A DNA stretch of 64,000 bases from Nitrosospira multiformis. GTDB lineage: Bacteria > Pseudomonadota > Gammaproteobacteria > Burkholderiales > Nitrosomonadaceae. Numbering within the stretch: position 1 is the first letter of the stretch; every line of letters begins with the position of its first letter. The notes beneath the pieces were generated by a model. That model saw nothing but the letters and a program-made list of their open reading frames with translations, did not search any database and was not told the DNA's origin. The stretch covers positions 197,076-261,075 of the forward strand of contig NZ_FOCT01000005.1 of NCBI RefSeq assembly GCF_900110185.1, written 5' to 3'. Shown piece by piece: positions 1 to 64,000 of this stretch. Position numbers and translations under genes: made by a program.

Positions 1-1
1 T

Positions 2-625
2 GACGAAGCCGCGAACCTCCAGGCTGATCTCGCCGGAGTGACCTTCCACGTCGGTTCGCAATGCCGCAATCCACAGAATTGGCGGGTGGGCATCGAGCGG
101 GCAATCAAGGTATTCGCCGACATGCGCCAGGCAGGATTGTCACCGCGTTTGCTCAACATCGGCGGCGGCTATCCGGTGCGGCATGTCAAGCCCATTCCAT
201 CGATAGAAGTTATCGGTGAAGTCGTGAACGAAGCGATTGCGAACCTGCCGGAGAACATTCGCATCATGGCTGAGCCCGGGCGCTACCTCGTCTCGGATGC
301 GGCCTATTTTGTCTGCCGCGTAGTAGGAACGGCCACTCGCAACGGCAAACGCTGGATGTATTGGGATGCAGGCGTCTTTGGGGGCGTGATCGAGGTCACG
401 GAGGGCTTACGGTATGAAATTCTTTCTGATCGCAGGGGACCGAGCATCCCCTGGTCTGTAGCGGGGCCAACCTGTGATTCGGTCGATATTCTCATGCGCG
501 ATGAACTGCTGCCGGAGGATATTGAGGAAGGTGATTTCATCTATATACCCAATGCCGGCGCTTATACGACAGCCTATGCCAGTAACTTCAACGGCTTTCC
601 TTTGCCAGAGGTCGTCGTCCTGTAA
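2..625 (+). CDS. Ornithine/lysine-type PLP-dependent decarboxylase (fold type III), 3' part
   Basis: The reading frame is open from the first base of the window, so the gene starts upstream. About 207 residues of the C-terminal half are present. Family motifs appear in the order of eukaryotic-type ornithine decarboxylases: HVGSQCRN, the glycine loop NIGGGYP that holds the PLP phosphate, EPGRY, then GPTCDSVDIL carrying the Cys and Asp that act on substrate, and a closing YTTAYASNFNGF segment. The likely reaction is decarboxylation of ornithine (or lysine) to putrescine (cadaverine) in the cytosol for polyamine supply. The PLP-lysine is outside the window, so the exact substrate cannot be judged. 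A hairpin terminator follows about 90 bases downstream. Confidence 0.88.
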   Translation, partial: DEAANLQADLAGVTFHVGSQCRNPQNWRVGIERAIKVFADMRQAGLSPRLLNIGGGYPVRHVKPIPSIEVIGEVVNEAIANLPENIRIMAEPGRYLVSDAAYFVCRVVGTATRNGKRWMYWDAGVFGGVIEVTEGLRYEILSDRRGPSIPWSVAGPTCDSVDILMRDELLPEDIEEGDFIYIPNAGAYTTAYASNFNGFPLPEVVVL

Positions 626-713
626 CTCAATAAAATAAGGATTCCCGCTTGCCAGCCCGGGCTGGTCAAGCAGGTTCCGGGACGGTCAGGCAGCGCAACC
701 GGACAATAATAAT

Positions 714-757
714 AAAAAAGGCGGGGCACAGTTATCTGTGGCCCGCCACTTTTTTTG
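714..757 (+). terminator. Rho-independent terminator, probably bidirectional
   Basis: A 12-bp stem (720-731 with 736-747, one mismatch) closes a TTAT loop. It is followed by a seven-T run at 750-756 and preceded by an A-rich tract. It ends the decarboxylase transcript on the plus strand; the upstream A tract gives a U tract to folA transcripts arriving from the other strand. Confidence 0.85.
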
Positions 758-813
758 CAGGAACGCTTGTCAGGAATCAGAAATCGGGATTCAAAAATCC
801 GAGATTCAGGTTC

Positions 814-1356
814 TTAAGCGCCTTGTTCCTGCTGACTTGCCTTGCGATCGAGTGTGACAAAATGGTACTCCAACCCACTGTCATCCACATGCTCTTCGCG
901 CGAGACCTCCCACCAATCATTTCTGTCAAATTCCGGAAAATACGTGTCACCCTCGAAATCCCTGTGGATCTCGGTCATATACAGGCGATCACATAGCGGC
1001 AGCATCTGCTGGAATATATCTGCACCCCCAATGACGAAACATTCGTTCACTTGATCGAGGCGCCCCTCTTCTCCGCTTCTTGTCTGCCTGCAGGCGCTGA
1101 GCGCTTCTCCTATGGATCTGACCACCAGTGCGCCCGGAACTTCATAATCCGGTTGTCTCGTGATAATGATGCTGGTGCGGCCGGGAAGAAGCCTGCCGAT
1201 GGATTCATACGTCTTGCGTCCCATGATGATGGGATGCCCCATCGTGAGCTCCTTGAAATGCTTGAGGTCGTGCGGCAGTCTCCAGGGGATTGCATTGTTA
1301 TTACCGATGGCGCGATTTCGCGCCATCGCCACCAAAACGGAGAGTCGAGGTGTCAT
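814..1356 (-). CDS. folA: Dihydrofolate reductase
   Basis: This 180-residue protein reduces dihydrofolate to tetrahydrofolate with NADPH in the cytosol. Visible family features are the substrate-site segment [11 protein letters not shown], with Trp25 and Asp30 in the positions of the E. coli Trp22/Asp27 pair, the cofactor motif GRKTYES near residues 46-52, and IGGADIF near 109-115. The ATG overlaps the thyA stop by four bases (ATGA), so the two genes are translationally coupled. The pairing is functional: thymidylate synthase makes dihydrofolate and this enzyme recycles it. Length and motifs are ordinary for the family. Confidence 0.97.
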
Positions 1357-2147
1357 ACTGCAATGGGTGCCTTGATTGACGGATGAGGACCGTACCCTTC
1401 CAGGTTGAAATCCTCATACCGGAAGTCGAAAACATCCCGGATTGCCGGGTTCAATTTCATGATAGGCAGTTTTTTCGGTGCCCGCCCCAATTGCTCGCGT
1501 GCCTGTTCCAGATGGTTGAGATAAAGATGGGCATCGCCAAAAGTATGGACGAATTCACCCGCGCGTAAATCACAGCTTTGCGCCATCATGAGCGTAAGCA
1601 GAGCATAGGAGGCAATATTGAACGGAACACCGAGGAAGATGTCAGCGCTGCGCTGGTAAAGCTGGCAGGAAAGCTTGTCATCCGCCACATAGAACTGAAA
1701 CAGTGCGTGGCAAGGCGCCAGCTTCATTTCCTGCAGTTCACCCACATTCCAGGACGATACGAGCATGCGGCGGGAATCGGGCGTTTTCCTGAGCTGCTCG
1801 ACTACCTGCCTGATCTGATCGATATGGCCTCCCTTCCCGTCCGGCCACGAGCGCCACTGGCGCCCATATATCGGCCCCAGATCGCCATTCTCATCCGCCC
1901 ATTCATCCCAGATGGAAACGCCATTTTCGTTGAGATACCCTATATTGGTATCCCCTTTCAGAAACCAGAGCAGTTCGTAAATGATGGATTTCAGATGCAG
2001 TTTCTTTGTCGTCAGCAGGGGAAAACCTTCAGACAAGTCGAAGCGCATCTGGTAGCCGAAAACCGAAAGCGTGCCAGTACCCGTGCGATCGGATTTTTTT
2101 TGTCCGTGCTCCAGAACATGCTGCATGAGATCGAGGTACTGGCGCAT
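1353..2147 (-). CDS. thyA: Thymidylate synthase
   Basis: The 264-residue protein methylates dUMP to dTMP using methylene-tetrahydrofolate. The catalytic cysteine is Cys146 in [11 protein letters not shown], the same number as in E. coli ThyA. The nucleotide-binding QLYQRSAD segment and the C-terminal folate-pocket residues are intact. It is the first gene of a two-gene run with folA, which overlaps its stop codon. The gene diverges from the aminopeptidase gene at 2242, leaving 94 bases for both promoters. Confidence 0.98.
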
Positions 2148-2183
2148 CGAAGTCTATTGTCGGGCTGCGGAAGGCTGCGGAAT

Positions 2184-2212
2184 TTAGTAAAAGGAAACAC
2201 CCCGAGTATAAT
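2184..2212 (+). promoter_or_regulatory. Sigma70-type promoter for the M17 peptidase gene
   Basis: A perfect TATAAT at 2207-2212 lies 17 bp downstream of a weak TTAGTA hexamer at 2184-2189. The predicted start point near 2219 gives a leader of about 23 bases before the ATG at 2242, which has an AAAGGTGG-type ribosome binding site. Confidence 0.5.
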
Positions 2213-2241
2213 GGACATTCTAGCAGAATAAAGGTGGCTCC

Positions 2242-3726
2242 ATGCTTGCAGCGCTCACACAGACAAATGCTCCCCTCGCCTCCCTTGACGACGCAGGCAA
2301 AGCCACTCATATCCTGGTGGTATTGCCAGTACGGGCCGAATCATCGGATGAGCTCGATTTTTTCGGAAAAGATTTGCTGAGCATCTTGTTGTCGCGGCGC
2401 AAAATGAAGGCGGAAGAAATCAGCGGAACGCCGGTTTCAGCCAATCTCGCGAGTGGCGAATTATGCGCATGGGTGAGGATTGATCCGGTCAAATCCGTGT
2501 TCGAACAGCAAGTATCGATGCGCAAAGCCGTGCAGTTGTTGCTGGAAGAAAGCCCTTCGGAAATAAGCGTTACCGTTTATGGCGACTCCGGCGAAAGGCG
2601 AATGGCGGCACAACTGGCACTCTACGCGGCGTGGATCAACGGTTCATTACTGCCATCGCGCAAAACGGGTAAAAAGGAGGAGAGCTACCGCGGGCTCGAA
2701 CGAATCGTGCTGCACGGGCACGAGGAAGCGGATAATTTTGCCCTGCTGAAAGCCACGGCGGAAGGAAATCTGCTTACGCGGGAGCTTACAGTGTTGCCGC
2801 CCAATGAGTTGACGCCGGGACTCTACCGCAAGCGCCTCCAGGAACTGGCGACAAGGGAAGGCTGGGATTATCAGGACTTCGATGTGAAAACGCTGCGCGA
2901 GATGGGTGCCGGCGCTTTTGTCGCGGTTGCCCAGGGGAGCGATCCCGAAGATGCAGCCATAGTGCACGTGCGGCGCCGGATGAAAAAAGTGGACAAGACA
3001 GTCGCCCTGGTGGGCAAGGGCATCTGCTTCGATACCGGAGGGCATAACCTGAAGCCGGCACGTTACATGCATGGCATGCACGAGGACATGAACGGCTCCG
3101 CTGTTGCCTTGGGCATACTGTTGGCTGCAACCCGCGCCAACCTCCCCGTGAATATCGATTGCTGGCTTGCCATCGCACAGAATCATATCAGTCCGCATGC
3201 CTACAAGCAGAATGATGTCATCAGGACGCTCGATGGGACTACTGTAGAGATCGTCCATACGGATGCCGAAGGTCGGATGGTGCTCGCGGACACCCTGACG
3301 ATGGCAGCAAGAGAGAAGCCCGATATGATGATGGATTTCGCAACGCTGACAGGAAGCATGCACGTGGCGGTGGGATCGCGCTACAGCGGCATTTTCAGCA
3401 ATCGCGAAAAGTTGATGCAGAAGGCGTTGGCAGCAGGGAGGGTAACAGGCGAACGGGTCTGGGGATTTCCCCTCGATGCCGATTATGATGTCGAACTGGA
3501 AAGCAAAATTGCCGATGTCAGGCAGTGCACCCTGGAGGGCGAGGCCGATCATATTCTCGCCGCCAGATTTCTCAATCGCTTCGTGGATGACGTTCCCTGG
3601 CTGCATATGGACCTTTCCGCGAGCAATCACAAGGAAGGGCTGGGCGCGGTGGGAAGCCCGGTGACCGGGTTTGGTGTGGCGTGGGGTATGGAGATGCTCA
3701 GGGTTCTATTTTCAGGCTCCCTTTAA
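2242..3726 (+). CDS. Leucyl aminopeptidase family (M17) metallopeptidase
   Basis: A 494-residue cytosolic exopeptidase of the M17 family. The C-terminal catalytic half holds all the metal and catalytic positions known from E. coli PepA: Lys and Asp in VGKGICFDTGG (about residue 258), Lys in the following NLKP, Asp in HEDMNGSA, and Asp/Glu/Arg in HTDAEGR (about 339-345). Spellings differ from canonical PepA (TDAEGR is preceded by His rather than Asn, and EDMNGSA replaces YDMCGAA), so it belongs to a diverged subfamily. Substrate preference cannot be read from sequence. A good -10 box and ribosome site precede it. Confidence 0.9.
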   Translation: MLAALTQTNAPLASLDDAGKATHILVVLPVRAESSDELDFFGKDLLSILLSRRKMKAEEISGTPVSANLASGELCAWVRIDPVKSVFEQQVSMRKAVQLLLEESPSEISVTVYGDSGERRMAAQLALYAAWINGSLLPSRKTGKKEESYRGLERIVLHGHEEADNFALLKATAEGNLLTRELTVLPPNELTPGLYRKRLQELATREGWDYQDFDVKTLREMGAGAFVAVAQGSDPEDAAIVHVRRRMKKVDKTVALVGKGICFDTGGHNLKPARYMHGMHEDMNGSAVALGILLAATRANLPVNIDCWLAIAQNHISPHAYKQNDVIRTLDGTTVEIVHTDAEGRMVLADTLTMAAREKPDMMMDFATLTGSMHVAVGSRYSGIFSNREKLMQKALAAGRVTGERVWGFPLDADYDVELESKIADVRQCTLEGEADHILAARFLNRFVDDVPWLHMDLSASNHKEGLGAVGSPVTGFGVAWGMEMLRVLFSGSL

Positions 3727-3926
3727 CCTTTAACAAGAATAGGTGGATATAGATCCTATCCTGTTCCCGTTTATCAAAATTGTTCGGATACATACCCCTT
3801 TCTGATTGAGCGGGTTTTGCAGACCCTCATGCGGTCAGTGTAACAAAACGGTTCTTCCGCCTGCTGTTACGCTTCACGATTCGAAGCTGAAACTTGTGTA
3901 TTTCCTGCGAAGAGGAGGATCAGAAC

Positions 3927-5021
3927 ATGTCCGACCCTGCCATACAGAACCGCGCTGCCGGCGCCATCATGGGCGCTTTTATCGGGGATGCCCTGGGCCT
4001 CGGTCCTCACTGGTACTACGATCTGGCAGTGCTCCGCCGCGACTACGGCGACTGGATCACAACTTATACCGATCCCAAGCCCGGCCGCTACCATAGTGAT
4101 CTCAAGGCAGGCCAGTTGTCCCAGACCGGTATCATTCTCCGGCTCATGCTGCGCTCGCTCGTCGAGCGCGGCGGCTATGACGAAGCGGATTTCTGCCAGC
4201 GGATGGATGAGGAAATATTCCCATTTCTTAACGGCATGCCCGTGAACGGCCCTGGCGGATATACCCAGCAGTCGATTCGCGACGCTTGGCGCAAGCGTGT
4301 CCAGCAGAACCTGCCATGGGGGCAAACAGGAGGTCAGGCCGATACCACTGAAGCAATAGGACGCACGCTGGCCCTGGCCGTCCGTTACGCCTTCCAACCG
4401 CAAGAGATGGCGGCCGTTATCTCCAGCAATACCCGTCTTACCCAGATCGACGGTACTGTGGTTACCCTGACTGTCGCATACGGGTCAGTGCTGGGTCTCC
4501 TGGTGCAGGGGCACCAGCTCAACAGGAGTCTTTCCGGCAAGCTCATGCGATTGGCAAAGGCGGGAAAATTACCTTTCCATACGATGGCCCACACCGACTT
4601 GCAGCCGCCTCAAGAGGACCTTCCGTGCGAAAGTGGATATTCTGTCTCTCCGGACGCCCTGCTCACGCCCTCATATATAGCGGCAGCTGCGCTAGACCCG
4701 GATATCCGGATAGAACCGGCATGGAAAGTCTCCATTGTGTATGGCATGACCTGCGCCATTTATCATCAGCTTCCCGCGGCCTATCATCTCACTGCCCGTT
4801 TTCCGAATGATTTCGAATCGGCTGTGCTCCACGCAGTGAATGGCGGCGGCGAAAATCAGGCTCGGGCCGCTTTAACCGGTGCACTCGTTGGAGCCCAGGT
4901 CGGCTTGTCGGGGATACCCCGGCGCTTCCTCGATGGCCTGGATGAAGGCGAAGCACTCCAGCGACTTGCGATGGATCTGGGATCGAAAGTGGGGACTTCA
5001 ACCGACGAGGGAAAAAGCTGA
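3927..5021 (+). CDS. ADP-ribosylglycohydrolase / J1-crystallin family protein
   Basis: I place the start at ATG 3927 because AGAGGAGG sits nine bases upstream; an in-frame ATG at 3894 lacks a ribosome site. The 364-residue product opens with the family signature GAFIGDALG near residue 16. Segments such as AGQLSQTGI, GGQADTTEA and the closing GTSTDEG occupy the places of the family's helical metal-site motifs. The classic TDDT metal-binding sequence is not evident, so it may resemble the J1-crystallin branch rather than a proven hydrolase. It stands alone between the M17 peptidase and a convergent oxidoreductase. Confidence 0.8.
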   Translation: MSDPAIQNRAAGAIMGAFIGDALGLGPHWYYDLAVLRRDYGDWITTYTDPKPGRYHSDLKAGQLSQTGIILRLMLRSLVERGGYDEADFCQRMDEEIFPFLNGMPVNGPGGYTQQSIRDAWRKRVQQNLPWGQTGGQADTTEAIGRTLALAVRYAFQPQEMAAVISSNTRLTQIDGTVVTLTVAYGSVLGLLVQGHQLNRSLSGKLMRLAKAGKLPFHTMAHTDLQPPQEDLPCESGYSVSPDALLTPSYIAAAALDPDIRIEPAWKVSIVYGMTCAIYHQLPAAYHLTARFPNDFESAVLHAVNGGGENQARAALTGALVGAQVGLSGIPRRFLDGLDEGEALQRLAMDLGSKVGTSTDEGKS

Positions 5022-5099
5022 AAACGGGAGGAACTCTGGAAATCCAGGATTCTTCTTGAAAACCCAAGCTCGGCAGGAATGCCTGGAAGAATGAAATTG

Positions 5100-6101
5100 C
5101 TACGCAATCTTCAGCACTATCTTGCCCAGAGTATGTCCCGCTTCGATCAAACGATGCGCTTCGGCGGCTTCCGTCAGAGGCAGCGTGCGGCTGACGTGAA
5201 TCTTGAGAATACCTTGTTCAAGCAGCCTCGCACCTTGTTCAAGTATGCTGGTTTGAACTACACGCGCCGGATGTAAACCGAAATAAAGGGGAGCGGTCAT
5301 TTGCACATAACCGATGCTCAGGTTGCGCAGCCGGGCAGTATTGAGTTGCTTTGCATCACAGGCCGTTGAAAGCAGCGACACTATCCTGCCATACAGCCGG
5401 ATGGCGGAGAAGGATTTGCAGAACGTCTCTCCACCGACAGTATCCAGAGCGAGGTTCATACCCAGCCCCTCCGTCCATTCGAGCGCAGTGTCCACAAAGT
5501 CATTTTGGCGATAATCGATTGCAAGCTCGGCTCCCAGGGATTGCACGAAGGCGGCCTTTTCCTCGCTGGAAATTGTCGTGGCAACTCGGGCTTTCAGGTA
5601 TCGGGCAAGCTGGATGGCAATATGGCCTACGCCGCCCGCACCCGCATGAATCAGCGCAGTCTGGCCCTCCTTGAGATTGCCGCGCTTTATCAGTGCTTCC
5701 CATGCAGTAATCAGAGCCAACGGAACAGCGGCTGCTTCCACCATTGACAGGTTCTTGGGTTTCAATGCCAGATAATCTTCATGCACTACCGCGTATTCTG
5801 CATAGCTTCCAGGCGCCCCACCTAGACCGTTATTGAAAAAGAAGACTTCATCGCCTGCGCGTACCCGAGTCACTGAACTGCCAACGGCTTCAACCACACC
5901 TGCCCCATCACATCCGAGGATAGACGGAAGCCTGTCCGGGTAATACATATTGGCCTTGCGCACCTTGGTGTCGATTGGATTTACACCAGCCGCGTGCAAC
6001 TTCACCCGGACATCGAACGCGCCGGCAAGATCGGGTGTGGGAACATCGGCAGGGGTCAATACCTCTGGTGCACCCGGAACATTCATCAGGATCGCTTTCA
6101 T
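5100..6101 (-). CDS. Zinc-independent quinone oxidoreductase (zeta-crystallin-type MDR)
   Basis: A 333-residue medium-chain dehydrogenase/reductase. The N-terminal GroES-like part contains AAGVNPIDTK and the GCDGAGVVEAVG turn. The Rossmann NADPH motif HAGAGGVGHIAIQ lies near residues 152-164. The catalytic and structural zinc cysteines of alcohol dehydrogenases are missing, as expected for the quinone oxidoreductase branch, which reduces quinones or enals by one or two electrons. AAGGGA precedes the ATG. It stands as a single gene facing the ADP-ribosylglycohydrolase-like gene; its partner and substrate are unknown. Confidence 0.9.
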   Translation of the reverse strand: MKAILMNVPGAPEVLTPADVPTPDLAGAFDVRVKLHAAGVNPIDTKVRKANMYYPDRLPSILGCDGAGVVEAVGSSVTRVRAGDEVFFFNNGLGGAPGSYAEYAVVHEDYLALKPKNLSMVEAAAVPLALITAWEALIKRGNLKEGQTALIHAGAGGVGHIAIQLARYLKARVATTISSEEKAAFVQSLGAELAIDYRQNDFVDTALEWTEGLGMNLALDTVGGETFCKSFSAIRLYGRIVSLLSTACDAKQLNTARLRNLSIGYVQMTAPLYFGLHPARVVQTSILEQGARLLEQGILKIHVSRTLPLTEAAEAHRLIEAGHTLGKIVLKIA

Positions 6102-6239
6102 GATTTCCCTTTATTCTTCTTTCTGGATTGCTGGTCGATCCTCGGATATGAGTGGAACAGGAATGAAAGGCGTACCGGAGGACGGTAAGGCTATGGGGAT
6201 ATGTTAAACTTCGAGCCTTGATTTGGCTAGAAAAGTGAA

Positions 6240-7421
6240 ATGTCCGGCAATACTTTTGGCAAACTGTTTTGCGTGACATCTTTCGGGGAATCCCATGGCC
6301 CTGCCATAGGGTGCGTAGTGGATGGTTGTCCCCCGGGAATGGAGCTGTCCGCTGAGGATATCCAGCAGGATCTGGATCGGCGCAAGCCCGGTACTTCCCG
6401 TCACGTGACCCAGCGACGCGAGTCCGATACGGTGGAAATCCTGTCGGGCGTGTTCGAGGGCAAGACTACGGGAACGCCGATCGCACTGTTGATTCGCAAC
6501 GAAGATCAACGCAGCAAGGACTACAGCAAAATCATGGACACTTTCCGCCCCGGGCACGCGGACTATGTTTATTGGCAAAAATATGGCATACGCGATTACC
6601 GGGGAGGAGGACGTTCGTCCGCGCGCGAAACTGCCGTACGGGTGGCGGCAGCGGCCATAGCAAAAAAATGGCTCCGTGCAAGATATGGAGTGGTAATACG
6701 AGGTCACATGGCGCAACTGGGACCTGTCGAGATTCCATTCAAGCAATGGGAAGCGGTGGGTGAGAATCCTTTTTTTTCGGCTGACCCGGACATCGTGCCA
6801 AGCCTGGAAGAATTCATGGACAAGCTGCGGAAATCGGGCGACTCGGTGGGCGCCAAGATTCGTGTGGTTGCCGAAGGTGTGCCCGTGGGGTGGGGCGAAC
6901 CTGTATATGACCGCCTGGATGCCGAAATCGCCTATGCCATGATGAGCATCAATGCCGTCAAAGGCGTCGAAATCGGAGCCGGATTTGCTGCTGTGAGTCA
7001 GAAGGGAACCGAGCACTCCGACGAAATCAGTCCCGAGGGTTTTCTCAGCAATAATGCAGGAGGCATATTGGGCGGGATTTCCACCGGTCAGGATATCGTA
7101 GTGAATATCGCTGTCAAGCCTACTTCAAGCATACGTCTGCCGCGCCGCTCAGTAGACAAGATGGGCAACCCGGCAATAGTGGAAACTCACGGCAGGCATG
7201 ATCCCTGTGTCGGTATCCGGGCTACGCCCATCGCGGAAGCAATGCTCGCACTGGTATTGATGGACCATGCGCTGCGCCACAGGGCACAAAACGCAGATGT
7301 TGCGTGCACAACTCCAAAAATTCCCGGCGAGATTGACCCTAGGGAAGGCCAGGAAGAAGACCCATCAGATAGCAATCCAAAAGTGGAGTTTGCGGACGAT
7401 CCCGAGCCGGACGAAGCGTGA
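6240..7421 (+). CDS. aroC: Chorismate synthase
   Basis: The 393-residue enzyme makes chorismate from EPSP, the last step of the shikimate pathway, and needs reduced FMN. Signatures include [18 protein letters not shown] near residues 16-33, RPGHADY near 103-109 and [11 protein letters not shown] near 121-131. The last 40 or so residues form an acidic, Pro/Asp/Glu-rich tail ([16 protein letters not shown]) beyond the usual end of about 360 residues; this tail is unlikely to be catalytic. The gene is single and faces the GGDEF/EAL gene. The ribosome site is weak. Confidence 0.97.
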
Positions 7422-7516
7422 AAGACGAGTCTGCTCGCAAAAGATGGCGATGGCGGGTTCGAGATCAAGACCTGCTCTCTTCAACACATTCCCGACATAC
7501 CAGAGCATGGCTTCCG

Positions 7517-10444
7517 TCACATCTTCACGAAATTGCTGAACGATGTGTCATAAGCGGGAGAAGGTGTTCCAATTAAAAATCCCTGAGCATAGTCGATCTG
7601 CATTTTCTCAAGGATTGAAAAAGTCGCTGCATTTTCCACGAACTCCGCTGTTGTCTTCTTTCCGAATCCCCTTGCCACATCGCACAAAGCCTGCACCAGT
7701 ATTTGGTCATCGGGGCTGTCTGCCAGATTTCGTATGAATGAGCCATCGATCTTTACAACGTCGATCGGCAGTTGCCGGATGTAATAGAAGGAGGAGAAAC
7801 CGACTCCGAAATCATCCAGCGTGAAACTGCAGCCCAGCTTTTTAATCATCTCCATGAGTTCCCGCGCCGCGGGCAAATCCTCGAGCGCTGCTGTCTCGGT
7901 TATTTCAAACATGAAATTCGATGGATCCGCGCCATACTCGGCAAATGCACCTTTCAGTATCGGCAGCAGTTCCGGATCGTGAAATGCGTGCGCCGACAAG
8001 TTTATGGAAAAACGGATGCACTGACCGGCGCGCTGTATTTCAGCTGATTGCGCAATCGATTTACGTAAAACCATGTGGTCGATGGCATGAATAAGACCTG
8101 TCTGTTCTGCTGCGGGGATGAAAAACTGGGGCGCAAGAATGGTTCCATCATTGTCGATCATGCGGAGCAGCACCTCGTAATGATCGATGGTTCTGCGTCG
8201 AACATGCATGATAGGCTGGAAATAGAATAGGAAACGTTCGTGTGAAAGGGCATACTCAATCTTCTCCTTCCAATAGACGAGTGTATGCATCCGTTCACGT
8301 GTTTTCTCTTCATCAGAAAACAAATGCCATCCTCCTCGTCCGGCTTCCTTTGCCTGATACATGGCGAGATCGGCTGCGGCCAGGAGATCGTGGACATTGC
8401 TACCATGCTCCGGAAAAAGTGCGATACCGACGCTGGCTGACGCTTTATGAGTGCGACCATTTATCGTAATCTTTCCCTGATTCAGGCTCGCAAGCGTATT
8501 TTTTGCCACTTCTATCGCCCCTTCGGCTGTGGTTTGGGGCAAAATCACTGCGAATTCATCGCCTCCCAGACGTCCGAGTATGTCGACGCTGCGAATATTG
8601 CCAAGCAGCAAACGCGCTACCATTTTAAGTAAGGCATCCCCCGCCTGATGCCCGCTGGTATCGTTGATATACTTGAACTGATCAAGGTCGAAAAAGAGCA
8701 AGGCTCCGGAATACCCGTAGCGCGCGGCGAGATTCAGCATCTGTTCCAGCTCTTCCTGAAAGCGGCGGCGATTGAAAAGGTCGGTGAGCGGATCGTGATC
8801 CGCCAGCCAGGCAAGACGCCCTTCAGCACGCTTGTGTTCCGTCATGTCGAGACCCACCGATAACATTGCGGGGTCATCCTCGTTGTGCCGGGTCAGGCGT
8901 GAATGCAGCCACAGAATATTACAAATGGAAGCATCCTTGCATACGATATTCGCTTCGTGCCGAAGCTGATCTCTTCGTTGGCACCGTACCTCTTCCAAGT
9001 GAACGGGAAGATCGTGCAGATTTCCATCGAGTGCCAGAAGATGGAGAAAAGGCGTTCCCTGCAGTTCTTTTTCAGTATACTGAATAAGCGTTTCACCATA
9101 GGCATTGAGTGTGAGAATCTCACCATCCGCCTTTTGCGTGATTACGATCACTTGCGCAATGTCCAGCAGATTGTTAATGAAATCCCTCTCCTTGCTTAGC
9201 TCGTCCATCTTGCTCGCCAGTATACGGGTCCTGTCCGCCACCTGATCCTCGAGCTTCTCCAGTTGATGTGACAGAGCCACCGCTGTTTCATCCAGCAGGT
9301 CAATTTCATCTTTCATCCATCGTTTCTGGCCGGCAGAGCGAAGCTCCAGGCGAAAATTCTTGAAACTGCTGCGGGCCAGAAGAGGGAGAGTAAAAACGAT
9401 GTGCTTGAGCCGCGACAGCGGCTTGGTGAGAATGATGAACAACAGTATTTCAGAGAATATGAGCCCGACTAGGCCAATTATCATGTTTTGCTGTGTCGAG
9501 CTATGAATGGTACGGATCGTGGAGGTAATGTCAGTTACAACCATGAAGTGAGCACCGTCTTCCGACACAGCCATTCTCTCCAGAAACAGCGGCTTTATCT
9601 GCAGGTGTCTATCGCGCCACGAAACCAGGATGCCCTCCTCCAGACTCTCCAGGTCCGGATAACTCGCTGCAACTTCATCCAGAACAGTAATGTTCATTTC
9701 CCTGCTGTGTGCAGCAATCGTGACATTCCAGTTCGCAATTTTCACCTTGTTGCTTTCGGGCAAATCGCCTTTTTCGCTCACCAGCAATGCGATATCGGCG
9801 CCCGAGATATCCTTGAAACCCAGAATCACATCGACCAGGGGTGTCCCGATGACGATCACGCCCACGTTGTTACCTTCCACGAGCAGAGGCGCCACGGCAA
9901 ATTGCATGCAGCTGGTGGGGCAGCTGAGGTGGCTCATCGGCTTTTCCTGGGCATTCACCTCATGCACCCAAGCTGACAGCAATACGTCGTGAGTATCAGG
10001 CTGGGGAGTCCCCCAACCTGCCAGTTGTTGATTTGAGCTATCGTAAAAACGCAGCAATTCGATACCCTTGTTGAGTTGCAAAGGCCCCCAATATGGATCA
10101 AATGCTTGAGTGACGTATTCTTTGTTACCTGAGAGCAGACTCTTATCCATTCCTTCCAGGAAAGGAATCAATCCGGCGAGTTGATGCAAATTTATCGAAA
10201 CCTGGTCAATCAGTCCTTCAACTTCCTTGGCATAGCGCTGGTGCTGGGCATTTCTCCGGCTCTCGAAGTCATCCATCAGACTCAGATAGGTAATTCCCGT
10301 GAATGAAACCACGATGGCAATCAGTATAAGACTGCTCAGCAGCAGAACTTTCCACTTCAGCCCCAGAAATTTTTGGGGCTTTTCAGGTGCTATCGCTCCA
10401 TTTTTCTGCATAGCCTGATTATGAAAATACTTATCCTGCAGCAT
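7517..10444 (-). CDS. Membrane sensor with PAS, GGDEF and EAL domains (cyclic-di-GMP turnover)
   Basis: About 975 residues from ATG 10444, two bases past the porin stop; starts at 10486 or 10411 are also possible. Order: membrane helix at about 30-55, a periplasmic Cache-like sensor of about 260 residues, a second helix at about 320-340, linker and coiled coil, PAS, GGDEF, EAL. GGDEF is intact (near 622-627) and an RxxD inhibitory site (RSVD) lies five residues before it, so diguanylate cyclase activity with product inhibition is plausible. The EAL motif reads EVLLR, with NLS, EITE and DDFGVGF kept, so phosphodiesterase activity is also possible. It shares an operon with a porin and a periplasmic binding protein that may feed the sensor. 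Confidence 0.9.
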   Translation of the reverse strand: MLQDKYFHNQAMQKNGAIAPEKPQKFLGLKWKVLLLSSLILIAIVVSFTGITYLSLMDDFESRRNAQHQRYAKEVEGLIDQVSINLHQLAGLIPFLEGMDKSLLSGNKEYVTQAFDPYWGPLQLNKGIELLRFYDSSNQQLAGWGTPQPDTHDVLLSAWVHEVNAQEKPMSHLSCPTSCMQFAVAPLLVEGNNVGVIVIGTPLVDVILGFKDISGADIALLVSEKGDLPESNKVKIANWNVTIAAHSREMNITVLDEVAASYPDLESLEEGILVSWRDRHLQIKPLFLERMAVSEDGAHFMVVTDITSTIRTIHSSTQQNMIIGLVGLIFSEILLFIILTKPLSRLKHIVFTLPLLARSSFKNFRLELRSAGQKRWMKDEIDLLDETAVALSHQLEKLEDQVADRTRILASKMDELSKERDFINNLLDIAQVIVITQKADGEILTLNAYGETLIQYTEKELQGTPFLHLLALDGNLHDLPVHLEEVRCQRRDQLRHEANIVCKDASICNILWLHSRLTRHNEDDPAMLSVGLDMTEHKRAEGRLAWLADHDPLTDLFNRRRFQEELEQMLNLAARYGYSGALLFFDLDQFKYINDTSGHQAGDALLKMVARLLLGNIRSVDILGRLGGDEFAVILPQTTAEGAIEVAKNTLASLNQGKITINGRTHKASASVGIALFPEHGSNVHDLLAAADLAMYQAKEAGRGGWHLFSDEEKTRERMHTLVYWKEKIEYALSHERFLFYFQPIMHVRRRTIDHYEVLLRMIDNDGTILAPQFFIPAAEQTGLIHAIDHMVLRKSIAQSAEIQRAGQCIRFSINLSAHAFHDPELLPILKGAFAEYGADPSNFMFEITETAALEDLPAARELMEMIKKLGCSFTLDDFGVGFSSFYYIRQLPIDVVKIDGSFIRNLADSPDDQILVQALCDVARGFGKKTTAEFVENAATFSILEKMQIDYAQGFLIGTPSPAYDTSFSNFVKM

Positions 10445-10446
10445 GT

Positions 10447-11655
10447 CTAGAACCGGTAGGAGCCGAGGATGGAAAACAGATTCCAATGCGGCGACAGGTC
10501 TCCCGAATTGGGATTATCAAGAGTCGAAAGCCAGCCTGTTCCATTCACGCGGTGATACTCGGCGCGCAACATGAACTCAGGCGTGACGTTCCAACGCAGC
10601 CCTACGGTAATGTCTTTAGCAAACCGTCGATGCGGAGCGCCGCCTGTAGCCGCTGCCCATTTTTTTCCGCTGCGGTCATCGCTGTCCGTATACAGTACAT
10701 CGTAACGAGCGAGCGCTTCCCATTCTGGCGTGATTCGATAGACTCCCTGAAGGTAATAGCTTTCGCCAAAGAAATCCTGATTGAGGGCCGCCACGCCAAA
10801 ATTTTTATATTCAAAATGGCGGAGCGCGTATTCCGAAGTGAAACTCCAGCGTTCTGCGTTATATTGCGCGGAGAAAATGAGAGGTGTAAAGCGAATTGAG
10901 CCCGCGCCAAGCCGATCGCCGCTTGCGGGGTCATAATCTATGTTCAAATCCGTTCCGCTGAATGCAAAACGAAGTCGGCCCTCATCGAGTTCGTAGCTTA
11001 TACGGCCAATATAGGAGATGTCTGGAGCAAGATGGCCTGCCCCCCCCCGGCCCAACAGCGCTACCTCTGCTTCAGCACCTCTGACTAATGGACGTACCGG
11101 TCCACCCTGGAAAGATAGGACACCGTGATCGAAACGGTATTCACCGTATAAATGTACCCCGTCCGCAGCAATTGCAACTTTGCGTACGCGATCAAAATAG
11201 ATTGATTGAGGTAAAAGTATGCTGGGCCGTGTGAAGGGAACATCGCGGGTGTCATTATAAAAGCCGAGCGGATTCTTCATCCTGCCCAGGCGTATTCCTA
11301 TCTTGCTGTTTTCTTCCGATAGAAACGCATAGTCAATGAATCCGTAATCGAGCCGGATGTTGCCCGGACTCCCCCTTCCCGCAGTGCGGGAAATCATCTG
11401 AGCCGAAAACTGGAGGTTGGGCTTGGGCCTCATGGAAGCATTCAGTCCCAGTTCCCTGAAGTCAAAACTTCCGCTATCGGAACTGCTTTTCCCGAAAACG
11501 TTATTGTTGTCCGTGCTCTTGAGCCAACCCTGGCTGGCAAAGCCGTGAATTTGCAGATTGTTTGGGAGGTTCTGAGGAATTGGCAGTTTTTGTGCGTAAG
11601 CAACATAACTCGAAAGGACGGCAGACACCACGACGAGCCGGATAACCTCTCGCAT
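10447..11655 (-). CDS. Outer-membrane porin-like beta-barrel protein
   Basis: From ATG 11655 the 402-residue product begins with a clean signal peptide (MREVIR, then a hydrophobic stretch ending in AYA before Gln). The rest is alternating polar/aromatic strands ending in the outer-membrane signature SILGSYRF with a C-terminal Phe. An upstream start at 11706 would spoil the signal peptide and overlap the previous gene. It lies 19 bases after the binding-protein gene and two bases before the sensor gene, so the three are probably one transcript. A run of nine G (coding strand) sits inside the ORF near residue 203. Ligand unknown; a phosphate or anion role is only suggested by the neighbour. Confidence 0.82.
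   Translation of the reverse strand: MREVIRLVVVSAVLSSYVAYAQKLPIPQNLPNNLQIHGFASQGWLKSTDNNNVFGKSSSDSGSFDFRELGLNASMRPKPNLQFSAQMISRTAGRGSPGNIRLDYGFIDYAFLSEENSKIGIRLGRMKNPLGFYNDTRDVPFTRPSILLPQSIYFDRVRKVAIAADGVHLYGEYRFDHGVLSFQGGPVRPLVRGAEAEVALLGRGGAGHLAPDISYIGRISYELDEGRLRFAFSGTDLNIDYDPASGDRLGAGSIRFTPLIFSAQYNAERWSFTSEYALRHFEYKNFGVAALNQDFFGESYYLQGVYRITPEWEALARYDVLYTDSDDRSGKKWAAATGGAPHRRFAKDITVGLRWNVTPEFMLRAEYHRVNGTGWLSTLDNPNSGDLSPHWNLFSILGSYRF
11040..11048. repeat. Nine-base C/G homopolymer inside the porin gene
   Basis: Nine consecutive C on the plus strand (nine G in coding sense) encode part of an Arg-Gly-Gly-Ala turn. Gain or loss of one base would shift the porin frame. Confidence 0.95.
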
Positions 11656-11674
11656 CAAACAGCGGCGAATGTGG

Positions 11675-12151
11675 TTACTTGACGTGTAGAACATTGACGC
11701 TGCCATCCATTCTGGATCGAGTTAAATAGCCAATTGCTCCGGGTGTGCTACCGACTTTTGCAAGCATTTCCTCTGGAGAAGCGACTGTTTCCGGCGCCTG
11801 TCCCGTACCCGAGAACACCAGCCGGTCCCATGCTGCCCGGAGTTGATATGGAAAAACATTCAGTTTTTCCTTGGAGAACGTAATGTGCAGAGGGGCCTCA
11901 TCTGGAAGCACGAACACATGAATGGGACTGCCGTCCGACCATGTATGCAGGCGCATACCGAAGATGGCGCGCAAAGCGTTTTTGGAAAGGGTTTTTTCGC
12001 TGACGCCGGAGTTAGTCACGATTTCATAGGGCTCGACTGCCCACGTTTTACCCGCCACGAATAAAAGGCCGAGTAGCAGGCATATAGCCGAAATCAGATG
12101 ACTGATTTTTATTTTAATTATCACAAGTTTTTTTATCTGCCCCGTAGACAT
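11675..12151 (-). CDS. Periplasmic phosphate-binding (PstS/PBP-like) domain protein
   Basis: A 158-residue secreted protein. A long basic N-region (KKLVIIKIK) leads into a hydrophobic helix and a cleavage site near KTWA/VEP. The mature part contains NALRAIFGMRLHTWSDGSPIHVF-type sequence and a closing STPGAIGYLTRS motif, the pattern of small PstS-like substrate-binding domains. At about 120 mature residues it is half a normal PstS, and no ABC permease is nearby. Its place ahead of a porin and a Cache-GGDEF-EAL sensor suggests ligand capture for signalling rather than import; that is inference. Confidence 0.78.
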   Translation of the reverse strand: MSTGQIKKLVIIKIKISHLISAICLLLGLLFVAGKTWAVEPYEIVTNSGVSEKTLSKNALRAIFGMRLHTWSDGSPIHVFVLPDEAPLHITFSKEKLNVFPYQLRAAWDRLVFSGTGQAPETVASPEEMLAKVGSTPGAIGYLTRSRMDGSVNVLHVK

Positions 12152-12280
12152 TACCTTGCGTGCGTCACGGGGAGCGCTCAGGACAGCTTGAGTCGTTGGG
12201 AAGTTCGAATGAAAAATGGGGATATCACAATTCCGAGGAAGTCCCGCTTTATCGTGAGCGTGATTCGGGCGTCAACCGCT

Positions 12281-13066
12281 TTAAATATTGACAAGAGCAG
12301 AGGGATGAGGTGTCGAGGCAATCTCATCCCTCTGAGGCTTTGGGATGACCCTGCCGTAATCAGTAACCAGCTCCCAGATATCTTTATGTTTTTTATTCAT
12401 CCTATCCAGCATGTGGGTGAGGTTGGAATAATAGGGGCCTCGTTGACCATAGTACTCGGTAAGCGGGCCAATGGAATCGTGCTGTAACCCGTAGAGGCTT
12501 AACAATCTGTTCAGCGCGGGATCCATGATCGAAATCCAGTGAGTAATGTCATGAGCAGCGGATGCCCGTATGAGCCCAACGGCAAGAGCCAGTATCGGGT
12601 GAGGGAAACGTCGCCGTATTTTTATTTCGCTTTCTTCAACAGCCACTCCTTCTTCACTTCTCTCATGGTCTTCCTTGCGACGACAAAGCGCTCGGACAAT
12701 ATGAAGGCGTGATATTTCCCCTATGTTCTGCCGGGAGATTTTACCGAGGTCGACAGGATCGGAATTGAGCGTCATGTATCGCTCAGTCGGAAACGGTTTT
12801 TCGGGGTCGAGCGGATCTGGTAGGATCAGGCGAGCTGTTCCAACAATGGCACCAGAAGGACAGTGACGCAGAAGTATATGAGATGAGTGGCGGTCATAAT
12901 CATCGCTTTCCATTTTCTCTGGATAGCGCGATGCTGGAAAACCTGGAGCACGTTGTTCGACACATAACACCTGATAGCGAACCCGGAATGCGTCACGCAA
13001 CAATTCCGGGGTATCGACATCGATAACTTCGAAATATTCGTTAAAGGCGGCCACGATGTCGTTCAT
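12281..13066 (-). CDS. PEP-CTERM/exosortase system-associated acyltransferase
   Basis: The 261-residue protein matches the acyl-homoserine-lactone-synthase-like family found with exosortase systems: N-terminal AFRVRYQVLCVEQ, then a YDRHSSHILLRH segment, GTARLIL, and EISRLHIVR. Family knowledge suggests an N-acyl amino acid synthase or acyltransferase of unknown substrate; no exosortase or PEP-CTERM protein is in this window. It is cytosolic with no membrane helix. Its stop is about 130 bases upstream of the binding-protein gene, so it could lead that transcript or stand alone. Confidence 0.82.
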   Translation of the reverse strand: MNDIVAAFNEYFEVIDVDTPELLRDAFRVRYQVLCVEQRAPGFPASRYPEKMESDDYDRHSSHILLRHCPSGAIVGTARLILPDPLDPEKPFPTERYMTLNSDPVDLGKISRQNIGEISRLHIVRALCRRKEDHERSEEGVAVEESEIKIRRRFPHPILALAVGLIRASAAHDITHWISIMDPALNRLLSLYGLQHDSIGPLTEYYGQRGPYYSNLTHMLDRMNKKHKDIWELVTDYGRVIPKPQRDEIASTPHPSALVNI

Positions 13067-13733
13067 CTGGATGAGCTCAAGTGACTGTAATTCAAGTCGG
13101 AAGAATTTAAAATTGCCTCCGGAGGGGGTAATTCAAGCGGCGTACGAGCAGGTATTCTCGTCGGAATATCCTTGTTTTCCTGGTCCAATCCCGTTGTTTT
13201 CGCCTTATTGGATCTCTTGCCAGAGTTCGTAACCAACGATAACAGGCAGCTGGAATATATTTACTAATCATGATAGAGACACAAGCTGGATTTTCTTGAA
13301 CACAAGTCTTTAACGGCGAGAATCGGATTCACTTTACCAACCAGCTTACCCCATCAGCTTATCAAGCATGCTTTCCTGCCCCTTCCGATGGCGGATGAAC
13401 ACATCGCCTTCTGGATTCGCCAAAGCGTAGTCCATGCGCAGCAAGACAACCTATTGCGGTAGTCGGAGCCGCAGTTTCTTTTGGGACACGAGCACGTTAT
13501 GAGACAACAGATCCCGGGGCGTGAATAGCTGTAAAATTTTACAGCTAGCTATTCCTTGGAATCTTCCGGCTAAAATCACCGCAGAGCCTGAGTGTAACGA
13601 AAGGAAAAAATAGATAGCAGGGGTAATTCCGGGAGTGTGCTGCGCTGTCCTGCTATACTGAGAAAAGCAGCACTCCTTGTGCCTTTTGGGCCGGTACAGT
13701 TAGTACAGGTGGAATCAGCGGAAATGTTTTGAT
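13067..13733. other. Intergenic stretch between the acyltransferase and tRNA-Leu
   Basis: About 670 bases without a convincing gene. On the minus strand a 29-codon ORF (13346-13435, MDYALANPEG ... LDKLMG) is preceded in frame by a stop and has a protein-like composition; it may be the end of a decayed gene, but I do not recognise it. The only other structure is the palindrome at 13523-13554. Confidence 0.4.
13523..13554. repeat. Perfect palindrome in gene-free DNA
   Basis: Bases 13527-13546 form a perfect 20-bp palindrome centred on AAAATTTT. GAATAGCT at 13523-13530 is also complementary to AGCTATTC at 13547-13554, so two alternative hairpins are possible. No T run follows, so a simple terminator is unlikely. 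Confidence 0.6.
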
Positions 13734-13820
13734 TGGTGCCCAGAAGAGGACTCGAACCTCCACAGTGTTGCCACCGCTAGGACCTGAACCTAGTGCGTCT
13801 ACCAATTCCGCCATCTGGGC
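13734..13820 (-). tRNA. tRNA-Leu (anticodon CAG)
   Basis: The minus strand gives an 87-base tRNA with acceptor GCCCAGA pairing with TCTGGGC, a D-arm, anticodon arm CTAGG-TTCAGGT-CCTAG reading CAG, a long class-II variable arm, a GGTTCGAGTCC T-arm and an encoded CCA. It decodes CUG. Confidence 0.96.
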
Positions 13821-13876
13821 AATGAGCGAATCTGTCCAACGATGGGACAGAGGCGCAATTCTATAGGAAATCAGCT

Positions 13877-16084
13877 TTGACAATCAAGAAGAAACAAAAG
13901 CTCCGCAAGCTTGACCCTTATCTTGAACGGGAAAAAGAGCGTTATGGGCATGCGCTGCCCAGCCGGGAATTCATACTCCGGATACTCGAAGAGCAAGGCG
14001 TTCCGGTACCCGAGGAAGCATTGCAGAACCTGCTCGGAATCACCGAAGAAGAAGACGAAATCTTCAGTCGCCGTCTTTCTGCCATGTTGCGCGAAGGCCA
14101 GATCATGCGCAATCGGAAGGGCGATATCTGCATGGTGGAGAAGCTCGATCTCATCAAAGGCAAGATTCAGGGTCACCCGGATGGATTTGGTTTCCTGGTG
14201 CCTGAGGACGGCAGTCCTGATCTGTTTCTGAGTGCGAAGGAAATGCATAAGGCGATGCATGGTGATCGCGTAATGGTGCGTGAAATCGGGGTTGACCGAC
14301 GAGGCCGCCGGGAAGGGACTATCGTAGAGGTGCTGGAACGTGCGGTGACGCAGCTAGTGGGACGATTGCATGCGGATTATGGAATTCTCTACGTGGAGGC
14401 GGAGAACAGACGTATCAGCCAGGATATTCTGGTACCCAAGGAAGAATCGATGAATGCAAAACCGGGCCAGGTCGTTATGGTGGAGATCCTCCAGCAGCCA
14501 AGCAAACATGCGCAGCCGATCGGTCGCATCAAGGAGATTCTGGGCGAGTACACGGCCCCCGGAATGGAGATTGAAATTGCGCTTCGCAAACACGACTTGC
14601 CTTACCGGTTCCCACAGGACGTAGAAAAGCTTTCAGAACGTCTTCCATCCAAGGTGTTAAAAAAAGACTTGGTCAAGAGGGAAGACGTGCGTCATCTCCC
14701 GTTGGTGACAATAGATGGCGAAACCGCGCGGGATTTCGACGACGCCGTATATTGCGAACGTGATGGAAAGGATTACAAGCTTTATGTCGCCATCGCCGAC
14801 GTCAGCCATTATGTAAAGCCGGGCGACGCTCTCGATCAGGAGGCATATAATCGTGGGAATTCTGTCTATTTTCCACGACGCGTCATCCCCATGCTGCCGG
14901 AAGCGCTATCGAATGGGCTCTGTTCTCTCAACCCGGAGGTAGATCGTTTATCTATGGTGTGTGAAATAAGTCTGGATTTTGCAGGCGACTTCAAAGGCTA
15001 TCGTTTTTATCCCGCAGTCATGTTTTCTCACGCCCGGCTTACCTATACAAAAGTGGCGGCCATGCTGGAGAATCCCAAGGGAGAGGAAGCGAAGCAATAT
15101 AAGGATCTCTTGCCGCACATCCAGTTGCTCTACAAATTATTCAAGGTATTGCTGAAAGCGCGAAACCTGCGTGGAGCGATTGATTTTGAAACGATCGAAA
15201 CGCGCATGATCTTCAACGATGAGGGCAAAATCGAGCGCATCCTGCCGATACAACGCAACGACGCGCATCGCATCATCGAAGAATGCATGCTCGCCGCTAA
15301 TGTATGTGCCTCCGATTTTCTACAGAAACACAAGCAGGCGACTCTCTATCGCGTCCACGAAGGTCCGACACCGGAAAAACTGGCCGCTCTGCGTGATTTT
15401 CTCAAGGAATTCGGTGTTCAGTTAGGTGGAGGGGATAACCCCAAGGCGAAAGATTATGCTCGTACGTTATCTACAATAAAGGATAGGCCCGATGCGCAGC
15501 TGTTGCAGACCGTGATGCTTCGATCCTTGCGCCAGGCAGTGTACAGTCCGGACAACGTCGGCCATTTCGGCCTGGCATATGAATCCTATACGCACTTTAC
15601 ATCCCCCATCAGGCGTTATCCGGATCTGCTGGTACATCGGGCCATCAAGGCTGTCCTGAGCAAAGCAGCATATTCTCCCGGCAACTGGTACGAACTGGGC
15701 GAGCATTGTTCACAGACGGAGCGCCGGGCAGACGAGGCTACGCGCGATGTCGAAACGTGGCTCAAGTGCTATTACATGCAGGACAGAATCGGAGAATACT
15801 TTGAGGGAGTTGTCAGTGGTGTCGCCGGTTTTGGTCTTTTTGTGGCTCTGGACGGAATTTATGTCGAGGGACTCGTGCATGTTTCAGAGCTGCCCAGCGA
15901 TTATTTCCATTTTGACGCAGTCAGGCACATGTTGCTGGGGGAGCGCACGGGGAAGCGCTATCGACTGGGTGATCGGCTCAGAGTCAGGCTGGTTCGAGTC
16001 GATCTGGAATCCAGCAAGATAGATTTTGTGCTCGCCGAAAACGCCCCGAATGCGGGGAAAATAAAAACCGGGGCAGCGAGTTGA
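13877..16084 (+). CDS. rnr: Ribonuclease R (RNB-family 3'-5' exoribonuclease)
   Basis: A 735-residue processive exoribonuclease for structured RNA, mRNA turnover and rRNA quality control. The start is a TTG at 13877 with AGGAAA upstream; no in-frame ATG gives the full N-terminus. Order: winged-helix/cold-shock region with GKIQGHPDGFGFLV near residue 95, then the RNB catalytic domain with TARDFDDAVY near 283-292 (the Asp cluster that binds magnesium), YFPRRVIPMLPE, then an S1 domain (VVSGVAGFGLFVAL) near 645-720. The Lys-rich C-terminal tail of E. coli RNase R is nearly absent. The next gene, rlmB, follows after 59 bases, a common pairing. Confidence 0.96.
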   Translation: MTIKKKQKLRKLDPYLEREKERYGHALPSREFILRILEEQGVPVPEEALQNLLGITEEEDEIFSRRLSAMLREGQIMRNRKGDICMVEKLDLIKGKIQGHPDGFGFLVPEDGSPDLFLSAKEMHKAMHGDRVMVREIGVDRRGRREGTIVEVLERAVTQLVGRLHADYGILYVEAENRRISQDILVPKEESMNAKPGQVVMVEILQQPSKHAQPIGRIKEILGEYTAPGMEIEIALRKHDLPYRFPQDVEKLSERLPSKVLKKDLVKREDVRHLPLVTIDGETARDFDDAVYCERDGKDYKLYVAIADVSHYVKPGDALDQEAYNRGNSVYFPRRVIPMLPEALSNGLCSLNPEVDRLSMVCEISLDFAGDFKGYRFYPAVMFSHARLTYTKVAAMLENPKGEEAKQYKDLLPHIQLLYKLFKVLLKARNLRGAIDFETIETRMIFNDEGKIERILPIQRNDAHRIIEECMLAANVCASDFLQKHKQATLYRVHEGPTPEKLAALRDFLKEFGVQLGGGDNPKAKDYARTLSTIKDRPDAQLLQTVMLRSLRQAVYSPDNVGHFGLAYESYTHFTSPIRRYPDLLVHRAIKAVLSKAAYSPGNWYELGEHCSQTERRADEATRDVETWLKCYYMQDRIGEYFEGVVSGVAGFGLFVALDGIYVEGLVHVSELPSDYFHFDAVRHMLLGERTGKRYRLGDRLRVRLVRVDLESSKIDFVLAENAPNAGKIKTGAAS

Positions 16085-16143
16085 TTTCCGGGGTGAGTGT
16101 CCGCCTCCCGTTTATCATTTTTTGCAATTACTCATTACTATAG

Positions 16144-16893
16144 ATGTCAGGCTCGCGTTTTATATTCGGTTTCCATGCGATTACCAGCCGGCTGCGCCAG
16201 AATGCGGCCAGCGTCCGGGAGATTTTCCTCGATGCGGAGCGAAGAGATCAACGTGCCCGCGATCTGGCGACGTTGGCGGAAACCCAGGGCATACGGTTGA
16301 TTGCATGCGACAATGCGAGGCTCATGGCTTTGGCGGGCAGTGCCCGGCACCAGGGCGTAGTCGCGCGTATCGACTCCGCCCGTGCGTATGTGGATATCGA
16401 CGATGTGCTCGATACCCTCACTGAGCCCGCGCTGCTTCTGGTGCTGGATGGTATTCAGGATCCTCATAACCTCGGTGCCTGCCTGCGTGTTGCAGATGCT
16501 TTTGGTGTTCATGCTGTGATTGCGCCGAAAGACCGCGCTGTGGGCCTCACCGCTGCAGTGCACAAGGTGGCAAGCGGGGCGGCAGATAACGTTCCCTATA
16601 TTTCCGTGACGAATCTCACTCGCACCCTGCGCGGGTTGAAGCAGCGGGGGGTAACGATTCTGGGAACGGCTGCCGATGCCGATACTCAGCTTGGCGTCCT
16701 CGAGCTTGATGGACCCATCGCATGGGTACTGGGTTCGGAAGAGAAAGGAATGCGGCGGCTGACGCGGGAAAACTGCGATCAGCTGGTTTCGATTCCCATG
16801 CTGGGCAGTGTGGAAAGCCTCAACGTTTCCGTGAGCGCGGGCATTTGCCTGTTTGAAACGTACCGCCAGAGATATGCCCCCAGGGCCGGTTAA
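16144..16893 (+). CDS. rlmB: 23S rRNA (guanosine-2251-2'-O)-methyltransferase
   Basis: A 249-residue SPOUT-class enzyme that methylates the ribose of G2251 in the P-loop of 23S rRNA using SAM. The N-terminal substrate-binding domain starts [12 protein letters not shown] and is followed by the three SpoU motifs: [15 protein letters not shown] (about 101-115), [13 protein letters not shown] (about 198-210) and [19 protein letters not shown] (about 217-235). It lies in the rnr-rlmB pair. Its stop codon falls inside the left arm of a long inverted repeat. Confidence 0.96.
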
Positions 16894-16959
16894 CACTTGT
16901 TTCGCGCCCTGCCCCCACGCTTTTCATCGCAGCACGCGGACCGCGAAACAAGTGTTAAC
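16889..16959. repeat. 18-bp perfect inverted repeat over the rlmB stop codon
   Basis: Bases 16889-16906 are exactly complementary to 16942-16959, with a 35-base loop. The left arm contains the rlmB TAA. No T run follows the right arm, so this is not a standard terminator; it may stabilise the mRNA 3' end or act with Rho. Confidence 0.8.
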
Positions 16960-16984
16960 TGCCCTCCTATAACCCCGATTAAAA

Positions 16985-17013
16985 TTGATATTTTCCAGCG
17001 GGTTGAGTATAGT
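16985..17013 (+). promoter_or_regulatory. Sigma70 promoter of the rpsF operon
   Basis: TTGATA (16985-16990) and TATAGT (17008-17013) are separated by exactly 17 bp. Transcription would start near 17020, giving a leader of about 65 bases before rpsF, long enough for S6:S18-type autoregulation, though I cannot confirm such a structure. Confidence 0.65.
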
Positions 17014-17085
17014 ACCGGCCTCTTGAAACATTCGACCTTGCCTCACCGTGCCCGCATCGGGAGGCTTTACCCATAAGGAGACTGC

Positions 17086-17463
17086 ATGCGACATTACGAA
17101 ATTATATTCATTGTTCATCCCGATCAAAGCGAGCAGGTATCCGCAATGATCGAGCGGTATCGCAGCATCGTAACCGCCAGAAACGGGCAGGTGCATCGCC
17201 TGGAAGATTGGGGACGGCGCCAGCTCGCGTACCTGATCCAGAAGGTTCACAAGGCACATTATGTACTCATGAACATTGAATGTGATCAGGAAGCGCTGGA
17301 CGAGCTGGAGCACGCATTCAAATTCAATGACGCCATATTGCGCCACCTTACCATCAAAATGGATGGGGCGATTACCGCACCGTCACCCATGATGCGCGAA
17401 GAGAAGGCCAAATCCGCTCCGCAGCCCGCAGAGGAAGCCAAGGAAACGACGCTTGCAACCTAG
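17086..17463 (+). CDS. rpsF: Small ribosomal subunit protein bS6
   Basis: The 125-residue protein binds 16S rRNA next to S18 in the 30S platform. The start is [18 protein letters not shown], typical of S6, and [19 protein letters not shown] is the conserved RNA-facing core. The C-terminal tail after residue 100 is Ala/Glu/Lys-rich and disordered, as in other S6 proteins. AAGGAG precedes the ATG by a normal distance. It heads the rpsF-priB-rpsR-rplI operon. Confidence 0.97.
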
Positions 17464-17475
17464 GCTGCCAAGTCA

Positions 17476-17772
17476 TTGGATTGCAATCGGACTGAAATTT
17501 GCGGAACGGTTACGGAAATCGGTAGCTTGCGTTATAGCCCGGCCGGAGTGGCAGTAGTCGAACTCAAGATCAGACATGTTTCCCGCCAGGTCGAGGCAGG
17601 AAAGCCAAGGCAGGTGGAGTGTGAAGTTTCTGCCGTAGCCTTGGCGCAGATGGCCGAGATTGTTGCAGGCCTGACTCCAGGGGCGACAGTAAAGCTTGCC
17701 GGGTTTCTTGCAAGAAAAAGCCGCATGAGTTTGCAGTTGGCGCTGCATGTAAACCGGATCGATCCCATCTAA
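17476..17772 (+). CDS. priB: Primosomal replication protein N (PriB)
   Basis: A 98-residue single OB-fold protein that binds ssDNA and bridges PriA to DnaT or helicase at restarting forks. The start is a TTG at 17476, 12 bases after the rpsF stop; there is no in-frame ATG near the N-terminus. The pattern [25 protein letters not shown] and the SSB-like [10 protein letters not shown] with a final LHVNRIDPI match PriB. The position between rpsF and rpsR is the family's standard location, which supports the call despite low similarity. Confidence 0.9.
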
Positions 17773-17803
17773 ATGGATCTTTATTTACAGACAGGAAAAA
17801 ATT

Positions 17804-18088
17804 ATGGCTCGTTTTATTTCTAAACGTAAGGATGGCAAGGACAAGGATAAGGACAAAAAAGCCAACCGCCCTTTATTCAAACGCAGGAAATTCTGCCGTT
17901 TTACTGCGGAAGGCATCAAAACAGTCGATTACAAGGACATCGAATTATTGAAGGATTTCATCAACGAGAACGGCAAGATCATTCCGGCGCGCATAACGGG
18001 GACGAAGTCCAGGTATCAGCGTCAACTGAGTACTGCCGTGGAGCGCGCCCGCTTTCTGGCATTGCTTCCTTATACTGATTTGCACTGA
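17804..18088 (+). CDS. rpsR: Small ribosomal subunit protein bS18
   Basis: A 94-residue partner of S6 on the 30S platform. The conserved core [19 protein letters not shown] and [26 protein letters not shown] is complete. The N-terminus carries an extra, highly charged stretch ([11 protein letters not shown]) of about 15-20 residues compared with E. coli S18; betaproteobacterial S18 proteins often have basic extensions here. It is third in the S6-PriB-S18-L9 operon. Confidence 0.97.
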
Positions 18089-18099
18089 GGAGAGTTGAT

Positions 18100-18555
18100 A
18101 TGCAGATCATACTGATGGAGAAAGTTGTCAACCTGGGTCAACTGGGCGATGTTGTAAAAGTTAAAAACGGTTACGCACGGAATTTCCTTATCCCGCAGGG
18201 CAAGGCAAAGCGCGCCACCCAGGCGGCCGTTGCCGAGTTCGAGGCAAAGCGTGCAGAACTGGAGAAAACCCAGGCGGATATCCTGGCAGCGGCACAGGCT
18301 CGTGCTGCCAAGCTGGAAGGATTAATGCTGCAGGTCACTCAAAAGGCAGGTGTGGACGGTAAGCTGTTCGGTTCAGTTACCAATGCGGATATCGAGGATG
18401 CGCTAAAGGCCCAGGGTTTTGAAGTTGAAAGATCCATGATACGCATGCCTCAGGGCTCATTGAAGCAGGTGGGTGATCACCCGGTAACGGTCGTGCTGCA
18501 TACCGATGTGGCTGCGCATATCGTCGTATCTGTTCTGGGTGAATCGGTCTCCTGA
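18100..18555 (+). CDS. rplI: Large ribosomal subunit protein bL9
   Basis: A 151-residue two-domain protein. The N-terminal domain [19 protein letters not shown] and [14 protein letters not shown] binds 23S rRNA. A long exposed helix ([18 protein letters not shown]) connects to the C-terminal domain with [12 protein letters not shown]. It helps keep the reading frame and tRNA spacing between ribosomes. GAGGAG lies before the ATG, 11 bases after the rpsR stop. A terminator hairpin follows. Confidence 0.97.
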
Positions 18556-18578
18556 AAGGGTTCTGTTTTTTCATTTTC

Positions 18579-18606
18579 AAAAGGGGCTGGCAACAGCCCT
18601 TTTTGA
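18579..18606 (+). terminator. Terminator of the rpsF operon
   Basis: AAGGGGCTG, a short GCAA loop and CAGCCCTTTTT form a stem of about nine pairs ending in a T run. It separates the ribosomal-protein operon from dnaB, which starts 37 bases later. Confidence 0.8.
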
Positions 18607-18642
18607 TTTCTGGCTCATTGCAACCAGTGTTAAAATCCAGAC

Positions 18643-20055
18643 ATGCCTGTAACGTCACGTAACTCCATGCCTCAATTTGTAACGGCAGCTTCAAACGAGC
18701 AATTACTCGAATCATACAAATTGCCACCGCACTCGGTTGAAGCAGAGCAATCGGTACTGGGCGGATTGATGCTGGACAATCACGCATGGGATAAGGTAGC
18801 GGACGTGATCACGGAAGATGACTTCTACCGGCAGGATCACAAGCTCATCTACCGCCATATCTGCAAACTGGTCGAGCATAGCAAACCGGCCGATGTCATC
18901 ACAGTAGCGGAATCACTTGAAATATCCGCGGAATTGCAGGGGGTCGGTGGGCTCGCTTACGTAGGGATCCTCGTACAGAACACGCCTTCGGCTGCGAATA
19001 TCCGCCGCTATGCGGAAATCGTGCGCGAACGAGCAATCATGCGCAAGCTTGCCCAGGTGGGGACCGACATCACGGATTCGGCATACAACCCTGCTGGGCG
19101 TTCAGCCGCCACGCTGCTGGATGAAGCCGAGGCCAGGGTTTTTGAAATTGCCGAGGCGGGTGCGCGGGGCAAGCAGGGTTTTATCGATATCCAGCCGCTG
19201 CTGAAGGAGGTCGTGGAGCGTATAGAGACGCTCTACAACCAGGATAATCAAAGTGATGTGACCGGAATCGCAACCGGCTTCCATGATTTGGATGAAAAGA
19301 CTTCGGGCTTTCAGCCTGGCGATCTTGTTATTGTTGCAGGCCGGCCATCGATGGGCAAGACCGCCTTTTCGCTCAATATTGCCGAGCATGTTGCACTCAC
19401 GCTCCAAAAACCGGTAGCGGTATTCAGCATGGAAATGGGAGGCGCGCAACTGGCGATGCGTATGCTGGGCTCCGTCGGAAAGCTGGATCAGCACAAGGTG
19501 CGCACCGGCCGCCTGCTGGACGAGGATTGGTCCCGTCTGACGCATGCACTTGGTAAGCTGAACGACGCTCCGCTTTTTATTGACGAAAGTGCCGCTTTGA
19601 ATGCCTTGGAACTAAGGGCGCGCGCGCGCCGACTGCATCGCCAGCATGGGGAACTGGGCTTGATCGTGGTGGATTATCTCCAGTTGATGTCAGCCGCCAG
19701 CCAGGGCGAGAACCGCGCCACGGAGATTTCCGAAATATCCCGCTCCCTCAAGGCACTGGCAAAAGAACTGCATGTGCCCGTTGTCGCGTTATCCCAGTTG
19801 AATCGAAGCCTCGAGCAGCGTCCGAACAAGCGTCCGGTCATGTCCGATCTGCGCGAGTCCGGCGCGATCGAACAGGATGCCGATCTGATTCTTTTCATCT
19901 ACCGGGACGAAGTCTATAACCCGGAGACACCGGACAAGGGAATCGCTGAAATCATTATAGGAAAGCAGCGGAATGGACCGATCGGCAAGGTCGATCTGAC
20001 TTTTCTGGGCGAATATACCCGATTCGAAAGCTACGCCAGATCAGGTCATTACTAA
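18643..20055 (+). CDS. dnaB: Replicative DNA helicase DnaB
   Basis: The 470-residue hexameric 5'-3' helicase unwinds DNA at the fork and recruits primase. The N-terminal collar contains LPPHSVEAEQSVLGGLM. The RecA-like motor has Walker A GRPSMGKTAFSL near residue 233, SMEMGGAQLAMRM after it, Walker B LIVVDYLQLM near 340, and the C-terminal LRESGAIEQDADLILF containing the arginine finger. ATG 18643 and ATG 18667 are both possible; the second gives the more typical MPQF start. There is no intein insertion. Confidence 0.97.
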   Translation: MPVTSRNSMPQFVTAASNEQLLESYKLPPHSVEAEQSVLGGLMLDNHAWDKVADVITEDDFYRQDHKLIYRHICKLVEHSKPADVITVAESLEISAELQGVGGLAYVGILVQNTPSAANIRRYAEIVRERAIMRKLAQVGTDITDSAYNPAGRSAATLLDEAEARVFEIAEAGARGKQGFIDIQPLLKEVVERIETLYNQDNQSDVTGIATGFHDLDEKTSGFQPGDLVIVAGRPSMGKTAFSLNIAEHVALTLQKPVAVFSMEMGGAQLAMRMLGSVGKLDQHKVRTGRLLDEDWSRLTHALGKLNDAPLFIDESAALNALELRARARRLHRQHGELGLIVVDYLQLMSAASQGENRATEISEISRSLKALAKELHVPVVALSQLNRSLEQRPNKRPVMSDLRESGAIEQDADLILFIYRDEVYNPETPDKGIAEIIIGKQRNGPIGKVDLTFLGEYTRFESYARSGHY

Positions 20056-20202
20056 GACTACAGTCGAACTATCTTTCGCTATTGTCCGGGTAAACTTTTG
20101 GAAGTGTAGATCAGGGCTCTGCCCGACGACCAAGACTTATCCGGCTAGCTCGACCTACCGCCAAGAGCGGAGAAGGTGCGCGGGTCTTGGCAGGGATAGC
20201 GC

Positions 20203-21654
20203 TTACAGTATCTCTGCAGCATAATCCGCCAGCCTGGAACGCTCGCCGCGTTGCAACGTGACATGGCCGCTGTGATTCCATCCCTTGAACCGGTCCACCA
20301 CGTAGGTCAGCCCTGAGCTTCCCTCCGACAAATAGGGCGTATCTATCTGCGCGATGTTACCCAGGCACACGACCTTTGTGGCAGGGCCGGCACGGGTAAT
20401 AAGGGTTTTCATCTGCTTAGGTGTCAGGTTCTGCGCTTCGTCGATTATCAGAAACTTGTTGATGAAAGTGCGCCCCCGCATGAAGTTGAGCGATTTTATC
20501 TTGATCCGGGAGCGAATCAAATCGAGTGTCGCTGCTCGTCCCCATTCTCCGGCGCTGCTATCTGTCTTGTTGAGCACGTCCAGATTGTCTTCCAGTGCGC
20601 CCATCCAGGGAGTCATCTTTTCTTCCTCGGTTCCGGGCAGAAATCCGATATCCTCCCCCACCGGCACTGTCACGCGCGTCATGATGATTTCAGAATACAC
20701 CTTGTGCTCCAGTGTCTGCATCAGACCTGCTGCCAGCGTAAGCAACGTCTTGCCGGTACCTGCCTGTCCCAGCAGGGTGACAAAATCTACTTCCGGGTTC
20801 ATCAGCAGATTGAACGCGAAATTCTGCTCGCGATTCCGCGCCGTGATGCCCCACACATTGTTCTTTTGATGAGTATAATCTTTCAGCGTCTGCAGAACGG
20901 CTGTTCTTCCGCTAGTCTCCTTGACCTGCGCGTAAAACGGTTTGTCATGCTCCAGATAAACGAATTGATTGATTACAAAGCCCCCGGCAAGGGGACCCGT
21001 CACACGATAAAATGTCTGCCCCGACTGCTGCCAGGATTCCATATCCTTGCCGTGTTCATCCCAGAAATCCTCTGGCAGTTCCTGGATGCCTGAAAAGAGG
21101 ACATCGGTGTCTTCCAGAACCTTGTCATTGAAATAATCCTCGGCCGCCAGCCCCAAGGCCCGCGCCTTGATGCGCATGTTGATGTCTTTGGAAACCAGTG
21201 TGACAACGCGGTTCTGGTGGGTATCGTGCAAAAACTTGACTGCTCCGATAATCTGGTTGTCCGCGCTGCCGCTTGCCAGATATACCGGCAGAACGTTCGT
21301 GATCGCCTGCGTCTGGAGGAACAGCCTGCCGGTTGCATTCTTGGTGCCATGCGACTGTAAAGAAATGCCTTCGTCAATATCGGTTATCGCGCTGCTGACG
21401 ATTTCATCGAGAAAACGGCTTGTTTGACGTGCATTGCGGGCAACCTCCGACATCCCTTTCTTGTTGTTGTCGAGTTCCTCAAGGGTTGTCATCGTGATAT
21501 AGATGTCATGCTCCTGAAAGCGGAACAAGCTGATGGGATCATGCATCAGCACGTTGCTGTCGAGCACGAACAGCTTGGGCATCAGACGGGTGACTGGAGC
21601 GATGGAAGCAGATGACTTGGAAGCCGTGGAAGAACCAGACTTTCTAGGACTCAT
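20203..21654 (-). CDS. PhoH family ATPase with N-terminal PIN domain
   Basis: A 483-residue protein of the PhoH2 type. The PIN nuclease domain starts at KLFVLDSNVLMHDP (about residues 27-40) with further acidic positions in LEELDNNKKG and LVSKDINMR. The PhoH ATPase has Walker A GQAGTGKTLL near 293 and Walker B FLIIDEAQNLTPKQMKTLITR near 400. PIN-PhoH proteins are thought to be sequence-specific RNA helicase/RNases. The start is uncertain: ATG 21654 overlaps the upstream peroxiredoxin gene by 11 bases, while ATG 21582 begins right at the PIN domain. Confidence 0.92.
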   Translation of the reverse strand: MSPRKSGSSTASKSSASIAPVTRLMPKLFVLDSNVLMHDPISLFRFQEHDIYITMTTLEELDNNKKGMSEVARNARQTSRFLDEIVSSAITDIDEGISLQSHGTKNATGRLFLQTQAITNVLPVYLASGSADNQIIGAVKFLHDTHQNRVVTLVSKDINMRIKARALGLAAEDYFNDKVLEDTDVLFSGIQELPEDFWDEHGKDMESWQQSGQTFYRVTGPLAGGFVINQFVYLEHDKPFYAQVKETSGRTAVLQTLKDYTHQKNNVWGITARNREQNFAFNLLMNPEVDFVTLLGQAGTGKTLLTLAAGLMQTLEHKVYSEIIMTRVTVPVGEDIGFLPGTEEEKMTPWMGALEDNLDVLNKTDSSAGEWGRAATLDLIRSRIKIKSLNFMRGRTFINKFLIIDEAQNLTPKQMKTLITRAGPATKVVCLGNIAQIDTPYLSEGSSGLTYVVDRFKGWNHSGHVTLQRGERSRLADYAAEIL

Positions 21655-22120
21655 GATTCTCGCTGGGCAGGGTTTTCACAAACTCCAGGACCTCCTGGAC
21701 ATGTCCCGTCACTTTGACACTTCGCCATTCGCGCCGAAGTATCCCTTTCGTATCGACCACGAATGTGCTCCGGTCGATGCCGCGGACCTGCTTACCGTAC
21801 ATGTTTTTCATCTTCATCACATCGAACAGGTTGCAAACCGTCTCGTCCGTGTCGCTCAGCAACTCGAACGGAAAATTCATTTTTGCCTTGAATTTCTCGT
21901 GAGACTTGAGGTTGTCCCGTGAAATACCCACTATGTCGCAATCGGCGTCGGTAAATTCGGTGTAAGCATCCCGGAATTCCTGGCCCTCGGTGGTGCATCC
22001 CGGCGTATCGTCCTTTGGATAGAAATAGATGACCAGGTTTTTTTCACGGGCTGCGGATAAACGAAATGTCTTATTACTGGTCGAAGGAAGTTCAAAATCG
22101 GGAACGGGTTGATTCAGCAT
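21644..22120 (-). CDS. bcp: Thioredoxin-dependent peroxiredoxin (BCP/PrxQ family)
   Basis: The 158-residue enzyme reduces hydrogen peroxide and organic peroxides. The peroxidatic cysteine is Cys42 in DDTPGCTTEG. The partner cysteine five residues later in E. coli Bcp is absent (Gln47). The remaining cysteines are Cys61 (DADCDIV) and Cys96 (ETVCNLF); the latter lies about where some PrxQ-type enzymes place a resolving cysteine, otherwise it would be a 1-Cys enzyme. The gene overlaps the PhoH gene start by 11 bases, so the two are likely cotranscribed. Confidence 0.93.
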   Translation of the reverse strand: MLNQPVPDFELPSTSNKTFRLSAAREKNLVIYFYPKDDTPGCTTEGQEFRDAYTEFTDADCDIVGISRDNLKSHEKFKAKMNFPFELLSDTDETVCNLFDVMKMKNMYGKQVRGIDRSTFVVDTKGILRREWRSVKVTGHVQEVLEFVKTLPSENHES

Positions 22121-22305
22121 TTCAATCCTCAGTGGTTACTCGCGATGTCATGTTAGCAAAAAAAGCATGTGCGGTTGCAACGAAGAGAAGATTCCTCACC
22201 TTCAAAACAGATAGTCTCGATCCTCTTGATTTCATGAATGCCTGTTCCGGTTACTGCCATGTTGTGATCGATCATCAAACAGGGGATATGGGATGAGATG
22301 GACAA

Positions 22306-22755
22306 TCAAAGTTGCCCTCGCACCGCATCCGCCCAGCAGTTGGGAGTTTCGAACAGGCGCACTTGCTCCAGCCTGAGATGATTGCCATAGCGATCCTGAT
22401 ATGCTTCATCGAGTATGTGGAAAGCGGTCAGAGCCAGATTTTCCGCCGTGGGTGGCGTATGCAGCACCACGGTTTTATGGTCTTCGAGGGATTGGAGGAA
22501 TTCCAGCAACTTGTGGTCTTCCGCATATGCAAGGAACGCATGGTCCCATTTATCCACCAGCACTTCTTTCGCAATGCGTTTGACCTCCGAATAATCCATG
22601 ACCATGCCTTGCTCGGAGATGCCGGGCTCAGTAATAATTTCGCCTGACAGGGTGATTTCTATGGCGTAACGATGGCCGTGCAGATGCCGGCACTGGCTCT
22701 TGTGGGAAGGTATACGGTGGCCGGCGTCGAATTCCAGCCTGCGTGTAATTAACAT
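22306..22755 (-). CDS. queD: 6-carboxy-5,6,7,8-tetrahydropterin synthase
   Basis: A 149-residue enzyme of the queuosine/7-deazaguanine pathway that converts dihydroneopterin triphosphate to carboxytetrahydropterin. I use ATG 22755 because MLITRRLEFDAGHR is the usual N-terminus; the ORF runs 11 codons further upstream. The zinc ligands are His13 in FDAGHR and the two His of HLHGH (26 and 28), with the catalytic cysteine Cys22 just before. The 5' end diverges from, and sits within a few bases of, a radical SAM gene that could belong to another pathway. Confidence 0.93.
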   Translation of the reverse strand: MLITRRLEFDAGHRIPSHKSQCRHLHGHRYAIEITLSGEIITEPGISEQGMVMDYSEVKRIAKEVLVDKWDHAFLAYAEDHKLLEFLQSLEDHKTVVLHTPPTAENLALTAFHILDEAYQDRYGNHLRLEQVRLFETPNCWADAVRGQL

Positions 22756-22771
22756 TATCGGGATTGTAGCA

Positions 22772-23632
22772 TTGCAGCAAATTTCCAAACGATTGGATGT
22801 AGCAGATCATAGCCGCGATATAACCGGGATGACCTATGTTTATCCGGTTATTTCGCGCCGTGCCGGGGGTGTGTCGATCGGAATCAATCTTAATCCGAAC
22901 AATGCATGTAACTGGCGTTGCATCTACTGCCAGGTACCGAATCTCTCGCGAGGCACTGCTCCCGCGATTGACCTGGCAAAACTCGAAGCCGAGTTGCGGG
23001 CTTTGTTGCACGGAATCGTATATGGCGATTTCATGCAAAGACAGGTACCTGCTGAGGCAAGACGTCTCCATGATATCGCTTTATCCGGCAATGGCGAGTC
23101 GACCAGCGCCAGGGAATTCGAGCAAGTCATCGAACTGCTCGGACGGGTAAAAAATGATTTCGATCTGCCCGAAGCGCTTAAGCTGGTATTGATCACAAAT
23201 GGCAGTCTGATAGATCGCGACAGTGTCCAGCGCGGGTTGAGCCGGATGGCCACGCTCAGTGGCGAAGTATGGTTCAAACTGGACAGCGTCACCCGCGAGG
23301 GAAGGCAGCTGATCAATAACACACGCATGAGCTTAAAAAAAATGCGCAGGAATCTGCAACTGTCTGCATCCCTGTGCCCTACATGGTTGCAGACCTGCGT
23401 ATTTCAAATCGACGGGATGCCACCTTCCAGAAATGAATCTGAAGCGTATTTGAGATTTATCGAGGAATTCCTGAGCGAGGGGGGAGTACTCGAAGGCGTG
23501 CTTCTGTATGGTCTTGCGCGTCCATCCTTGCAGCCGGAAGCATCTCGGCTCACGAAGATCAGGCAGGAGTGGATGGAGGCATTTTCGGAACAAATAAGAC
23601 GCCGGGGACTCGCTGTAAAGCTGAATCCATAG
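22772..23632 (+). CDS. Radical SAM protein of unknown substrate
   Basis: About 286 residues. The radical SAM cluster motif is CNWRCIYC near residues 46-53, and SGNGEST plus LITNGSLI follow in the expected strands. The start is uncertain: the frame is open from 22700, but the family-like sequence DHSRDITGMTYVYPVISRRAGG starts around 22797. I use TTG 22772, 16 bases from the divergent queD ATG; TTG 22793 or ATG 22829 are alternatives. Divergence from queD might suggest a link to modified nucleosides, but queE has its own signature and this protein is not a clear match. Confidence 0.78.
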   Translation: MQQISKRLDVADHSRDITGMTYVYPVISRRAGGVSIGINLNPNNACNWRCIYCQVPNLSRGTAPAIDLAKLEAELRALLHGIVYGDFMQRQVPAEARRLHDIALSGNGESTSAREFEQVIELLGRVKNDFDLPEALKLVLITNGSLIDRDSVQRGLSRMATLSGEVWFKLDSVTREGRQLINNTRMSLKKMRRNLQLSASLCPTWLQTCVFQIDGMPPSRNESEAYLRFIEEFLSEGGVLEGVLLYGLARPSLQPEASRLTKIRQEWMEAFSEQIRRRGLAVKLNP

Positions 23633-23703
23633 CTTGAATTTTTCTCCTTCCTGATTCTCCGATGAAAGCTTGAGCAGTGATCCGGACAGGCTTCGATATT
23701 GTC

Positions 23704-23991
23704 CTACTGCTTGGCCTTGGAGGCTTTCTTCAGACTCTTGTACAGCTCAGGATCCTTGCTTTTCAGTAAGGCTGCAACTGCCAGATCGTCTTTCTTGATC
23801 TTGGAAAGATCGATGTGCTCGATATGCACCAGCCGTACCAGTTCCCTTACCGGTCTGGGCATATTTCGTCCACTCTCATAACGGGAGCCGCCGCTTTGGG
23901 TGACACCGACCTTGCTCCAGAAATCATGCTGATTGAGACCCAGTTTGCGTCGAATTTCACGAGGATTGGATATTTCTTCGAAGAGTTTCAT
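23704..23991 (-). CDS. Small XRE-like helix-turn-helix regulator
   Basis: A 95-residue protein with a helix-turn-helix at about 10-45 (REIRRKLGLNQHDFWSKVGVTQS followed by RYESGRNMP), and a Lys-rich C-terminal helix (LKKASKAKQ). It resembles Cro/CI-type domains more than antitoxins; no toxin partner is adjacent. It converges with the radical SAM gene. Its targets cannot be seen. The AT-rich 370-base region upstream would hold its promoter. Confidence 0.75.
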   Translation of the reverse strand: MKLFEEISNPREIRRKLGLNQHDFWSKVGVTQSGGSRYESGRNMPRPVRELVRLVHIEHIDLSKIKKDDLAVAALLKSKDPELYKSLKKASKAKQ

Positions 23992-24364
23992 GGGGGCATC
24001 TCGACAGGTTATGTAGTTAGAATAGACGCGCTTTTATGTTATAGGAGTATTGCACATACATAAATTTAATTTGTTTTTTTATTCTATGCAAGTATTAAGA
24101 AACCCCTGAATCAATCAGGTTTTCCCCGAATGGAGCGACTCCAGGCCCTGAATTTGACCTACGTCAATATCCTGGGGTTTTTCCGTTTATCATTTTGCAT
24201 ATCGCGGAACCTGAAAAAAGCTTCTGCAAAGGTTCTCGGGTTTTCTTTCCGGTAATAAGGTAAAATTCGAACACAATATCCATGCCAGGACTTTAAACCC
24301 CTAAATTGATCCGACATGTGGCATTTCGGCCACGGCTTTGCCATTCTCAGTTAAGCAGGTTATC
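23992..24364. promoter_or_regulatory. Divergent intergenic region with a hairpin carrying an FNR-like dyad
   Basis: The stretch between the HTH gene and lysC has no credible gene. At 24154-24167 the dyad TTGAC-CTAC-GTCAA resembles sites of the CRP/FNR family. It sits inside a larger imperfect hairpin (CCAGG near 24141, CCTGG near 24170) followed by GGTTTTT. The element could be an operator for the HTH gene, a terminator, or an attenuator ahead of lysC; the sequence alone does not decide. Confidence 0.35.
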
Positions 24365-25594
24365 GTGACATTTATCGTTCAAAAATACGGCGGCACATCG
24401 GTGGGCAGCACGGAGCGCATCAAGAATGTCGCCCGCCGGGTGGCGAGATTCCAGGCTCGCGGCGATCGGGTGGTGGTCGTGGTATCCGCCATGAGCGGAG
24501 AGACAAATCGTCTTATTGCGCTGGCGAGGGAATTCCAGGCTCATCCGGACCCCCGCGAGCTGGATGTCATGGTTTCCACCGGGGAGCAGGTTTCTGTCGC
24601 TCTGCTGTCAATGGCGCTGATGGATCTGGGCATCAAGGCGAAAAGCTACACCGGCCCCCAGGTGCGCATTCACACCGATAGCGCCTATACCAAGGCGCGC
24701 ATACTCAAAATCGATGAGGACAGGATACGCGCCGACCTCGATGCGGGATATGTGGTGGCAGTAGCGGGCTTTCAGGGAGTGGACGAGGCAGGCAGTATCA
24801 CCACATTGGGCCGAGGCGGTTCGGACACTACGGCTGTTGCCCTCGCGGCAGCGCTCAAGGCGGATGAATGCCAGATCTACACGGATGTAGACGGGGTTTA
24901 CACGACCGACCCCCGAATTGTGCCCGAAGCGCGCAAACTCAAGACTGTTACCTTTGAAGAAATGCTTGAAATGGCAAGCCTCGGTTCCAAGGTGCTGCAG
25001 ATCCGCGCGGTGGAGTTCGCGGGTAAATACAAAGTTAAATTGCGGGTGCTCTCCAGTTTCGAGGAAGAAGGAGAAGGTACCCTCATCACTTTCGAGGAAG
25101 AAAAAAACATGGAGCGGGCGATTATTTCAGGCATCGCATTCAATCGTGACGAAGCCAAGATTACGGTGCTGGGTGTGCCGGACCGTCCCGGTATCGCCTA
25201 TCAGATTCTCGGTCCCGTGGCGGATGCGAATATCGATGTGGACATGATCATCCAGAATGTCGGCCACGATGACATGACCGATTTTTCATTTACCGTGAAT
25301 CGCAATGAATTTGCGAGAACGATGGATATCCTGAAAAATCAGGTGCAGCCTCACATCGGCGCCCGGGGAGTGATCGGAGGCGACAGAATCGCGAAAGTCT
25401 CGGTAGTGGGTGTCGGCATGCGTTCGCATGTGGGCATTGCCAGCAGAATGTTCCGTACGCTGGCGGAAGAAGGCATCAATATTCAGATGATCTCCACCTC
25501 CGAAATCAAGATTTCCGTAGTCGTGGATGAAAAATACATGGAGTTGGCGGTACGTGTCTTGCACAAGGTATTCGAACTCGATCAGATATCATGA
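24365..25594 (+). CDS. lysC: Aspartate kinase
   Basis: The 409-residue enzyme phosphorylates aspartate, the first step to lysine, threonine, methionine and diaminopimelate. The start is GTG 24365, giving the family N-terminus TFIVQKYGGTSVGS; the ORF is open nine codons further upstream. The kinase core includes VVVSAMSGETNRL, STGEQVSVALL and TTLGRGGSDTTAVALAAAL. Two C-terminal ACT domains (about 265-335 and 345-405, with VPDRPGIAYQI and MRSHVGIASRMF) bind amino-acid effectors, so feedback inhibition is expected. Confidence 0.97.
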   Translation: MTFIVQKYGGTSVGSTERIKNVARRVARFQARGDRVVVVVSAMSGETNRLIALAREFQAHPDPRELDVMVSTGEQVSVALLSMALMDLGIKAKSYTGPQVRIHTDSAYTKARILKIDEDRIRADLDAGYVVAVAGFQGVDEAGSITTLGRGGSDTTAVALAAALKADECQIYTDVDGVYTTDPRIVPEARKLKTVTFEEMLEMASLGSKVLQIRAVEFAGKYKVKLRVLSSFEEEGEGTLITFEEEKNMERAIISGIAFNRDEAKITVLGVPDRPGIAYQILGPVADANIDVDMIIQNVGHDDMTDFSFTVNRNEFARTMDILKNQVQPHIGARGVIGGDRIAKVSVVGVGMRSHVGIASRMFRTLAEEGINIQMISTSEIKISVVVDEKYMELAVRVLHKVFELDQIS

Positions 25595-25672
25595 TATTCC
25601 GCTTACCGCGTTCCTTTCATAACCTTTGTTTGACCCAGGAGTTCTAAACCGCTATCCTAGTGCGGCTTTGTT

Positions 25673-25765
25673 GGAGAGATGGCCGAGTGGTCGAAGGCGC
25701 TCCCCTGCTAAGGGAGTATAGGCTCAAAAAGCTTATCGAGGGTTCGAATCCCTCTCTCTCCGCCA
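25673..25765 (+). tRNA. tRNA-Ser (anticodon GCT)
   Basis: A 93-base class-II tRNA: acceptor GGAGAGA pairs with TCTCTCC, the anticodon loop CTGCTAA in a TCCC/GGGA stem reads GCT, there is a long variable arm, a GGTTCGAATCC T-arm and an encoded CCA. It decodes AGC/AGU. Confidence 0.97.
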
Positions 25766-25940
25766 CCTACCAGATTAAAGCAGTCGCTGTTTGTCAACCG
25801 GGGCTAAGTAGCTAACCAAGCCGGTTGCTATCTACTATATTTATCTAATAGTCCCAAGTTTATCGCAGATATCAGTCATACTTGAGTAGCCGCTCGTCCC
25901 AATGATGAGCAAGCATGCAGCGCTTTAGGAGGAGAATGCA

Positions 25941-27722
25941 TTGAAGTTCGCGCACCCTCGACCGCAGATGCAGCGCTCCAACTGGACCCCGCTCAATGGA
26001 GTCTGGCGCTTTCGCTACGATGATGCGCGTACTTTCACACATCCATCCCAGATCGAGTCCTGGCCGATGGAAATCATCGTGCCGTTTCCACCCGAATCTG
26101 AGGCAAGTGGAATCGGTGACCGCAGTTTTCATTCACTCTGCTGGTATGAGCGCGATTTTGATTTCGAGCCCTCCTCGGAGCGGGTAATCCTGCATTTCGG
26201 TGCCGTAGACTATTCCGCAAAGGTATGGGTCAACGATCGTTTTGCCGCCAGCCACGAAGGGGGGCATACCCCATTCTGGGGCGACATCACCCCTCTGCTC
26301 GATCCGTCCGGAAAACAGAAGGTGACGGTACAGGTGGAGGACGATCCGCACGAACTGGCCAAGCCGCGTGGAAAGCAGGACTGGCAGCTCGAATCTCATG
26401 CCATCTGGTATCCCCGTACCACCGGCATCTGGCAGACCGTCTGGATCGAGCGGGTATCCAAAAATTACATTGAAAAGATTCGGTGGACGCCCCAGGTCGA
26501 GATATATGCGATAGGCTTCGAAGCGCGCGTGATAGGAGAAGAGGCCGACGAACTGGCAGTAGACGTATGTTTGCGCCATGGGGATCAGTTGCTCGCGCAT
26601 GACCGCTATCGGGTAGTCGAACGGGAAGTAGACCGCGTCATCATATTGTCTGACCCTGGAATTGATGATTTTCGTAATGAGTTGCTATGGAGCCCGGAAC
26701 GTCCCACATTGATCGATGCAGTGGTACGGTTGATGCGGGGCGAGGAGGTGTTGGACGAGTTCGTCTCATACACTGCAATGCGTTCCGTCAACATCTTGCG
26801 CGATCGCTTTATGCTAAATGGACGCCCCTATACGCTGAGACTCGTGCTTGACCAGGGCTACTGGCCGGAGACACTGCTAGCCGCGCCGAGTGATGACGCG
26901 CTCCGCCGCGATGTGGAACTTGCAAAGGCGATGGGCTTCAACGGAGTGCGCAAACATCAAAAGATAGAGGACCCGCGCTATCTCTATTGGGCGGATAAGC
27001 TTGGGCTGATGGTATGGGAAGAAATGCCTTCCGCATATCGTTTCACTCGCAGCGCCATCAAGAGGACGGTGCGGGAATGGACTGAAGCTATCGAGCGGGA
27101 TTACAGTCATCCCTGCGTCATTGTATGGGTAACTTTCAATGAATCCTGGGGAGTACCCGAACTTACCGCGGTGGGTAAACAGCGGCACGCGGTCGAAGCG
27201 CTGTATCACTTGACGAAAACGCTAGATGCAACGCGCCCGGTAATCGGTAACGATGGATGGGAAAGCAGCGCTACGGATATCATCGGTATTCACGATTATG
27301 ACGCCAACGTTGAACACCTGCGTCAGCGTTATGGCGCCGAAATAAAGCCTGAACAGTTGTTCGACCGTCGGCGTCCGGGCGGGCGAATTCTAACCCTTGA
27401 TGGCTACCCGCACAGGGGCCAGCCGATCATGTTAAGCGAGTTCGGCGGGATTGCTTTCGCCAAGTGCCCGCAACCGGGCGTCGAGCATACCTGGGGCTAT
27501 ACTGTTGCCCACACCGAAGAGGAATTTGCACGTATGTATACTGAGTTGATGCATACAGTGATTCACACGGCTCTCTTCAGCGGCTTTTGCTATACTCAGT
27601 TTGCCGATACCTTTCAGGAAGCGAACGGGCTGCTGTGCGCGGATCGTACTCCCAAGATTCCCATTGAACAAATCGCGCGTGTCACGCGCATCTCACCCAC
27701 CTACATACCTGGGGGTGTTTAG
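25941..27722 (+). CDS. Glycoside hydrolase family 2 enzyme (beta-galactosidase/glucuronidase-like)
   Basis: 593 residues. AGGAGGAG is six bases before TTG 25941, which sets the start; an ATG at 25936 stops after two codons. Layout is typical of GH2: N-terminal jelly-roll (PLNGVWRF, WVNDRFAASHEGGHTPF), an immunoglobulin-like middle, and a TIM barrel. The likely acid/base is Glu401 in TFNESWG and the nucleophile is Glu500 in MLSEFGG. The galT-galK genes that follow with tight coupling favour a galactoside as substrate. There is no signal peptide, so it acts inside the cell. Confidence 0.9.
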   Translation: MKFAHPRPQMQRSNWTPLNGVWRFRYDDARTFTHPSQIESWPMEIIVPFPPESEASGIGDRSFHSLCWYERDFDFEPSSERVILHFGAVDYSAKVWVNDRFAASHEGGHTPFWGDITPLLDPSGKQKVTVQVEDDPHELAKPRGKQDWQLESHAIWYPRTTGIWQTVWIERVSKNYIEKIRWTPQVEIYAIGFEARVIGEEADELAVDVCLRHGDQLLAHDRYRVVEREVDRVIILSDPGIDDFRNELLWSPERPTLIDAVVRLMRGEEVLDEFVSYTAMRSVNILRDRFMLNGRPYTLRLVLDQGYWPETLLAAPSDDALRRDVELAKAMGFNGVRKHQKIEDPRYLYWADKLGLMVWEEMPSAYRFTRSAIKRTVREWTEAIERDYSHPCVIVWVTFNESWGVPELTAVGKQRHAVEALYHLTKTLDATRPVIGNDGWESSATDIIGIHDYDANVEHLRQRYGAEIKPEQLFDRRRPGGRILTLDGYPHRGQPIMLSEFGGIAFAKCPQPGVEHTWGYTVAHTEEEFARMYTELMHTVIHTALFSGFCYTQFADTFQEANGLLCADRTPKIPIEQIARVTRISPTYIPGGV

Positions 27723-28805
27723 GTGTATTCGCTTGAGCTCACCAAACCGGATGGCCGCCGGCTGACCCTGTATTCCCGTGAGGCTATTAATCCTGATATC
27801 GTTGCGCCCAGCCCCTTCGCGGAGCCGCTGAACGCGCACCCTCACCTGCGATGGCACCCGTTACGCGGAGAGTGGGTAACGTATGCAGCGTATCGGCAGG
27901 GGCGGACATTTTTGCCACCACCTGAATATAATCCGCTCGGCATAACAACTGATCCCGCTCATCCCACCGAGGTACCTGCCGGTGATTGGGATGTGGCTGT
28001 CTTCGACAACCGTTTCCCGTCCCTGGGGCCAATAGGAGAGCCTCCCTTGCTTATCGTGCCAAGCGCGCCGGCTGTAGGGCATTGCGAGGTAGTAGTTTTC
28101 ACGAAAGATGCCAAAGCTTCGCTTGGTGCCTTGCCGCTCGCTCATATCGAATTATTGATGGAAGTATGGGCAGACCGTACCGCTGTGATGGCGCAGCGGG
28201 GAGATATAGCTTACGTATTGCCATTCGAGAACCGGGGTGCAGAGGTTGGTGTAACACTGCACCATCCACATGGTCAAATTTACGCCTACCCCCTTGTGCC
28301 GCCTGTACCTAGCCGCATGCAGCAGGAGGCGCAACGCTACCATGAAGCGAAAGGCAGTGGAGTGCTACAGGATCTCATTACCGGGGAGCGGGAGGCGGGT
28401 GTGCGCATGCTTTATGAGGGTGAACACGCCGTTGCCTTCGTCCCGGTATGCGCGCGTTATCCATATGAGGTCTGGGTCGCACCAACGGAACCGGTTGAAA
28501 GTTTTATCCACCTCACGCCAGATCAACGGTTAGACCTGGCGCGAGCATTGAAGACGGTTCTGCTCAAATATGAAGGCCTCTGGCAGAGGCCTTTTCCTTA
28601 TCTGATGGCGTGGTACCAGGCCCCGATCGATGGAAAAACTCATCCTGAATCGCACCTGCACGCAGAATTCTATCCCCCCTATCGCACCCGTGATCGGCTC
28701 AAATATCTTGCAGGTACAGAAATCGCAGCAGGCTTCTTTGCGATGGACGCGTTGCCTGAGGAAAAAGCGCGCGAGCTTCAGCAGGTAGAGGTTACTGTCG
28801 AATGA
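27723..28805 (+). CDS. galT: Galactose-1-phosphate uridylyltransferase
   Basis: The 360-residue enzyme exchanges UMP between UDP-glucose and galactose-1-phosphate (Leloir pathway). The active-site [10 protein letters not shown] has His181-Pro-His183; His183 is the covalent nucleophile. An N-terminal [10 protein letters not shown] and C-terminal HLHAEFYPP supply further metal and substrate positions. The start is GTG 27723, immediately after the TAG of the glycosidase gene, so translation is coupled. Its own stop overlaps a small ORF by four bases (ATGA). Confidence 0.95.
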
Positions 28806-28906
28806 ATATATTTCGCCGTTCTCCCGACAATCGATCTGGAATTTTCTTTGAGGCTCGAAATCGGCGAGACAAGCAATGCAGCTCAGATTTTACGGAGGCG
28901 GGGTGA
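28802..28906 (+). CDS. 34-codon ORF linking galT to galK by overlaps at both ends
   Basis: The ATG overlaps the galT stop (ATGA), and the TGA overlaps the GTG start of galK (GTGA). The 34-residue sequence starts [10 protein letters not shown] and ends DFTEAG; it is rich in Arg and polar residues and has no membrane segment. I do not recognise it. The fit at both ends suggests it carries ribosomes from galT to galK; whether the peptide itself has a job is unknown. Chance is possible but needs both overlaps to coincide. Confidence 0.5.
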   Translation: MNIFRRSPDNRSGIFFEARNRRDKQCSSDFTEAG

Positions 28907-29979
28907 GCAGTTTCGAGGCTGTATTTGGAAATTCGCCTGAGGTTGTGGCACGTGCGCCGGGCCGCGTTAACCTGCTGGGAGAGCATACCGACTACAACGA
29001 AGGTTATGTACTGCCGATTGCGATCGAGCAGCAAACGAGCGTCAGCGTGAGTGTGAGTCATAGCAACAGCGAGCAGTACGCATTGTATTCGGAAACGCTC
29101 GATGACATCGTTTACTTTACTCTCGGCAAATCTCCAACTGAGCACTTCGCGACCTACGTATATGGATGTTTGATGGAAGCTCGTGCGGTTGGGGTGAAGG
29201 TGCCGGTGCTGGATATCTACATTCAATCAGATGTGCCGATGGGAGCCGGCCTGTCCTCCAGCGCAGCACTTGAGGTAGCTACATTGCGAGTCCTGCGTGT
29301 GCTGACCGGTTTTCCCCTGGATGATGTGCAAATCGCACAACTCGCTCAGCGCGCGGAAATCCAGTACGCAGGAGTGCGCTGTGGCATCATGGATCAGATG
29401 GCAGCTAGTCTTGCGGGAACCAGGGAGGCCTTGTTGCTGGACACCCTTACGCTTGAGCGACGGCTGGTTCCCTTACCGCCCGCTTCAGCTGTGCTGGTAC
29501 TCGATTCGGGCGTTGCACGGACACTGGCCGGAAGCGGCTACAACCAGCGGCGTGCCGAGTGTGAGGAAGCGGCACGCCAACTTGGGGTGAGTACACTTCG
29601 TGACCTCCAGGATGTATCACTGGCCGATGCTTTGCCTGAGCCCCTGAGCCGACGAGTGCGCCATATCGTAAGCGAGAACGCGCGCGTACTGCGAGCGGCG
29701 GAATGCAACAACGCCGAGGAGTTCGGCATGCTGATGAACGCATCCCATGCCAGTTTGCGCGACGATTATGAGGTCTCGGTTTCTCAACTTGATCAATTGG
29801 TGACGCTGCTTCAGGCTCATCCTGATGTTTATGGAGCGCGCTTGACAGGAGCAGGCTTTGGGGGGGCGTGCGTCGCCTTATGCAAGCCAGGGTCATTGCA
29901 GCAGATTTCCGAAGCGGTGCTGCAAGATTATTCAAACGTGGGCTTGAAGGGAGGCGTCCTTGTGCCGCCACATTGGTGA
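28903..29979 (+). CDS. galK: Galactokinase
   Basis: The GHMP kinase phosphorylates galactose at C1. Three motifs are intact: GRVNLLGEHTDYNEGYVLP near residues 21-39, PMGAGLSSSAALEVA near 115-129 and GAGFGGACVALC near 320-331. I choose GTG 28903 (358 residues), four bases after GGAGG and overlapping the small ORF stop; the track-length alternative ATG 28876 adds nine residues without family character. A run of seven G encodes the GFGGA glycines. It forms a Leloir block with galT; galE and galM are not in the window. Confidence 0.95.
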   Translation: MSSFEAVFGNSPEVVARAPGRVNLLGEHTDYNEGYVLPIAIEQQTSVSVSVSHSNSEQYALYSETLDDIVYFTLGKSPTEHFATYVYGCLMEARAVGVKVPVLDIYIQSDVPMGAGLSSSAALEVATLRVLRVLTGFPLDDVQIAQLAQRAEIQYAGVRCGIMDQMAASLAGTREALLLDTLTLERRLVPLPPASAVLVLDSGVARTLAGSGYNQRRAECEEAARQLGVSTLRDLQDVSLADALPEPLSRRVRHIVSENARVLRAAECNNAEEFGMLMNASHASLRDDYEVSVSQLDQLVTLLQAHPDVYGARLTGAGFGGACVALCKPGSLQQISEAVLQDYSNVGLKGGVLVPPHW

Positions 29980-30042
29980 ATAGAACCGCTATTGTAGGGA
30001 CAGGTTCAGCATCCTGAGCTTTCTGTTTTTTTGAGAATGGCT

Positions 30043-31071
30043 ATGCAAAACCAAAACGGCTTGATGCAGGCAATGGTGTTGGACGCCCCCCGAGAAAAGG
30101 TTCAGATGCGCTGTATCCCGCGCCCCCAGCCGGGTCCTGATCAGTTATTGATCGAGATTGCCGCCTGTGCAGTCTGCCGCACCGACCTGCACGTAGTGGA
30201 TGGCGAATTGCCTCACCCGAAACTGCCTATTATCCCGGGGCATGAAATCGTTGGACGCGTAATTGCACGCGGAGCGGATGTTCGGGATTTCGCAGTGGGA
30301 GAAAGGATTGGTATTCCCTGGCTGGGCTGGACATGCGGGCATTGCCGCTATTGTCTCGATGGGCGGGAAAATCTGTGCCCGAATGCCAGATTCACCGGTT
30401 ATCAGATCGACGGGGGTTATGCGGAATATACCGTCGCAGGCGCCCGCTATTGTTTTCGCATTCCGGACCGTTATAGCGACTCGGAAGCTGCTCCGTTGCT
30501 ATGCGCGGGATTGATCAGCTACCGCGCACTCAAGATGACCGGCAATGCCGAGCGGGTAGGTATCTACGGCTTTGGCGCTGCGGCACACATTGTCGCTCAA
30601 ATTCTGCATTACCAAGGGCGCAAACTTTTTGTATTTACACGCCCGGGTGATGCGACCGCGCAGGAATTCGCCCACAAGATGGGTGCAGTCTGGGCGGGCA
30701 GTTCGGATACGGTGCCCCCCGAAGAACTCGACGCGGCCATCATCTTTGCTCCGGTAGGAGCCCTTGTGCCTATCGCTCTGCGCGCTATTTGTCCCGGCGG
30801 AATCGTCGTCTGCGGGGGAATTCACATGAGTGACATTCCCGCTTTTCCTTATGACATCCTATGGCGCGAAAAACGTCTGGTTTCCGTTGCCAATCTTACC
30901 CGGCGGGACGCCGAGGAATTCTTAAAACTGGCACCGCAAGTGCCAATTTGCGTGACTACGGAATCCTTTCCACTCAGCGAGGCGAATACGGCTTTGACAA
31001 GGTTGGGGGAAGGAAAGCTGACAGGTGCTGCAGTGCTCATTCCGAAAAGAGGGGACGTTTCCCTCTCCTGA
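30043..31071 (+). CDS. Zinc-dependent alcohol dehydrogenase (MDR family)
   Basis: 342 residues from ATG 30043, six bases after GAGA; in-frame starts at 30031 and 30037 also exist. Catalytic-zinc ligands lie in CAVCRTDLH and PGHEIVG; the structural zinc loop CGHCRYCLDGRENLC has all four cysteines. The Rossmann motif reads GIYGFGAAAHI, a little unusual (GFGAAA for GxGxxG). The family oxidises alcohols or reduces aldehydes with NAD(P). It follows galK by 63 bases and may share that transcript; a link to galactose is not shown by sequence. Confidence 0.9.
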   Translation: MQNQNGLMQAMVLDAPREKVQMRCIPRPQPGPDQLLIEIAACAVCRTDLHVVDGELPHPKLPIIPGHEIVGRVIARGADVRDFAVGERIGIPWLGWTCGHCRYCLDGRENLCPNARFTGYQIDGGYAEYTVAGARYCFRIPDRYSDSEAAPLLCAGLISYRALKMTGNAERVGIYGFGAAAHIVAQILHYQGRKLFVFTRPGDATAQEFAHKMGAVWAGSSDTVPPEELDAAIIFAPVGALVPIALRAICPGGIVVCGGIHMSDIPAFPYDILWREKRLVSVANLTRRDAEEFLKLAPQVPICVTTESFPLSEANTALTRLGEGKLTGAAVLIPKRGDVSLS

Positions 31072-31218
31072 AGCGGAACAGGGTTCTGGGGTTATGCTGG
31101 GGGGGAGGATAGTGCCTCGAGTAGCAAGTATTGCTGCTCATACCGTCAGGCAACCCTTTGCCCCCTCCGCCTTAAACCTTCGTCCCCCTCGACCTGAAGC
31201 CTTCATCCTCTATGCGCC

Positions 31219-31320
31219 CCTGAGCCCTTCGTTCCCGCTCGTCCTGATCCGGAGTCTGTCGAGAGATCGAGTTCGACCCGTGCTCAGGACAGGCTTGTCG
31301 AAGACAGGAACGCCATCAGG
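31219..31320. repeat. REP-like nested palindrome after the alcohol dehydrogenase gene
   Basis: About 100 bases of nested inverted repeats: CCTGA/TCAGG (31219, 31316), CGTTCC/GGAACG (31230, 31307) and GTCCTGA/TCAGGAC (31241, 31284). The inner CTTGTCGAAG and TCAGGAC words match the style of the interspersed intergenic repeats common in proteobacteria. The rest of 31072-31483 holds no gene. Confidence 0.6.
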
Positions 31321-31483
31321 ATAAATCCGTCAAGGGCCACAGGTGCAAGGTAAACAGAAATGAGCCAGGGTGCTGGAAATCCGGGTGCTGAAAATCCTTT
31401 TCGTCAGCCCCAAAGACCGCAAGCCCCACAGTTTGTTACAATTATCATTTTGCATCATTCCGAACCCCTTTCTTAATCGCTTG

Positions 31484-33670
31484 ATGAACAAACGGAAAAT
31501 CCTCGTCACCTCGGCCCTGCCCTATGCCAACGGCAGCATCCATCTCGGCCATCTGGTGGAGTACATACAGACTGACATCTGGGTTCGTTTCCAGAAAATG
31601 CAAGAGCACGAGGTCCATTATGTTTGCGCGGACGACGCGCATGGCACGCCGATCATGCTTCGCGCAGAGCAGGAAAGCATCACTCCACGACAGCTGATAG
31701 ACCGCGTATGGCATGAGCATAAGGCGGATTTCGATGGTTTCCATATTGGCTTCGACCACTATTACACTACCGATTCGCCTGAGAATCAGGCGTTTTGCGA
31801 AGATATCTACCGTCAGCTCAGGGCAAGGGATCTGATTGCCAAACGTTCGGTGGAACAGTTTTATGATCCGGTCAAGCAGATGTTTTTGCCGGATCGATAC
31901 ATCAAGGGCGAATGCCCAAGGTGTCATGCCGGCGACCAGTATGGAGATTCCTGTGAGGTTTGCGGAGCCACCTATTCGCCCACCGACCTGATCAGCCCCT
32001 ACTCTGCCGTCTCCGGCGCCAAACCGGAGCGCCGCACTTCGAATCACTATTTCTTCAAACTCTCGGATGTGCGTTGCGAAACTTTCCTCAAAAACTGGAT
32101 ATTTGAATCGATTCCGGCTCAACCTGGCGTCGCTTTGGAAACGAGACCGCGACTTCAACCTGAAGCTGCCAATAAAATGAACGAGTGGCTTTCAGCGGGC
32201 CTCGTGGATTGGGATATCTCGCGTGATGCACCCTATTTCGGCTTCCCTATTCCACATACCGGCGGAAAGAAATTTTTCTATGTGTGGCTGGATGCGCCGG
32301 TCGGCTATTTCGGCAGCTTCAAGAATTACTTCAAGCAGAACCAGCGAACCCAGGCCGAGATCGATGAATTCCTGCGTCCTGGTGGCAATACGGAAATGGT
32401 GCATTTCATAGGGAAGGATATTCTCTACTTTCACGCCCTGTTCTGGCCGGCAATGCTGGAATTCTCGGGATATCGCACCCCTACTCAGATTTATGCTCAC
32501 GGGTTTCTCACCGTCAACGGCCAGAAAATGTCCAAATCCCGGGGGACTTTCATTACCGCTGAGAGCTATCTGAAGCAATGTCTGAATCCGGAATGGTTGC
32601 GTTATTACTACGCTGCCAAACTCAACGACAGCATGGAGGATATCGATCTCAACTTCGAGGATTTTGTCGCGCGCGTGAACAGCGATCTGGTAGGGAAATA
32701 TGTCAATATCGCCAGCAGATGCGCAGGGTTCATCATCAAAAAATTCGGTGGCGAGCTTACGCACAACATTTCGGAAGCAAGCCGGAAATGGTTCAATCAG
32801 TTTCTTTTTTGCGAACTGGGAGAGGGAGATACTTTCCTCGGTCGTCATATGTCCATTGCAAATTTCTATGAACGCAGGGAGTTCAGCAAAGCGATCAAGG
32901 AAATCATGTCGGCGGCGGATGTGGCCAACCAATATGTGGATCGGATGAAACCCTGGGTATTGGCGAAAGACAGCAGGAACGACAGGGAATTGCATGAAGT
33001 ATGCAGCGTCGCGTTGAATATGTTCCGGATGCTGACGGTGTATCTGAAACCCGTGTTGCCGAAGCTTGCGATGGAAGCGGAGCAGTTCCTGGGATTGGAT
33101 CCTCTTACATGGAAGGATGCAAATTCGCAGCACAGATTATTGCCGGAGGGACATCGGATCAACGATTACGAGCACTTGATGACCCGGATCGATCCGAAAC
33201 AGATCGAAATGCTTACCAATGCAAACAAGGAAAGCCTGGCGCCCGCAGAGTCACAGCAGGCTGCACAAGCTGTAGAAACCATGGAAAAAAACTCTTCCGC
33301 CACACCTGCGCCTGCAAAAGCAGGAGAAGCAGGTCAAGCCAGTGCGTCGACCATCTCCATCGAGGATTTCGGCAAAATCGATCTCAGGGTCGCGAAAATC
33401 CTCGATGCGGAGCATGTGCCGGGCGCCGACAAGCTGCTCAAGCTCACCCTGGATATCGCATCCGAGCAGCGAACCGTATTTGCGGGCATAAAATCCGCCT
33501 ATGATCCCGAGCAGCTCAAGGGACGCCTGACCATCATGGTTGCTAACTTGGCGCCGCGCAAGATGAAGTTCGGTGTATCCGAGGGAATGGTACTGGCGGC
33601 GGGAGACGGTGATGGTCCTTACCTGCTCTCTCCCGATGAAGGCGCCCGGCCGGGAATGAAAGTTAAATAA
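31484..33670 (+). CDS. metG: Methionyl-tRNA synthetase
   Basis: The 728-residue enzyme charges tRNA-Met. I start at ATG 31484 because [22 protein letters not shown] is the standard N-terminus; the frame is open to 31370. The HIGH motif is HLGH (20-23), a zinc knuckle CPRC ... CEVC lies near 143-160, and KMSKS is near 347. After a Pro/Ala-rich linker (about 595-622) comes an EMAP/Trbp111-type tRNA-binding domain ([18 protein letters not shown] to PGMKVK) that dimerises the enzyme. A diverged copy of the last 29 codons occurs at 36114-36203. Confidence 0.97.
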
Positions 33671-33693
33671 CTCCGCTAGACAGTCTCATCCAT

Positions 33694-34096
33694 TTACTGG
33701 GGCGGCGGCTCGGCAGTTATGCAAAGCTTGAAGTTCGGGTTACCTCCTGCGCCCTGCTCCCAGCAACCCGCCCCGTCAACCGCTCCGCATTCCGACGAAT
33801 CGCAATTTTGCGACGCTCCGCCCGCACATTTTGCCGTGCAGGAAGCTCCGTCAGGATCGATTTTTAGCGTCAGGTCATTGGTTGGAGCAACTCCATTTCT
33901 TCTAAGTAATTCCTTCAGCGATTGAAGAGCGCGACGTGTAAGGCCTAATTTGGTATTTTTGAAAAGCTTCCAGCCTGTCTGTCGCCCCCCTGCAACGTCA
34001 CGTCGCTCACCGCGTTCATGTAGCACAGGCGCTAGCCAGTAGTGCCAGTACACCCCCAAGGAAAAGTGAACGACTACGATGATGAATTTTCGTCAT
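33694..34096 (-). pseudogene. Secreted Cys-rich small protein, frameshifted
   Basis: AAGGAGA precedes ATG 34096, and translation gives a neat signal peptide (TKIHHRSRSLFLGGVLALLASACA) that ends at TGA 34016 after 26 residues. The neighbouring frame is open from 34059 through that point to 33694 and carries a protein-like tail with three or four Cys pairs (DGASCTAKCAGG, NCDSSEC, GCWEQ, KLCITAEPPPQ). A one-base indel near 34018-34030 would join the two. It may be a disabled secreted or lipoprotein gene, or a sequencing error. I do not recognise the family. Confidence 0.55.
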
Positions 34097-34566
34097 TATT
34101 GCGTCTCCTTTTGCTCTTGTTTAACAGCTTTAAAAGCCTGTGCGGAAACTGGTGCTCATCGTAAATTACTATTTAACAATTAGCAGAAACTCTGAAAAAC
34201 GTAAGGAATGAGCAATTTCATGCGGTATGGATGCTTTCGATATCATACAGGTACGAATTGGAAAACTTCCTGAGAAGCTTTTAAGCCGGGAATGTCAATC
34301 CGTGTCGAAATCATGGTCCTATGAACCTTGATTTTATTTTCTTGCGTTTTCGTCAGAATGATGTATTTAGATAGTATGAAAGGTTGAATCAGGTTGAATT
34401 TGGGGCGAAATTCATCTGCTAGCGAAATGAAAGTTTACTCAACCGCAGGTGACGCATAAAGGGGAGGACCTCCACCGCGAGCTAAAATACTTCATCTCAT
34501 TTTCCTCATCAATATAGGTTTTCCTGCTCTCTCAGAAAATAGGAGAAATTCGGGGCTTCTACTAGT
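34097..34566. other. AT-rich intergenic stretch
   Basis: About 470 bases between the broken secreted-protein gene and the TPR gene. I see no gene, RNA or strong promoter. Composition is lower in GC than the flanking housekeeping genes, in keeping with an inserted patch. Confidence 0.4.
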
Positions 34567-35925
34567 TTGTTTTCTCAAGATCATATCGAAGCAAAGGTGG
34601 ATAAAACCTACCAAAAAACTGGAGTTGGACAGAGAATTTCTTCATTCCGAAAACCTATTCGAGGTCTAGGATTAACTGTTTTGCTGCTTTTCGGCTTCAG
34701 TTCCCTTATCAAGCTCAAGCAAGCAGTTCGCGCCCAAGTAATTCCAGATCCTGTAGAAGTCCCCAGAGATAAAAAACCTATCAAAAAAAAATCATTTGCG
34801 AGAAGGATTTCATCCTGCTGCAAATTTATCTTTGATCTAATCAAAAAAACCTTATCTGCGAGACGGATTTCATGCTGCCGGAAAATTATCTTTGATCTAA
34901 CCTTAATTGCTGGTTTGTCTTTTGGAATCTGGTCAGTGATCCATCAGGTGTGGCGACTCGAGGTTTTCTTAGATCCTATAGAGGTACCTGAGGATATTGC
35001 GAAATCAGGATATACGGGCATTGTTGTTGCCGAGAAGCTTGCGGATGCAGCGCTTAATATCCAGCATGAATTGCACGCGCAGAAAGCTTTTTCCTACCGC
35101 GGAGTCGAGCGCTCCTCTTCCGTCGAAGAGCCAGGTAAGACTTCCTTCACAGGGCGGGGTAAGAACATAAATCTGCAACAATTTGAAATAAGCGCCCGTA
35201 TACAGGATATATCGGTACCCGGAACACAATTCTCAATGCGAACCATCTCACGATTTATTCGGCAAGAGCTTGGTTTGCTCGTTCATATTCGCGGTGACCT
35301 CGTGCATGAGAAAGGTGGCCTTGTTTTGACCTTGCGAAACATGTCCCCGGAGATACCACACGTGCGTATTCCTCAGCGAGTCGAGCGAGTCGAGCGAGTC
35401 GAGCGAGTCGAGCGAGTCGAGCAATTATTCGAAAAAGGGGGAGAGGCTCTGTGGCGGCTCACGAACCCGTTAGTTCTTGCCCAATACAGGTATCACAAAT
35501 TAGCGTCTTCCACGGATCAGGAGAAAGAGTATCGCGAATCTGTGGAGATCTTTGAGTATTGCTTAAATCATCCATCGAAGACAGGTGATTCCCCAATCCA
35601 CGTCCTTTGGGGCGACTCTCTCCTAGTAATGAAGCAACCCGAGAAAGCAATCAAACAGTATAAAAAGGCCATTGATATCAAGGAGAAGTATGCACCCGCC
35701 TATAATGGATTGGGCAATGCTCTCCTAGACCTCAAGTGTCCCGAAGAAGCAATCGAACAGTATGAAAAGGCCATCAAGCACGATTCGAAATTCGGCCAAG
35801 CCTACTACAACTTAGGGAACGTTCTCCTAGACCTCGGGCGTCGAAAGGATGCGATCAAACAGTGGCCATCGATATCAAGGAGAAGTATGCACCCGCCTAT
35901 AATGGATGGGGCAATGCTCTCCTAA
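34567..35925 (+). CDS. TPR-repeat membrane protein with duplicated N-terminal segment (frame breaks near its end)
   Basis: 452 residues. The N-terminus holds two copies of one unit: a basic RRISS/C-R stretch, a membrane helix (about 36-54 and 111-130) and a closing DP(V/I)EVP(R/E)D. A soluble part follows (about 150-270), then five RVE triplets, then TPRs from about 330 (NPSKTGDSPIHVLWGD, KAIKQYKKAIDIKEKYAPAYNGLGNALL). At 35863 the sequence lacks ATAAAAA relative to its upstream sister repeat, so the last 20 residues are out of frame. The TTG start is doubtful because AGGAG is 21 bases away. Function unknown; TPRs suggest protein binding at the membrane. Confidence 0.65.
   Translation: MFSQDHIEAKVDKTYQKTGVGQRISSFRKPIRGLGLTVLLLFGFSSLIKLKQAVRAQVIPDPVEVPRDKKPIKKKSFARRISSCCKFIFDLIKKTLSARRISCCRKIIFDLTLIAGLSFGIWSVIHQVWRLEVFLDPIEVPEDIAKSGYTGIVVAEKLADAALNIQHELHAQKAFSYRGVERSSSVEEPGKTSFTGRGKNINLQQFEISARIQDISVPGTQFSMRTISRFIRQELGLLVHIRGDLVHEKGGLVLTLRNMSPEIPHVRIPQRVERVERVERVERVEQLFEKGGEALWRLTNPLVLAQYRYHKLASSTDQEKEYRESVEIFEYCLNHPSKTGDSPIHVLWGDSLLVMKQPEKAIKQYKKAIDIKEKYAPAYNGLGNALLDLKCPEEAIEQYEKAIKHDSKFGQAYYNLGNVLLDLGRRKDAIKQWPSISRRSMHPPIMDGAMLS
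35377..35421 (+). repeat. Five perfect 9-bp tandem repeats in the TPR gene
   Basis: CGAGTCGAG is repeated five times and encodes (Arg-Val-Glu)x5. The unit keeps frame, so copy-number change would alter the length of a charged linker between the soluble domain and the TPRs. Confidence 0.95.
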
Positions 35926-36110
35926 ACCTCAATCGGCCCGAAGAAGCAATCGAACAGTATGAAAAGGCTATCTATATCGATAAAGAGTATGTTCCGGCCT
36001 ATAACGGATGGGGCAATGCTCTCCAAAAACTGAATCGACCTGAAGAGGCGAAAGAGAAATTTCGCGAGGCGACTGATCTCACTGGATGTAAATTATTCCG
36101 GCCCTATTGA
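35862..36110 (+). pseudogene. Displaced 3' end of the TPR gene
   Basis: The frame entered after the 7-base deletion encodes two more TPRs (IDIKEKYAPAYNGWGNALLN, EYVPAYNGWGNALQK) and the natural C-terminus FREATDLTGCKLFRPY. Its first 60 or so bases are nearly identical to 35668-35735, showing a recent repeat duplication. With the missing seven bases restored, the whole protein would be about 515 residues. Confidence 0.8.
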
Positions 36111-37286
36111 TTCGAGGAAATGGTGCGGACCGTGGGAGACGGTGAAGGCCCTCATCTGCTCTCTCCCGATGAAGGTGCACGTCCCGGAATGAAGGTGAAA
36201 TAACGAGGATGGATTCCTGGACTTGGCGGACTTAGCGAAGTGTGCGCTGGCCGGTTGGTTTTTTCCGGCAACGCCGATACACCAGAGCAGGAAGGCAGCC
36301 AATGCGGCGATCAACAGCAAGTTCGTGCGGCGCTGCTGGCCAATGCGATTGGCGTGGGCCACGCCCAAGCCATAGCGATAGTTTTTGCTGTCGCGAAAGC
36401 CTTCTTCGATTTGCATCCGCGCTTGGTACAGCTTCATGATCTGCCTGGCGGTGAACGCTTGCAGCGAGAGGGAGGCCACCAGCAGCCAAGGTTCTTTTTC
36501 GCGCCTGGCTTGTTTCTTACTGTGGTGTGACTGACTCTGGCGGCCCGATTGGTTGCACCGCTGCCGCCCTTTTTTGGGTTGCCGCACCAAAACGAGAAAA
36601 GCTTGCAGCGGCTGCCGCCGCACCCACTGAACCGTGCCCAGGTCAGCGGGTTTGGTGGTGGCTTTCGCATACAGCGACGTTGCACTGAACCATGCACCGG
36701 CGGGATTCTGCCAACTGATAAAATCACGATTCCGGATACGCCCCACCCAGTGCCAGCCCAGTGTGTGTTCGACGTAACGATAGAACGGCACACGAAACCC
36801 GGAATCCGCTACGATGATCGGATGACTCGCCAGCGGCAGCATGGTTTTGAGTGTTGCTAAAAAGTCCTGTTGGACTCTGCGATTGCCCAGTTTGGAGCGG
36901 GGATACACTTCCTCATACAATGTCAGTGCCCGGCCTCTCACCGGTAACGATGCACGTAATACGTGATGCTCCTGGTCAGCGCGCAAGGGTGACCAGTCGA
37001 TGAGAATAATGGGGTGGGACAACCCCTGTACCAGCCATCGAGTCAGTGCAGTATAAAGACTCCAGCGTTCCTGATAGAGCCGGGTGTTGCCGATCAAACG
37101 ATCCATGCGCTTGATCTTGTGTTTGACGAAAGCCGCACTGGAAAGGCTGCGGCCTAAGGACGTGATCGATACCTGAGCGCCGCATAAGACCGCGCCGACA
37201 GCAGCCATTAATGTTTGCAGGCGGGTACGGTGGATGGACGGTACCGCTTTTTGAGGGTGTTTGTGTAATATCGCGACAGAGTGCAT
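36093..37286 (-). CDS. IS4-family DDE transposase, 3' end truncated
   Basis: 397 residues as read. Catalytic features: Asp in IILIDWSPLR (about 94), Asp in PIIVADSGFR (about 160), and the IS4 signature Y(2)R(3)E(6)K in YQARMQIEEGFRDSKN (about 292-306). After KNQPASAHFAKSAKSRN the frame runs past the probable break into the complement of the metG copy, so the last 40 or so residues (LFHLHSG ... ESIGPE) are not transposase. No inverted repeat could be matched between the two sides. Probably inactive. Confidence 0.85.
   Translation of the reverse strand: MHSVAILHKHPQKAVPSIHRTRLQTLMAAVGAVLCGAQVSITSLGRSLSSAAFVKHKIKRMDRLIGNTRLYQERWSLYTALTRWLVQGLSHPIILIDWSPLRADQEHHVLRASLPVRGRALTLYEEVYPRSKLGNRRVQQDFLATLKTMLPLASHPIIVADSGFRVPFYRYVEHTLGWHWVGRIRNRDFISWQNPAGAWFSATSLYAKATTKPADLGTVQWVRRQPLQAFLVLVRQPKKGRQRCNQSGRQSQSHHSKKQARREKEPWLLVASLSLQAFTARQIMKLYQARMQIEEGFRDSKNYRYGLGVAHANRIGQQRRTNLLLIAALAAFLLWCIGVAGKNQPASAHFAKSAKSRNPSSLFHLHSGTCTFIGREQMRAFTVSHGPHHFLESIGPE
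36114..36203 (+). pseudogene. Second, diverged copy of the metG 3' end
   Basis: This 90-base segment reads in frame as EEMVRTVGDGEGPHLLSPDE continuing GARPGMKVK and a stop. It matches the last 29 residues of the metG product with 23 identities, and differs at many silent positions. No start or upstream metG sequence precedes it; the homology begins just after the TPR stop. It looks like the end of a foreign or old metG allele, not a PCR-fresh duplication. Confidence 0.85.
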
Positions 37287-37330
37287 GGGACCTCCTGAAA
37301 AGTATGTATTCAGGAAAAAGTTTCATGCAC
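36204..37330 (-). mobile_element. IS4-type insertion sequence remnant
   Basis: The body of the element is the transposase gene plus a few tens of bases upstream of its ATG. The transposase 3' end is fused to the metG copy and the matching terminal inverted repeat is missing. The left limit is set by the end of the metG homology; the right limit is approximate. Confidence 0.6.
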
Positions 37331-37460
37331 TCGCAGTTTCAGATTAAGTGTATATCATAAGCCCTTGCCATATAAAAATATTTTATGGGGATAGCTCAGA
37401 GTCGGACCCCATTGATTCCTTGTGACCTCACCGCCATGGATCACGAGATAAGGATACGAT

Positions 37461-40400
37461 CTACGCCCGCTGTCCCGCCAGGTCCCCCGTCTCGAGCTTC
37501 AATGGTCCTTTGCCGGAATATCGGTCCAGGTATAGATAGATCACCGGTGTGATGAACAAGGTGATCACCTGAGAAAACAGTAGCCCACCTACCACGGCAA
37601 GGCCCAGCGGCTGGCGCAATTCCGCGCCTGCTCCCAATCCCAGAGCGATAGGAAGCGCGCCCATCAGGGCCGCCAGAGTGGTCATCATGATTGGCCGGAA
37701 TCGCAGCAGGCAAGCGGTCCTGATCGCTTCCTGAGGTGTCATCCCTTCGTTGCGCTGGGCATCGAGCGCGAAATCGATCATCATGATGGCGTTCTTTTTA
37801 ACTATGCCGATCAGCATAAGGATGCCGATCATGGCGATGATCGAGAGTTCCATATTGAACAGCCATAGCATTCCCAAAGCTCCAACCGCAGCCGATGGCA
37901 ATCCTGAAAGGATCGTGACGGGATGGATATAGCTTTCATACAGCACACCCAGCAAAACATAGATGACCAGCAACGCGCCGATGATGAGTATCACCTGGCT
38001 TGCCTGTGAGGACTGGAATGCCGCGGCATCGCCCGCATAGCTCGTGAGAATGCTGGCGGGGACATTCAGTTCACGCTTGAACTTCTCTATTCGGACAGAG
38101 GCTTCCCCCAGCGCGGCCCCGGGCGCGAGATTGAACGAGATGGTCAACGACTCGAGCTGACCGGAGTGGTTGATCGCAAGGGGTCCCACCTGCCGTTCAA
38201 CCGATGCAACGCTGGAGAGTGGCACCAGCATGCCGTTCTTGCCACGCAGGTAGATTTTATCGAACGCACTCTCGTCAGCGCGGTCCTCCGAGGCTACCTG
38301 CAGGATAACCGGATAACTGTCGCTGGAGGTATAGATCGTCGACACCTGGCGCTCACCAAACGCGCTGTACAACAGAGAACGGATATCGGACATCTGCACG
38401 CCCAGCAGATTGACTTTGTCACGATTGATATTGAGTTGCGCCTGCAGGCCCTTCAACTGGGAATCGCTGGTGACATCGCGGAATATTGGATCGGCACGCA
38501 TGCGCGCCATCAGACCCTCTGCCGCACCGCGCAATTCCTCCGCGCGCACACTGCGCATGACATACTGATAACGGCTCTTGCTGGTGCGCCCTCCCAGCCT
38601 GAGATTCTGAATGGGATTGATGAAAACGTTGACGCCGGGAATAGCGCTGACCTCGCGCCGCAAATCTTCCATTACCTTGTTGAGAGGGGGACGTTCGCTC
38701 CGCGGCTTCAAGGTCATGAACAACCGCGCGCTATTGCTTTCGGTCGCATTGACGATGAGTGTGTCAACAGCTGGATTGGCGCGCATGATTTCCCCCGTTC
38801 GCTGCAATAATTCCGTCATGGCCGGAAAGGAAATATCTTCAACCGCATCCACCGTGATCAGCGCCTGTCCGATATCCTCCGTAGGGAAAAAACCTTTGGG
38901 CAAGACCACGAACAAGCCTGCCGTGGCAATGAAGGTGCCCATGGCAATGCCGAGCACGGTGCGGCGATGACGCAATGCGAGATCGAGGAAGCGTTCATAG
39001 ACTCCCAGGGTACGGATGAATCCCCGCTCGAACCAGGCAGTCCACTTCAGACTTCTGCCCTCGGGCTCGTGCTGGACGATATACCGACTTGTCATCACGG
39101 GCACCAGCGTGAGCGAGACAAGCGCCGACATCATGATGGCGATGCCCACTACTCCTGCAAACTCGTGAAAAAGCAGGCCGATTACTCCGGGCATGAAAAA
39201 AATCGGGATGAAGACGGCCACCAGCGAGAGGGAAATCGACATGATGGTAAAACTCACCTCTTTCGACCCCACCAGAGCCGCTTGCAAGGGCGGCATCCCC
39301 TCCTCGATATGACGAACGATATTTTCCAGCATTACAATGGCATCATCCACGACTAGGCCGACCGCAAGCGTGATTGCCAGCAGCGAAATATTGTCCAGGC
39401 TGTAATCGAGCAGATACATCATCGCTACGGTTCCAAGCAGCGAGATCGGCAGCGACAGCGCCGGAATCAGCGTGGCGGAAGCCTTCCGCAGGAACAGGAA
39501 AATCACAAGCAGAACGAGTACGATCGTTACCGCCAGCGTGACCTGCACATCATGAATCGAGTCGCGAATCGAAACCGAGCGGTCGCTGGTCAGCTTGAGT
39601 TGCACCGATGAAGGCATTTGCGCGACCAGCGTCGGCAGGGCAGCTTTTATGGCATCCACGGTCGCCACCGTATTCGCGCCCGGCTGGCGCTGCACCGACA
39701 AGGTTATTGCCCGCTCGCCATTGGCCCAGCTTGCGGTCTTGACCGACTGAACGCTGTCTTCAACTTCCGCTACTTCCGAGAGGCGCACGGGGTTGCCTGC
39801 GTCAGAGGTCGCCACGATCAGATCCGCGAAGGCTGCCGCGTTTCCGAGCTGGCGGTTGGCCTGAATGGTAAGAGTCTGGCGCGGACCCTCGAGAGTGCCG
39901 ATCGGCGTGTTGGCGTTGGCAGTCCCCAGCGCAGTGGCAATATCGTCCAGCGTCAAATTGCGGACAGCAAGCGCTTCCGCATTGACATGGATACGTACGG
40001 CGTATTTTTTCTGGCCGTTGATCTGGACCTGCGCAACGCCCGACAGCGTTGACAAAGTGGGAGCAATCAGGTCTTCGGCAAGACTGTTCAGTTCCGACAG
40101 CGACATCGAAGGCGATGTCAGCGTAAGGAAGAGGATGGGCGAATCCGCAGGATTGATCTTGCGATACGAGGGTGGCGACGTCATCTCAATCGGGAGAGCG
40201 CGCTCGGCTCGCAGCAAGGCCGCCTGTACGTCAATTGCCGCGCTGTCGATATCCCGTCTCTGGTCGAATTCCAGGGTAATCGCGGTATTGCCAAGCGTGC
40301 TGGTGGAGCTGATTACCGAAAGACCGGAGATCGTCGAGAATTGTCGCTCCAGTGGCGTGGCCACAGAGGAAGCCATTGTCTCGGGACTGGCACCCGGCAA

Positions 40401-40550
40401 TACCGCTGCCACCGAAATGGTGGGCGAGTCATAACTGGGAAGGGCAGCAATAGGCAAATTACCGTAAGCCATAATGCCGGCGAGAATAGCCGAGGCTGAT
40501 AACAGCACCGTCATGATGGGACGGCGAATACACAGTTCCGAGAGATTCAT
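37461..40550 (-). CDS. RND efflux transporter, inner-membrane permease
   Basis: 1029 residues from ATG 40550 (MNLSELCIRRPIMTVLLS), 47 bases after the adaptor stop; the ORF extends upstream without family character. It shows the RND plan: 12 helices, two large periplasmic loops, and the proton-relay pair Asp-Asp in VGLVVDDAIVMLENIVRH of TM4. FLRKASATLIPALSLPISLLG is typical of the MdtB/MdtC/MuxB branch. It exports drugs or other small molecules by proton antiport together with the adaptor and an outer-membrane channel; no channel gene is in the window. Confidence 0.93.
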   Translation of the reverse strand: MNLSELCIRRPIMTVLLSASAILAGIMAYGNLPIAALPSYDSPTISVAAVLPGASPETMASSVATPLERQFSTISGLSVISSTSTLGNTAITLEFDQRRDIDSAAIDVQAALLRAERALPIEMTSPPSYRKINPADSPILFLTLTSPSMSLSELNSLAEDLIAPTLSTLSGVAQVQINGQKKYAVRIHVNAEALAVRNLTLDDIATALGTANANTPIGTLEGPRQTLTIQANRQLGNAAAFADLIVATSDAGNPVRLSEVAEVEDSVQSVKTASWANGERAITLSVQRQPGANTVATVDAIKAALPTLVAQMPSSVQLKLTSDRSVSIRDSIHDVQVTLAVTIVLVLLVIFLFLRKASATLIPALSLPISLLGTVAMMYLLDYSLDNISLLAITLAVGLVVDDAIVMLENIVRHIEEGMPPLQAALVGSKEVSFTIMSISLSLVAVFIPIFFMPGVIGLLFHEFAGVVGIAIMMSALVSLTLVPVMTSRYIVQHEPEGRSLKWTAWFERGFIRTLGVYERFLDLALRHRRTVLGIAMGTFIATAGLFVVLPKGFFPTEDIGQALITVDAVEDISFPAMTELLQRTGEIMRANPAVDTLIVNATESNSARLFMTLKPRSERPPLNKVMEDLRREVSAIPGVNVFINPIQNLRLGGRTSKSRYQYVMRSVRAEELRGAAEGLMARMRADPIFRDVTSDSQLKGLQAQLNINRDKVNLLGVQMSDIRSLLYSAFGERQVSTIYTSSDSYPVILQVASEDRADESAFDKIYLRGKNGMLVPLSSVASVERQVGPLAINHSGQLESLTISFNLAPGAALGEASVRIEKFKRELNVPASILTSYAGDAAAFQSSQASQVILIIGALLVIYVLLGVLYESYIHPVTILSGLPSAAVGALGMLWLFNMELSIIAMIGILMLIGIVKKNAIMMIDFALDAQRNEGMTPQEAIRTACLLRFRPIMMTTLAALMGALPIALGLGAGAELRQPLGLAVVGGLLFSQVITLFITPVIYLYLDRYSGKGPLKLETGDLAGQRA

Positions 40551-40599
40551 CGCGCTGACTTCATGCGGGTTGCAGATCGGTCCTGCCAAAACAATTTGC

Positions 40600-41790
40600 T
40601 CATCCGGAGTTTCTACCCGCTGGCCCGGCACCGGTCTTGATGGAACTCGCCTCCGTTACGGCGCTGCCCGGACGGAGATTCTGCGCCCCCTCCGCCACCA
40701 CATGCATCCCGGAAGTAATAGCCTTTCCCTCTACTACCGCAAACCCTTCCTGTACCAGGCGCACCTCGACCGAAAAAGGCTTTACCTTTCCGGTTTCGTC
40801 CAGTACATACAGGAATTTTCCTTCCGGTCCATTCTGCACGGCCTGCACCGGCACCGTCAGGGCATGGATCAAAGTTTGGGGCGCGAGCGACACCATGACA
40901 AACATGCCTGGCCACAGGTGCCTGTCCGCATTGGGAAACTCTGCCTTGAGACGAATTGTACCGCTTGCCGTATCGACGGTATTATCGATGAATATCAGAC
41001 GGCCGGTTCTTGTCTGTTTTTGTGGCCCATTCAGTTCGACGGTTACCAGCACCTCGCCTTTCGCAAAAGCCTGCTGCAAAGGTATGAACTCGCGTTCCGG
41101 CAAAGTGAAGCTGACGTTGATCGGATCGATCTGGGTAATACTCACCAAAGCATCGTTGGGCTGCACCAGGCTGCCCTGATATACCGAAATGGCGCCCGAA
41201 CGACCAGAGATCGGGGCAGTGATTTCGCTGAAACCGCGGGCGATTCGATTCGCCTGAGCTGTAGCCTCATCGACCGTAAGCTGGGCGCGCAGCGCATCCA
41301 CCTGATTCTCCGCCACATCCAGGGCCGCCTGCGAAATAAAACCCTGCCGGAACAGTTCCCGCTGGCGTTCAAGATTACGTTCCGCATTTCTCAGATCGGC
41401 GCGTGACTTCGCCAGTTGCCCCTCTGTTCTGCGCACATTGGCATCCTCGGTGCGAGCGTCGAGCGTGAAAAGCGGCTCGCCCTTTCGAACGAATTGACCT
41501 TCCCTGATATGCACGGCGCTGATCATTGCGCTCAACTGGGGTCGCACGGCCACCGTCTGCTGCGCAGACACGGTACCGTTGGCAGCGAGTTGCACCGGTA
41601 CATTCTGTTGGTTGATGACCGCTGTTATTACCGGCGTAGGTTCCGAAGTCTTCTTCTTCGCCTCGGTCGCTCCACTCGGGTTACGCCACACCCAGACCCC
41701 TGCTATCAGGGCAGCGAGTATAAGACCAAGGATTGTGACTCTCAGGCGCCGGACAGGCGTAACCCTTTTTATTTCAGAAATAGCTTCCAT
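40600..41790 (-). CDS. RND efflux periplasmic adaptor (membrane fusion protein)
   Basis: 396 residues: an N-terminal membrane anchor (RVTILGLILAALIAGVWVW, about 18-36), a lipoyl/barrel half with VHIREGQFVRKGEPLFTLD, a coiled-coil hairpin (about 115-180), the matching lipoyl half with ITAPISGRSGAISVYQGS, and a C-terminal beta-barrel and membrane-proximal domain. This is the MdtA-type plan. It is the first gene of the two-gene pump operon. Downstream the permease starts 50 bases later. Confidence 0.93.
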   Translation of the reverse strand: MEAISEIKRVTPVRRLRVTILGLILAALIAGVWVWRNPSGATEAKKKTSEPTPVITAVINQQNVPVQLAANGTVSAQQTVAVRPQLSAMISAVHIREGQFVRKGEPLFTLDARTEDANVRRTEGQLAKSRADLRNAERNLERQRELFRQGFISQAALDVAENQVDALRAQLTVDEATAQANRIARGFSEITAPISGRSGAISVYQGSLVQPNDALVSITQIDPINVSFTLPEREFIPLQQAFAKGEVLVTVELNGPQKQTRTGRLIFIDNTVDTASGTIRLKAEFPNADRHLWPGMFVMVSLAPQTLIHALTVPVQAVQNGPEGKFLYVLDETGKVKPFSVEVRLVQEGFAVVEGKAITSGMHVVAEGAQNLRPGSAVTEASSIKTGAGPAGRNSG

Positions 41791-41913
41791 CAGGGAGACT
41801 TAGCCGAATGCGATCGAATTATGATCCGGAAAGGGAGAGGAGCATACCAAGAAGTACAGCGGGAAGCACCGTCTTATCAATTGCCCGCACCGTGAAGATA
41901 CTTCTCGGCTTCT

Positions 41914-42600
41914 TCAATCCACGATTATTCCTCCGGCAAGCCGTATTCTCTCTGCACAACGGCTGGAGATGGCTTCATCGTGTGTTACCAGAATGAGCGT
42001 TGTCCCGCGCTCGCGGTTCAGTTCAAACATGAGCTCTATGATTTGGGCGCCCGTCGCAGAATCAAGGTTGCCTGTCGGTTCATCTGCCAATACCAGTCGA
42101 GGCTGGGTAACAAAGGCGCGCGCGATGGCGACGCGCTGCTGCTCTCCTCCTGAGAGTTGGCGCGGATAATGCTTTAGACGCTGTCCAAGCCCCACTCGTT
42201 CAAGCAATTCGCGCGATGCGCTGCCTGCGTCCGATATATTTGCAAGCTCCAGGGGCAACATCACGTTTTCGATCGCAGTGAGCGCCGGCAACAGTTGAAA
42301 TGACTGGAAGACAAATCCCAGCATGCGTCCGCGAAGTGCGGCCCGGGCATCCTCGTCCAACAGAAAAATATCCTCGCCATCGAGGTGAACCTTACCGCTC
42401 GAAGGCGTATCTAATCCTGCTAACAACCCCAACAATGTCGACTTTCCTGAACCCGACGCTCCTACTACGGCGACGGAATCGCCAGCATTAACGCTTAAAT
42501 TGATGTTCTCCAGAATGGTGAGTTGTTCGTCGCCGGTATTCACTTGCTTGGTCAATCCAATCGCCTGCACGATGGGCCGTACTACAACATTATCTGTCAT
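41914..42600 (-). CDS. ybbA: ABC transporter ATP-binding protein, YbbA/LolD-like
   Basis: 228 residues with Walker A GASGSGKSTLLGLL (about 47-60), Q-loop FQSFQLLPALTAIENVMLP, signature LSGGEQQRVAIARAF, Walker B LVLADEPTGNLDS and the switch His in LVTHDEA. It belongs to the MacB/LolD type of mechanotransmitter ATPases. The E. coli homologue ybbA is likewise divergent from tesA; the ybbP-type permease normally next in line is absent here. AGGAAA lies before the ATG, within the tesA 5' end. The start codons overlap as CATG. Confidence 0.88.
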   Translation of the reverse strand: MTDNVVVRPIVQAIGLTKQVNTGDEQLTILENINLSVNAGDSVAVVGASGSGKSTLLGLLAGLDTPSSGKVHLDGEDIFLLDEDARAALRGRMLGFVFQSFQLLPALTAIENVMLPLELANISDAGSASRELLERVGLGQRLKHYPRQLSGGEQQRVAIARAFVTQPRLVLADEPTGNLDSATGAQIIELMFELNRERGTTLILVTHDEAISSRCAERIRLAGGIIVD

Positions 42601-43291
42601 GAAAAATTTCCTGGTTATTCTCTATCTGGTATCGGCATTCTTTACCCCCTCTTTGGGCGCAACCGTGGGGCCGGCGCCTGCACCCACCTCCGGAACCACG
42701 ACCGTTATGGTATTCGGCGACAGTTTATCTGCCGGTTATGGCTTGCCTCCGGATGCAGGCTGGGTCAATCTGCTCAAGAACCGGCTGCAAACCCAATCAC
42801 AGACATATCTGATCAATAACAGCATCAGTGGCGAAACCGCATGGGGAGGACGTAACCGGATCGAGAAAGCGCTCAAGACCCATCGTCCTGACATCGTCAT
42901 TGTCGAGTTGGGAGGTAATGATGGGCTGAGAGGAGCATCCATCGGATCCATCCGGGACAATCTCGAAGCCATCATTGAAGCCTGCAAGCGGAACAATGCC
43001 ACTGTACTGTTGGCCGGAATGCAATTGCCGCCAAATTATGGCATAACATATACTCAAAAGTTTCAGGATATTTACCCTCAACTCGCCAAACGCCACGACA
43101 TCAAACTCGTGCCGTTCCTCCTGGATGGCTTCGGTAACAAACGCGAATTTTTTCAGGCAGATGGAATACATCCCACCGCTCGGGCCCAGGAAAAAATCGT
43201 GGAAAATGTCTGGAAAGTGTTGAAAACGATGCTCGCGGCTCCCCAGAAATCTTCACCACCGCTTGCTTACGATTCTCCGGGTGCGCGGTGA
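42599..43291 (+). CDS. tesA: Periplasmic SGNH esterase/acyl-CoA thioesterase I
   Basis: From ATG 42599 the 230-residue protein has a signal peptide (KNFLVILYLVSAFFTPSLGA) and the SGNH blocks: GDSLSAGYG (Ser nucleophile) near 43-51, Gly in the oxyanion region, GGNDGLRG near 105, and DGIHPTARAQ with the catalytic Asp/His near the end. It hydrolyses acyl-CoA thioesters and lysophospholipids in the periplasm. Starts further upstream give no signal peptide. There is no clear ribosome site, because the region before it is the ybbA coding start. Confidence 0.92.
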   Translation: MKNFLVILYLVSAFFTPSLGATVGPAPAPTSGTTTVMVFGDSLSAGYGLPPDAGWVNLLKNRLQTQSQTYLINNSISGETAWGGRNRIEKALKTHRPDIVIVELGGNDGLRGASIGSIRDNLEAIIEACKRNNATVLLAGMQLPPNYGITYTQKFQDIYPQLAKRHDIKLVPFLLDGFGNKREFFQADGIHPTARAQEKIVENVWKVLKTMLAAPQKSSPPLAYDSPGAR

Positions 43292-43341
43292 AGCCACCGG
43301 TTGGAATCCGCTTGCCTGCGGAGTTTGTCGCTATTCAAAAA

Positions 43342-43361
43342 TTGAGGTAATGTAACCTCAA
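43342..43361. promoter_or_regulatory. Inverted repeat upstream of the universal stress protein gene
   Basis: TTGAGGT-AATGTA-ACCTCAA is a perfect 7-bp dyad, centred about 93 bases before the usp ATG. It could be an operator or the tesA transcript's end; no T run follows, which favours an operator. Confidence 0.4.
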
Positions 43362-43444
43362 GCCTTATCGGGAATAGCATCATCGGAGAGGACCCGGAAA
43401 TCAATATTTGGTAAGTTTTCGCCCTGCGAATATGAATAAAGAAA

Positions 43445-43945
43445 ATGATCGGTAGCTACAGACATATTCTCCTGGCAGTGGACTTTTCGGAGCACGGAAA
43501 TCACGTTATCCGAAAAGCAAGGTATCTGGCGGAAACATTTCAGGCAAAGCTCAGCATCATTCATGTGCTGGATAACATTCCCATGCCTGACATGGCTTAT
43601 GGAACCATTGTCCCCCTCGAGGAATATTCAGCTTACGAGTTGCTGGAAGCGGAAAAAAAGAAGCTGGAACAGGTGGCTGACCGTCTGGGAGTGGATGTCC
43701 GCCAGCGCTGGCTGGTATGGGGCGTGCCCGCACAGGAAATAGTTCGCGTAGCAGAGCAGGAACAGGTCGACCTCATTGTTGTCGGCTCGCACGGACGCCA
43801 CGGCCTTGCACTACTGCTGGGATCGACAGCAAACAGCATTCTCCATCATGCGAAATGCGATGTTATCGCCATTCGCCTGCAGGATGAGGTAACGAGCGAG
43901 GAACCGATACTGGAGAGATCAGCGCTCGATCCCCTGGCATCCTAG
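43445..43945 (+). CDS. Universal stress protein (UspA family)
   Basis: 166 residues with one Usp domain. The first strand HILLAVDFSEHGNHVI and the ATP-binding signature G-2x-G-9x-G-S in VVGSHGRHGLALLLGSTANS are intact, so it is the nucleotide-binding type. The C-terminus has an acidic extension of about 20 residues. It is a cytosolic stress-associated protein of unspecified role. It is single, about 150 bases after tesA; an inverted repeat lies upstream. Confidence 0.92.
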   Translation: MIGSYRHILLAVDFSEHGNHVIRKARYLAETFQAKLSIIHVLDNIPMPDMAYGTIVPLEEYSAYELLEAEKKKLEQVADRLGVDVRQRWLVWGVPAQEIVRVAEQEQVDLIVVGSHGRHGLALLLGSTANSILHHAKCDVIAIRLQDEVTSEEPILERSALDPLAS

Positions 43946-44084
43946 TCTAAATAATTTCGAATTGTTCTCTTGCGCTCCGGGTATGAGGTGCTATACCTAA
44001 AAAAGCCCTGGAAGCTGCATCCCTGGCTATGATTTTTGAATAGCTAAGAAATCTTTATATAAGAGAGGGAAAAGGAGATTTATC

Positions 44085-44417
44085 GTGAAAACTGTAAAAA
44101 CGGTACTAGCAGGAATCGGCGCAGCTGTACTGTTCAGTATGGGGCCAAGTACAATTGCGCAAGCGCAATCTGGCCTGATCAGTGTGGACATCAGAAACGT
44201 CGCGAACAATATTGCGAAAAACATCAATGTTGATGTCAGCCAGATCCCGGTCACTGTGCAGGCACCTGTTTCTGTAGCTGCTGCCGTATGTAACATTGCT
44301 GCAGATGTTCTAGGTACCCAAGCTGCCAGCGGAACTGGAAGCTGTACGGCGAGGAGCACTTCTAGTGCCTTGGATCAAATCGTACTCGAACAAATAAAGG
44401 GAACGACGCAAAGGTAA
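44085..44417 (+). CDS. Small secreted protein with a chaplin-like two-cysteine segment
   Basis: 110 residues from GTG 44085, which has a strong AAAGGAGA site seven bases before it. A signal peptide (KTVKTVLAGIGAAVLFSM ... AQAQ) is followed by about 80 mature residues. The segment SQIPVTVQAPVSVAAAVCN and a second Cys 19 residues later (GTGSC) recall the V-P-V...V-C-N...C pattern of chaplin repeats, hydrophobic amyloid-forming surface proteins of actinomycetes. Overall similarity is weak and the rest is not chaplin-like. Otherwise I do not recognise it. A MITE-like element follows. Confidence 0.7.
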   Translation: MKTVKTVLAGIGAAVLFSMGPSTIAQAQSGLISVDIRNVANNIAKNINVDVSQIPVTVQAPVSVAAAVCNIAADVLGTQAASGTGSCTARSTSSALDQIVLEQIKGTTQR

Positions 44418-44432
44418 GCTGTTGCCCTACAT

Positions 44433-44700
44433 CTAGGAAACGCTGAACAAGCTTCGCAGAGTACGTTGTTATCAAAATTAGGATGATCACAAGGCAGGCG
44501 ACGAAGGTCATAACTCGGACTACGGTACAAAGGAGCGCACGAAGTGGCAAAACTGGGATCGTCATGACTACGGTTCCATCCCATCTCCACTTTGTTGCCG
44601 ATATTCCGCTACCAAACCACACCTTTGCGTCGTTGCCTTTAGCGCATTCCATCCTGCAAAGTTCCGTCACCCTCGGGGAAACTTGTTCAGACGTTCCTAG
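44433..44700. mobile_element. MITE-like element with 19-bp terminal inverted repeats
   Basis: CTAGGAAACGCTGAACAAG at 44433-44451 matches the reverse complement of 44682-44700 at 17 of 19 positions. The 268-bp interior has no convincing coding content. Very similar termini occur at 50397-50454. The element fills the gap between the small secreted protein gene and the end of bamD. No autonomous transposase with such ends is in the window. Confidence 0.65.
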
Positions 44701-44751
44701 CCCTCTATTTTGCAACTCAGTTATTCAACCGCCTCAGTGACATTGCCGGCA

Positions 44752-45552
44752 TCACCAGAATTTCCACCAGGGCTCGCCGCTGACCCCTGTCGAGTCGGAT
44801 AGGAAACGGCTGTTTGGAAAGTTTTTTCTCATGACACGATCGGCATCATCGCGCAAATCAGCCATGCCCAAGGCGTCGTAGGCCTTCACCATGATGAACA
44901 AGGCTTCTTCCGTCGCCGGTGTTTGCGGATATTCCTTCAAGGCATATTGGGCGCGGTTGGCTGCGGCAACATACCCTCCCCGTTTCATATAGTAGCGGGC
45001 CACCTGTATTTCATTCAGCGCCACGACGTTGACCAGATGCTTCATGCGTTGCACTGCATCGGGCGCGTACTTGCTTTTGGGAAAACGATTCACCAGCTCC
45101 TTGAAATTTTCAAATGATTCGTGCGATGCCTTGGGATCGCGCTCGCTCATGTCCTGGTTGAGAATTTTTTCCGTGACGATACCCATCAACCCCAGGTCAT
45201 CGTTGAAATTCGCCAGACCCTTCAGGTAATACGCATAATCCACATTGGGATGGTTTGGATGAAGCTTGATGAAACGATCGGCAGCCGCAATCGCCAGCGC
45301 CTGCTCGCCATCCTTGTAATGCGCATAGCCGATTTCCAGCTGCGCCTGCTGCGCATAGCGCCCGTAAGGGTAGCGCGCTTCCAGCGCTTCGAACAGTTTG
45401 ATGGCGGCAGCGTAATTGCCGTCGTTCAATTCCGACTTTGCCTCGGTATAGTATTTACTGGCCGACCACGCCTTGGTGTCCTCCATTTCCTTGGGAAACA
45501 GACCGCATGCCGATAGCAGCAATGCGAGAAATAAAGCTACACTACGTAACAT
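44752..45552 (-). CDS. bamD: Outer-membrane assembly lipoprotein BamD
   Basis: 266 residues. A lipoprotein signal (MLRSVALFLALLLSAC, lipobox LSAC) anchors it in the outer membrane, where it joins the BAM complex with BamA. TPR-like helices follow (YYTEAKSELNDGNYAAAIKLF, YGRYAQQAQLEIGYAHYK, HPNHPNVDYAYYLKGLANF), as in E. coli BamD. The ATG overlaps the divergent rluD start (CATG), and no ribosome site is evident for either. Confidence 0.96.
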   Translation of the reverse strand: MLRSVALFLALLLSACGLFPKEMEDTKAWSASKYYTEAKSELNDGNYAAAIKLFEALEARYPYGRYAQQAQLEIGYAHYKDGEQALAIAAADRFIKLHPNHPNVDYAYYLKGLANFNDDLGLMGIVTEKILNQDMSERDPKASHESFENFKELVNRFPKSKYAPDAVQRMKHLVNVVALNEIQVARYYMKRGGYVAAANRAQYALKEYPQTPATEEALFIMVKAYDALGMADLRDDADRVMRKNFPNSRFLSDSTGVSGEPWWKFW

Positions 45553-46606
45553 GATGAATTCAGTGCCAGGAAAAAGGAATAACCATTATAGCCCAAAGCC
45601 AATAGTGCCCGAACCCGCGCATCCGACGCCCGAATCGCCCGAGAGGGTTGTCGAACTGATCATTCCCGACCATTGCGCCGGCCTCCGCCTGGATCAGGCC
45701 CTGGCGCAACTGTTGCCCAAATGGTCTCGCAGTCGGCTGCAATCATGGATTCTGGAAAAGAGGGTAAGAGTAGATGGCGCAAGCAGCGTTTCCCGGCAGA
45801 AAGTGTGGGGTGGGGAAAAGATCGAGCTCTATCCCGCACGTGATTCTGCTGAAACGGCCCACGCGCCGGAAGCCATTGCACTGGATATTGTCCACGAAGA
45901 TAACGCCATCATTATCATCAATAAGCCCGCAGGGCTCGTGGTCCACCCCGGCAGCGGAAATTGGCAGGGCACCCTGCTCAATGCATTGCTGCACCATTCT
46001 CCGCAATTAAGCGGCATACCGCGCTCCGGTATCGTTCACCGCCTGGACAAGGAAACCAGCGGTCTCCTGGTAGTGGCAAAAACCCTGGAGGCCCAAACCA
46101 GCCTGGTGCGGCAGTTGCAAAAGCACACGGTCAAGCGGGATTATCTGGCGCTGGTCTGGGGCAGTATTTCCTCCCACGGATGGGTTGACGCACCAGTCGG
46201 CCGCCATCCGGTACAGCGGACCAGAATGGCAGTAGTCGCGAGTGGGAAGGAAGCACGTACACGTTACGAGGTATTGGAGCAATTCACCGATTGCACGTTG
46301 CTCAGGTGCAGCCTGGAGACAGGGCGCACCCATCAGATACGGGTGCACATGCAGTCTCTCGGCCATCCCCTGGTGGGAGATCCGTTGTATGGCGGCAAAG
46401 CAAAAAAAGGCAGCAGTGCGACGATGCAGTTGGCTGCTTTTCCCCGACAGGCGTTGCATGCCCACAGACTGGAATTGACGCATCCGCAGAATGGCCAGAG
46501 AATGGGATGGGAAGCGCCATTGCCGGAAGACATGAGCAATCTGCTGCTGATGCTTCAGAAAGCGCATGATAAAGAATCCCGTGCAATTCCAATCATGATC
46601 AAATGA
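45551..46606 (+). CDS. rluD: 23S rRNA pseudouridine synthase RluD family
   Basis: 351 residues from ATG 45551 (a second ATG follows directly). The S4 RNA-binding domain (GLRLDQALAQLLPKWSRSRLQ) lies near 50-110. The catalytic motif HRLDKETSGLLVVAKT has the conserved Asp; VKRDYLALVWG and the closing TGRTHQIRVHMQSLGHPLVGDP complete it. It forms pseudouridines in helix 69 of 23S rRNA. It diverges from bamD, as in many proteobacteria, and overlaps pgeF by four bases (ATGA). The true start could be further in, since no ribosome site precedes the ATG. Confidence 0.95.
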   Translation: MMNSVPGKRNNHYSPKPIVPEPAHPTPESPERVVELIIPDHCAGLRLDQALAQLLPKWSRSRLQSWILEKRVRVDGASSVSRQKVWGGEKIELYPARDSAETAHAPEAIALDIVHEDNAIIIINKPAGLVVHPGSGNWQGTLLNALLHHSPQLSGIPRSGIVHRLDKETSGLLVVAKTLEAQTSLVRQLQKHTVKRDYLALVWGSISSHGWVDAPVGRHPVQRTRMAVVASGKEARTRYEVLEQFTDCTLLRCSLETGRTHQIRVHMQSLGHPLVGDPLYGGKAKKGSSATMQLAAFPRQALHAHRLELTHPQNGQRMGWEAPLPEDMSNLLLMLQKAHDKESRAIPIMIK

Positions 46607-47337
46607 ACGACTGGATCACTCCCGGCTGGCCAGCCCCGCCCAATGTCAAAGCATTGTTCACTACACGCAACGGTGGAGTGAGTCATTCCCCTTATGCCAG
46701 CCTTAACCTGGGGGGGCATGTGGGCGACGAAACGGAAGCGGTCGCACAAAACCGCGCCCTGCTGCGGCGGTTTTTACCCGCCGAACCTCGGTGGCTGAAG
46801 CAGGTGCATGGGACGAGTACGATCGGTATCGACCGCAATGATTGCACGTCCTCATCCTGCGGCGACGCTGCATTCAGTGAGCGCTCCGGTCACATCTGCG
46901 CGATTCTTGTAGCCGACTGCCTGCCCATACTGTTGTGTGACCGCGAAGGAACCACGGTGGGCGCGCTTCACGGCGGGTGGCGCGGATTGGCCGGAGGAAT
47001 CGTGGAACAGGCCATATCTGCGATGGGAACAAATCCGTCTTCTCTTATGGCCTGGCTCGGTCCGGCAATCGGTCCAAGGCATTTCGAAGTCGGGGAGGAA
47101 GTGCGCCTGGCTTTTACCCGGCGCGATGAAGAAGCCGCCCTCGCCTTTCGCCCGGGTCCCCACAAGGGGAAATGGTATGCCGACCTTTTCCTGCTGGCGC
47201 GGCAGCAGTTGAAGAATGCCGGTATTACCGAGGTATATGGCGGAGGGGAATGTACTTTCAGCGATCCCGCAAGGTTTTTTTCTTATCGGCGCGATGGCAG
47301 CACAGGGCGTATGGCCGCCCTGATCTGGCTGGTATAA
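46603..47337 (+). CDS. pgeF: Peptidoglycan editing factor PgeF / YfiH family (polyphenol oxidase-like)
   Basis: 244 residues. FTTRNGGVSHSPYASLNLGGHVGD, KQVHG, VADCLPILLCD and ALHGGWRGLAGGIV are the family's blocks, with the zinc/copper ligands His (KQVHG), Cys (ADCLP) and His (LHGGW). Known family roles are removal of misincorporated serine from peptidoglycan precursors and purine-nucleoside chemistry. ATGA overlap with rluD shows coupling. A seven-G run encodes LGGH. Confidence 0.94.
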   Translation: MNDWITPGWPAPPNVKALFTTRNGGVSHSPYASLNLGGHVGDETEAVAQNRALLRRFLPAEPRWLKQVHGTSTIGIDRNDCTSSSCGDAAFSERSGHICAILVADCLPILLCDREGTTVGALHGGWRGLAGGIVEQAISAMGTNPSSLMAWLGPAIGPRHFEVGEEVRLAFTRRDEEAALAFRPGPHKGKWYADLFLLARQQLKNAGITEVYGGGECTFSDPARFFSYRRDGSTGRMAALIWLV

Positions 47338-47436
47338 ATCGGCCGGTACAGCAGCGATAACGGCGATAATATGCCGATTGGAATGTCTTGTGGCCGGATC
47401 CACTCGCGCCGTCACCGTAATTTGGGCGCAACAGCG

Positions 47437-47442
47437 TATAAT
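47437..47442 (+). promoter_or_regulatory. -10 box upstream of the ZIP transporter gene
   Basis: A perfect TATAAT 35 bases upstream of the ATG at 47477. The -35 region is poor. Confidence 0.35.
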
Positions 47443-47476
47443 CGCGCCTTTTCCCGCGAGTGTCTCAATAGCATCG

Positions 47477-48274
47477 ATGTCGACCTTTGCCTGGATCATC
47501 GTCACCAGCCTGTTCGGGGGTATCCTGAGCGTACTGTTCGCTGCCGTGCTGACGCTCAACACGCGCGCCTCCTGGGTTCAGATATTGATCTCGTATGCCA
47601 TCGGGGCGCTATTGGGGGCCGCTTTCCTCAACGCACTACCGGAAGCGCTCGAACTTTCGAAAAACCCGGGGCAAATGACGGCCACGGTGCTGTTCGGTAT
47701 CCTGCTATTCTTCATTCTGGAAAAACTGGTATTGTGGCGTCACTGCCATTCGGAAGAATGTGAAGTCCATGATCCTACCCGCAGCGTAATCGCCGCCGGA
47801 ACACATCAGCACGATCACGGCCGCAGCGGCATGATGATCATGCTGGGCGACACGTTTCACAATTTCGTCGACGGCATACTGATTGCTGCCGCCTTCATGG
47901 CCGACATACAGTTGGGTATTGTCACCGCCATTGCCATCATTGCCCATGAAATTCCCCAGGAAGCCAGCGATTTTCTGATACTGCTCAATTCCGGCTATAC
48001 CCGAAAACAGGCACTGCTTTTCAATCTGCTGTCCAGCGCGGCCACCCTGGTTGGGAGCATGTCGGCCTACTTCATGCTGCAGGACATGCGACACCTGATT
48101 CCGTCGCTGCTGGGCCTCGCAGCGGCGGCCATGATTTATGTGGCAATGTCGGATCTCATACCGGGTTTGCACAGGCGCCCGGAAATCGACGCGACCATCA
48201 AGCAGGTCGCCCTCATCACGCTCGGCATCAGTTCGATCTGGTTAGCTGGAAACCTGTTTGCTCATCATGCGTGA
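47477..48274 (+). CDS. ZIP-family divalent metal transporter
   Basis: 265 residues from ATG 47477 (the open frame extends to 47378). There are about eight membrane helices, with the signature metal sites HNFVDGILIAAAF in TM4 and HEIPQEASDFL in TM5. The cytosolic loop between TM3 and TM4 is His/Cys-rich (RHCHSEECEVHDP, GTHQHDHGRS), which is usual for metal sensing or delivery. It imports zinc or similar metals into the cytosol. It lies alone between pgeF and rimO. Confidence 0.93.
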   Translation: MSTFAWIIVTSLFGGILSVLFAAVLTLNTRASWVQILISYAIGALLGAAFLNALPEALELSKNPGQMTATVLFGILLFFILEKLVLWRHCHSEECEVHDPTRSVIAAGTHQHDHGRSGMMIMLGDTFHNFVDGILIAAAFMADIQLGIVTAIAIIAHEIPQEASDFLILLNSGYTRKQALLFNLLSSAATLVGSMSAYFMLQDMRHLIPSLLGLAAAAMIYVAMSDLIPGLHRRPEIDATIKQVALITLGISSIWLAGNLFAHHA

Positions 48275-48427
48275 GCTTCATTTGCTCAAGCCCTTCTCAC
48301 TCCACAAAAATCCTGAAGCGCATTCCCAATCTTCCGGGGAATCCTTATCCAGATATTTTGTCTCTGCAAAAATACATCATTCTTCTCACTCTGACTTTCC
48401 TTCGAGGAAAGCGATATTACAAATCAA

Positions 48428-49774
48428 ATGGCATCTCTGAAACAACAGACTCCCCGTATCGGCTTTGTCTCCCTCGGTTGCCCGAAAGCCTTGGTGGACT
48501 CCGAGCAGATCCTTACCCAGCTGCGTGCCGAAGGCTATGAAACTTCCTCTACCTATGAGGATGCGGACCTTGTAGTCGTCAATACCTGCGGTTTTATCGA
48601 TAGCGCGGTGGAAGAGTCACTCGACGCTATCGGCGAGGCGTTGGCGGAAAATGGCAAGGTGATCGTCACGGGTTGCCTTGGAGCAAAAGAAGGTGGGGAT
48701 GTGGTCAAGCAAGCCCATCCACAAGTACTGGCGGTGACAGGACCTCACGCCATGCCCGAAGTCATGGCTGCGGTCCACATGCATCTGCCCCAGCCACACG
48801 ATCCCTATACCAGTCTCATTCCTCCACAGGGTATAAAGCTGACACCCCGGCATTACGCCTATCTCAAGATTTCCGAAGGCTGCAATCACCGCTGCACCTT
48901 CTGCATCATCCCTTCGATGCGCGGAGACCTCGTCAGCCGCCCCATCCATCAGGTCATGGAGGAGGCGGAAAACCTGGTAAACGCAGGGGTCAGGGAATTG
49001 CTCGTCATTTCGCAGGATACGAGCGCCTATGGGATAGACGTCAAATACCGTACCGGTTTCTGGCAAGGCAGGCCGCTGAAAACGCGGATGACCGAACTGG
49101 CGCGCGCGCTGGGGGAATTAGGAGTATGGGTTCGCCTCCATTATGTTTATCCTTACCCGCATGTCGATGAAGTGATTCCGTTCATGGCCGAGGGGAAAAT
49201 TCTTCCGTATCTCGATGTGCCGTTTCAGCACGCCAGTCCGCGTATCTTGAAGGCGATGAAACGTCCGGCCAACTCCGAAAACAATCTTTCCCGCATTCGG
49301 CGATGGCGTGAAGTCTGCCCGGATATCACGCTGCGCAGTACTTTCATTGTCGGCTTTCCCGGAGAAACGGAGGCGGAATTCGGACAGCTCCTGGAGTTTC
49401 TCGAGGAAGCGCAACTCGATCGTGTGGGCTGCTTTGCCTATTCACCTGTCGAGGGCGCGGCGGCGAACGCGCTCCCCGATCCTGTGCCGGAAGAGGTGAA
49501 AGAAGAGCGACGGGCGCGCTTCATGGCAACCCAGGAAAAAATCAGTGCTGAACGCCTGGCCCGCAAAATCGGCAAACGCATGATCGTACTGACAGACGAC
49601 ATAAGCAAAAACAAGGCTGTCGCCCGCAGTACTGCCGACGCTCCGGAAATCGATGGCCTGGTTTATATCGACAAAGCAAAAAACGTAAAACCGGGTGAAT
49701 TTATTGAAGTTGAAATTACCCGCTCCGACGCGCATGATCTGCACGCGCGACAGGTCAGCGACAACTGGACGTAA
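48428..49774 (+). CDS. rimO: Ribosomal protein uS12 methylthiotransferase RimO
   Basis: 448 residues, a radical SAM methylthiotransferase that modifies Asp89 of S12. The N-terminal cluster cysteines are in [16 protein letters not shown] and TGCLG. The radical SAM cluster is CNHRCTFC near 149-156, followed by [10 protein letters not shown]. The C-terminal TRAM domain (about 380-448) recognises the substrate. Both clusters are complete, so the enzyme should be active. Confidence 0.97.
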
Positions 49775-49900
49775 GGAATCTCGAGTGGCTATCGGTTGAC
49801 AAGCTCAGCATTAGAGCGATAATCCCGGTAAAAGCTGATTGCAGGAATCATGACGCAATAACAGGTGAGTGAGTAGAAACCGAACGGACGGGAGATCAAG

Positions 49901-50392
49901 TTGAAAAAGATTTTGGCTGTTTTTACTGCTCTACTGGCTTTTATAGCCGCTACTGCCACCGCCAGTGAAATCGACAAACGTCAGGTCCTCACGCTGAATG
50001 AGCTTCAGCGCGATCACGTATTAACGGAAATGCGCGCCCTGCTATCAGGAACTCAACGTATTCTCGAGGCCCTCTCCAAGGAAGACATGCTGGCGGTAGC
50101 AGGGCATGCTCGCGCACTGGGTATGGGCATGGCGCATAAGGGGGAAAATCATCTCCAGTCGGTGCTGCCTAAGGAATTCATGCAACTTGGCATGTCCGTG
50201 CACAAGGCGTTCGACGAAATCGCCGCTGATGCCGAGTCCCGGAAAGACTCGCGGCATACCTTGCGGCAATTAAGCGAATCGATGATGAAGTGTTCCACTT
50301 GCCATGTCACTTACCAGATTCGCCTCACAGAGCAGTCAAATGTCCCCTCAGGTGGTGCACCAGCGGCAGAACATTTTCACGACCACCATTAG
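49901..50392 (+). CDS. Cytochrome c'-like haem protein
   Basis: 163 residues from TTG 49901, with GGGAG six bases upstream. A signal peptide (KKILAVFTALLAFIAATATA) exports it. The single haem motif CSTCH is near the C-terminus (about 133-137) after a mostly helical body, the layout of cytochrome c'/c556. The tail ends HFHDHH, unusual and possibly metal-binding. Cytochromes c' bind NO and CO, which fits an organism making reactive nitrogen. It stands alone; a short inverted-repeat element follows within five bases. Confidence 0.83.
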   Translation: MKKILAVFTALLAFIAATATASEIDKRQVLTLNELQRDHVLTEMRALLSGTQRILEALSKEDMLAVAGHARALGMGMAHKGENHLQSVLPKEFMQLGMSVHKAFDEIAADAESRKDSRHTLRQLSESMMKCSTCHVTYQIRLTEQSNVPSGGAPAAEHFHDHH

Positions 50393-50396
50393 CCTG

Positions 50397-50454
50397 AGGA
50401 AGCGCTGAACAAAACCCTCATAGGCACGACGGAGGATTGTTCAGCCGTTCCTAA
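50397..50454. repeat. 58-bp element with the same termini as the MITE at 44433
   Basis: AGGAAGCGCTGAACAA at 50397-50412 and its near complement TTGTTCAGCCGTTCCTAA at 50437-50454 enclose 24 bases. It could work as the transcript-end hairpin of the cytochrome gene or be a minimal mobile unit. Confidence 0.6.
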
Positions 50455-50455
50455 G

Positions 50456-50630
50456 TTACTTTGCGATATCGCTGCGGTACATCTTGCCGCTCTTCATAAT
50501 GAAGGAGGCATCTTCGAGGATGGTAATATCTTCGAGAGGATTACCGCGGGCGACATGATATCAGCATAGCAGAATTTTTCGAGGACGCCAACTTTGCCGG
50601 GTTGGTAGTCAGGCTTCAATACGAACGAAG
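50456..50630 (-). pseudogene. C-terminal remnant of an amidohydrolase
   Basis: The minus strand encodes ARGNPLEDITILEDASFIMK and a normal stop (TAA at 50456), typical of the end of imidazolonepropionase-like amidohydrolases, where GNPLEDI and a MKDGK-like tail are common. Upstream, the matching strand pattern PGKVGVLEKFCYADIM lies in a different frame, so a one-base indel near 50550 separates the two. No catalytic domain survives. The gene decayed or was cut off. Confidence 0.7.
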
Positions 50631-51544
50631 CGCTCAATTTAACCCACTTACATCAACGCAACCAGCACCTCAAACCAGCATATCAAACCAAGCGAGCTGC
50701 GTAGAATTAGAGCAGGCGATATGAAATTCGATGAAGAATAATTTCGAATGATGATCTGCGCTTTGCTCCCCTCCATCCTTCATGAAGGAGATAAACCTGC
50801 TGTCCGGCAGCAGGAAAGCGGTCGCGTATGAATCCATGCGATCGGGGTAATAAGGAAAAAATAATCAGAATCAGAGCTGTATTTCAGCTTTAGAAGATAC
50901 TGCTCCGATCCTGATTTTCTATTTATTATTATTGTCGTAGTTATTGTTATTACTGCTCCCCTCCTCTGTATTTATCCATCATTCAGCTTCGAGAAATCTG
51001 CCGAGGACGAGGCGTATACTGCCCATTTCGCTTCTTGTCTCTCGTCGCCTGAAGTTGATCAGGCACTTGGGAAGCCATGGAACACGTTCAGTACGCCTGT
51101 TATTAAAAGGGAGCTAATAATATAATAAGCAAATGCCGTGCCAGTTATTTAAATATTTTTAAAACAAATGGTTATCTATAAACCTCTATTTTCAAGATGT
51201 ACAAGTGTAAGAAATTTCGGCAAATAGTGGGTCCATCTGGTCATACTGGCTGGCAAAAGCGGAAAAAACCGCAGCTTCCCTTCAAGCTTTCGTTGGAGGC
51301 GTATTCGTTCATTTTCCTTCCATGAACTTCGCTATTTCTCTTTCTGCTTCTGTTCGCCCCTCGCTTGCCTCAAAAGCCCGAATGCGTTTTACTAGGAGAA
51401 TGGGTGGTATTGCAGCGGAACTGTTCAGCTATACTTTATAGGGACAAACTGCGCCACGAGGAATAAAGTAACCAATACCGGGCAAAGGCTGACACCAGAA
51501 AGAGCGGAAAAGCTTATCCTGACAAGCGTTTCCTGAGGATAATC
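50631..51544. other. Gene-free stretch of about 0.9 kb
   Basis: No coding ORF with a ribosome site or recognisable product. Small hairpins occur at 50776-50789 (perfect TCCTTCATGAAGGA) and 50796-50814 (CCTGCTG/CAGCAGG). Bases 50920-50960 and 51110-51185 are strongly AT-rich. The last 100 bases must contain the promoter of the Mla-type operon; GAGGA at about 51533 is its ribosome site. Confidence 0.4.
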
Positions 51545-52684
51545 ATGATGTCGGAGATTCAAGGCAGCAATTCACCGATGGTATTGCGCCGCGTTACCGG
51601 CGCTGATGGAATTCCGCGCGTGATTGTTGAAGGGAACTGCACTCTCACTGCTTTAGGTGAGCGAATTCGACCGATTGCTGCGGAGCTTTCCGAGTACGCT
51701 ACCGCACCGGAACTGCGGTGGGATCTTACACAGATAGCCCGGATGGATGACGCAGGAGCCGTTCTCCTATGGCGGGGCTGGGGTAATCAGCGGCCTCGGT
51801 ATCTGTTTGTAAGACCTGAGCATGAAAGGCTTTTCGATCGGCTGGAAGAAACCTGGACCCCTCCTTCTGAAGCAACACCGGATCGGCTGTGGCCAATCAT
51901 GGTGCTGGGAAAGGCAGTTTTCCTGTTGTGGGAGCATCTGGTCGGCCTCGTAATTCTGATGGGCCAGCTGGTGCTGGAAATAAAGTATCTGGCAGGCCAC
52001 CCCTCGCGAATACCGTGGCGCGAAATTTCCGCGAATCTGTACCGGACCGGGGCGCAGGCGCTGGGTATCACGGCCCTGGTGGGATTTCTCATCGGTGTAG
52101 TATTGAGCTATCTCTCTTCCCGGCAACTGCAAATATTTGGAGCGCATATCTTCATCGTCAACATCCTGGGCATCAGCGTTATCCGGGAACTTGGACCCAT
52201 GCTTGCCGCTATCCTGGTTGCCGGCCGTTCCGGTTCATCGATGACCGCACAATTGGGTGTGATGCGGGTAACCGAGGAACTGGATGCGCTGACGGTCATG
52301 GGTATTCCCCACAGTCTTCGGCTGATCCTGCCGAAAGTGATCGCCCTCGGTCTTGCGATGCCACTCGTTGTGCTATGGACCAGTGCTGTTGCACTGATAG
52401 GAGGAATGACCGTTGCCGAGTTCCAGCTTGGGCTGGGCTACAAGTTTTTTTTGAGCAGGCTTCCGGATGCCGTGGCCGTTTCCAACTTATGGCTGGGGCT
52501 GGGCAAAGGGATTGTATGCGGGATGGCAATTGCCTTGATCTCTTGCCACTTCGGTTTGAGGATCAAATCAAATACGGAAAGCCTGGGCGAAGGTACAACG
52601 AACTCGGTCGTCACATCCATTACCGTGGTAATTATTATCGATGCAATTTTTGCCGTGATCTTTTCGGATGTGGGATTAAGATAA
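51545..52684 (+). CDS. MlaE-type lipid ABC permease with N-terminal STAS-like domain
   Basis: 379 residues. Residues 1-110 form an STAS-like fold (VIVEGNCTLTALGERI, WDLTQIARMDDAGAVLLWRGW). The MlaE permease follows with TALVGFLIGVVLSYLSSRQL, GISVIRELGPMLAAILVAGRSGSSMTAQLGVMRVTEELDAL, the conserved coupling segment. In E. coli, MlaB is a separate STAS protein binding MlaF; here the domain is fused. It heads a four-gene operon for phospholipid transport between membranes; the next gene starts 12 bases later. Confidence 0.93.
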   Translation: MMSEIQGSNSPMVLRRVTGADGIPRVIVEGNCTLTALGERIRPIAAELSEYATAPELRWDLTQIARMDDAGAVLLWRGWGNQRPRYLFVRPEHERLFDRLEETWTPPSEATPDRLWPIMVLGKAVFLLWEHLVGLVILMGQLVLEIKYLAGHPSRIPWREISANLYRTGAQALGITALVGFLIGVVLSYLSSRQLQIFGAHIFIVNILGISVIRELGPMLAAILVAGRSGSSMTAQLGVMRVTEELDALTVMGIPHSLRLILPKVIALGLAMPLVVLWTSAVALIGGMTVAEFQLGLGYKFFLSRLPDAVAVSNLWLGLGKGIVCGMAIALISCHFGLRIKSNTESLGEGTTNSVVTSITVVIIIDAIFAVIFSDVGLR

Positions 52685-52696
52685 AGCGGGAGGCGC

Positions 52697-53476
52697 ATGC
52701 CGAAAAATAACTGCATTATCGAGGTGGAGGGATTGTATACCCAGTTCGGCAACCACGTCGTGCATGAAAATATCGGACTTTGCGTGCAGCGTGGAGAAGT
52801 ATTGACGCTGGTCGGAGGCTCAGGTAGCGGAAAGACGGCGCTCATGCGGCAGATGCTCGGCCTCGAAACCCCCGCCCAAGGCACGGTGAAGGTTTTCGGA
52901 GAACCATTGCGCGACCGAAATCGCCAGCAGATACAGAACATGCGAAACCGCTGCGGGGTATTGTTCCAGAAAGGCGCCCTGTTCAGCGCGTTGTCGGTCT
53001 ATGACAATATCGCCTTGCCGATGCGCGAGCTGCGCACGCTGGACGAAGAGATGATTCGCGATCTCGTGATGCTCAAGCTTGAAATGGTGGAAATCGCGCC
53101 TGTCCATGCAAATAAGATGCCTGCCGAGCTTTCCGGCGGCATGATCAAACGCATCGCGTTGGCGCGCGCGATGGCGCTTAATCCGGAGCTCCTGTTTCTG
53201 GACGAGCCAACGGCCGGGCTCGATCCAGAGCTCAGTGAGGGATTCGTCAGCCTTATCAAGACGATGCAATCCGAACTGACATTTACGATCATCATGGCGA
53301 CTCACGACCTCGACACACTGGTTGCGCTTTCCGATCGTGTCGCGGTGCTGGCCGACAAACGTCTGGTGGCGTTGGGAACCGTGCGAGAGGTAATAAACAC
53401 CAAACACGCTTTCATTTCCAATTTTTTCTGCGGCGTGCGCGGCAGGAAAACTTTGGAAAACAACAGTATCTTATAG
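52697..53476 (+). CDS. MlaF-type ABC ATPase
   Basis: 259 residues. Walker A GGSGSGKTALMRQML near 41-55, Q-loop LFQKGALFSALSVYDNIALPM, signature LSGGMIKRIALARAM, Walker B LLFLDEPTAGLDPELS, and ATHDLDTLVALSDRV, all intact. GGGAGG precedes the ATG. The MlaF-like signature (SGGMIKR) distinguishes it from LolD types. It powers the MlaE permease. The coding order E-F-D matches mce/mla-type operons. Confidence 0.93.
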   Translation: MPKNNCIIEVEGLYTQFGNHVVHENIGLCVQRGEVLTLVGGSGSGKTALMRQMLGLETPAQGTVKVFGEPLRDRNRQQIQNMRNRCGVLFQKGALFSALSVYDNIALPMRELRTLDEEMIRDLVMLKLEMVEIAPVHANKMPAELSGGMIKRIALARAMALNPELLFLDEPTAGLDPELSEGFVSLIKTMQSELTFTIIMATHDLDTLVALSDRVAVLADKRLVALGTVREVINTKHAFISNFFCGVRGRKTLENNSIL

Positions 53477-53486
53477 GGGGGCGATT

Positions 53487-54392
53487 ATGGAAAACCGGGC
53501 CCACGCCCTTGCGGCTGGTTTATTCGTAATTATTCTAGGTACAGCGCTGGCGGCTGCCGTCCTGTGGTTCGGTGGGGACACCATGATGCGCAACAAATAC
53601 ATGCTCGTGTCGGAGGTTCCGGTCTCGGGCCTGAATTCTCAGGCAATAGTACGTTACCGGGGAGTAACGGTCGGTAAAGTCGAGAACATCAAGCTGGATA
53701 AAAAGGATCCGCATAAGATTCTGATTCAGATCGCAGTGGACAAGAACGTGCCTTTGACCCGGAATGCATTTGCCCAACTGGGCTATCAGGGTTTGACGGG
53801 CCTGGCATACGTGCAGCTGAATGACGAGGACGGTGAAACCGAACAACTGGAAACTGATTCGGATGAACCCGCGCGAATTCCCCTGCGCCCCTCGTTATTC
53901 GACAGCATCACCAGTTCGGGCCAGCACCTGCTCGGTACTGCCAGCGTATTGATCGAAAGAATGAATCTCCTCCTCGAAGATGAGAATCGAACGCGATTCA
54001 TGCATATACTGGAAAATACGGAAAAGGCGACGGGCCGCCTCTCCAGGGTTCTCAACCAGTTGGAGCCGGGGCTCAAGGCAATCCCGGGACTCGCTGCCGA
54101 TGCAAGTTCCGTAATGAAAAATGCTGACCAGCTTGTAGTCGACCTCAACCAGATCACATCGAGGCTGAACCGGCAAGGAGGAGCCATCGATGGCCTTTCC
54201 GTAGCCACGGTAGAGCTGGGCGAAACCATGCGATCATTGCGGGAAGCAACGGAAGGTATCAAAAATACCACCCGCAGTGTCGACCGGGTGCTACTCCAGC
54301 TGGAAGATCAACCGACAAGCCTGCTGTTTGGCCGTCCTCCCCCGCCACCGGGTCCCGGTGAGACAGGTTTTGTGCCGCCAGGAAGTAGATGA
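53487..54392 (+). CDS. MlaD-like MCE-domain protein
   Basis: 301 residues with one N-terminal helix (about 7-29) and one MCE domain (YMLVSEVPVSGLNSQAIVRYRGVTVGKVENI to AYVQLNDED, about 38-115), followed by a helical region (about 140-270) and a Pro-rich tail (GRPPPPPGPGETG). It is longer than E. coli MlaD (about 183), closer to MCE proteins that work with an auxiliary lipoprotein. It forms the periplasmic lipid tunnel. A tight junction: the next gene begins two bases past its stop. Confidence 0.92.
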   Translation: MENRAHALAAGLFVIILGTALAAAVLWFGGDTMMRNKYMLVSEVPVSGLNSQAIVRYRGVTVGKVENIKLDKKDPHKILIQIAVDKNVPLTRNAFAQLGYQGLTGLAYVQLNDEDGETEQLETDSDEPARIPLRPSLFDSITSSGQHLLGTASVLIERMNLLLEDENRTRFMHILENTEKATGRLSRVLNQLEPGLKAIPGLAADASSVMKNADQLVVDLNQITSRLNRQGGAIDGLSVATVELGETMRSLREATEGIKNTTRSVDRVLLQLEDQPTSLLFGRPPPPPGPGETGFVPPGSR

Positions 54393-54393
54393 G

Positions 54394-55047
54394 ATGAAAA
54401 AATACTTGGTTCTTGCAGTGGCAATTGCAGCGCTGACAGCGTGCGCCGCTATTCGTAATCCAGCGCCGGTAGCGGTATATGATTTTGGATTACAGCCCTT
54501 CCCTATCCAGCCCAGTGCGGTCGATGCGGGGGGAAACAAGCAACTGCGGACAAGTCTGCTGGTCGCTGAGACCATTGCACCTGCCTGGCTCGATAGCACG
54601 GCGATTCATTACCGGCTAGCCTACGATGACCCCACACGGTTTCTCGCTTATCGCAGCAGCCGCTGGGCCTCGACACCTGCAAAGTTACTCACGCAACGCG
54701 TCAGAACACGCATTGCCGCCATTAATGAACGGGGAGTGATGAACACTGGCGAAGGTACGCGCGCAGATTACACATTGCGGCTCGACCTCGAAGAATTTGC
54801 CCAGGTGTTCGATACGCCTTCCCGAAGCAGCGCCATTGTGAGACTTCGCGCCAGCCTTATCGATCGCGCCACCCGTTACGCAGTTTCCCAGCGCAGCTTT
54901 GGGGTAGAGCTGCCCGCGCCAACGGCGAATGCCGCGGGCGCCGTAAAAGCCCTTACGGAGGCAAGCGATCAGTTGATTGAAAGCCTGATCGGATGGCTTG
55001 AGCAGGAACTTCGAGATAAAGGAAAGGAAGGTTTTTCGGAAGGATGA
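54394..55047 (+). CDS. ABC-type transport auxiliary lipoprotein (PqiC-like)
   Basis: 217 residues from ATG 54394, immediately after the MCE gene. The signal MKKYLVLAVAIAALTAC has a lipobox (LTAC). YDFGLQ, YRLAYDDPTRFLAYRSSRWASTPAKLL and a C-terminal DQLIESLIGWLEQEL match the family of auxiliary lipoproteins that pair with Mce/Pqi systems at the outer membrane. It completes the operon; no MlaC or MlaA gene is here, which fits a Pqi/Mce-like route instead of the classic E. coli Mla. Confidence 0.88.
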   Translation: MKKYLVLAVAIAALTACAAIRNPAPVAVYDFGLQPFPIQPSAVDAGGNKQLRTSLLVAETIAPAWLDSTAIHYRLAYDDPTRFLAYRSSRWASTPAKLLTQRVRTRIAAINERGVMNTGEGTRADYTLRLDLEEFAQVFDTPSRSSAIVRLRASLIDRATRYAVSQRSFGVELPAPTANAAGAVKALTEASDQLIESLIGWLEQELRDKGKEGFSEG

Positions 55048-55332
55048 TGTTTTTCATGAGCCTGAGACTCATGGCCAAATGGCCTCTGCTCCGGCATCTG
55101 CTGCTTCCCCGCTCGATTCGCCCCAAGCACGGAGCTCCAGTCACACCGCTCCCCCGCTGCAAAATCCCCCATGCCTTTATCATAACGAGCAGCTGGTATG
55201 ACAGCGCGAGTACGGGAATCAGACACAAACCCGGTTTAAACTGCTAACCTGTCGCCCTGTCAGCCTGAACGCCTTTAAGCCTCAAACGTCATCTTTCAGG
55301 TACCACATTTGCATTTGTATGAGGAAATATCT

Positions 55333-56376
55333 ATGAAACGTTCGCTTACTCTGGCCGCGAGCTTGCTTGCGCTGTCACTGCTCAGCGCTTGCGCAGGCAA
55401 GGTTCCCCTGCTGAAAAGCAGCCCATCCACAAAATCCGCTGAATCCGCCTATCCGACCATAGAGCGGCTGGTCGCGGGATGCGCAGAGGGTGAAAAGCCT
55501 TTTGATTGCGACCGGCGCGCTATACTCGCTATGCAGGGTGGATATGAGGTCCAGTTTAAATTCGACGAAACCGTCGTACTGCAACCGGGCTACAAGCGTT
55601 CGGAACCGAAGCGCAGCATGGGGTTCGAGTTCGTGCTCTTAGTGGAAGATACTGGCCGCAAGATTTCACTGCAACACATCCTGGTGATGGGGGGTGGCAC
55701 AGTCACCAAGCACTGGCGCCAGGACTGGATCTATGAAGCGCCGACGCGCTGGGTCTACACCGGCAGCCAGCGATTCGAGCAACAAAAGCGTGATCCTGCT
55801 GAAATACCGGGAACATGGACACAACTGGTTTACGAAGTAAACGACGCACCCCGCTACTCGGGCAATGGCAAATGGAACCATCGATACGATGTATCGACCT
55901 GGACTTCGGAGCGCAACTGGCGGCCATTACCGCGCCGCGAGTACACCAAGCGCAGCGACTACCAGATCATCAGTACGGAGAATCGCCATACCATTGCACC
56001 TCAGGGGTGGACTCATGAGCAGGACAATACCAAGGTTATCCAGACGAAAGATGATAAGGATGCGGTATTGGTACGCGAGTTCGGCTTCAATGAATACCGT
56101 CGGATCAAAGGCTATGACTTTCAACCTGCGGTAAACTACTGGAACGATACTTCCGCCTTCTGGGCAGATGTGCGCAAACGGTGGGAAAACGAGTTCGCCA
56201 CTCATGGGGCGATTACGCTATCGGTTGTCCCTGGTGATGAGTCCTTTAACATGGCGATCCTCGATCTCGCCGATGCGTACAGGAAAAACCCGCAGGCCGA
56301 TATCTACCAGAAAAAGCTCGAAGATATCTTCAGCAAATACGTCAACGTCAGGAAGACACAAACCAGCCTCAGATAA
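55333..56376 (+). CDS. Lipoprotein of unknown function (probably DUF6607 family)
   Basis: 347 residues from ATG 55333, with GAGGAAA upstream. The lipobox is LLSAC after a standard signal. The mature protein is rich in Trp/Tyr/Arg (HWRQDWIYEAPTRWVYTG, TWTSERNWRPLPRREYTKRSDYQ), with repeated beta-like segments; this fits the DUF6607 description as I know it, but I could not verify it. No catalytic motif is seen. It is about 285 bases after the lipid-transport operon, so it may or may not be linked. Confidence 0.75.
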   Translation: MKRSLTLAASLLALSLLSACAGKVPLLKSSPSTKSAESAYPTIERLVAGCAEGEKPFDCDRRAILAMQGGYEVQFKFDETVVLQPGYKRSEPKRSMGFEFVLLVEDTGRKISLQHILVMGGGTVTKHWRQDWIYEAPTRWVYTGSQRFEQQKRDPAEIPGTWTQLVYEVNDAPRYSGNGKWNHRYDVSTWTSERNWRPLPRREYTKRSDYQIISTENRHTIAPQGWTHEQDNTKVIQTKDDKDAVLVREFGFNEYRRIKGYDFQPAVNYWNDTSAFWADVRKRWENEFATHGAITLSVVPGDESFNMAILDLADAYRKNPQADIYQKKLEDIFSKYVNVRKTQTSLR

Positions 56377-56396
56377 GCAGGCAGCTCCAGATCCCT

Positions 56397-57071
56397 CTAC
56401 TTGAGCGTACCAAACACCCTGCGGACTAGTTCGCTATCCTGATCCGCAGGGTTGTAGCGTATGGCCTGTTCCTTCTCTGCCATCAACAAATAAATTCCGT
56501 CCAGGGTTTTTTCCGTGACATGGTTTTCTATATTTGCGTGCTTTTCCGAAATCAATCCGAGCTTCGCACCCTTCCCGGCAAAGTCATTGTATTTTTTCAG
56601 CACGCCCGCCTGCTCGGTGGCTTTTTTTACAATCGGCAAAAATTGATCGGAAAGCGAGTCGGATGAGGTGTTACGAAAGTACTGCGTCGCTCCATCGTCT
56701 CCGCCTGCAAGTATCGCTTTCGCATCTTCTACAGGCATATTCTGCACCGCATCTATCAGCAGGGCCCGTCCTTCCGACGCCGCCGTTTCGGCGGCGTGGT
56801 TCATGGCCGCGATCAACCCATCAGCATGTTTGTTCATACCCACGGAGCGCATCAAACCCTCTGCTTTCTGCAGAGAGACGGGTAACGGGATTTTTGCTTT
56901 GGGGTTATGGAGAAAACCGTTTGGAACTCCCAGTATATCTATTGCCGCATTCACACTCAGTGTAAGTGCTTGCTTCAGACCGGCGGCCTCTTCATCTGCA
57001 AGGGTGTCACTTGCAGCGGAAACAGGGATAGAAACGAAAAAGCAGACAACAATAGCAGGAATGATGCGCAT
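56397..57071 (-). CDS. DUF4197 secreted protein
   Basis: 224 residues. A signal peptide (RIIPAIVVCFFVSIPVSAA) is followed by the DUF4197 pattern: GLKQALTLSVNAAIDILGVPNGFLHNPKAKIPLP, AILAGGDDGATQYFR, and ENHVTEKTLDGIYLLMAEKEQAIR near the C-terminus. CAGGAG lies eight bases before the ATG. It is a periplasmic helical protein of unknown function. It converges with the preceding lipoprotein gene and lies downstream of lipA on the same strand. Confidence 0.88.
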   Translation of the reverse strand: MRIIPAIVVCFFVSIPVSAASDTLADEEAAGLKQALTLSVNAAIDILGVPNGFLHNPKAKIPLPVSLQKAEGLMRSVGMNKHADGLIAAMNHAAETAASEGRALLIDAVQNMPVEDAKAILAGGDDGATQYFRNTSSDSLSDQFLPIVKKATEQAGVLKKYNDFAGKGAKLGLISEKHANIENHVTEKTLDGIYLLMAEKEQAIRYNPADQDSELVRRVFGTLK

Positions 57072-57145
57072 TGGAGTAACTCCTGTCGGGTTTGCATAAC
57101 CGGCCTTGAAATTCCTCTCCTCGCTGATTCTCTTCGCTAAAACCG

Positions 57146-58096
57146 CTACCTCTGTATGATGCCTGCCTCATGCGCCTGCTGATCCGCATGATAGCTGGAC
57201 CGGACCATGGGCCCGCACGCGGCGTTGCTGAAACCCATTTCGATCGCGGCGCGTTCAAATTCCTTGAATGCCCCCGGGCTGACATAACGCATGACAGGTA
57301 AATGTCCGATGCTTGGCTGCAGATACTGGCCAATGGTAAGCATCTCGACATCATGCTCGCGCAAGTCGCGCATCACGTCGAGGATCTCCTCGTCAGTTTC
57401 TCCCAGTCCCAGCATCAACCCGGATTTGGTGGGGATGCCCGGAAAACGCGCCTTGAACTCCTTCAATAACCGGAGCGAATGCGTGTAGTCCGCACCCGGA
57501 CGGCACTGCCGGTAGAGTCGGGGTACCGTTTCGAGATTGTGGTTCATAACATCGGGCGGGCAGACGAATAATTTTTCCAGCGCAATATCCAGTCTCCCAC
57601 GAAAATCCGGCACCAGGATCTCTATCTTTGTCTGAGGCGAATGGGCTCGAACCTCGCGGATGCAATCCACGAAATGCTGAGCTCCGCCATCCCTAAGGTC
57701 ATCGCGGTCAACGCTCGTGATAACTACATATTTCAACTTCATGGCGGCAATGGATTGCGCGAGGTGCAGAGGTTCTTCGGGGTCCGGAGGACGCGGCCGG
57801 CCATGCGCCACGTCGCAGAAAGGGCAACGACGGGTACAGAGATCGCCCAGTATCATGAAAGTTGCAGTACCTTTGCCGAAGCATTCGCCGATGTTGGGAC
57901 AGGAAGCTTCCTCACATACCGTGTGCAGCTTCTGCTCCCGCAAAATCCGCTTGACCTCATAAAACTCCTGGCTGTTGGAGGATCGCACCCTGATCCAGGA
58001 AGGTTTACGCAGCAACTGATCGGGAGATTGCGGCGCGATTTTGACCGGATTGCGCGCGGTTTTTGCAACGCCTTTCTGGCGACTTTCAATTGTCAT
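57146..58096 (-). CDS. lipA: Lipoyl synthase
   Basis: 316 residues. Inserts two sulphurs into protein-bound octanoate with radical SAM chemistry. The auxiliary cluster is in [12 protein letters not shown], the radical SAM cluster in CTRRCPFC, and the family C-terminus contains RSSYHADQQ with the conserved Arg-Ser-Ser-Tyr. Last gene of the dacC-dat-DUF493-lipB-lipA run; 90 bases separate it from lipB. A perfect FNR-type box lies about 33 bases before its ATG. Confidence 0.97.
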
Positions 58097-58122
58097 GATA
58101 AGGAAGAAACGTCTTCTTGATA

Positions 58123-58136
58123 TTGATCCATATCAA
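58123..58136. promoter_or_regulatory. Perfect CRP/FNR-family site in the lipB-lipA gap
   Basis: TTGAT-CCAT-ATCAA matches the FNR consensus (TTGAT-N4-ATCAA) exactly. Being close to the lipA start it would overlap a lipA promoter and could repress or switch it with oxygen or NO. Confidence 0.45.
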
Positions 58137-58186
58137 TCCGGAATATCCGGATCGGTTGATAATCCATCTTTAAAATATTCTCGAAA

Positions 58187-58876
58187 TCATTGCTTCAGCC
58201 TGGCCTTCAGTTTTTCGGCAAGCTTTCCTTGCAGCGTTTCCAGCTCGTCGGTTATACCGAGATCGCTGGTTTGCGTAACCCTTAACCCTGTATAGCCACA
58301 AGGGTTGATAGCCATAAACGGGGTGAGGTCCATGCTGACATTCAGAGCCAGGCCATGGTAGCAGCATCCATTTTTTATCTTCAGCCCCAGTGCCGCGATT
58401 TTTGCTCCGCCAACGTATACACCCGGCGCATCCTCGTTGCCGCAGGCATCGACACGATACTCATCCAGCAAGTCTACCACGGCGCCCTCCATTTTTCTGA
58501 CCAGGTCGCGCACGCCTAACTTGAGGCGCCGCATATCCAGCAACAGATACGCAATAACCTGACCCGGACCATGATAGGTGATTTGACCACCCCGATCCGT
58601 ACGTACTACGGGAATGCCTGAATTGTAGAGCAAATGCTCGGGTTTGCCGGCAACACCCTGGGTATAGACCGGCCAATGTTGCAGCAACCAGATTTCGTCA
58701 GGGGTATTTTGGGTGCGACTTGCCGTGAACGCCTTCATCGCCTGCCAGATGGAAAGATAATCCACCACAGCAGCATATCTGATTTCAAGTCCTGAAGTAA
58801 TCCTCTGCACAGGAGAGGGCGCAGACTCCAGGCTAAGGGCTGTATCACGGATAGAAGCTTCCGGAATCCGGAACAT
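58187..58876 (-). CDS. lipB: Octanoyl-[acyl-carrier-protein]:protein N-octanoyltransferase
   Basis: 229 residues. Transfers octanoate from ACP to lipoyl domains. The motif RGGQITYHGPGQVIAYLLLD lies near 94-113. The catalytic lysine is in GGAKIAALG and the catalytic cysteine in INPCGYTGL. About 25 N-terminal residues precede the usual LipB start, so a shorter form from an internal start is possible. It lies upstream of lipA, the normal order. Confidence 0.95.
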   Translation of the reverse strand: MFRIPEASIRDTALSLESAPSPVQRITSGLEIRYAAVVDYLSIWQAMKAFTASRTQNTPDEIWLLQHWPVYTQGVAGKPEHLLYNSGIPVVRTDRGGQITYHGPGQVIAYLLLDMRRLKLGVRDLVRKMEGAVVDLLDEYRVDACGNEDAPGVYVGGAKIAALGLKIKNGCCYHGLALNVSMDLTPFMAINPCGYTGLRVTQTSDLGITDELETLQGKLAEKLKARLKQ

Positions 58877-58904
58877 GAATCGCGGAACAGGAATAAAAAA
58901 CTCG

Positions 58905-59234
58905 CTAAAGTACCATTACCACGGTGGGATGATCGCACAGTTCCTGATATAGCGCATCCAGTTGTTCGCGAGAAACAGCGCGAATCGTGCACGTGAGGCT
59001 GAGATAATTGCTTTTTCTGCTGATTCTTACCTCCATGGTCGCCTCGTCAAAATCCGGGGCGTGGCGCTTCACAATCGCCAGTACGTTCTGTGAAAAATCC
59101 TGCCGCCGGTATTCCAGTGTTGCGGCACTGGGTGGAATACCGGACGGCGATCCGACACGTCCCATGATTTTAATCGGGAAATCGCAGGGATATTCGATCA
59201 GGGTGCTCTCGTCAGACGAAGTCACAGGTTTCAC
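58905..59234 (-). CDS. DUF493 (YbeD) family protein
   Basis: 109 residues. LIEYPCDFPIKIMG, the SRKSNYLSLTCTIRA strand and a final LYQELCDHPTVVMVL match YbeD, a small ACT-like fold with regulatory or unknown function. In E. coli ybeD sits between dacA and lipB, and the order is kept here. The start is six bases from the aminotransferase stop; the next gene lipB begins 28 bases after its stop. Confidence 0.93.
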   Translation of the reverse strand: MKPVTSSDESTLIEYPCDFPIKIMGRVGSPSGIPPSAATLEYRRQDFSQNVLAIVKRHAPDFDEATMEVRISRKSNYLSLTCTIRAVSREQLDALYQELCDHPTVVMVL

Positions 59235-59239
59235 GACCT

Positions 59240-60100
59240 TCAGGATATCGAAGAGTTGCCTCGCATGGTGGTTTGTTTATAACTCTGGTAGAGCTGGTAA
59301 AACAATTCAAACATTTTGCCGGGTTTTCCCTCACCCACCGATTGGTTATCGAGACGGGTAATCGGCATGATTTCTTTGGTTGAGGATGTCAGCAAAAGTT
59401 CCTCGGCGGTGCGCACCTCATGTTCCGTAATCGCGCGAATTTCATGGGGAATGCCATTCGCCTGTGCCAGTTCCAGCACTACGTCATAGGTGATGCCCGG
59501 CAGCATCAGGTGATTTTTGGGCGGAGCCAGCAGAATTCCACTTCTTACGACAAAGATATTGCTTGCCGCCCCCTCAGTCATGAAACCGTCACGAAACAAC
59601 ACCGTTTCCAGGGCGCCTTCATCAATCGCCATCTGCCGCAGCAATACGTTGGGCAGGAGCGAGATTGCCTTGATATCGCAGCGCAACCATCGGTTATCAT
59701 CGGCCGAAATCGCCACCACGCCAGTATGCAGCAACCCGGGGGGCGGGGTCAGCAACGGATTGCTCATAATGAAGACGGTGGGGGCGACACCTTGTGGAAA
59801 GGCATGGTCGCGCCGGGCGACACCGCGGGTGATATGCAGGTAGATATACTGATCCTCACCTTCATTCAAGGCGACGATTTGTTCCAGCAAATGTGTCCAT
59901 TCGCTGTCCGAATGCGGATTTTGCAGGCGAATGCCATCGAGGCTGTGCTGGAGCCGGCGCAGATGCTCCGCCAGACGGAAAGGTTTGCGGGAATAGACAG
60001 GAATAACCTCATATACCCCGTCACCAAAAATAAAACCTCTATCCAGCACAGAGATGCGTGCTTCTTCAATTCTGAGGAAATCGCCGTTGAGATAGATCAT
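59240..60100 (-). CDS. dat: D-amino-acid aminotransferase (PLP fold type IV)
   Basis: 286 residues from ATG 60100 (IYLNGDFLRIEEARISVLDRGF). Class IV aminotransferase: DRGFIFGDGVYEVIPVY, the active lysine in KAISLLPNVLLRQMA and EGAASNIFVVRSG near 175-190, then TSSTKEIMPITRLD. D-amino-acid versus branched-chain specificity cannot be settled by eye; the neighbouring DacC-type enzyme supports D-Ala/D-Glu metabolism for cell wall. It lies 31 bases after dacC and six bases before the DUF493 gene. Confidence 0.88.
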   Translation of the reverse strand: MIYLNGDFLRIEEARISVLDRGFIFGDGVYEVIPVYSRKPFRLAEHLRRLQHSLDGIRLQNPHSDSEWTHLLEQIVALNEGEDQYIYLHITRGVARRDHAFPQGVAPTVFIMSNPLLTPPPGLLHTGVVAISADDNRWLRCDIKAISLLPNVLLRQMAIDEGALETVLFRDGFMTEGAASNIFVVRSGILLAPPKNHLMLPGITYDVVLELAQANGIPHEIRAITEHEVRTAEELLLTSSTKEIMPITRLDNQSVGEGKPGKMFELFYQLYQSYKQTTMRGNSSIS

Positions 60101-60131
60101 GATCAGCCTGGATAGCTCCGGGTTCTTGCTT

Positions 60132-61271
60132 CTAGTTAAACAGAAGCCGCATGCTATCCCATGCCCGGCCAAAAATATTCGCGGCGCTGACGGTTTCGAG
60201 CGCTACCAGCGGATGTTCAACCACCTGCTTCCCTTCGAGCATAAACTTCACTGTGCCAACTTTTTGACCCGCAGCGACAGGAGCGAGAAGTGGCTGCTTA
60301 TATTCCATCCTTGCCTTGAGCTTGTCAGTTTGATGGCGGGGAAGCGAAAAATAAACATCATTTCCGAATCCCGTCCTGAGTTTGTCCTGGGCGCCTTTCC
60401 ATAGTGGAATGGCAACCACCTCCCGCTCTCCCGGATAGAGACGAACCGTATCGTAGAACTGAAAACCATAATTCAGCAGGCGCTGGCTTTCCATCGCGCG
60501 CGCGCTCTCCGAGGCGGTTCCCATCACTACCGCAACCAACCGACGCTGTCCCCGCCTGGCTGAAGTAATGAGGCAGTAACCAGCTGCGTCAGTGTGTCCT
60601 GTCTTCATCCCGTCGACATTCGGGTCAAGCCAGAGCAGGCGGTTCCGGTTCGCCTGAGTGATTTTGTTATAGGTATATTCCTTGAGGGAATAGAGTGGAT
60701 AATATTCCGGAAAATCGCGGATGATGGCGGTTGCGAGCAAGGCGAGATCATACGCGGTGGTGTAATGATCCGGGTCCGGAAGTCCGGTTGAATTGGCAAA
60801 ACGAGTGTTCTTCATGCCCATGCGCGCCGCCTCCTTGTTCATCGCTTGAGCGAATGCCTCCTCTGACCCTGAAACGGCCTCCGCCAGCGCAATGGACGCA
60901 TCGTTTCCTGACTGCACGATCATGCCACGAATCAATTCATCGACCGTTACCGGCTTCTTCGGCTCGATGAACATGCGGGAGCCCTGCGCGCGCCATGCAC
61001 GTGTCGAGACTGGCACAGCTTGCGTCAAGGTAACACGTTTCTGATACAGGGCTACAAAAACCACGTAAGCCGTCATCAGCTTTGTCAGCGATGCCGGATC
61101 GACGCGTTCATGGGCATTCTTGCTTACAAGCACCTGTCCGCTCTGAAGATCGGCAAGTATATAAGACTTGGCGGCGACGGAGAGAGTTTGCGGCGGCGCG
61201 TGAAACTGGGGTTGCTGAGCAGCCAGTGGCAGGGCAAGCAGACACAGCGATATTGGAAGCAAGCGTCTCAT
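60132..61271 (-). CDS. dacC: D-alanyl-D-alanine carboxypeptidase (PBP5/6-type)
   Basis: 379 residues from ATG 61271, with a signal peptide (RRLLPISLCLLALPLAA). Active-site motifs are SLTK (nucleophile Ser), SGN and KTG (MKTGHTDAAGY). The PBP5 C-terminal beta domain follows and ends with an amphipathic helix (RAWDSMRLLFN) that anchors the enzyme on the inner membrane. It trims peptidoglycan pentapeptides. It heads the operon that continues with dat and the lipoate genes. An ORF extension to 61346 lacks a signal peptide. Confidence 0.95.
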   Translation of the reverse strand: MRRLLPISLCLLALPLAAQQPQFHAPPQTLSVAAKSYILADLQSGQVLVSKNAHERVDPASLTKLMTAYVVFVALYQKRVTLTQAVPVSTRAWRAQGSRMFIEPKKPVTVDELIRGMIVQSGNDASIALAEAVSGSEEAFAQAMNKEAARMGMKNTRFANSTGLPDPDHYTTAYDLALLATAIIRDFPEYYPLYSLKEYTYNKITQANRNRLLWLDPNVDGMKTGHTDAAGYCLITSARRGQRRLVAVVMGTASESARAMESQRLLNYGFQFYDTVRLYPGEREVVAIPLWKGAQDKLRTGFGNDVYFSLPRHQTDKLKARMEYKQPLLAPVAAGQKVGTVKFMLEGKQVVEHPLVALETVSAANIFGRAWDSMRLLFN

Positions 61272-61434
61272 GGCGATCTGCAAAAAAGCGCTATTATATC
61301 CCAGCCATATCGAAGACGTTATCCGCCGGGGTTCTGAATCAGTCAAAGGTTATTCCGCACGGCTGCAGGCCGCCCACGGCTCTTCAGCAGGACGGGCGAA
61401 TTAGAAATGCTCGCTCCGGACGGACTTGCCGATC

Positions 61435-61791
61435 CTATTTTTCAGCGCGGTTACGCCCGCACAAACTGAACCCGTCGCTCCATCCCAGCCGGTACTGCTT
61501 GTCTTCTGCAAACCTCTGCTCATCCTTCGCTCCATTTGCAGTCTTCTTCGCAGTCTCACAACCGTCGATATAGCCATCCTTGAAGCCCGGCGAATAACCA
61601 GTAAGGTTGTAAACCGGCCGGCGGGTAGGTTGTGGCGGCGGGGATGAAGGCGCCGTCGAAGTCGGAGGTGCCGTCGAAGTCGGAGGTGACGGCGGAGGCG
61701 GAGATGGAGGTTGCGAGTCCTTCTGACCTGTAGTGGTAGGGGCGCAACCCAGAATTGTGGTGACCAAAAGAATTGCCGCGATTGCTCGCAT
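61435..61791 (-). CDS. Proline-rich lipoprotein of unknown function
   Basis: 118 residues from ATG 61791, which has GAGGGA seven bases upstream. The lipobox ILGC follows a short hydrophobic signal. Then comes a Pro/Ser/Thr spacer (PPSPPPPSPPTSTAPPTSTAP) that includes an 18-bp direct repeat (twice in 61660-61695), and a C-terminal part with GYSPGFKDGYIDGCETA and QYRLGWSDGFSLCG, two GY/GW-x-DG motifs that may form a disulphide-linked module. It looks surface-exposed. I cannot name it. Confidence 0.75.
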   Translation of the reverse strand: MRAIAAILLVTTILGCAPTTTGQKDSQPPSPPPPSPPTSTAPPTSTAPSSPPPQPTRRPVYNLTGYSPGFKDGYIDGCETAKKTANGAKDEQRFAEDKQYRLGWSDGFSLCGRNRAEK

Positions 61792-61856
61792 TGTGCTTCC
61801 CTCGTTCAGAATGAGATATTTTGCAGGCATTTGAGTTCGTTGCGCATTCTGTTTTT

Positions 61857-63383
61857 TCAACGTCTGCGGTTACTGCCGCCGAACATGCCTCCAAGAATGC
61901 CGCGGAAGATTTCGCGGCCGGCACGCGAACCGATGGAGCGCGCCGCGCTGCGTGCGGCGGTATCGAGAATGCCAGGTTTATATCCACCGCGCGGACCGGT
62001 TTTGCCGAGCAGCATATCACCCAGCGCATCCATCATACCCTCTTCGGATTCGGTCTTTTTTGCCCTGGCACGGATGGGGGCTCCCTCATTCCCGGTATTC
62101 TGGGTCATCGGAGCCCGGCTTCTGAGTATTTCGTATGCGGACTCACGGTCCACCTGTTGCTCGTAATGGCCGAAAATTATCGAGGATTTGATGATACCTG
62201 CGCGTTCCGCATCGGTGATCGGTCCTATCCTCGATTGAGGCGGCAAGATAAACGCCCGCTCAACCATGGCGGGACGGCCTTTCTCGTCCAGCAACGAAAC
62301 GAGCGCTTCACCCACCGAAAGTTCACTGATCACCTTTTCGGTATCCAGACTGGGATTCGCCCGCATGGTTTGGGCAGCCGATCGCACCGCCTTCTGATCG
62401 CGCGGTGTAAACGCGCGCAAGGCGTGCTGCACGCGATTGCCGAGCTGTCCCAGAACGGTTTCAGGAACATCGAGAGGATTTTGTGTTACAAAATACACCC
62501 CCACCCCCTTCGATCGTATCAACCTCACGACCTGTTCTATTTTTTCCAGGAGAGGGCGGGGCGCATCATTGAATAACAAATGGGCTTCATCAAAGAAAAA
62601 TATCAATTTCGGTTTCTCGGGATCGCCTATTTCAGGAAGATGCTCGAACAACTCTGATAGTATCCACAGCAGAAAGGTGGAATACAACTTGGGAGCGTTC
62701 AGCAATTTGTCGGCTGCGAGAATGTTTATCATCCCCCGCCCTCTGCTGTCCACCTGCATCAGGTCATGAATATCGAGCATCGGCTCGCCGAACAGGATAT
62801 CGCCGCCCTGCTGCTCGATCTGCAGAAGCGAACGCTGGATGGCACCGATCGAGGCGGCGGAAATGTTACCGTACTGCACCGTGAAGTCCTTCGCCTTGTC
62901 ACCGACAAATTGCAGCAGCGCGCGCAGATCCTTGGTGTCGAGCAGCAGCAGCCCGTTATCATCCGCAATCTTGAATACCAGTGTCAGCACACCCTGCTGC
63001 GTTTCGTTCAGATTGAATAATCGACCCAACAGCAGCGGGCCCATGTCGGATATGATGGTTCGCACGGGATGGCCGGCTTTTCCATAAATATCCCAAAACG
63101 TAACTGGATATGCAGTCCATTCAGGTTCCGGAAGGTGGAGTTGCGCAAGCCGCTCCTTCATTTTGGCTGAATCAGTGCCAGAAAAGGAGAGGCCCGCCAG
63201 ATCACCCTTTATGTCCGCCATGAATACGGGCACGCCGATCGACGAGAAGCGTTCTGCCAGCACCTGGAGCGTAACGGTCTTGCCTGTGCCGGTCGCGCCC
63301 GTGATCAGGCCATGCCGGTTGGCGAAGCCAGGCAATAAACCCACGGGATGGTCTGATTGCGCGATCAGCAACGGTTGTGCCAT
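61857..63383 (-). CDS. HerA-like ATPase (DUF853 / YjgR family)
   Basis: 508 residues. Walker [15 protein letters not shown] near 29-42, Walker [14 protein letters not shown] near 260, and an arginine-finger-like region with [35 protein letters not shown]. The HerA-FtsK superfamily drives DNA or protein movement; YjgR members lack a partner NurA nuclease, and none is present here. The C-terminus is Gly/Arg-rich ([11 protein letters not shown]). The gene ends 65 bases before the lipoprotein gene start and may share its transcript. Confidence 0.92.
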
Positions 63384-63457
63384 AGTGCCCTCATAAATCG
63401 GCTTACAAGCTCTGTATATTGGCTTTATGCGAACTGTATCAGTTTTTCCTTACTTGC

Positions 63458-64000
63458 TCACCTCGTCCAGCCAGCGATCTCTAGCAACAGCAACAGGACG
63501 AGCCATAGTACCAGGGTACGCCAGATGAGGCCGACGGTGCCCTGCAGAAAATCCATGTCAGCTTCTTCACCCACGCCTACCTCGGGACGGTGATATGCGC
63601 CGGTCTCTTCCCGCAACGGATCTCCCAGGCGCACGCCAAGCGCACCTGCCCCACTGGCAAGAATGGTTCCCTGGTTCTGATCCGCCCACGATGCCGCCTG
63701 CGCGCGCCAGCAATAAACCGCATCCTCGAAGTTGCCCGCAATGGCAAAACTCAGCGCTGTTACCCTCGCGGGCAGCCAATCGATGACGTAAAACGCCTTT
63801 ACCGCAAAAACACCAAAACCATCCGGGCGCTCTCCCCAAGTGTCATTCAATAATTCCGCAAGGCGGTAGAGCATGGGCCCGAGCGGTCCAGGTAGCAAGG
63901 CGAACCAAACGATGACGCCAAGCATGTTACGATGAGCATGGATCAACCCCAGCTCGATGGCAATCCGTGAAATATCCTCACTGCTGGCACTCTCCGCCTC
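63458..64000 (-). CDS. CobD/CbiB family membrane protein, 3' part
   Basis: The minus-strand frame is open to the window edge, so the gene begins beyond it. About 180 residues are present. ISRIAIELGLIHAHRNMLGVIVWF, LPGPLGPMLYRLAELLND and the C-terminal GVGEEADMDFLQGTVGLIWRTLVLWLVL match the betaproteobacterial CobD/CbiB branch, an inner-membrane family that includes the adenosylcobinamide-phosphate synthase. Cobalamin synthesis genes are not in the window, so the role is not certain. Confidence 0.8.
   Translation of the reverse strand, partial: EAESASSEDISRIAIELGLIHAHRNMLGVIVWFALLPGPLGPMLYRLAELLNDTWGERPDGFGVFAVKAFYVIDWLPARVTALSFAIAGNFEDAVYCWRAQAASWADQNQGTILASGAGALGVRLGDPLREETGAYHRPEVGVGEEADMDFLQGTVGLIWRTLVLWLVLLLLLEIAGWTR

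Follow-up and report, generated by a model that had tools for sequence, protein, structure and literature searches.

A duplicated metG end in Nitrosospira multiformis as a probable scar of homology-facilitated illegitimate recombination

The essential gene metG, encoding methionyl-tRNA synthetase, is accompanied by a second, diverged copy of its 3' end in one genome of Nitrosospira multiformis, and the question raised by this locus is which of the two ends is native and how the DNA between them arrived. The window, that is, the whole stretch of DNA analysed, comprises 64,000 bp of contig NZ_FOCT01000005.1 (positions 197,076 to 261,075). Positions 36114-36203 repeat the last 29 codons and the stop of metG, whose own stop lies at 33670; the two ends share 74 of 90 bases and, in translation, 23 of 29 residues. 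The next-best matches to this 90-bp end on either strand of the window reached 41-42/90, so that the second copy, described from the letters in a preliminary description, is real. A run of 20 bp is identical within both ends (33623-33642 and 36156-36175). The similarity breaks off at about 36111-36113, and the 64 bases upstream agree at 18/64; the right-hand join was placed here (36111-36113, exact base not fixed) and is taken as illegitimate. The reading frame of metG and its stop at 33670 are intact, indicating a restored gene end.

The end of live metG

Live metG (31475-33670, forward strand; Pfam tRNA-synt_1g in the 5' part) was compared with that of G007, the closest relative in the metG comparison, G000 being the genome of this strain. 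The identity was 96.7% over 31475-33430 and 85.8% over 33450-33670. In a breakpoint scan the best splits fell at 33444-33457, and an equally strong split was found in 0 of 1000 shuffles. Synonymous differences numbered 41 in the 654 codons 5' of the switch and 27 in the 70 codons 3' of it, while amino-acid-changing codons accounted for only 3 differences in the 3' part.

In the tree of the 5' part, G000 was grouped with G006 and G007 (support 99/100), and in that of the 3' part it was placed outside G006, G007, G008 and G012, with an end branch of 0.087 vs 0.011 in the 5' part. The bootstrap of the 3' tree was unsettled (the group of these four relatives was unstarred, 93/86), and AU tests, weak on so short a part, gave p values of 0.048 for G000 with G007 and 0.161 for G000 with G006 and G007. 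Against G012, the identity at the metG end dropped from 92.5 to 88.5 for G000, close to the drop from 92.7 to 89.5 for G007. In the four computed pairs of relatives (of six), the identity fell by only 0.4 to 3.2 points. Relaxed selection at the metG end was rejected: the additional changes are synonymous, and the identity of the pairs of relatives drops little there. Judged by these comparisons, live metG is a hybrid, with a native, G007-like part at 31475-33444 and a foreign 3' end at 33457-33670, so that the last ~215 bp beyond a switch at about 33444-33457 would come from another, unsampled lineage.

The DNA between the two ends

Directly behind live metG, a broken lipoprotein-like gene (33688-34100, reverse strand) was found; over 256 bp, its DNA is 73% identical to that of the gene immediately following metG in G013. 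Among 23 genomes of the genus, this gene occurred in these two only, in both directly behind metG and on the same strand. The intact G013 copy, used as a tblastn query, matched in two different frames, indicating that the gene is broken in G000; no Pfam family was matched by its 121-aa open reading frame (ORF). Because the sole other copy in these genomes also adjoins metG, this neighbouring DNA is ascribed to the donor lineage, and the gene is regarded as a passenger that arrived along with the foreign metG end. The sharp breakpoint and this co-transferred neighbour bear out an earlier suggestion of recombination with a related metG allele.

The remainder of the insert is occupied by a frameshifted TPR gene (34567-36110, forward strand) with matches to Pfam TPR families and tandem repeats of 60, 9 and about 102 bp. 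A broken gene and a repeat-rich TPR gene had thus been correctly noticed between the two ends, and each is frame-disrupted. In the search for a donor of the TPR protein, 15 loci were matched in genome contigs, all at residues 312 and beyond, which is the TPR-bearing part, and a partial relative was present in G008. The N-terminal part matched one of 300 genomes of the order, namely its own, and no other member of the genus appeared among the 21 matches listed. A plasmid or phage source of the insert was rejected, as no plasmid was matched by the TPR N-terminal part and no phage by the insert DNA. No donor genome for the insert was found in the genomes searched.

The second metG end and its flank

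The second metG end (36114-36203, forward strand, without a start of its own) was compared with the same relatives. Its identity to G007, G006, G008 and G012 was 88.9, 87.8, 87.8 and 85.6%, and that of the last 90 bp of live metG was 85.6, 86.7, 85.6 and 83.3%, so that within the gene the second end is just modestly nearer to the relatives. The similarity continues past the stop: 36110-36245 matched G007 at 87.5% and 36110-36244 matched G006 at 85.2%, both spanning the stop into the flank. Genomes with metG followed directly by the sequence at 36204, for which the preliminary description had advised a search, were thereby found, the aligned bases behind metG being 42 in G007, 41 in G006 and 24 in G012. 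The segment 36204-36251 (forward strand) is accordingly regarded as putative native flank once located behind metG.

At six sites the four relatives agree and the second copy differs, and at five of them live metG carries the base of the relatives. Four of the six cluster in 36118-36133, and these second-copy-specific sites are taken to have changed later, when the fragment was no longer functional. Because it carries the tail together with the downstream flank of G007 and G006, the second metG end is most likely the native tail, displaced by ~2.5 kb downstream. The second copy had earlier been assigned to another lineage; most likely the reverse holds, the foreign tail being that of live metG.

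Beyond the flank lies an IS4-type element with a DDE_Tnp_1 transposase (36252-37410, reverse strand). An IS4 remnant had been reported directly after the second copy; the element is indeed there, but it starts 48 bp past the stop. Alignments with copies in G002, G019, G005 and G009 all start at 36252, and three inspected copies (L089, L090, L092) extend past the matching point, indicating that the element is incomplete here and lacks its right end. An IS-borne insertion, as in a composite transposon, was rejected, since a single incomplete IS lies on the outer side only, outside the displaced tail; no transposase family was matched in the insert ORFs scanned.

The proposed event and its occurrence elsewhere

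The best reading of the locus is homology-facilitated illegitimate recombination (HFIR) of linear DNA from a related lineage, with later decay and loss of DNA into the IS4-type element (probability about 0.62). Linear chromosomal DNA of an unsampled relative, carrying a metG end, the lipoprotein-like gene and the TPR gene, would have entered an ancestor of the strain, probably by natural transformation. PF03772 (ComEC family) was found in 22 of 23 genomes of the genus, including G000. One end would have recombined homologously with resident metG at the observed breakpoint (~33444-33457, that is, ~213-226 bp before the stop), and the other would have joined resident metG illegitimately about 90 bp before its stop, where the end of similarity is observed and the nature and timing of the join are deduced. 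The products would be a hybrid open metG, ~2.4 kb of foreign DNA and, farther downstream, the old tail still attached to its native flank, the resident metG sequence between the joins, roughly 120-135 bp, being lost. Cargo and stranded tail would have decayed afterwards, and a separate deletion may have fused the native flank to the interior of the IS4-type element, the order of both steps being presumed.

The scar seems to be a readable natural record of an already known mode of gene transfer and not a new system. At the illegitimate join of HFIR, 3-10 bp of microhomology are expected. HFIR is described for S. pneumoniae, A. baylyi and P. stutzeri (PMC3240628), with one homologous and one non-homologous join, DNA gained and some recipient DNA lost, as proposed here. 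In the experiments reported there, the recipient deletion was about the size of the insert, about 1 kb each (PMC3240628), whereas the present case is an old natural scar with a loss (~130 bp) far below the insert (~2.6 kb). In the account of displaced effector-immunity modules and Rhs ends, for which HFIR was also proposed, the old end or downstream gene is likewise retained and pushed behind the newcomer (PMC5361080); here, however, the gene is that of a housekeeping synthetase whose protein is almost unchanged by the new end, and neither toxin nor immunity genes were observed. As presented in these sources, HFIR is known mainly from selection experiments, where homologous recombination is far more frequent; elsewhere its occurrence is deduced (PMC3240628, PMC5361080). 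The present locus would add a natural case with a readable homologous breakpoint, a co-transferred neighbour gene and a displaced native end.

A hybrid left copy and a native right end would also result from a Campbell-type event, in which circular or circularised DNA with a metG 3' fragment and cargo integrates by a single homologous crossover and the right copy is later partly deleted. Linear DNA may circularise and then integrate by single crossing-over, and most candidate clones in an E. coli conjugation test had a partial duplication instead of a deletion, according to the same experimental account (PMC3240628). This course is unlikely but credible, as the right copy reaches 90 bp and not the left switch, which demands the extra deletion, and plasmids gave no match to the TPR N-terminal part. 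Formation of the whole arrangement in another lineage, followed by import through two-sided homologous recombination, appears improbable: the donor lineage is an unsampled one, and the other crossover could lie in the right part of the second copy, but the same event would merely be shifted to another lineage, and the second copy is followed by the flank that the close relatives carry.

Integrative elements in gene 3' ends leave a restored end on one side and the native end on the other, and metG likewise has both, with the 20-bp identical run as a conceivable core. Site-specific integration, as put forward in the preliminary description and here considered for a small element or satellite that restores the gene end, nevertheless fits poorly and is quite improbable, because a scan of 14 ORFs within and beside the insert showed no integrase and the two copies share no common core as a switch point. 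The left switch lies ~170 bp upstream of the 20-bp run, native-like bases flank this run on both sides in the second copy, and a relative has the left end of the cargo as a normal part of its chromosome. Of the 21 PF00589 matches in G000, the 13 listed include none on this contig, and a look for integrases near other metG loci, as had been recommended, gave a nearest PF00589 match at ~48 kb (G022) among the genus matches listed. No recurrence of such an integration at metG was found, and none of the papers listed for metG and genomic islands deals with metG as an integration site, judging by titles and the beginnings of abstracts. Tandem duplication of the metG end or an assembly artefact is very improbable: the searches that were sensitive enough showed the arrangement in a single genome, but live metG leaves its relatives abruptly by synonymous changes and is joined to another lineage's gene, and the joins are interior to a 269,699-bp contig of a genome with a listed contamination of 0.13%. 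Given HFIR as the preferred reading, a duplicated gene end alone does not prove site-specific integration, and the diverged copy of a gene end is not necessarily the newcomer.

Such scars could be recognised elsewhere by a hybrid end of a gene with another, clade-typical end of that gene behind it, and counts of them would gauge the frequency of integrase-free gene gain by HFIR-type events. Among 399 genomes of the order, with the genus represented by G000 and G016 only, the metG tail gave two matches in three (G000, G180, G302). Runs of N adjoin the second piece in G180 and a metG piece in G247, both of which are probably scaffolding artefacts; G302 is 88% complete and 5% contaminated. A metG-end search of 61 genomes matched 12, and only G000 twice, although this search was insensitive, missing the own metG end in 10 of 22 genus relatives. 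No second metG end was observed in the stretches examined downstream of the relatives' metG. The combination of hybrid end and displaced tail at metG has so far been seen in one genome only.

In several relatives, the convergent neighbour of metG is an RND efflux pump gene (here 37461-40631, reverse strand; ACR_tran), as seen in the spacers of nine relatives. The best match in G000 to the methyltransferase of G007, part of the gene cluster behind metG in G007, reached only 30%. It is a distinctly unlikely but conceivable extension that the gap between metG and the pump gene is a recurrent entry point in the genus, where conserved metG sequence serves as the anchor for DNA of relatives and an illegitimate join follows beyond it; if so, genes could be gained without an integrase, by anchored acquisition repeated at a conserved housekeeping gene. 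This gap ranges in the genus from 50 bp to about 13.8 kb, and its contents differ among close relatives.

The two copies of the metG 3' end

The window corresponds to C14:197076-261075 of a 3.57-Mb Nitrosospira multiformis genome (G000), which was compared with 22 relatives of the same genus. The live methionyl-tRNA synthetase gene metG (+, 31475-33670) ends with its stop codon at 33670, and its last 90 bp are present again at 36114-36203 (identity: 74 of 90 bases, 23 of 29 residues), so the second copy claimed in the preliminary description is real; elsewhere in the window, the best matches to this end amount to 41-42 of 90. The homology ends at about 36111, immediately past the stop codon (36108-36110) of the preceding tetratricopeptide repeat (TPR) frame.

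Sequence comparison indicates that the live metG is a hybrid gene with a foreign 3' end. Identity to G007, the closest relative for this gene, stood at 96.7% over 31475-33430 and dropped to 85.8% over 33450-33670. The best five split points fell at 33444-33457, and none of 1000 shufflings of the differences gave an equally strong split. Synonymous differences rose from 41 in 654 codons (5') to 27 in 70 codons (3') (Fisher p ~1e-12, each difference taken as one codon), with 16 versus 3 differences in amino-acid-changing codons. The drops over the same stretch in four pairs of relatives were far smaller (95.3 to 93.8, 94.6 to 91.9, 92.7 to 89.5 and 90.9 to 90.5%). Identity to G012 fell from 92.5 to 88.5% across the switch, near the G007-G012 drop, which is what a donor that diverged close to the base of this group of relatives would give. 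In trees of 22 metG sequences, with the two parts treated separately, G000 grouped with G006 and G007 in the 5' part (support 99/100) and fell outside the group of G006, G007, G008 and G012 in the 3' part, where that group had support of 93/86 (unstarred) and all five together 95/88; its end branch was 0.087 in the 3' tree versus 0.011 in the 5' tree. AU tests on the 3' part were weak (p 0.048 for G000 with G007; p 0.161 for G000 with G006 and G007).

Judging from its alignments, the second copy most likely represents the native metG end, now displaced. In G007, G006 and G012, the end of metG together with the bases that follow it matches 36110-36245 (87.5%), 36110-36244 (85.2%) and 36120-36227 (85.2%), respectively; the bases following the live metG have no match behind metG in these three genomes. 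Genomes with metG followed directly by sequence matching that from 36204, which had been proposed as a check, are present, and the earlier view that the second copy came from another lineage most likely has the roles swapped. Within the 90 bp, identity to G007, G006, G008 and G012 was 88.9, 87.8, 87.8 and 85.6% for the second copy and 85.6, 86.7, 85.6 and 83.3% for the live copy. These four relatives share a base that the live copy lacks at five sites, and the second copy carries that base at four of them; conversely, they share a base that the second copy lacks at six sites, and the live copy carries it at five of these. Of the six, four lie in 36118-36133; such departures are taken to have arisen later, once the fragment was dead. 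Of the 16 sites that distinguish the copies, G007, G006, G008 and G012 side with the second copy at 9, 7, 8 and 8, respectively, and with the live copy at 6 in every case; for the outgroups G020, G019 and G013, the counts are 3, 2 and 3 for the second copy and 11 in every case for the live copy. This within-gene evidence argues modestly for nativeness.

Origin of the insert

A broken lipoprotein-like gene directly behind the live metG and a frameshifted, repeat-rich TPR gene (34567-36110) make up the insert, much as had been described. The former is present in two of 23 genus genomes, G000 and G013; in G013 it is intact, again immediately downstream of metG and on the same strand, and followed by the gene of an RND efflux pump. 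Given this shared position, the simplest reading is that a single piece of a relative's chromosome supplied both the foreign metG end and the left part of the insert. Inside the TPR gene are a 60-bp repeat in two copies and a series of 9-bp repeats; its N-terminal part is rare, with no match in any other of 300 genomes of the order and a partial relative in G008, ~38 kb from the G008 metG on one contig.

The preliminary description offered site-specific integration or recombination with a related metG allele, and the breakpoint and linked neighbour favour the latter. If one crossover with a circle, or an integrase working at a common core, had produced the arrangement, both copies should share a switch point. 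The left switch is 213-226 bp upstream of the live stop and the right copy begins 90 bp before its own, indicating that the joins were at different places in metG and that ~120-135 bp of native metG are missing. Integration is further disfavoured by the lack of an integrase in the 14 ORFs scanned in and around the insert. In a genus-wide PF00589 search, none of the 13 listed of 21 own matches was on this contig, and the suggested look near other metG loci found the nearest among the matches listed ~48 kb from metG, in G022.

For the observed second copy, breakpoint, linked neighbour gene, shared flank and differing switch points, homology-facilitated illegitimate recombination (HFIR) with a related allele is proposed. 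A relative's DNA, presumably linear, would have entered, probably by natural transformation, and been joined once homologously inside metG and once illegitimately, with loss of recipient DNA; in this putative order, the right join would date from the original event, not from a later deletion. A ComEC-family gene in 22 of 23 genus genomes is compatible with transformation. PMC3240628 describes HFIR as pairing a homologous join with an illegitimate one at the cost of recipient DNA, with insertions and deletions alike in size (~1 kb) and microhomology of 3-10 bp in most cases. The metG locus resembles this account in its homologous join; its right-hand join is putatively illegitimate, and the stretch of recipient DNA that is missing is far shorter than the inserted DNA. 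In PMC5361080, HFIR is proposed to account for displaced immunity genes and is cited in connection with orphan Rhs ends. The metG locus is probably a further natural case of this known process, one whose traces can still be read.

The IS element and the metG-pump gap

The IS4-type transposase gene (-, 36252-37410) is a remnant, as had been claimed, and lacks its right end, but it starts at 36252 and native metG flank separates it from the second copy. All alignments to copies in G002, G019, G005 and G009 start at 36252 and three inspected copies continue past that point, indicating that the element in the window is missing its right-hand part and abuts sequence that natively follows metG. The transposase frame stays open across this flank and enters the displaced tail in antisense.

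metG and the pump gene (-, 37461-40631) are convergent neighbours in several relatives. The pump was seen in 9 of 22 within the examined stretch beside metG, with spacers of 50 bp (G016), 130 (G001), 194 (G019), 234 (G015, G020 and G022 each), 861 (G013), 2536 (G008) and 7350 bp (G012); the window gap is 3790 bp. G007 has a match to the pump end ~13.8 kb from metG. The other 12 relatives had no pump in the examined stretch, which was short in some; in G006, a short match to the pump end lies ~38 kb off on the other side of metG. Since the scar was seen in one genome only, it is rather improbable that the gap is a recurrent integrase-free entry point for relatives' DNA.

In G007, G006, G008 and G012 (L060-L063), the gap holds quite different accessory genes, named by eye from ORFs (methyltransferase, TetR-like and others, with transposase-like pieces in G008). 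Elsewhere, metG appears split in G180 and G247 (L135-L138), two genomes from the same genus that each consist of a single contig, and stretches of N adjoin the C-terminal pieces; these are probably scaffolding artefacts. The metG matches in G003 (L046) and G004 (L050) each contain one in-frame stop codon.
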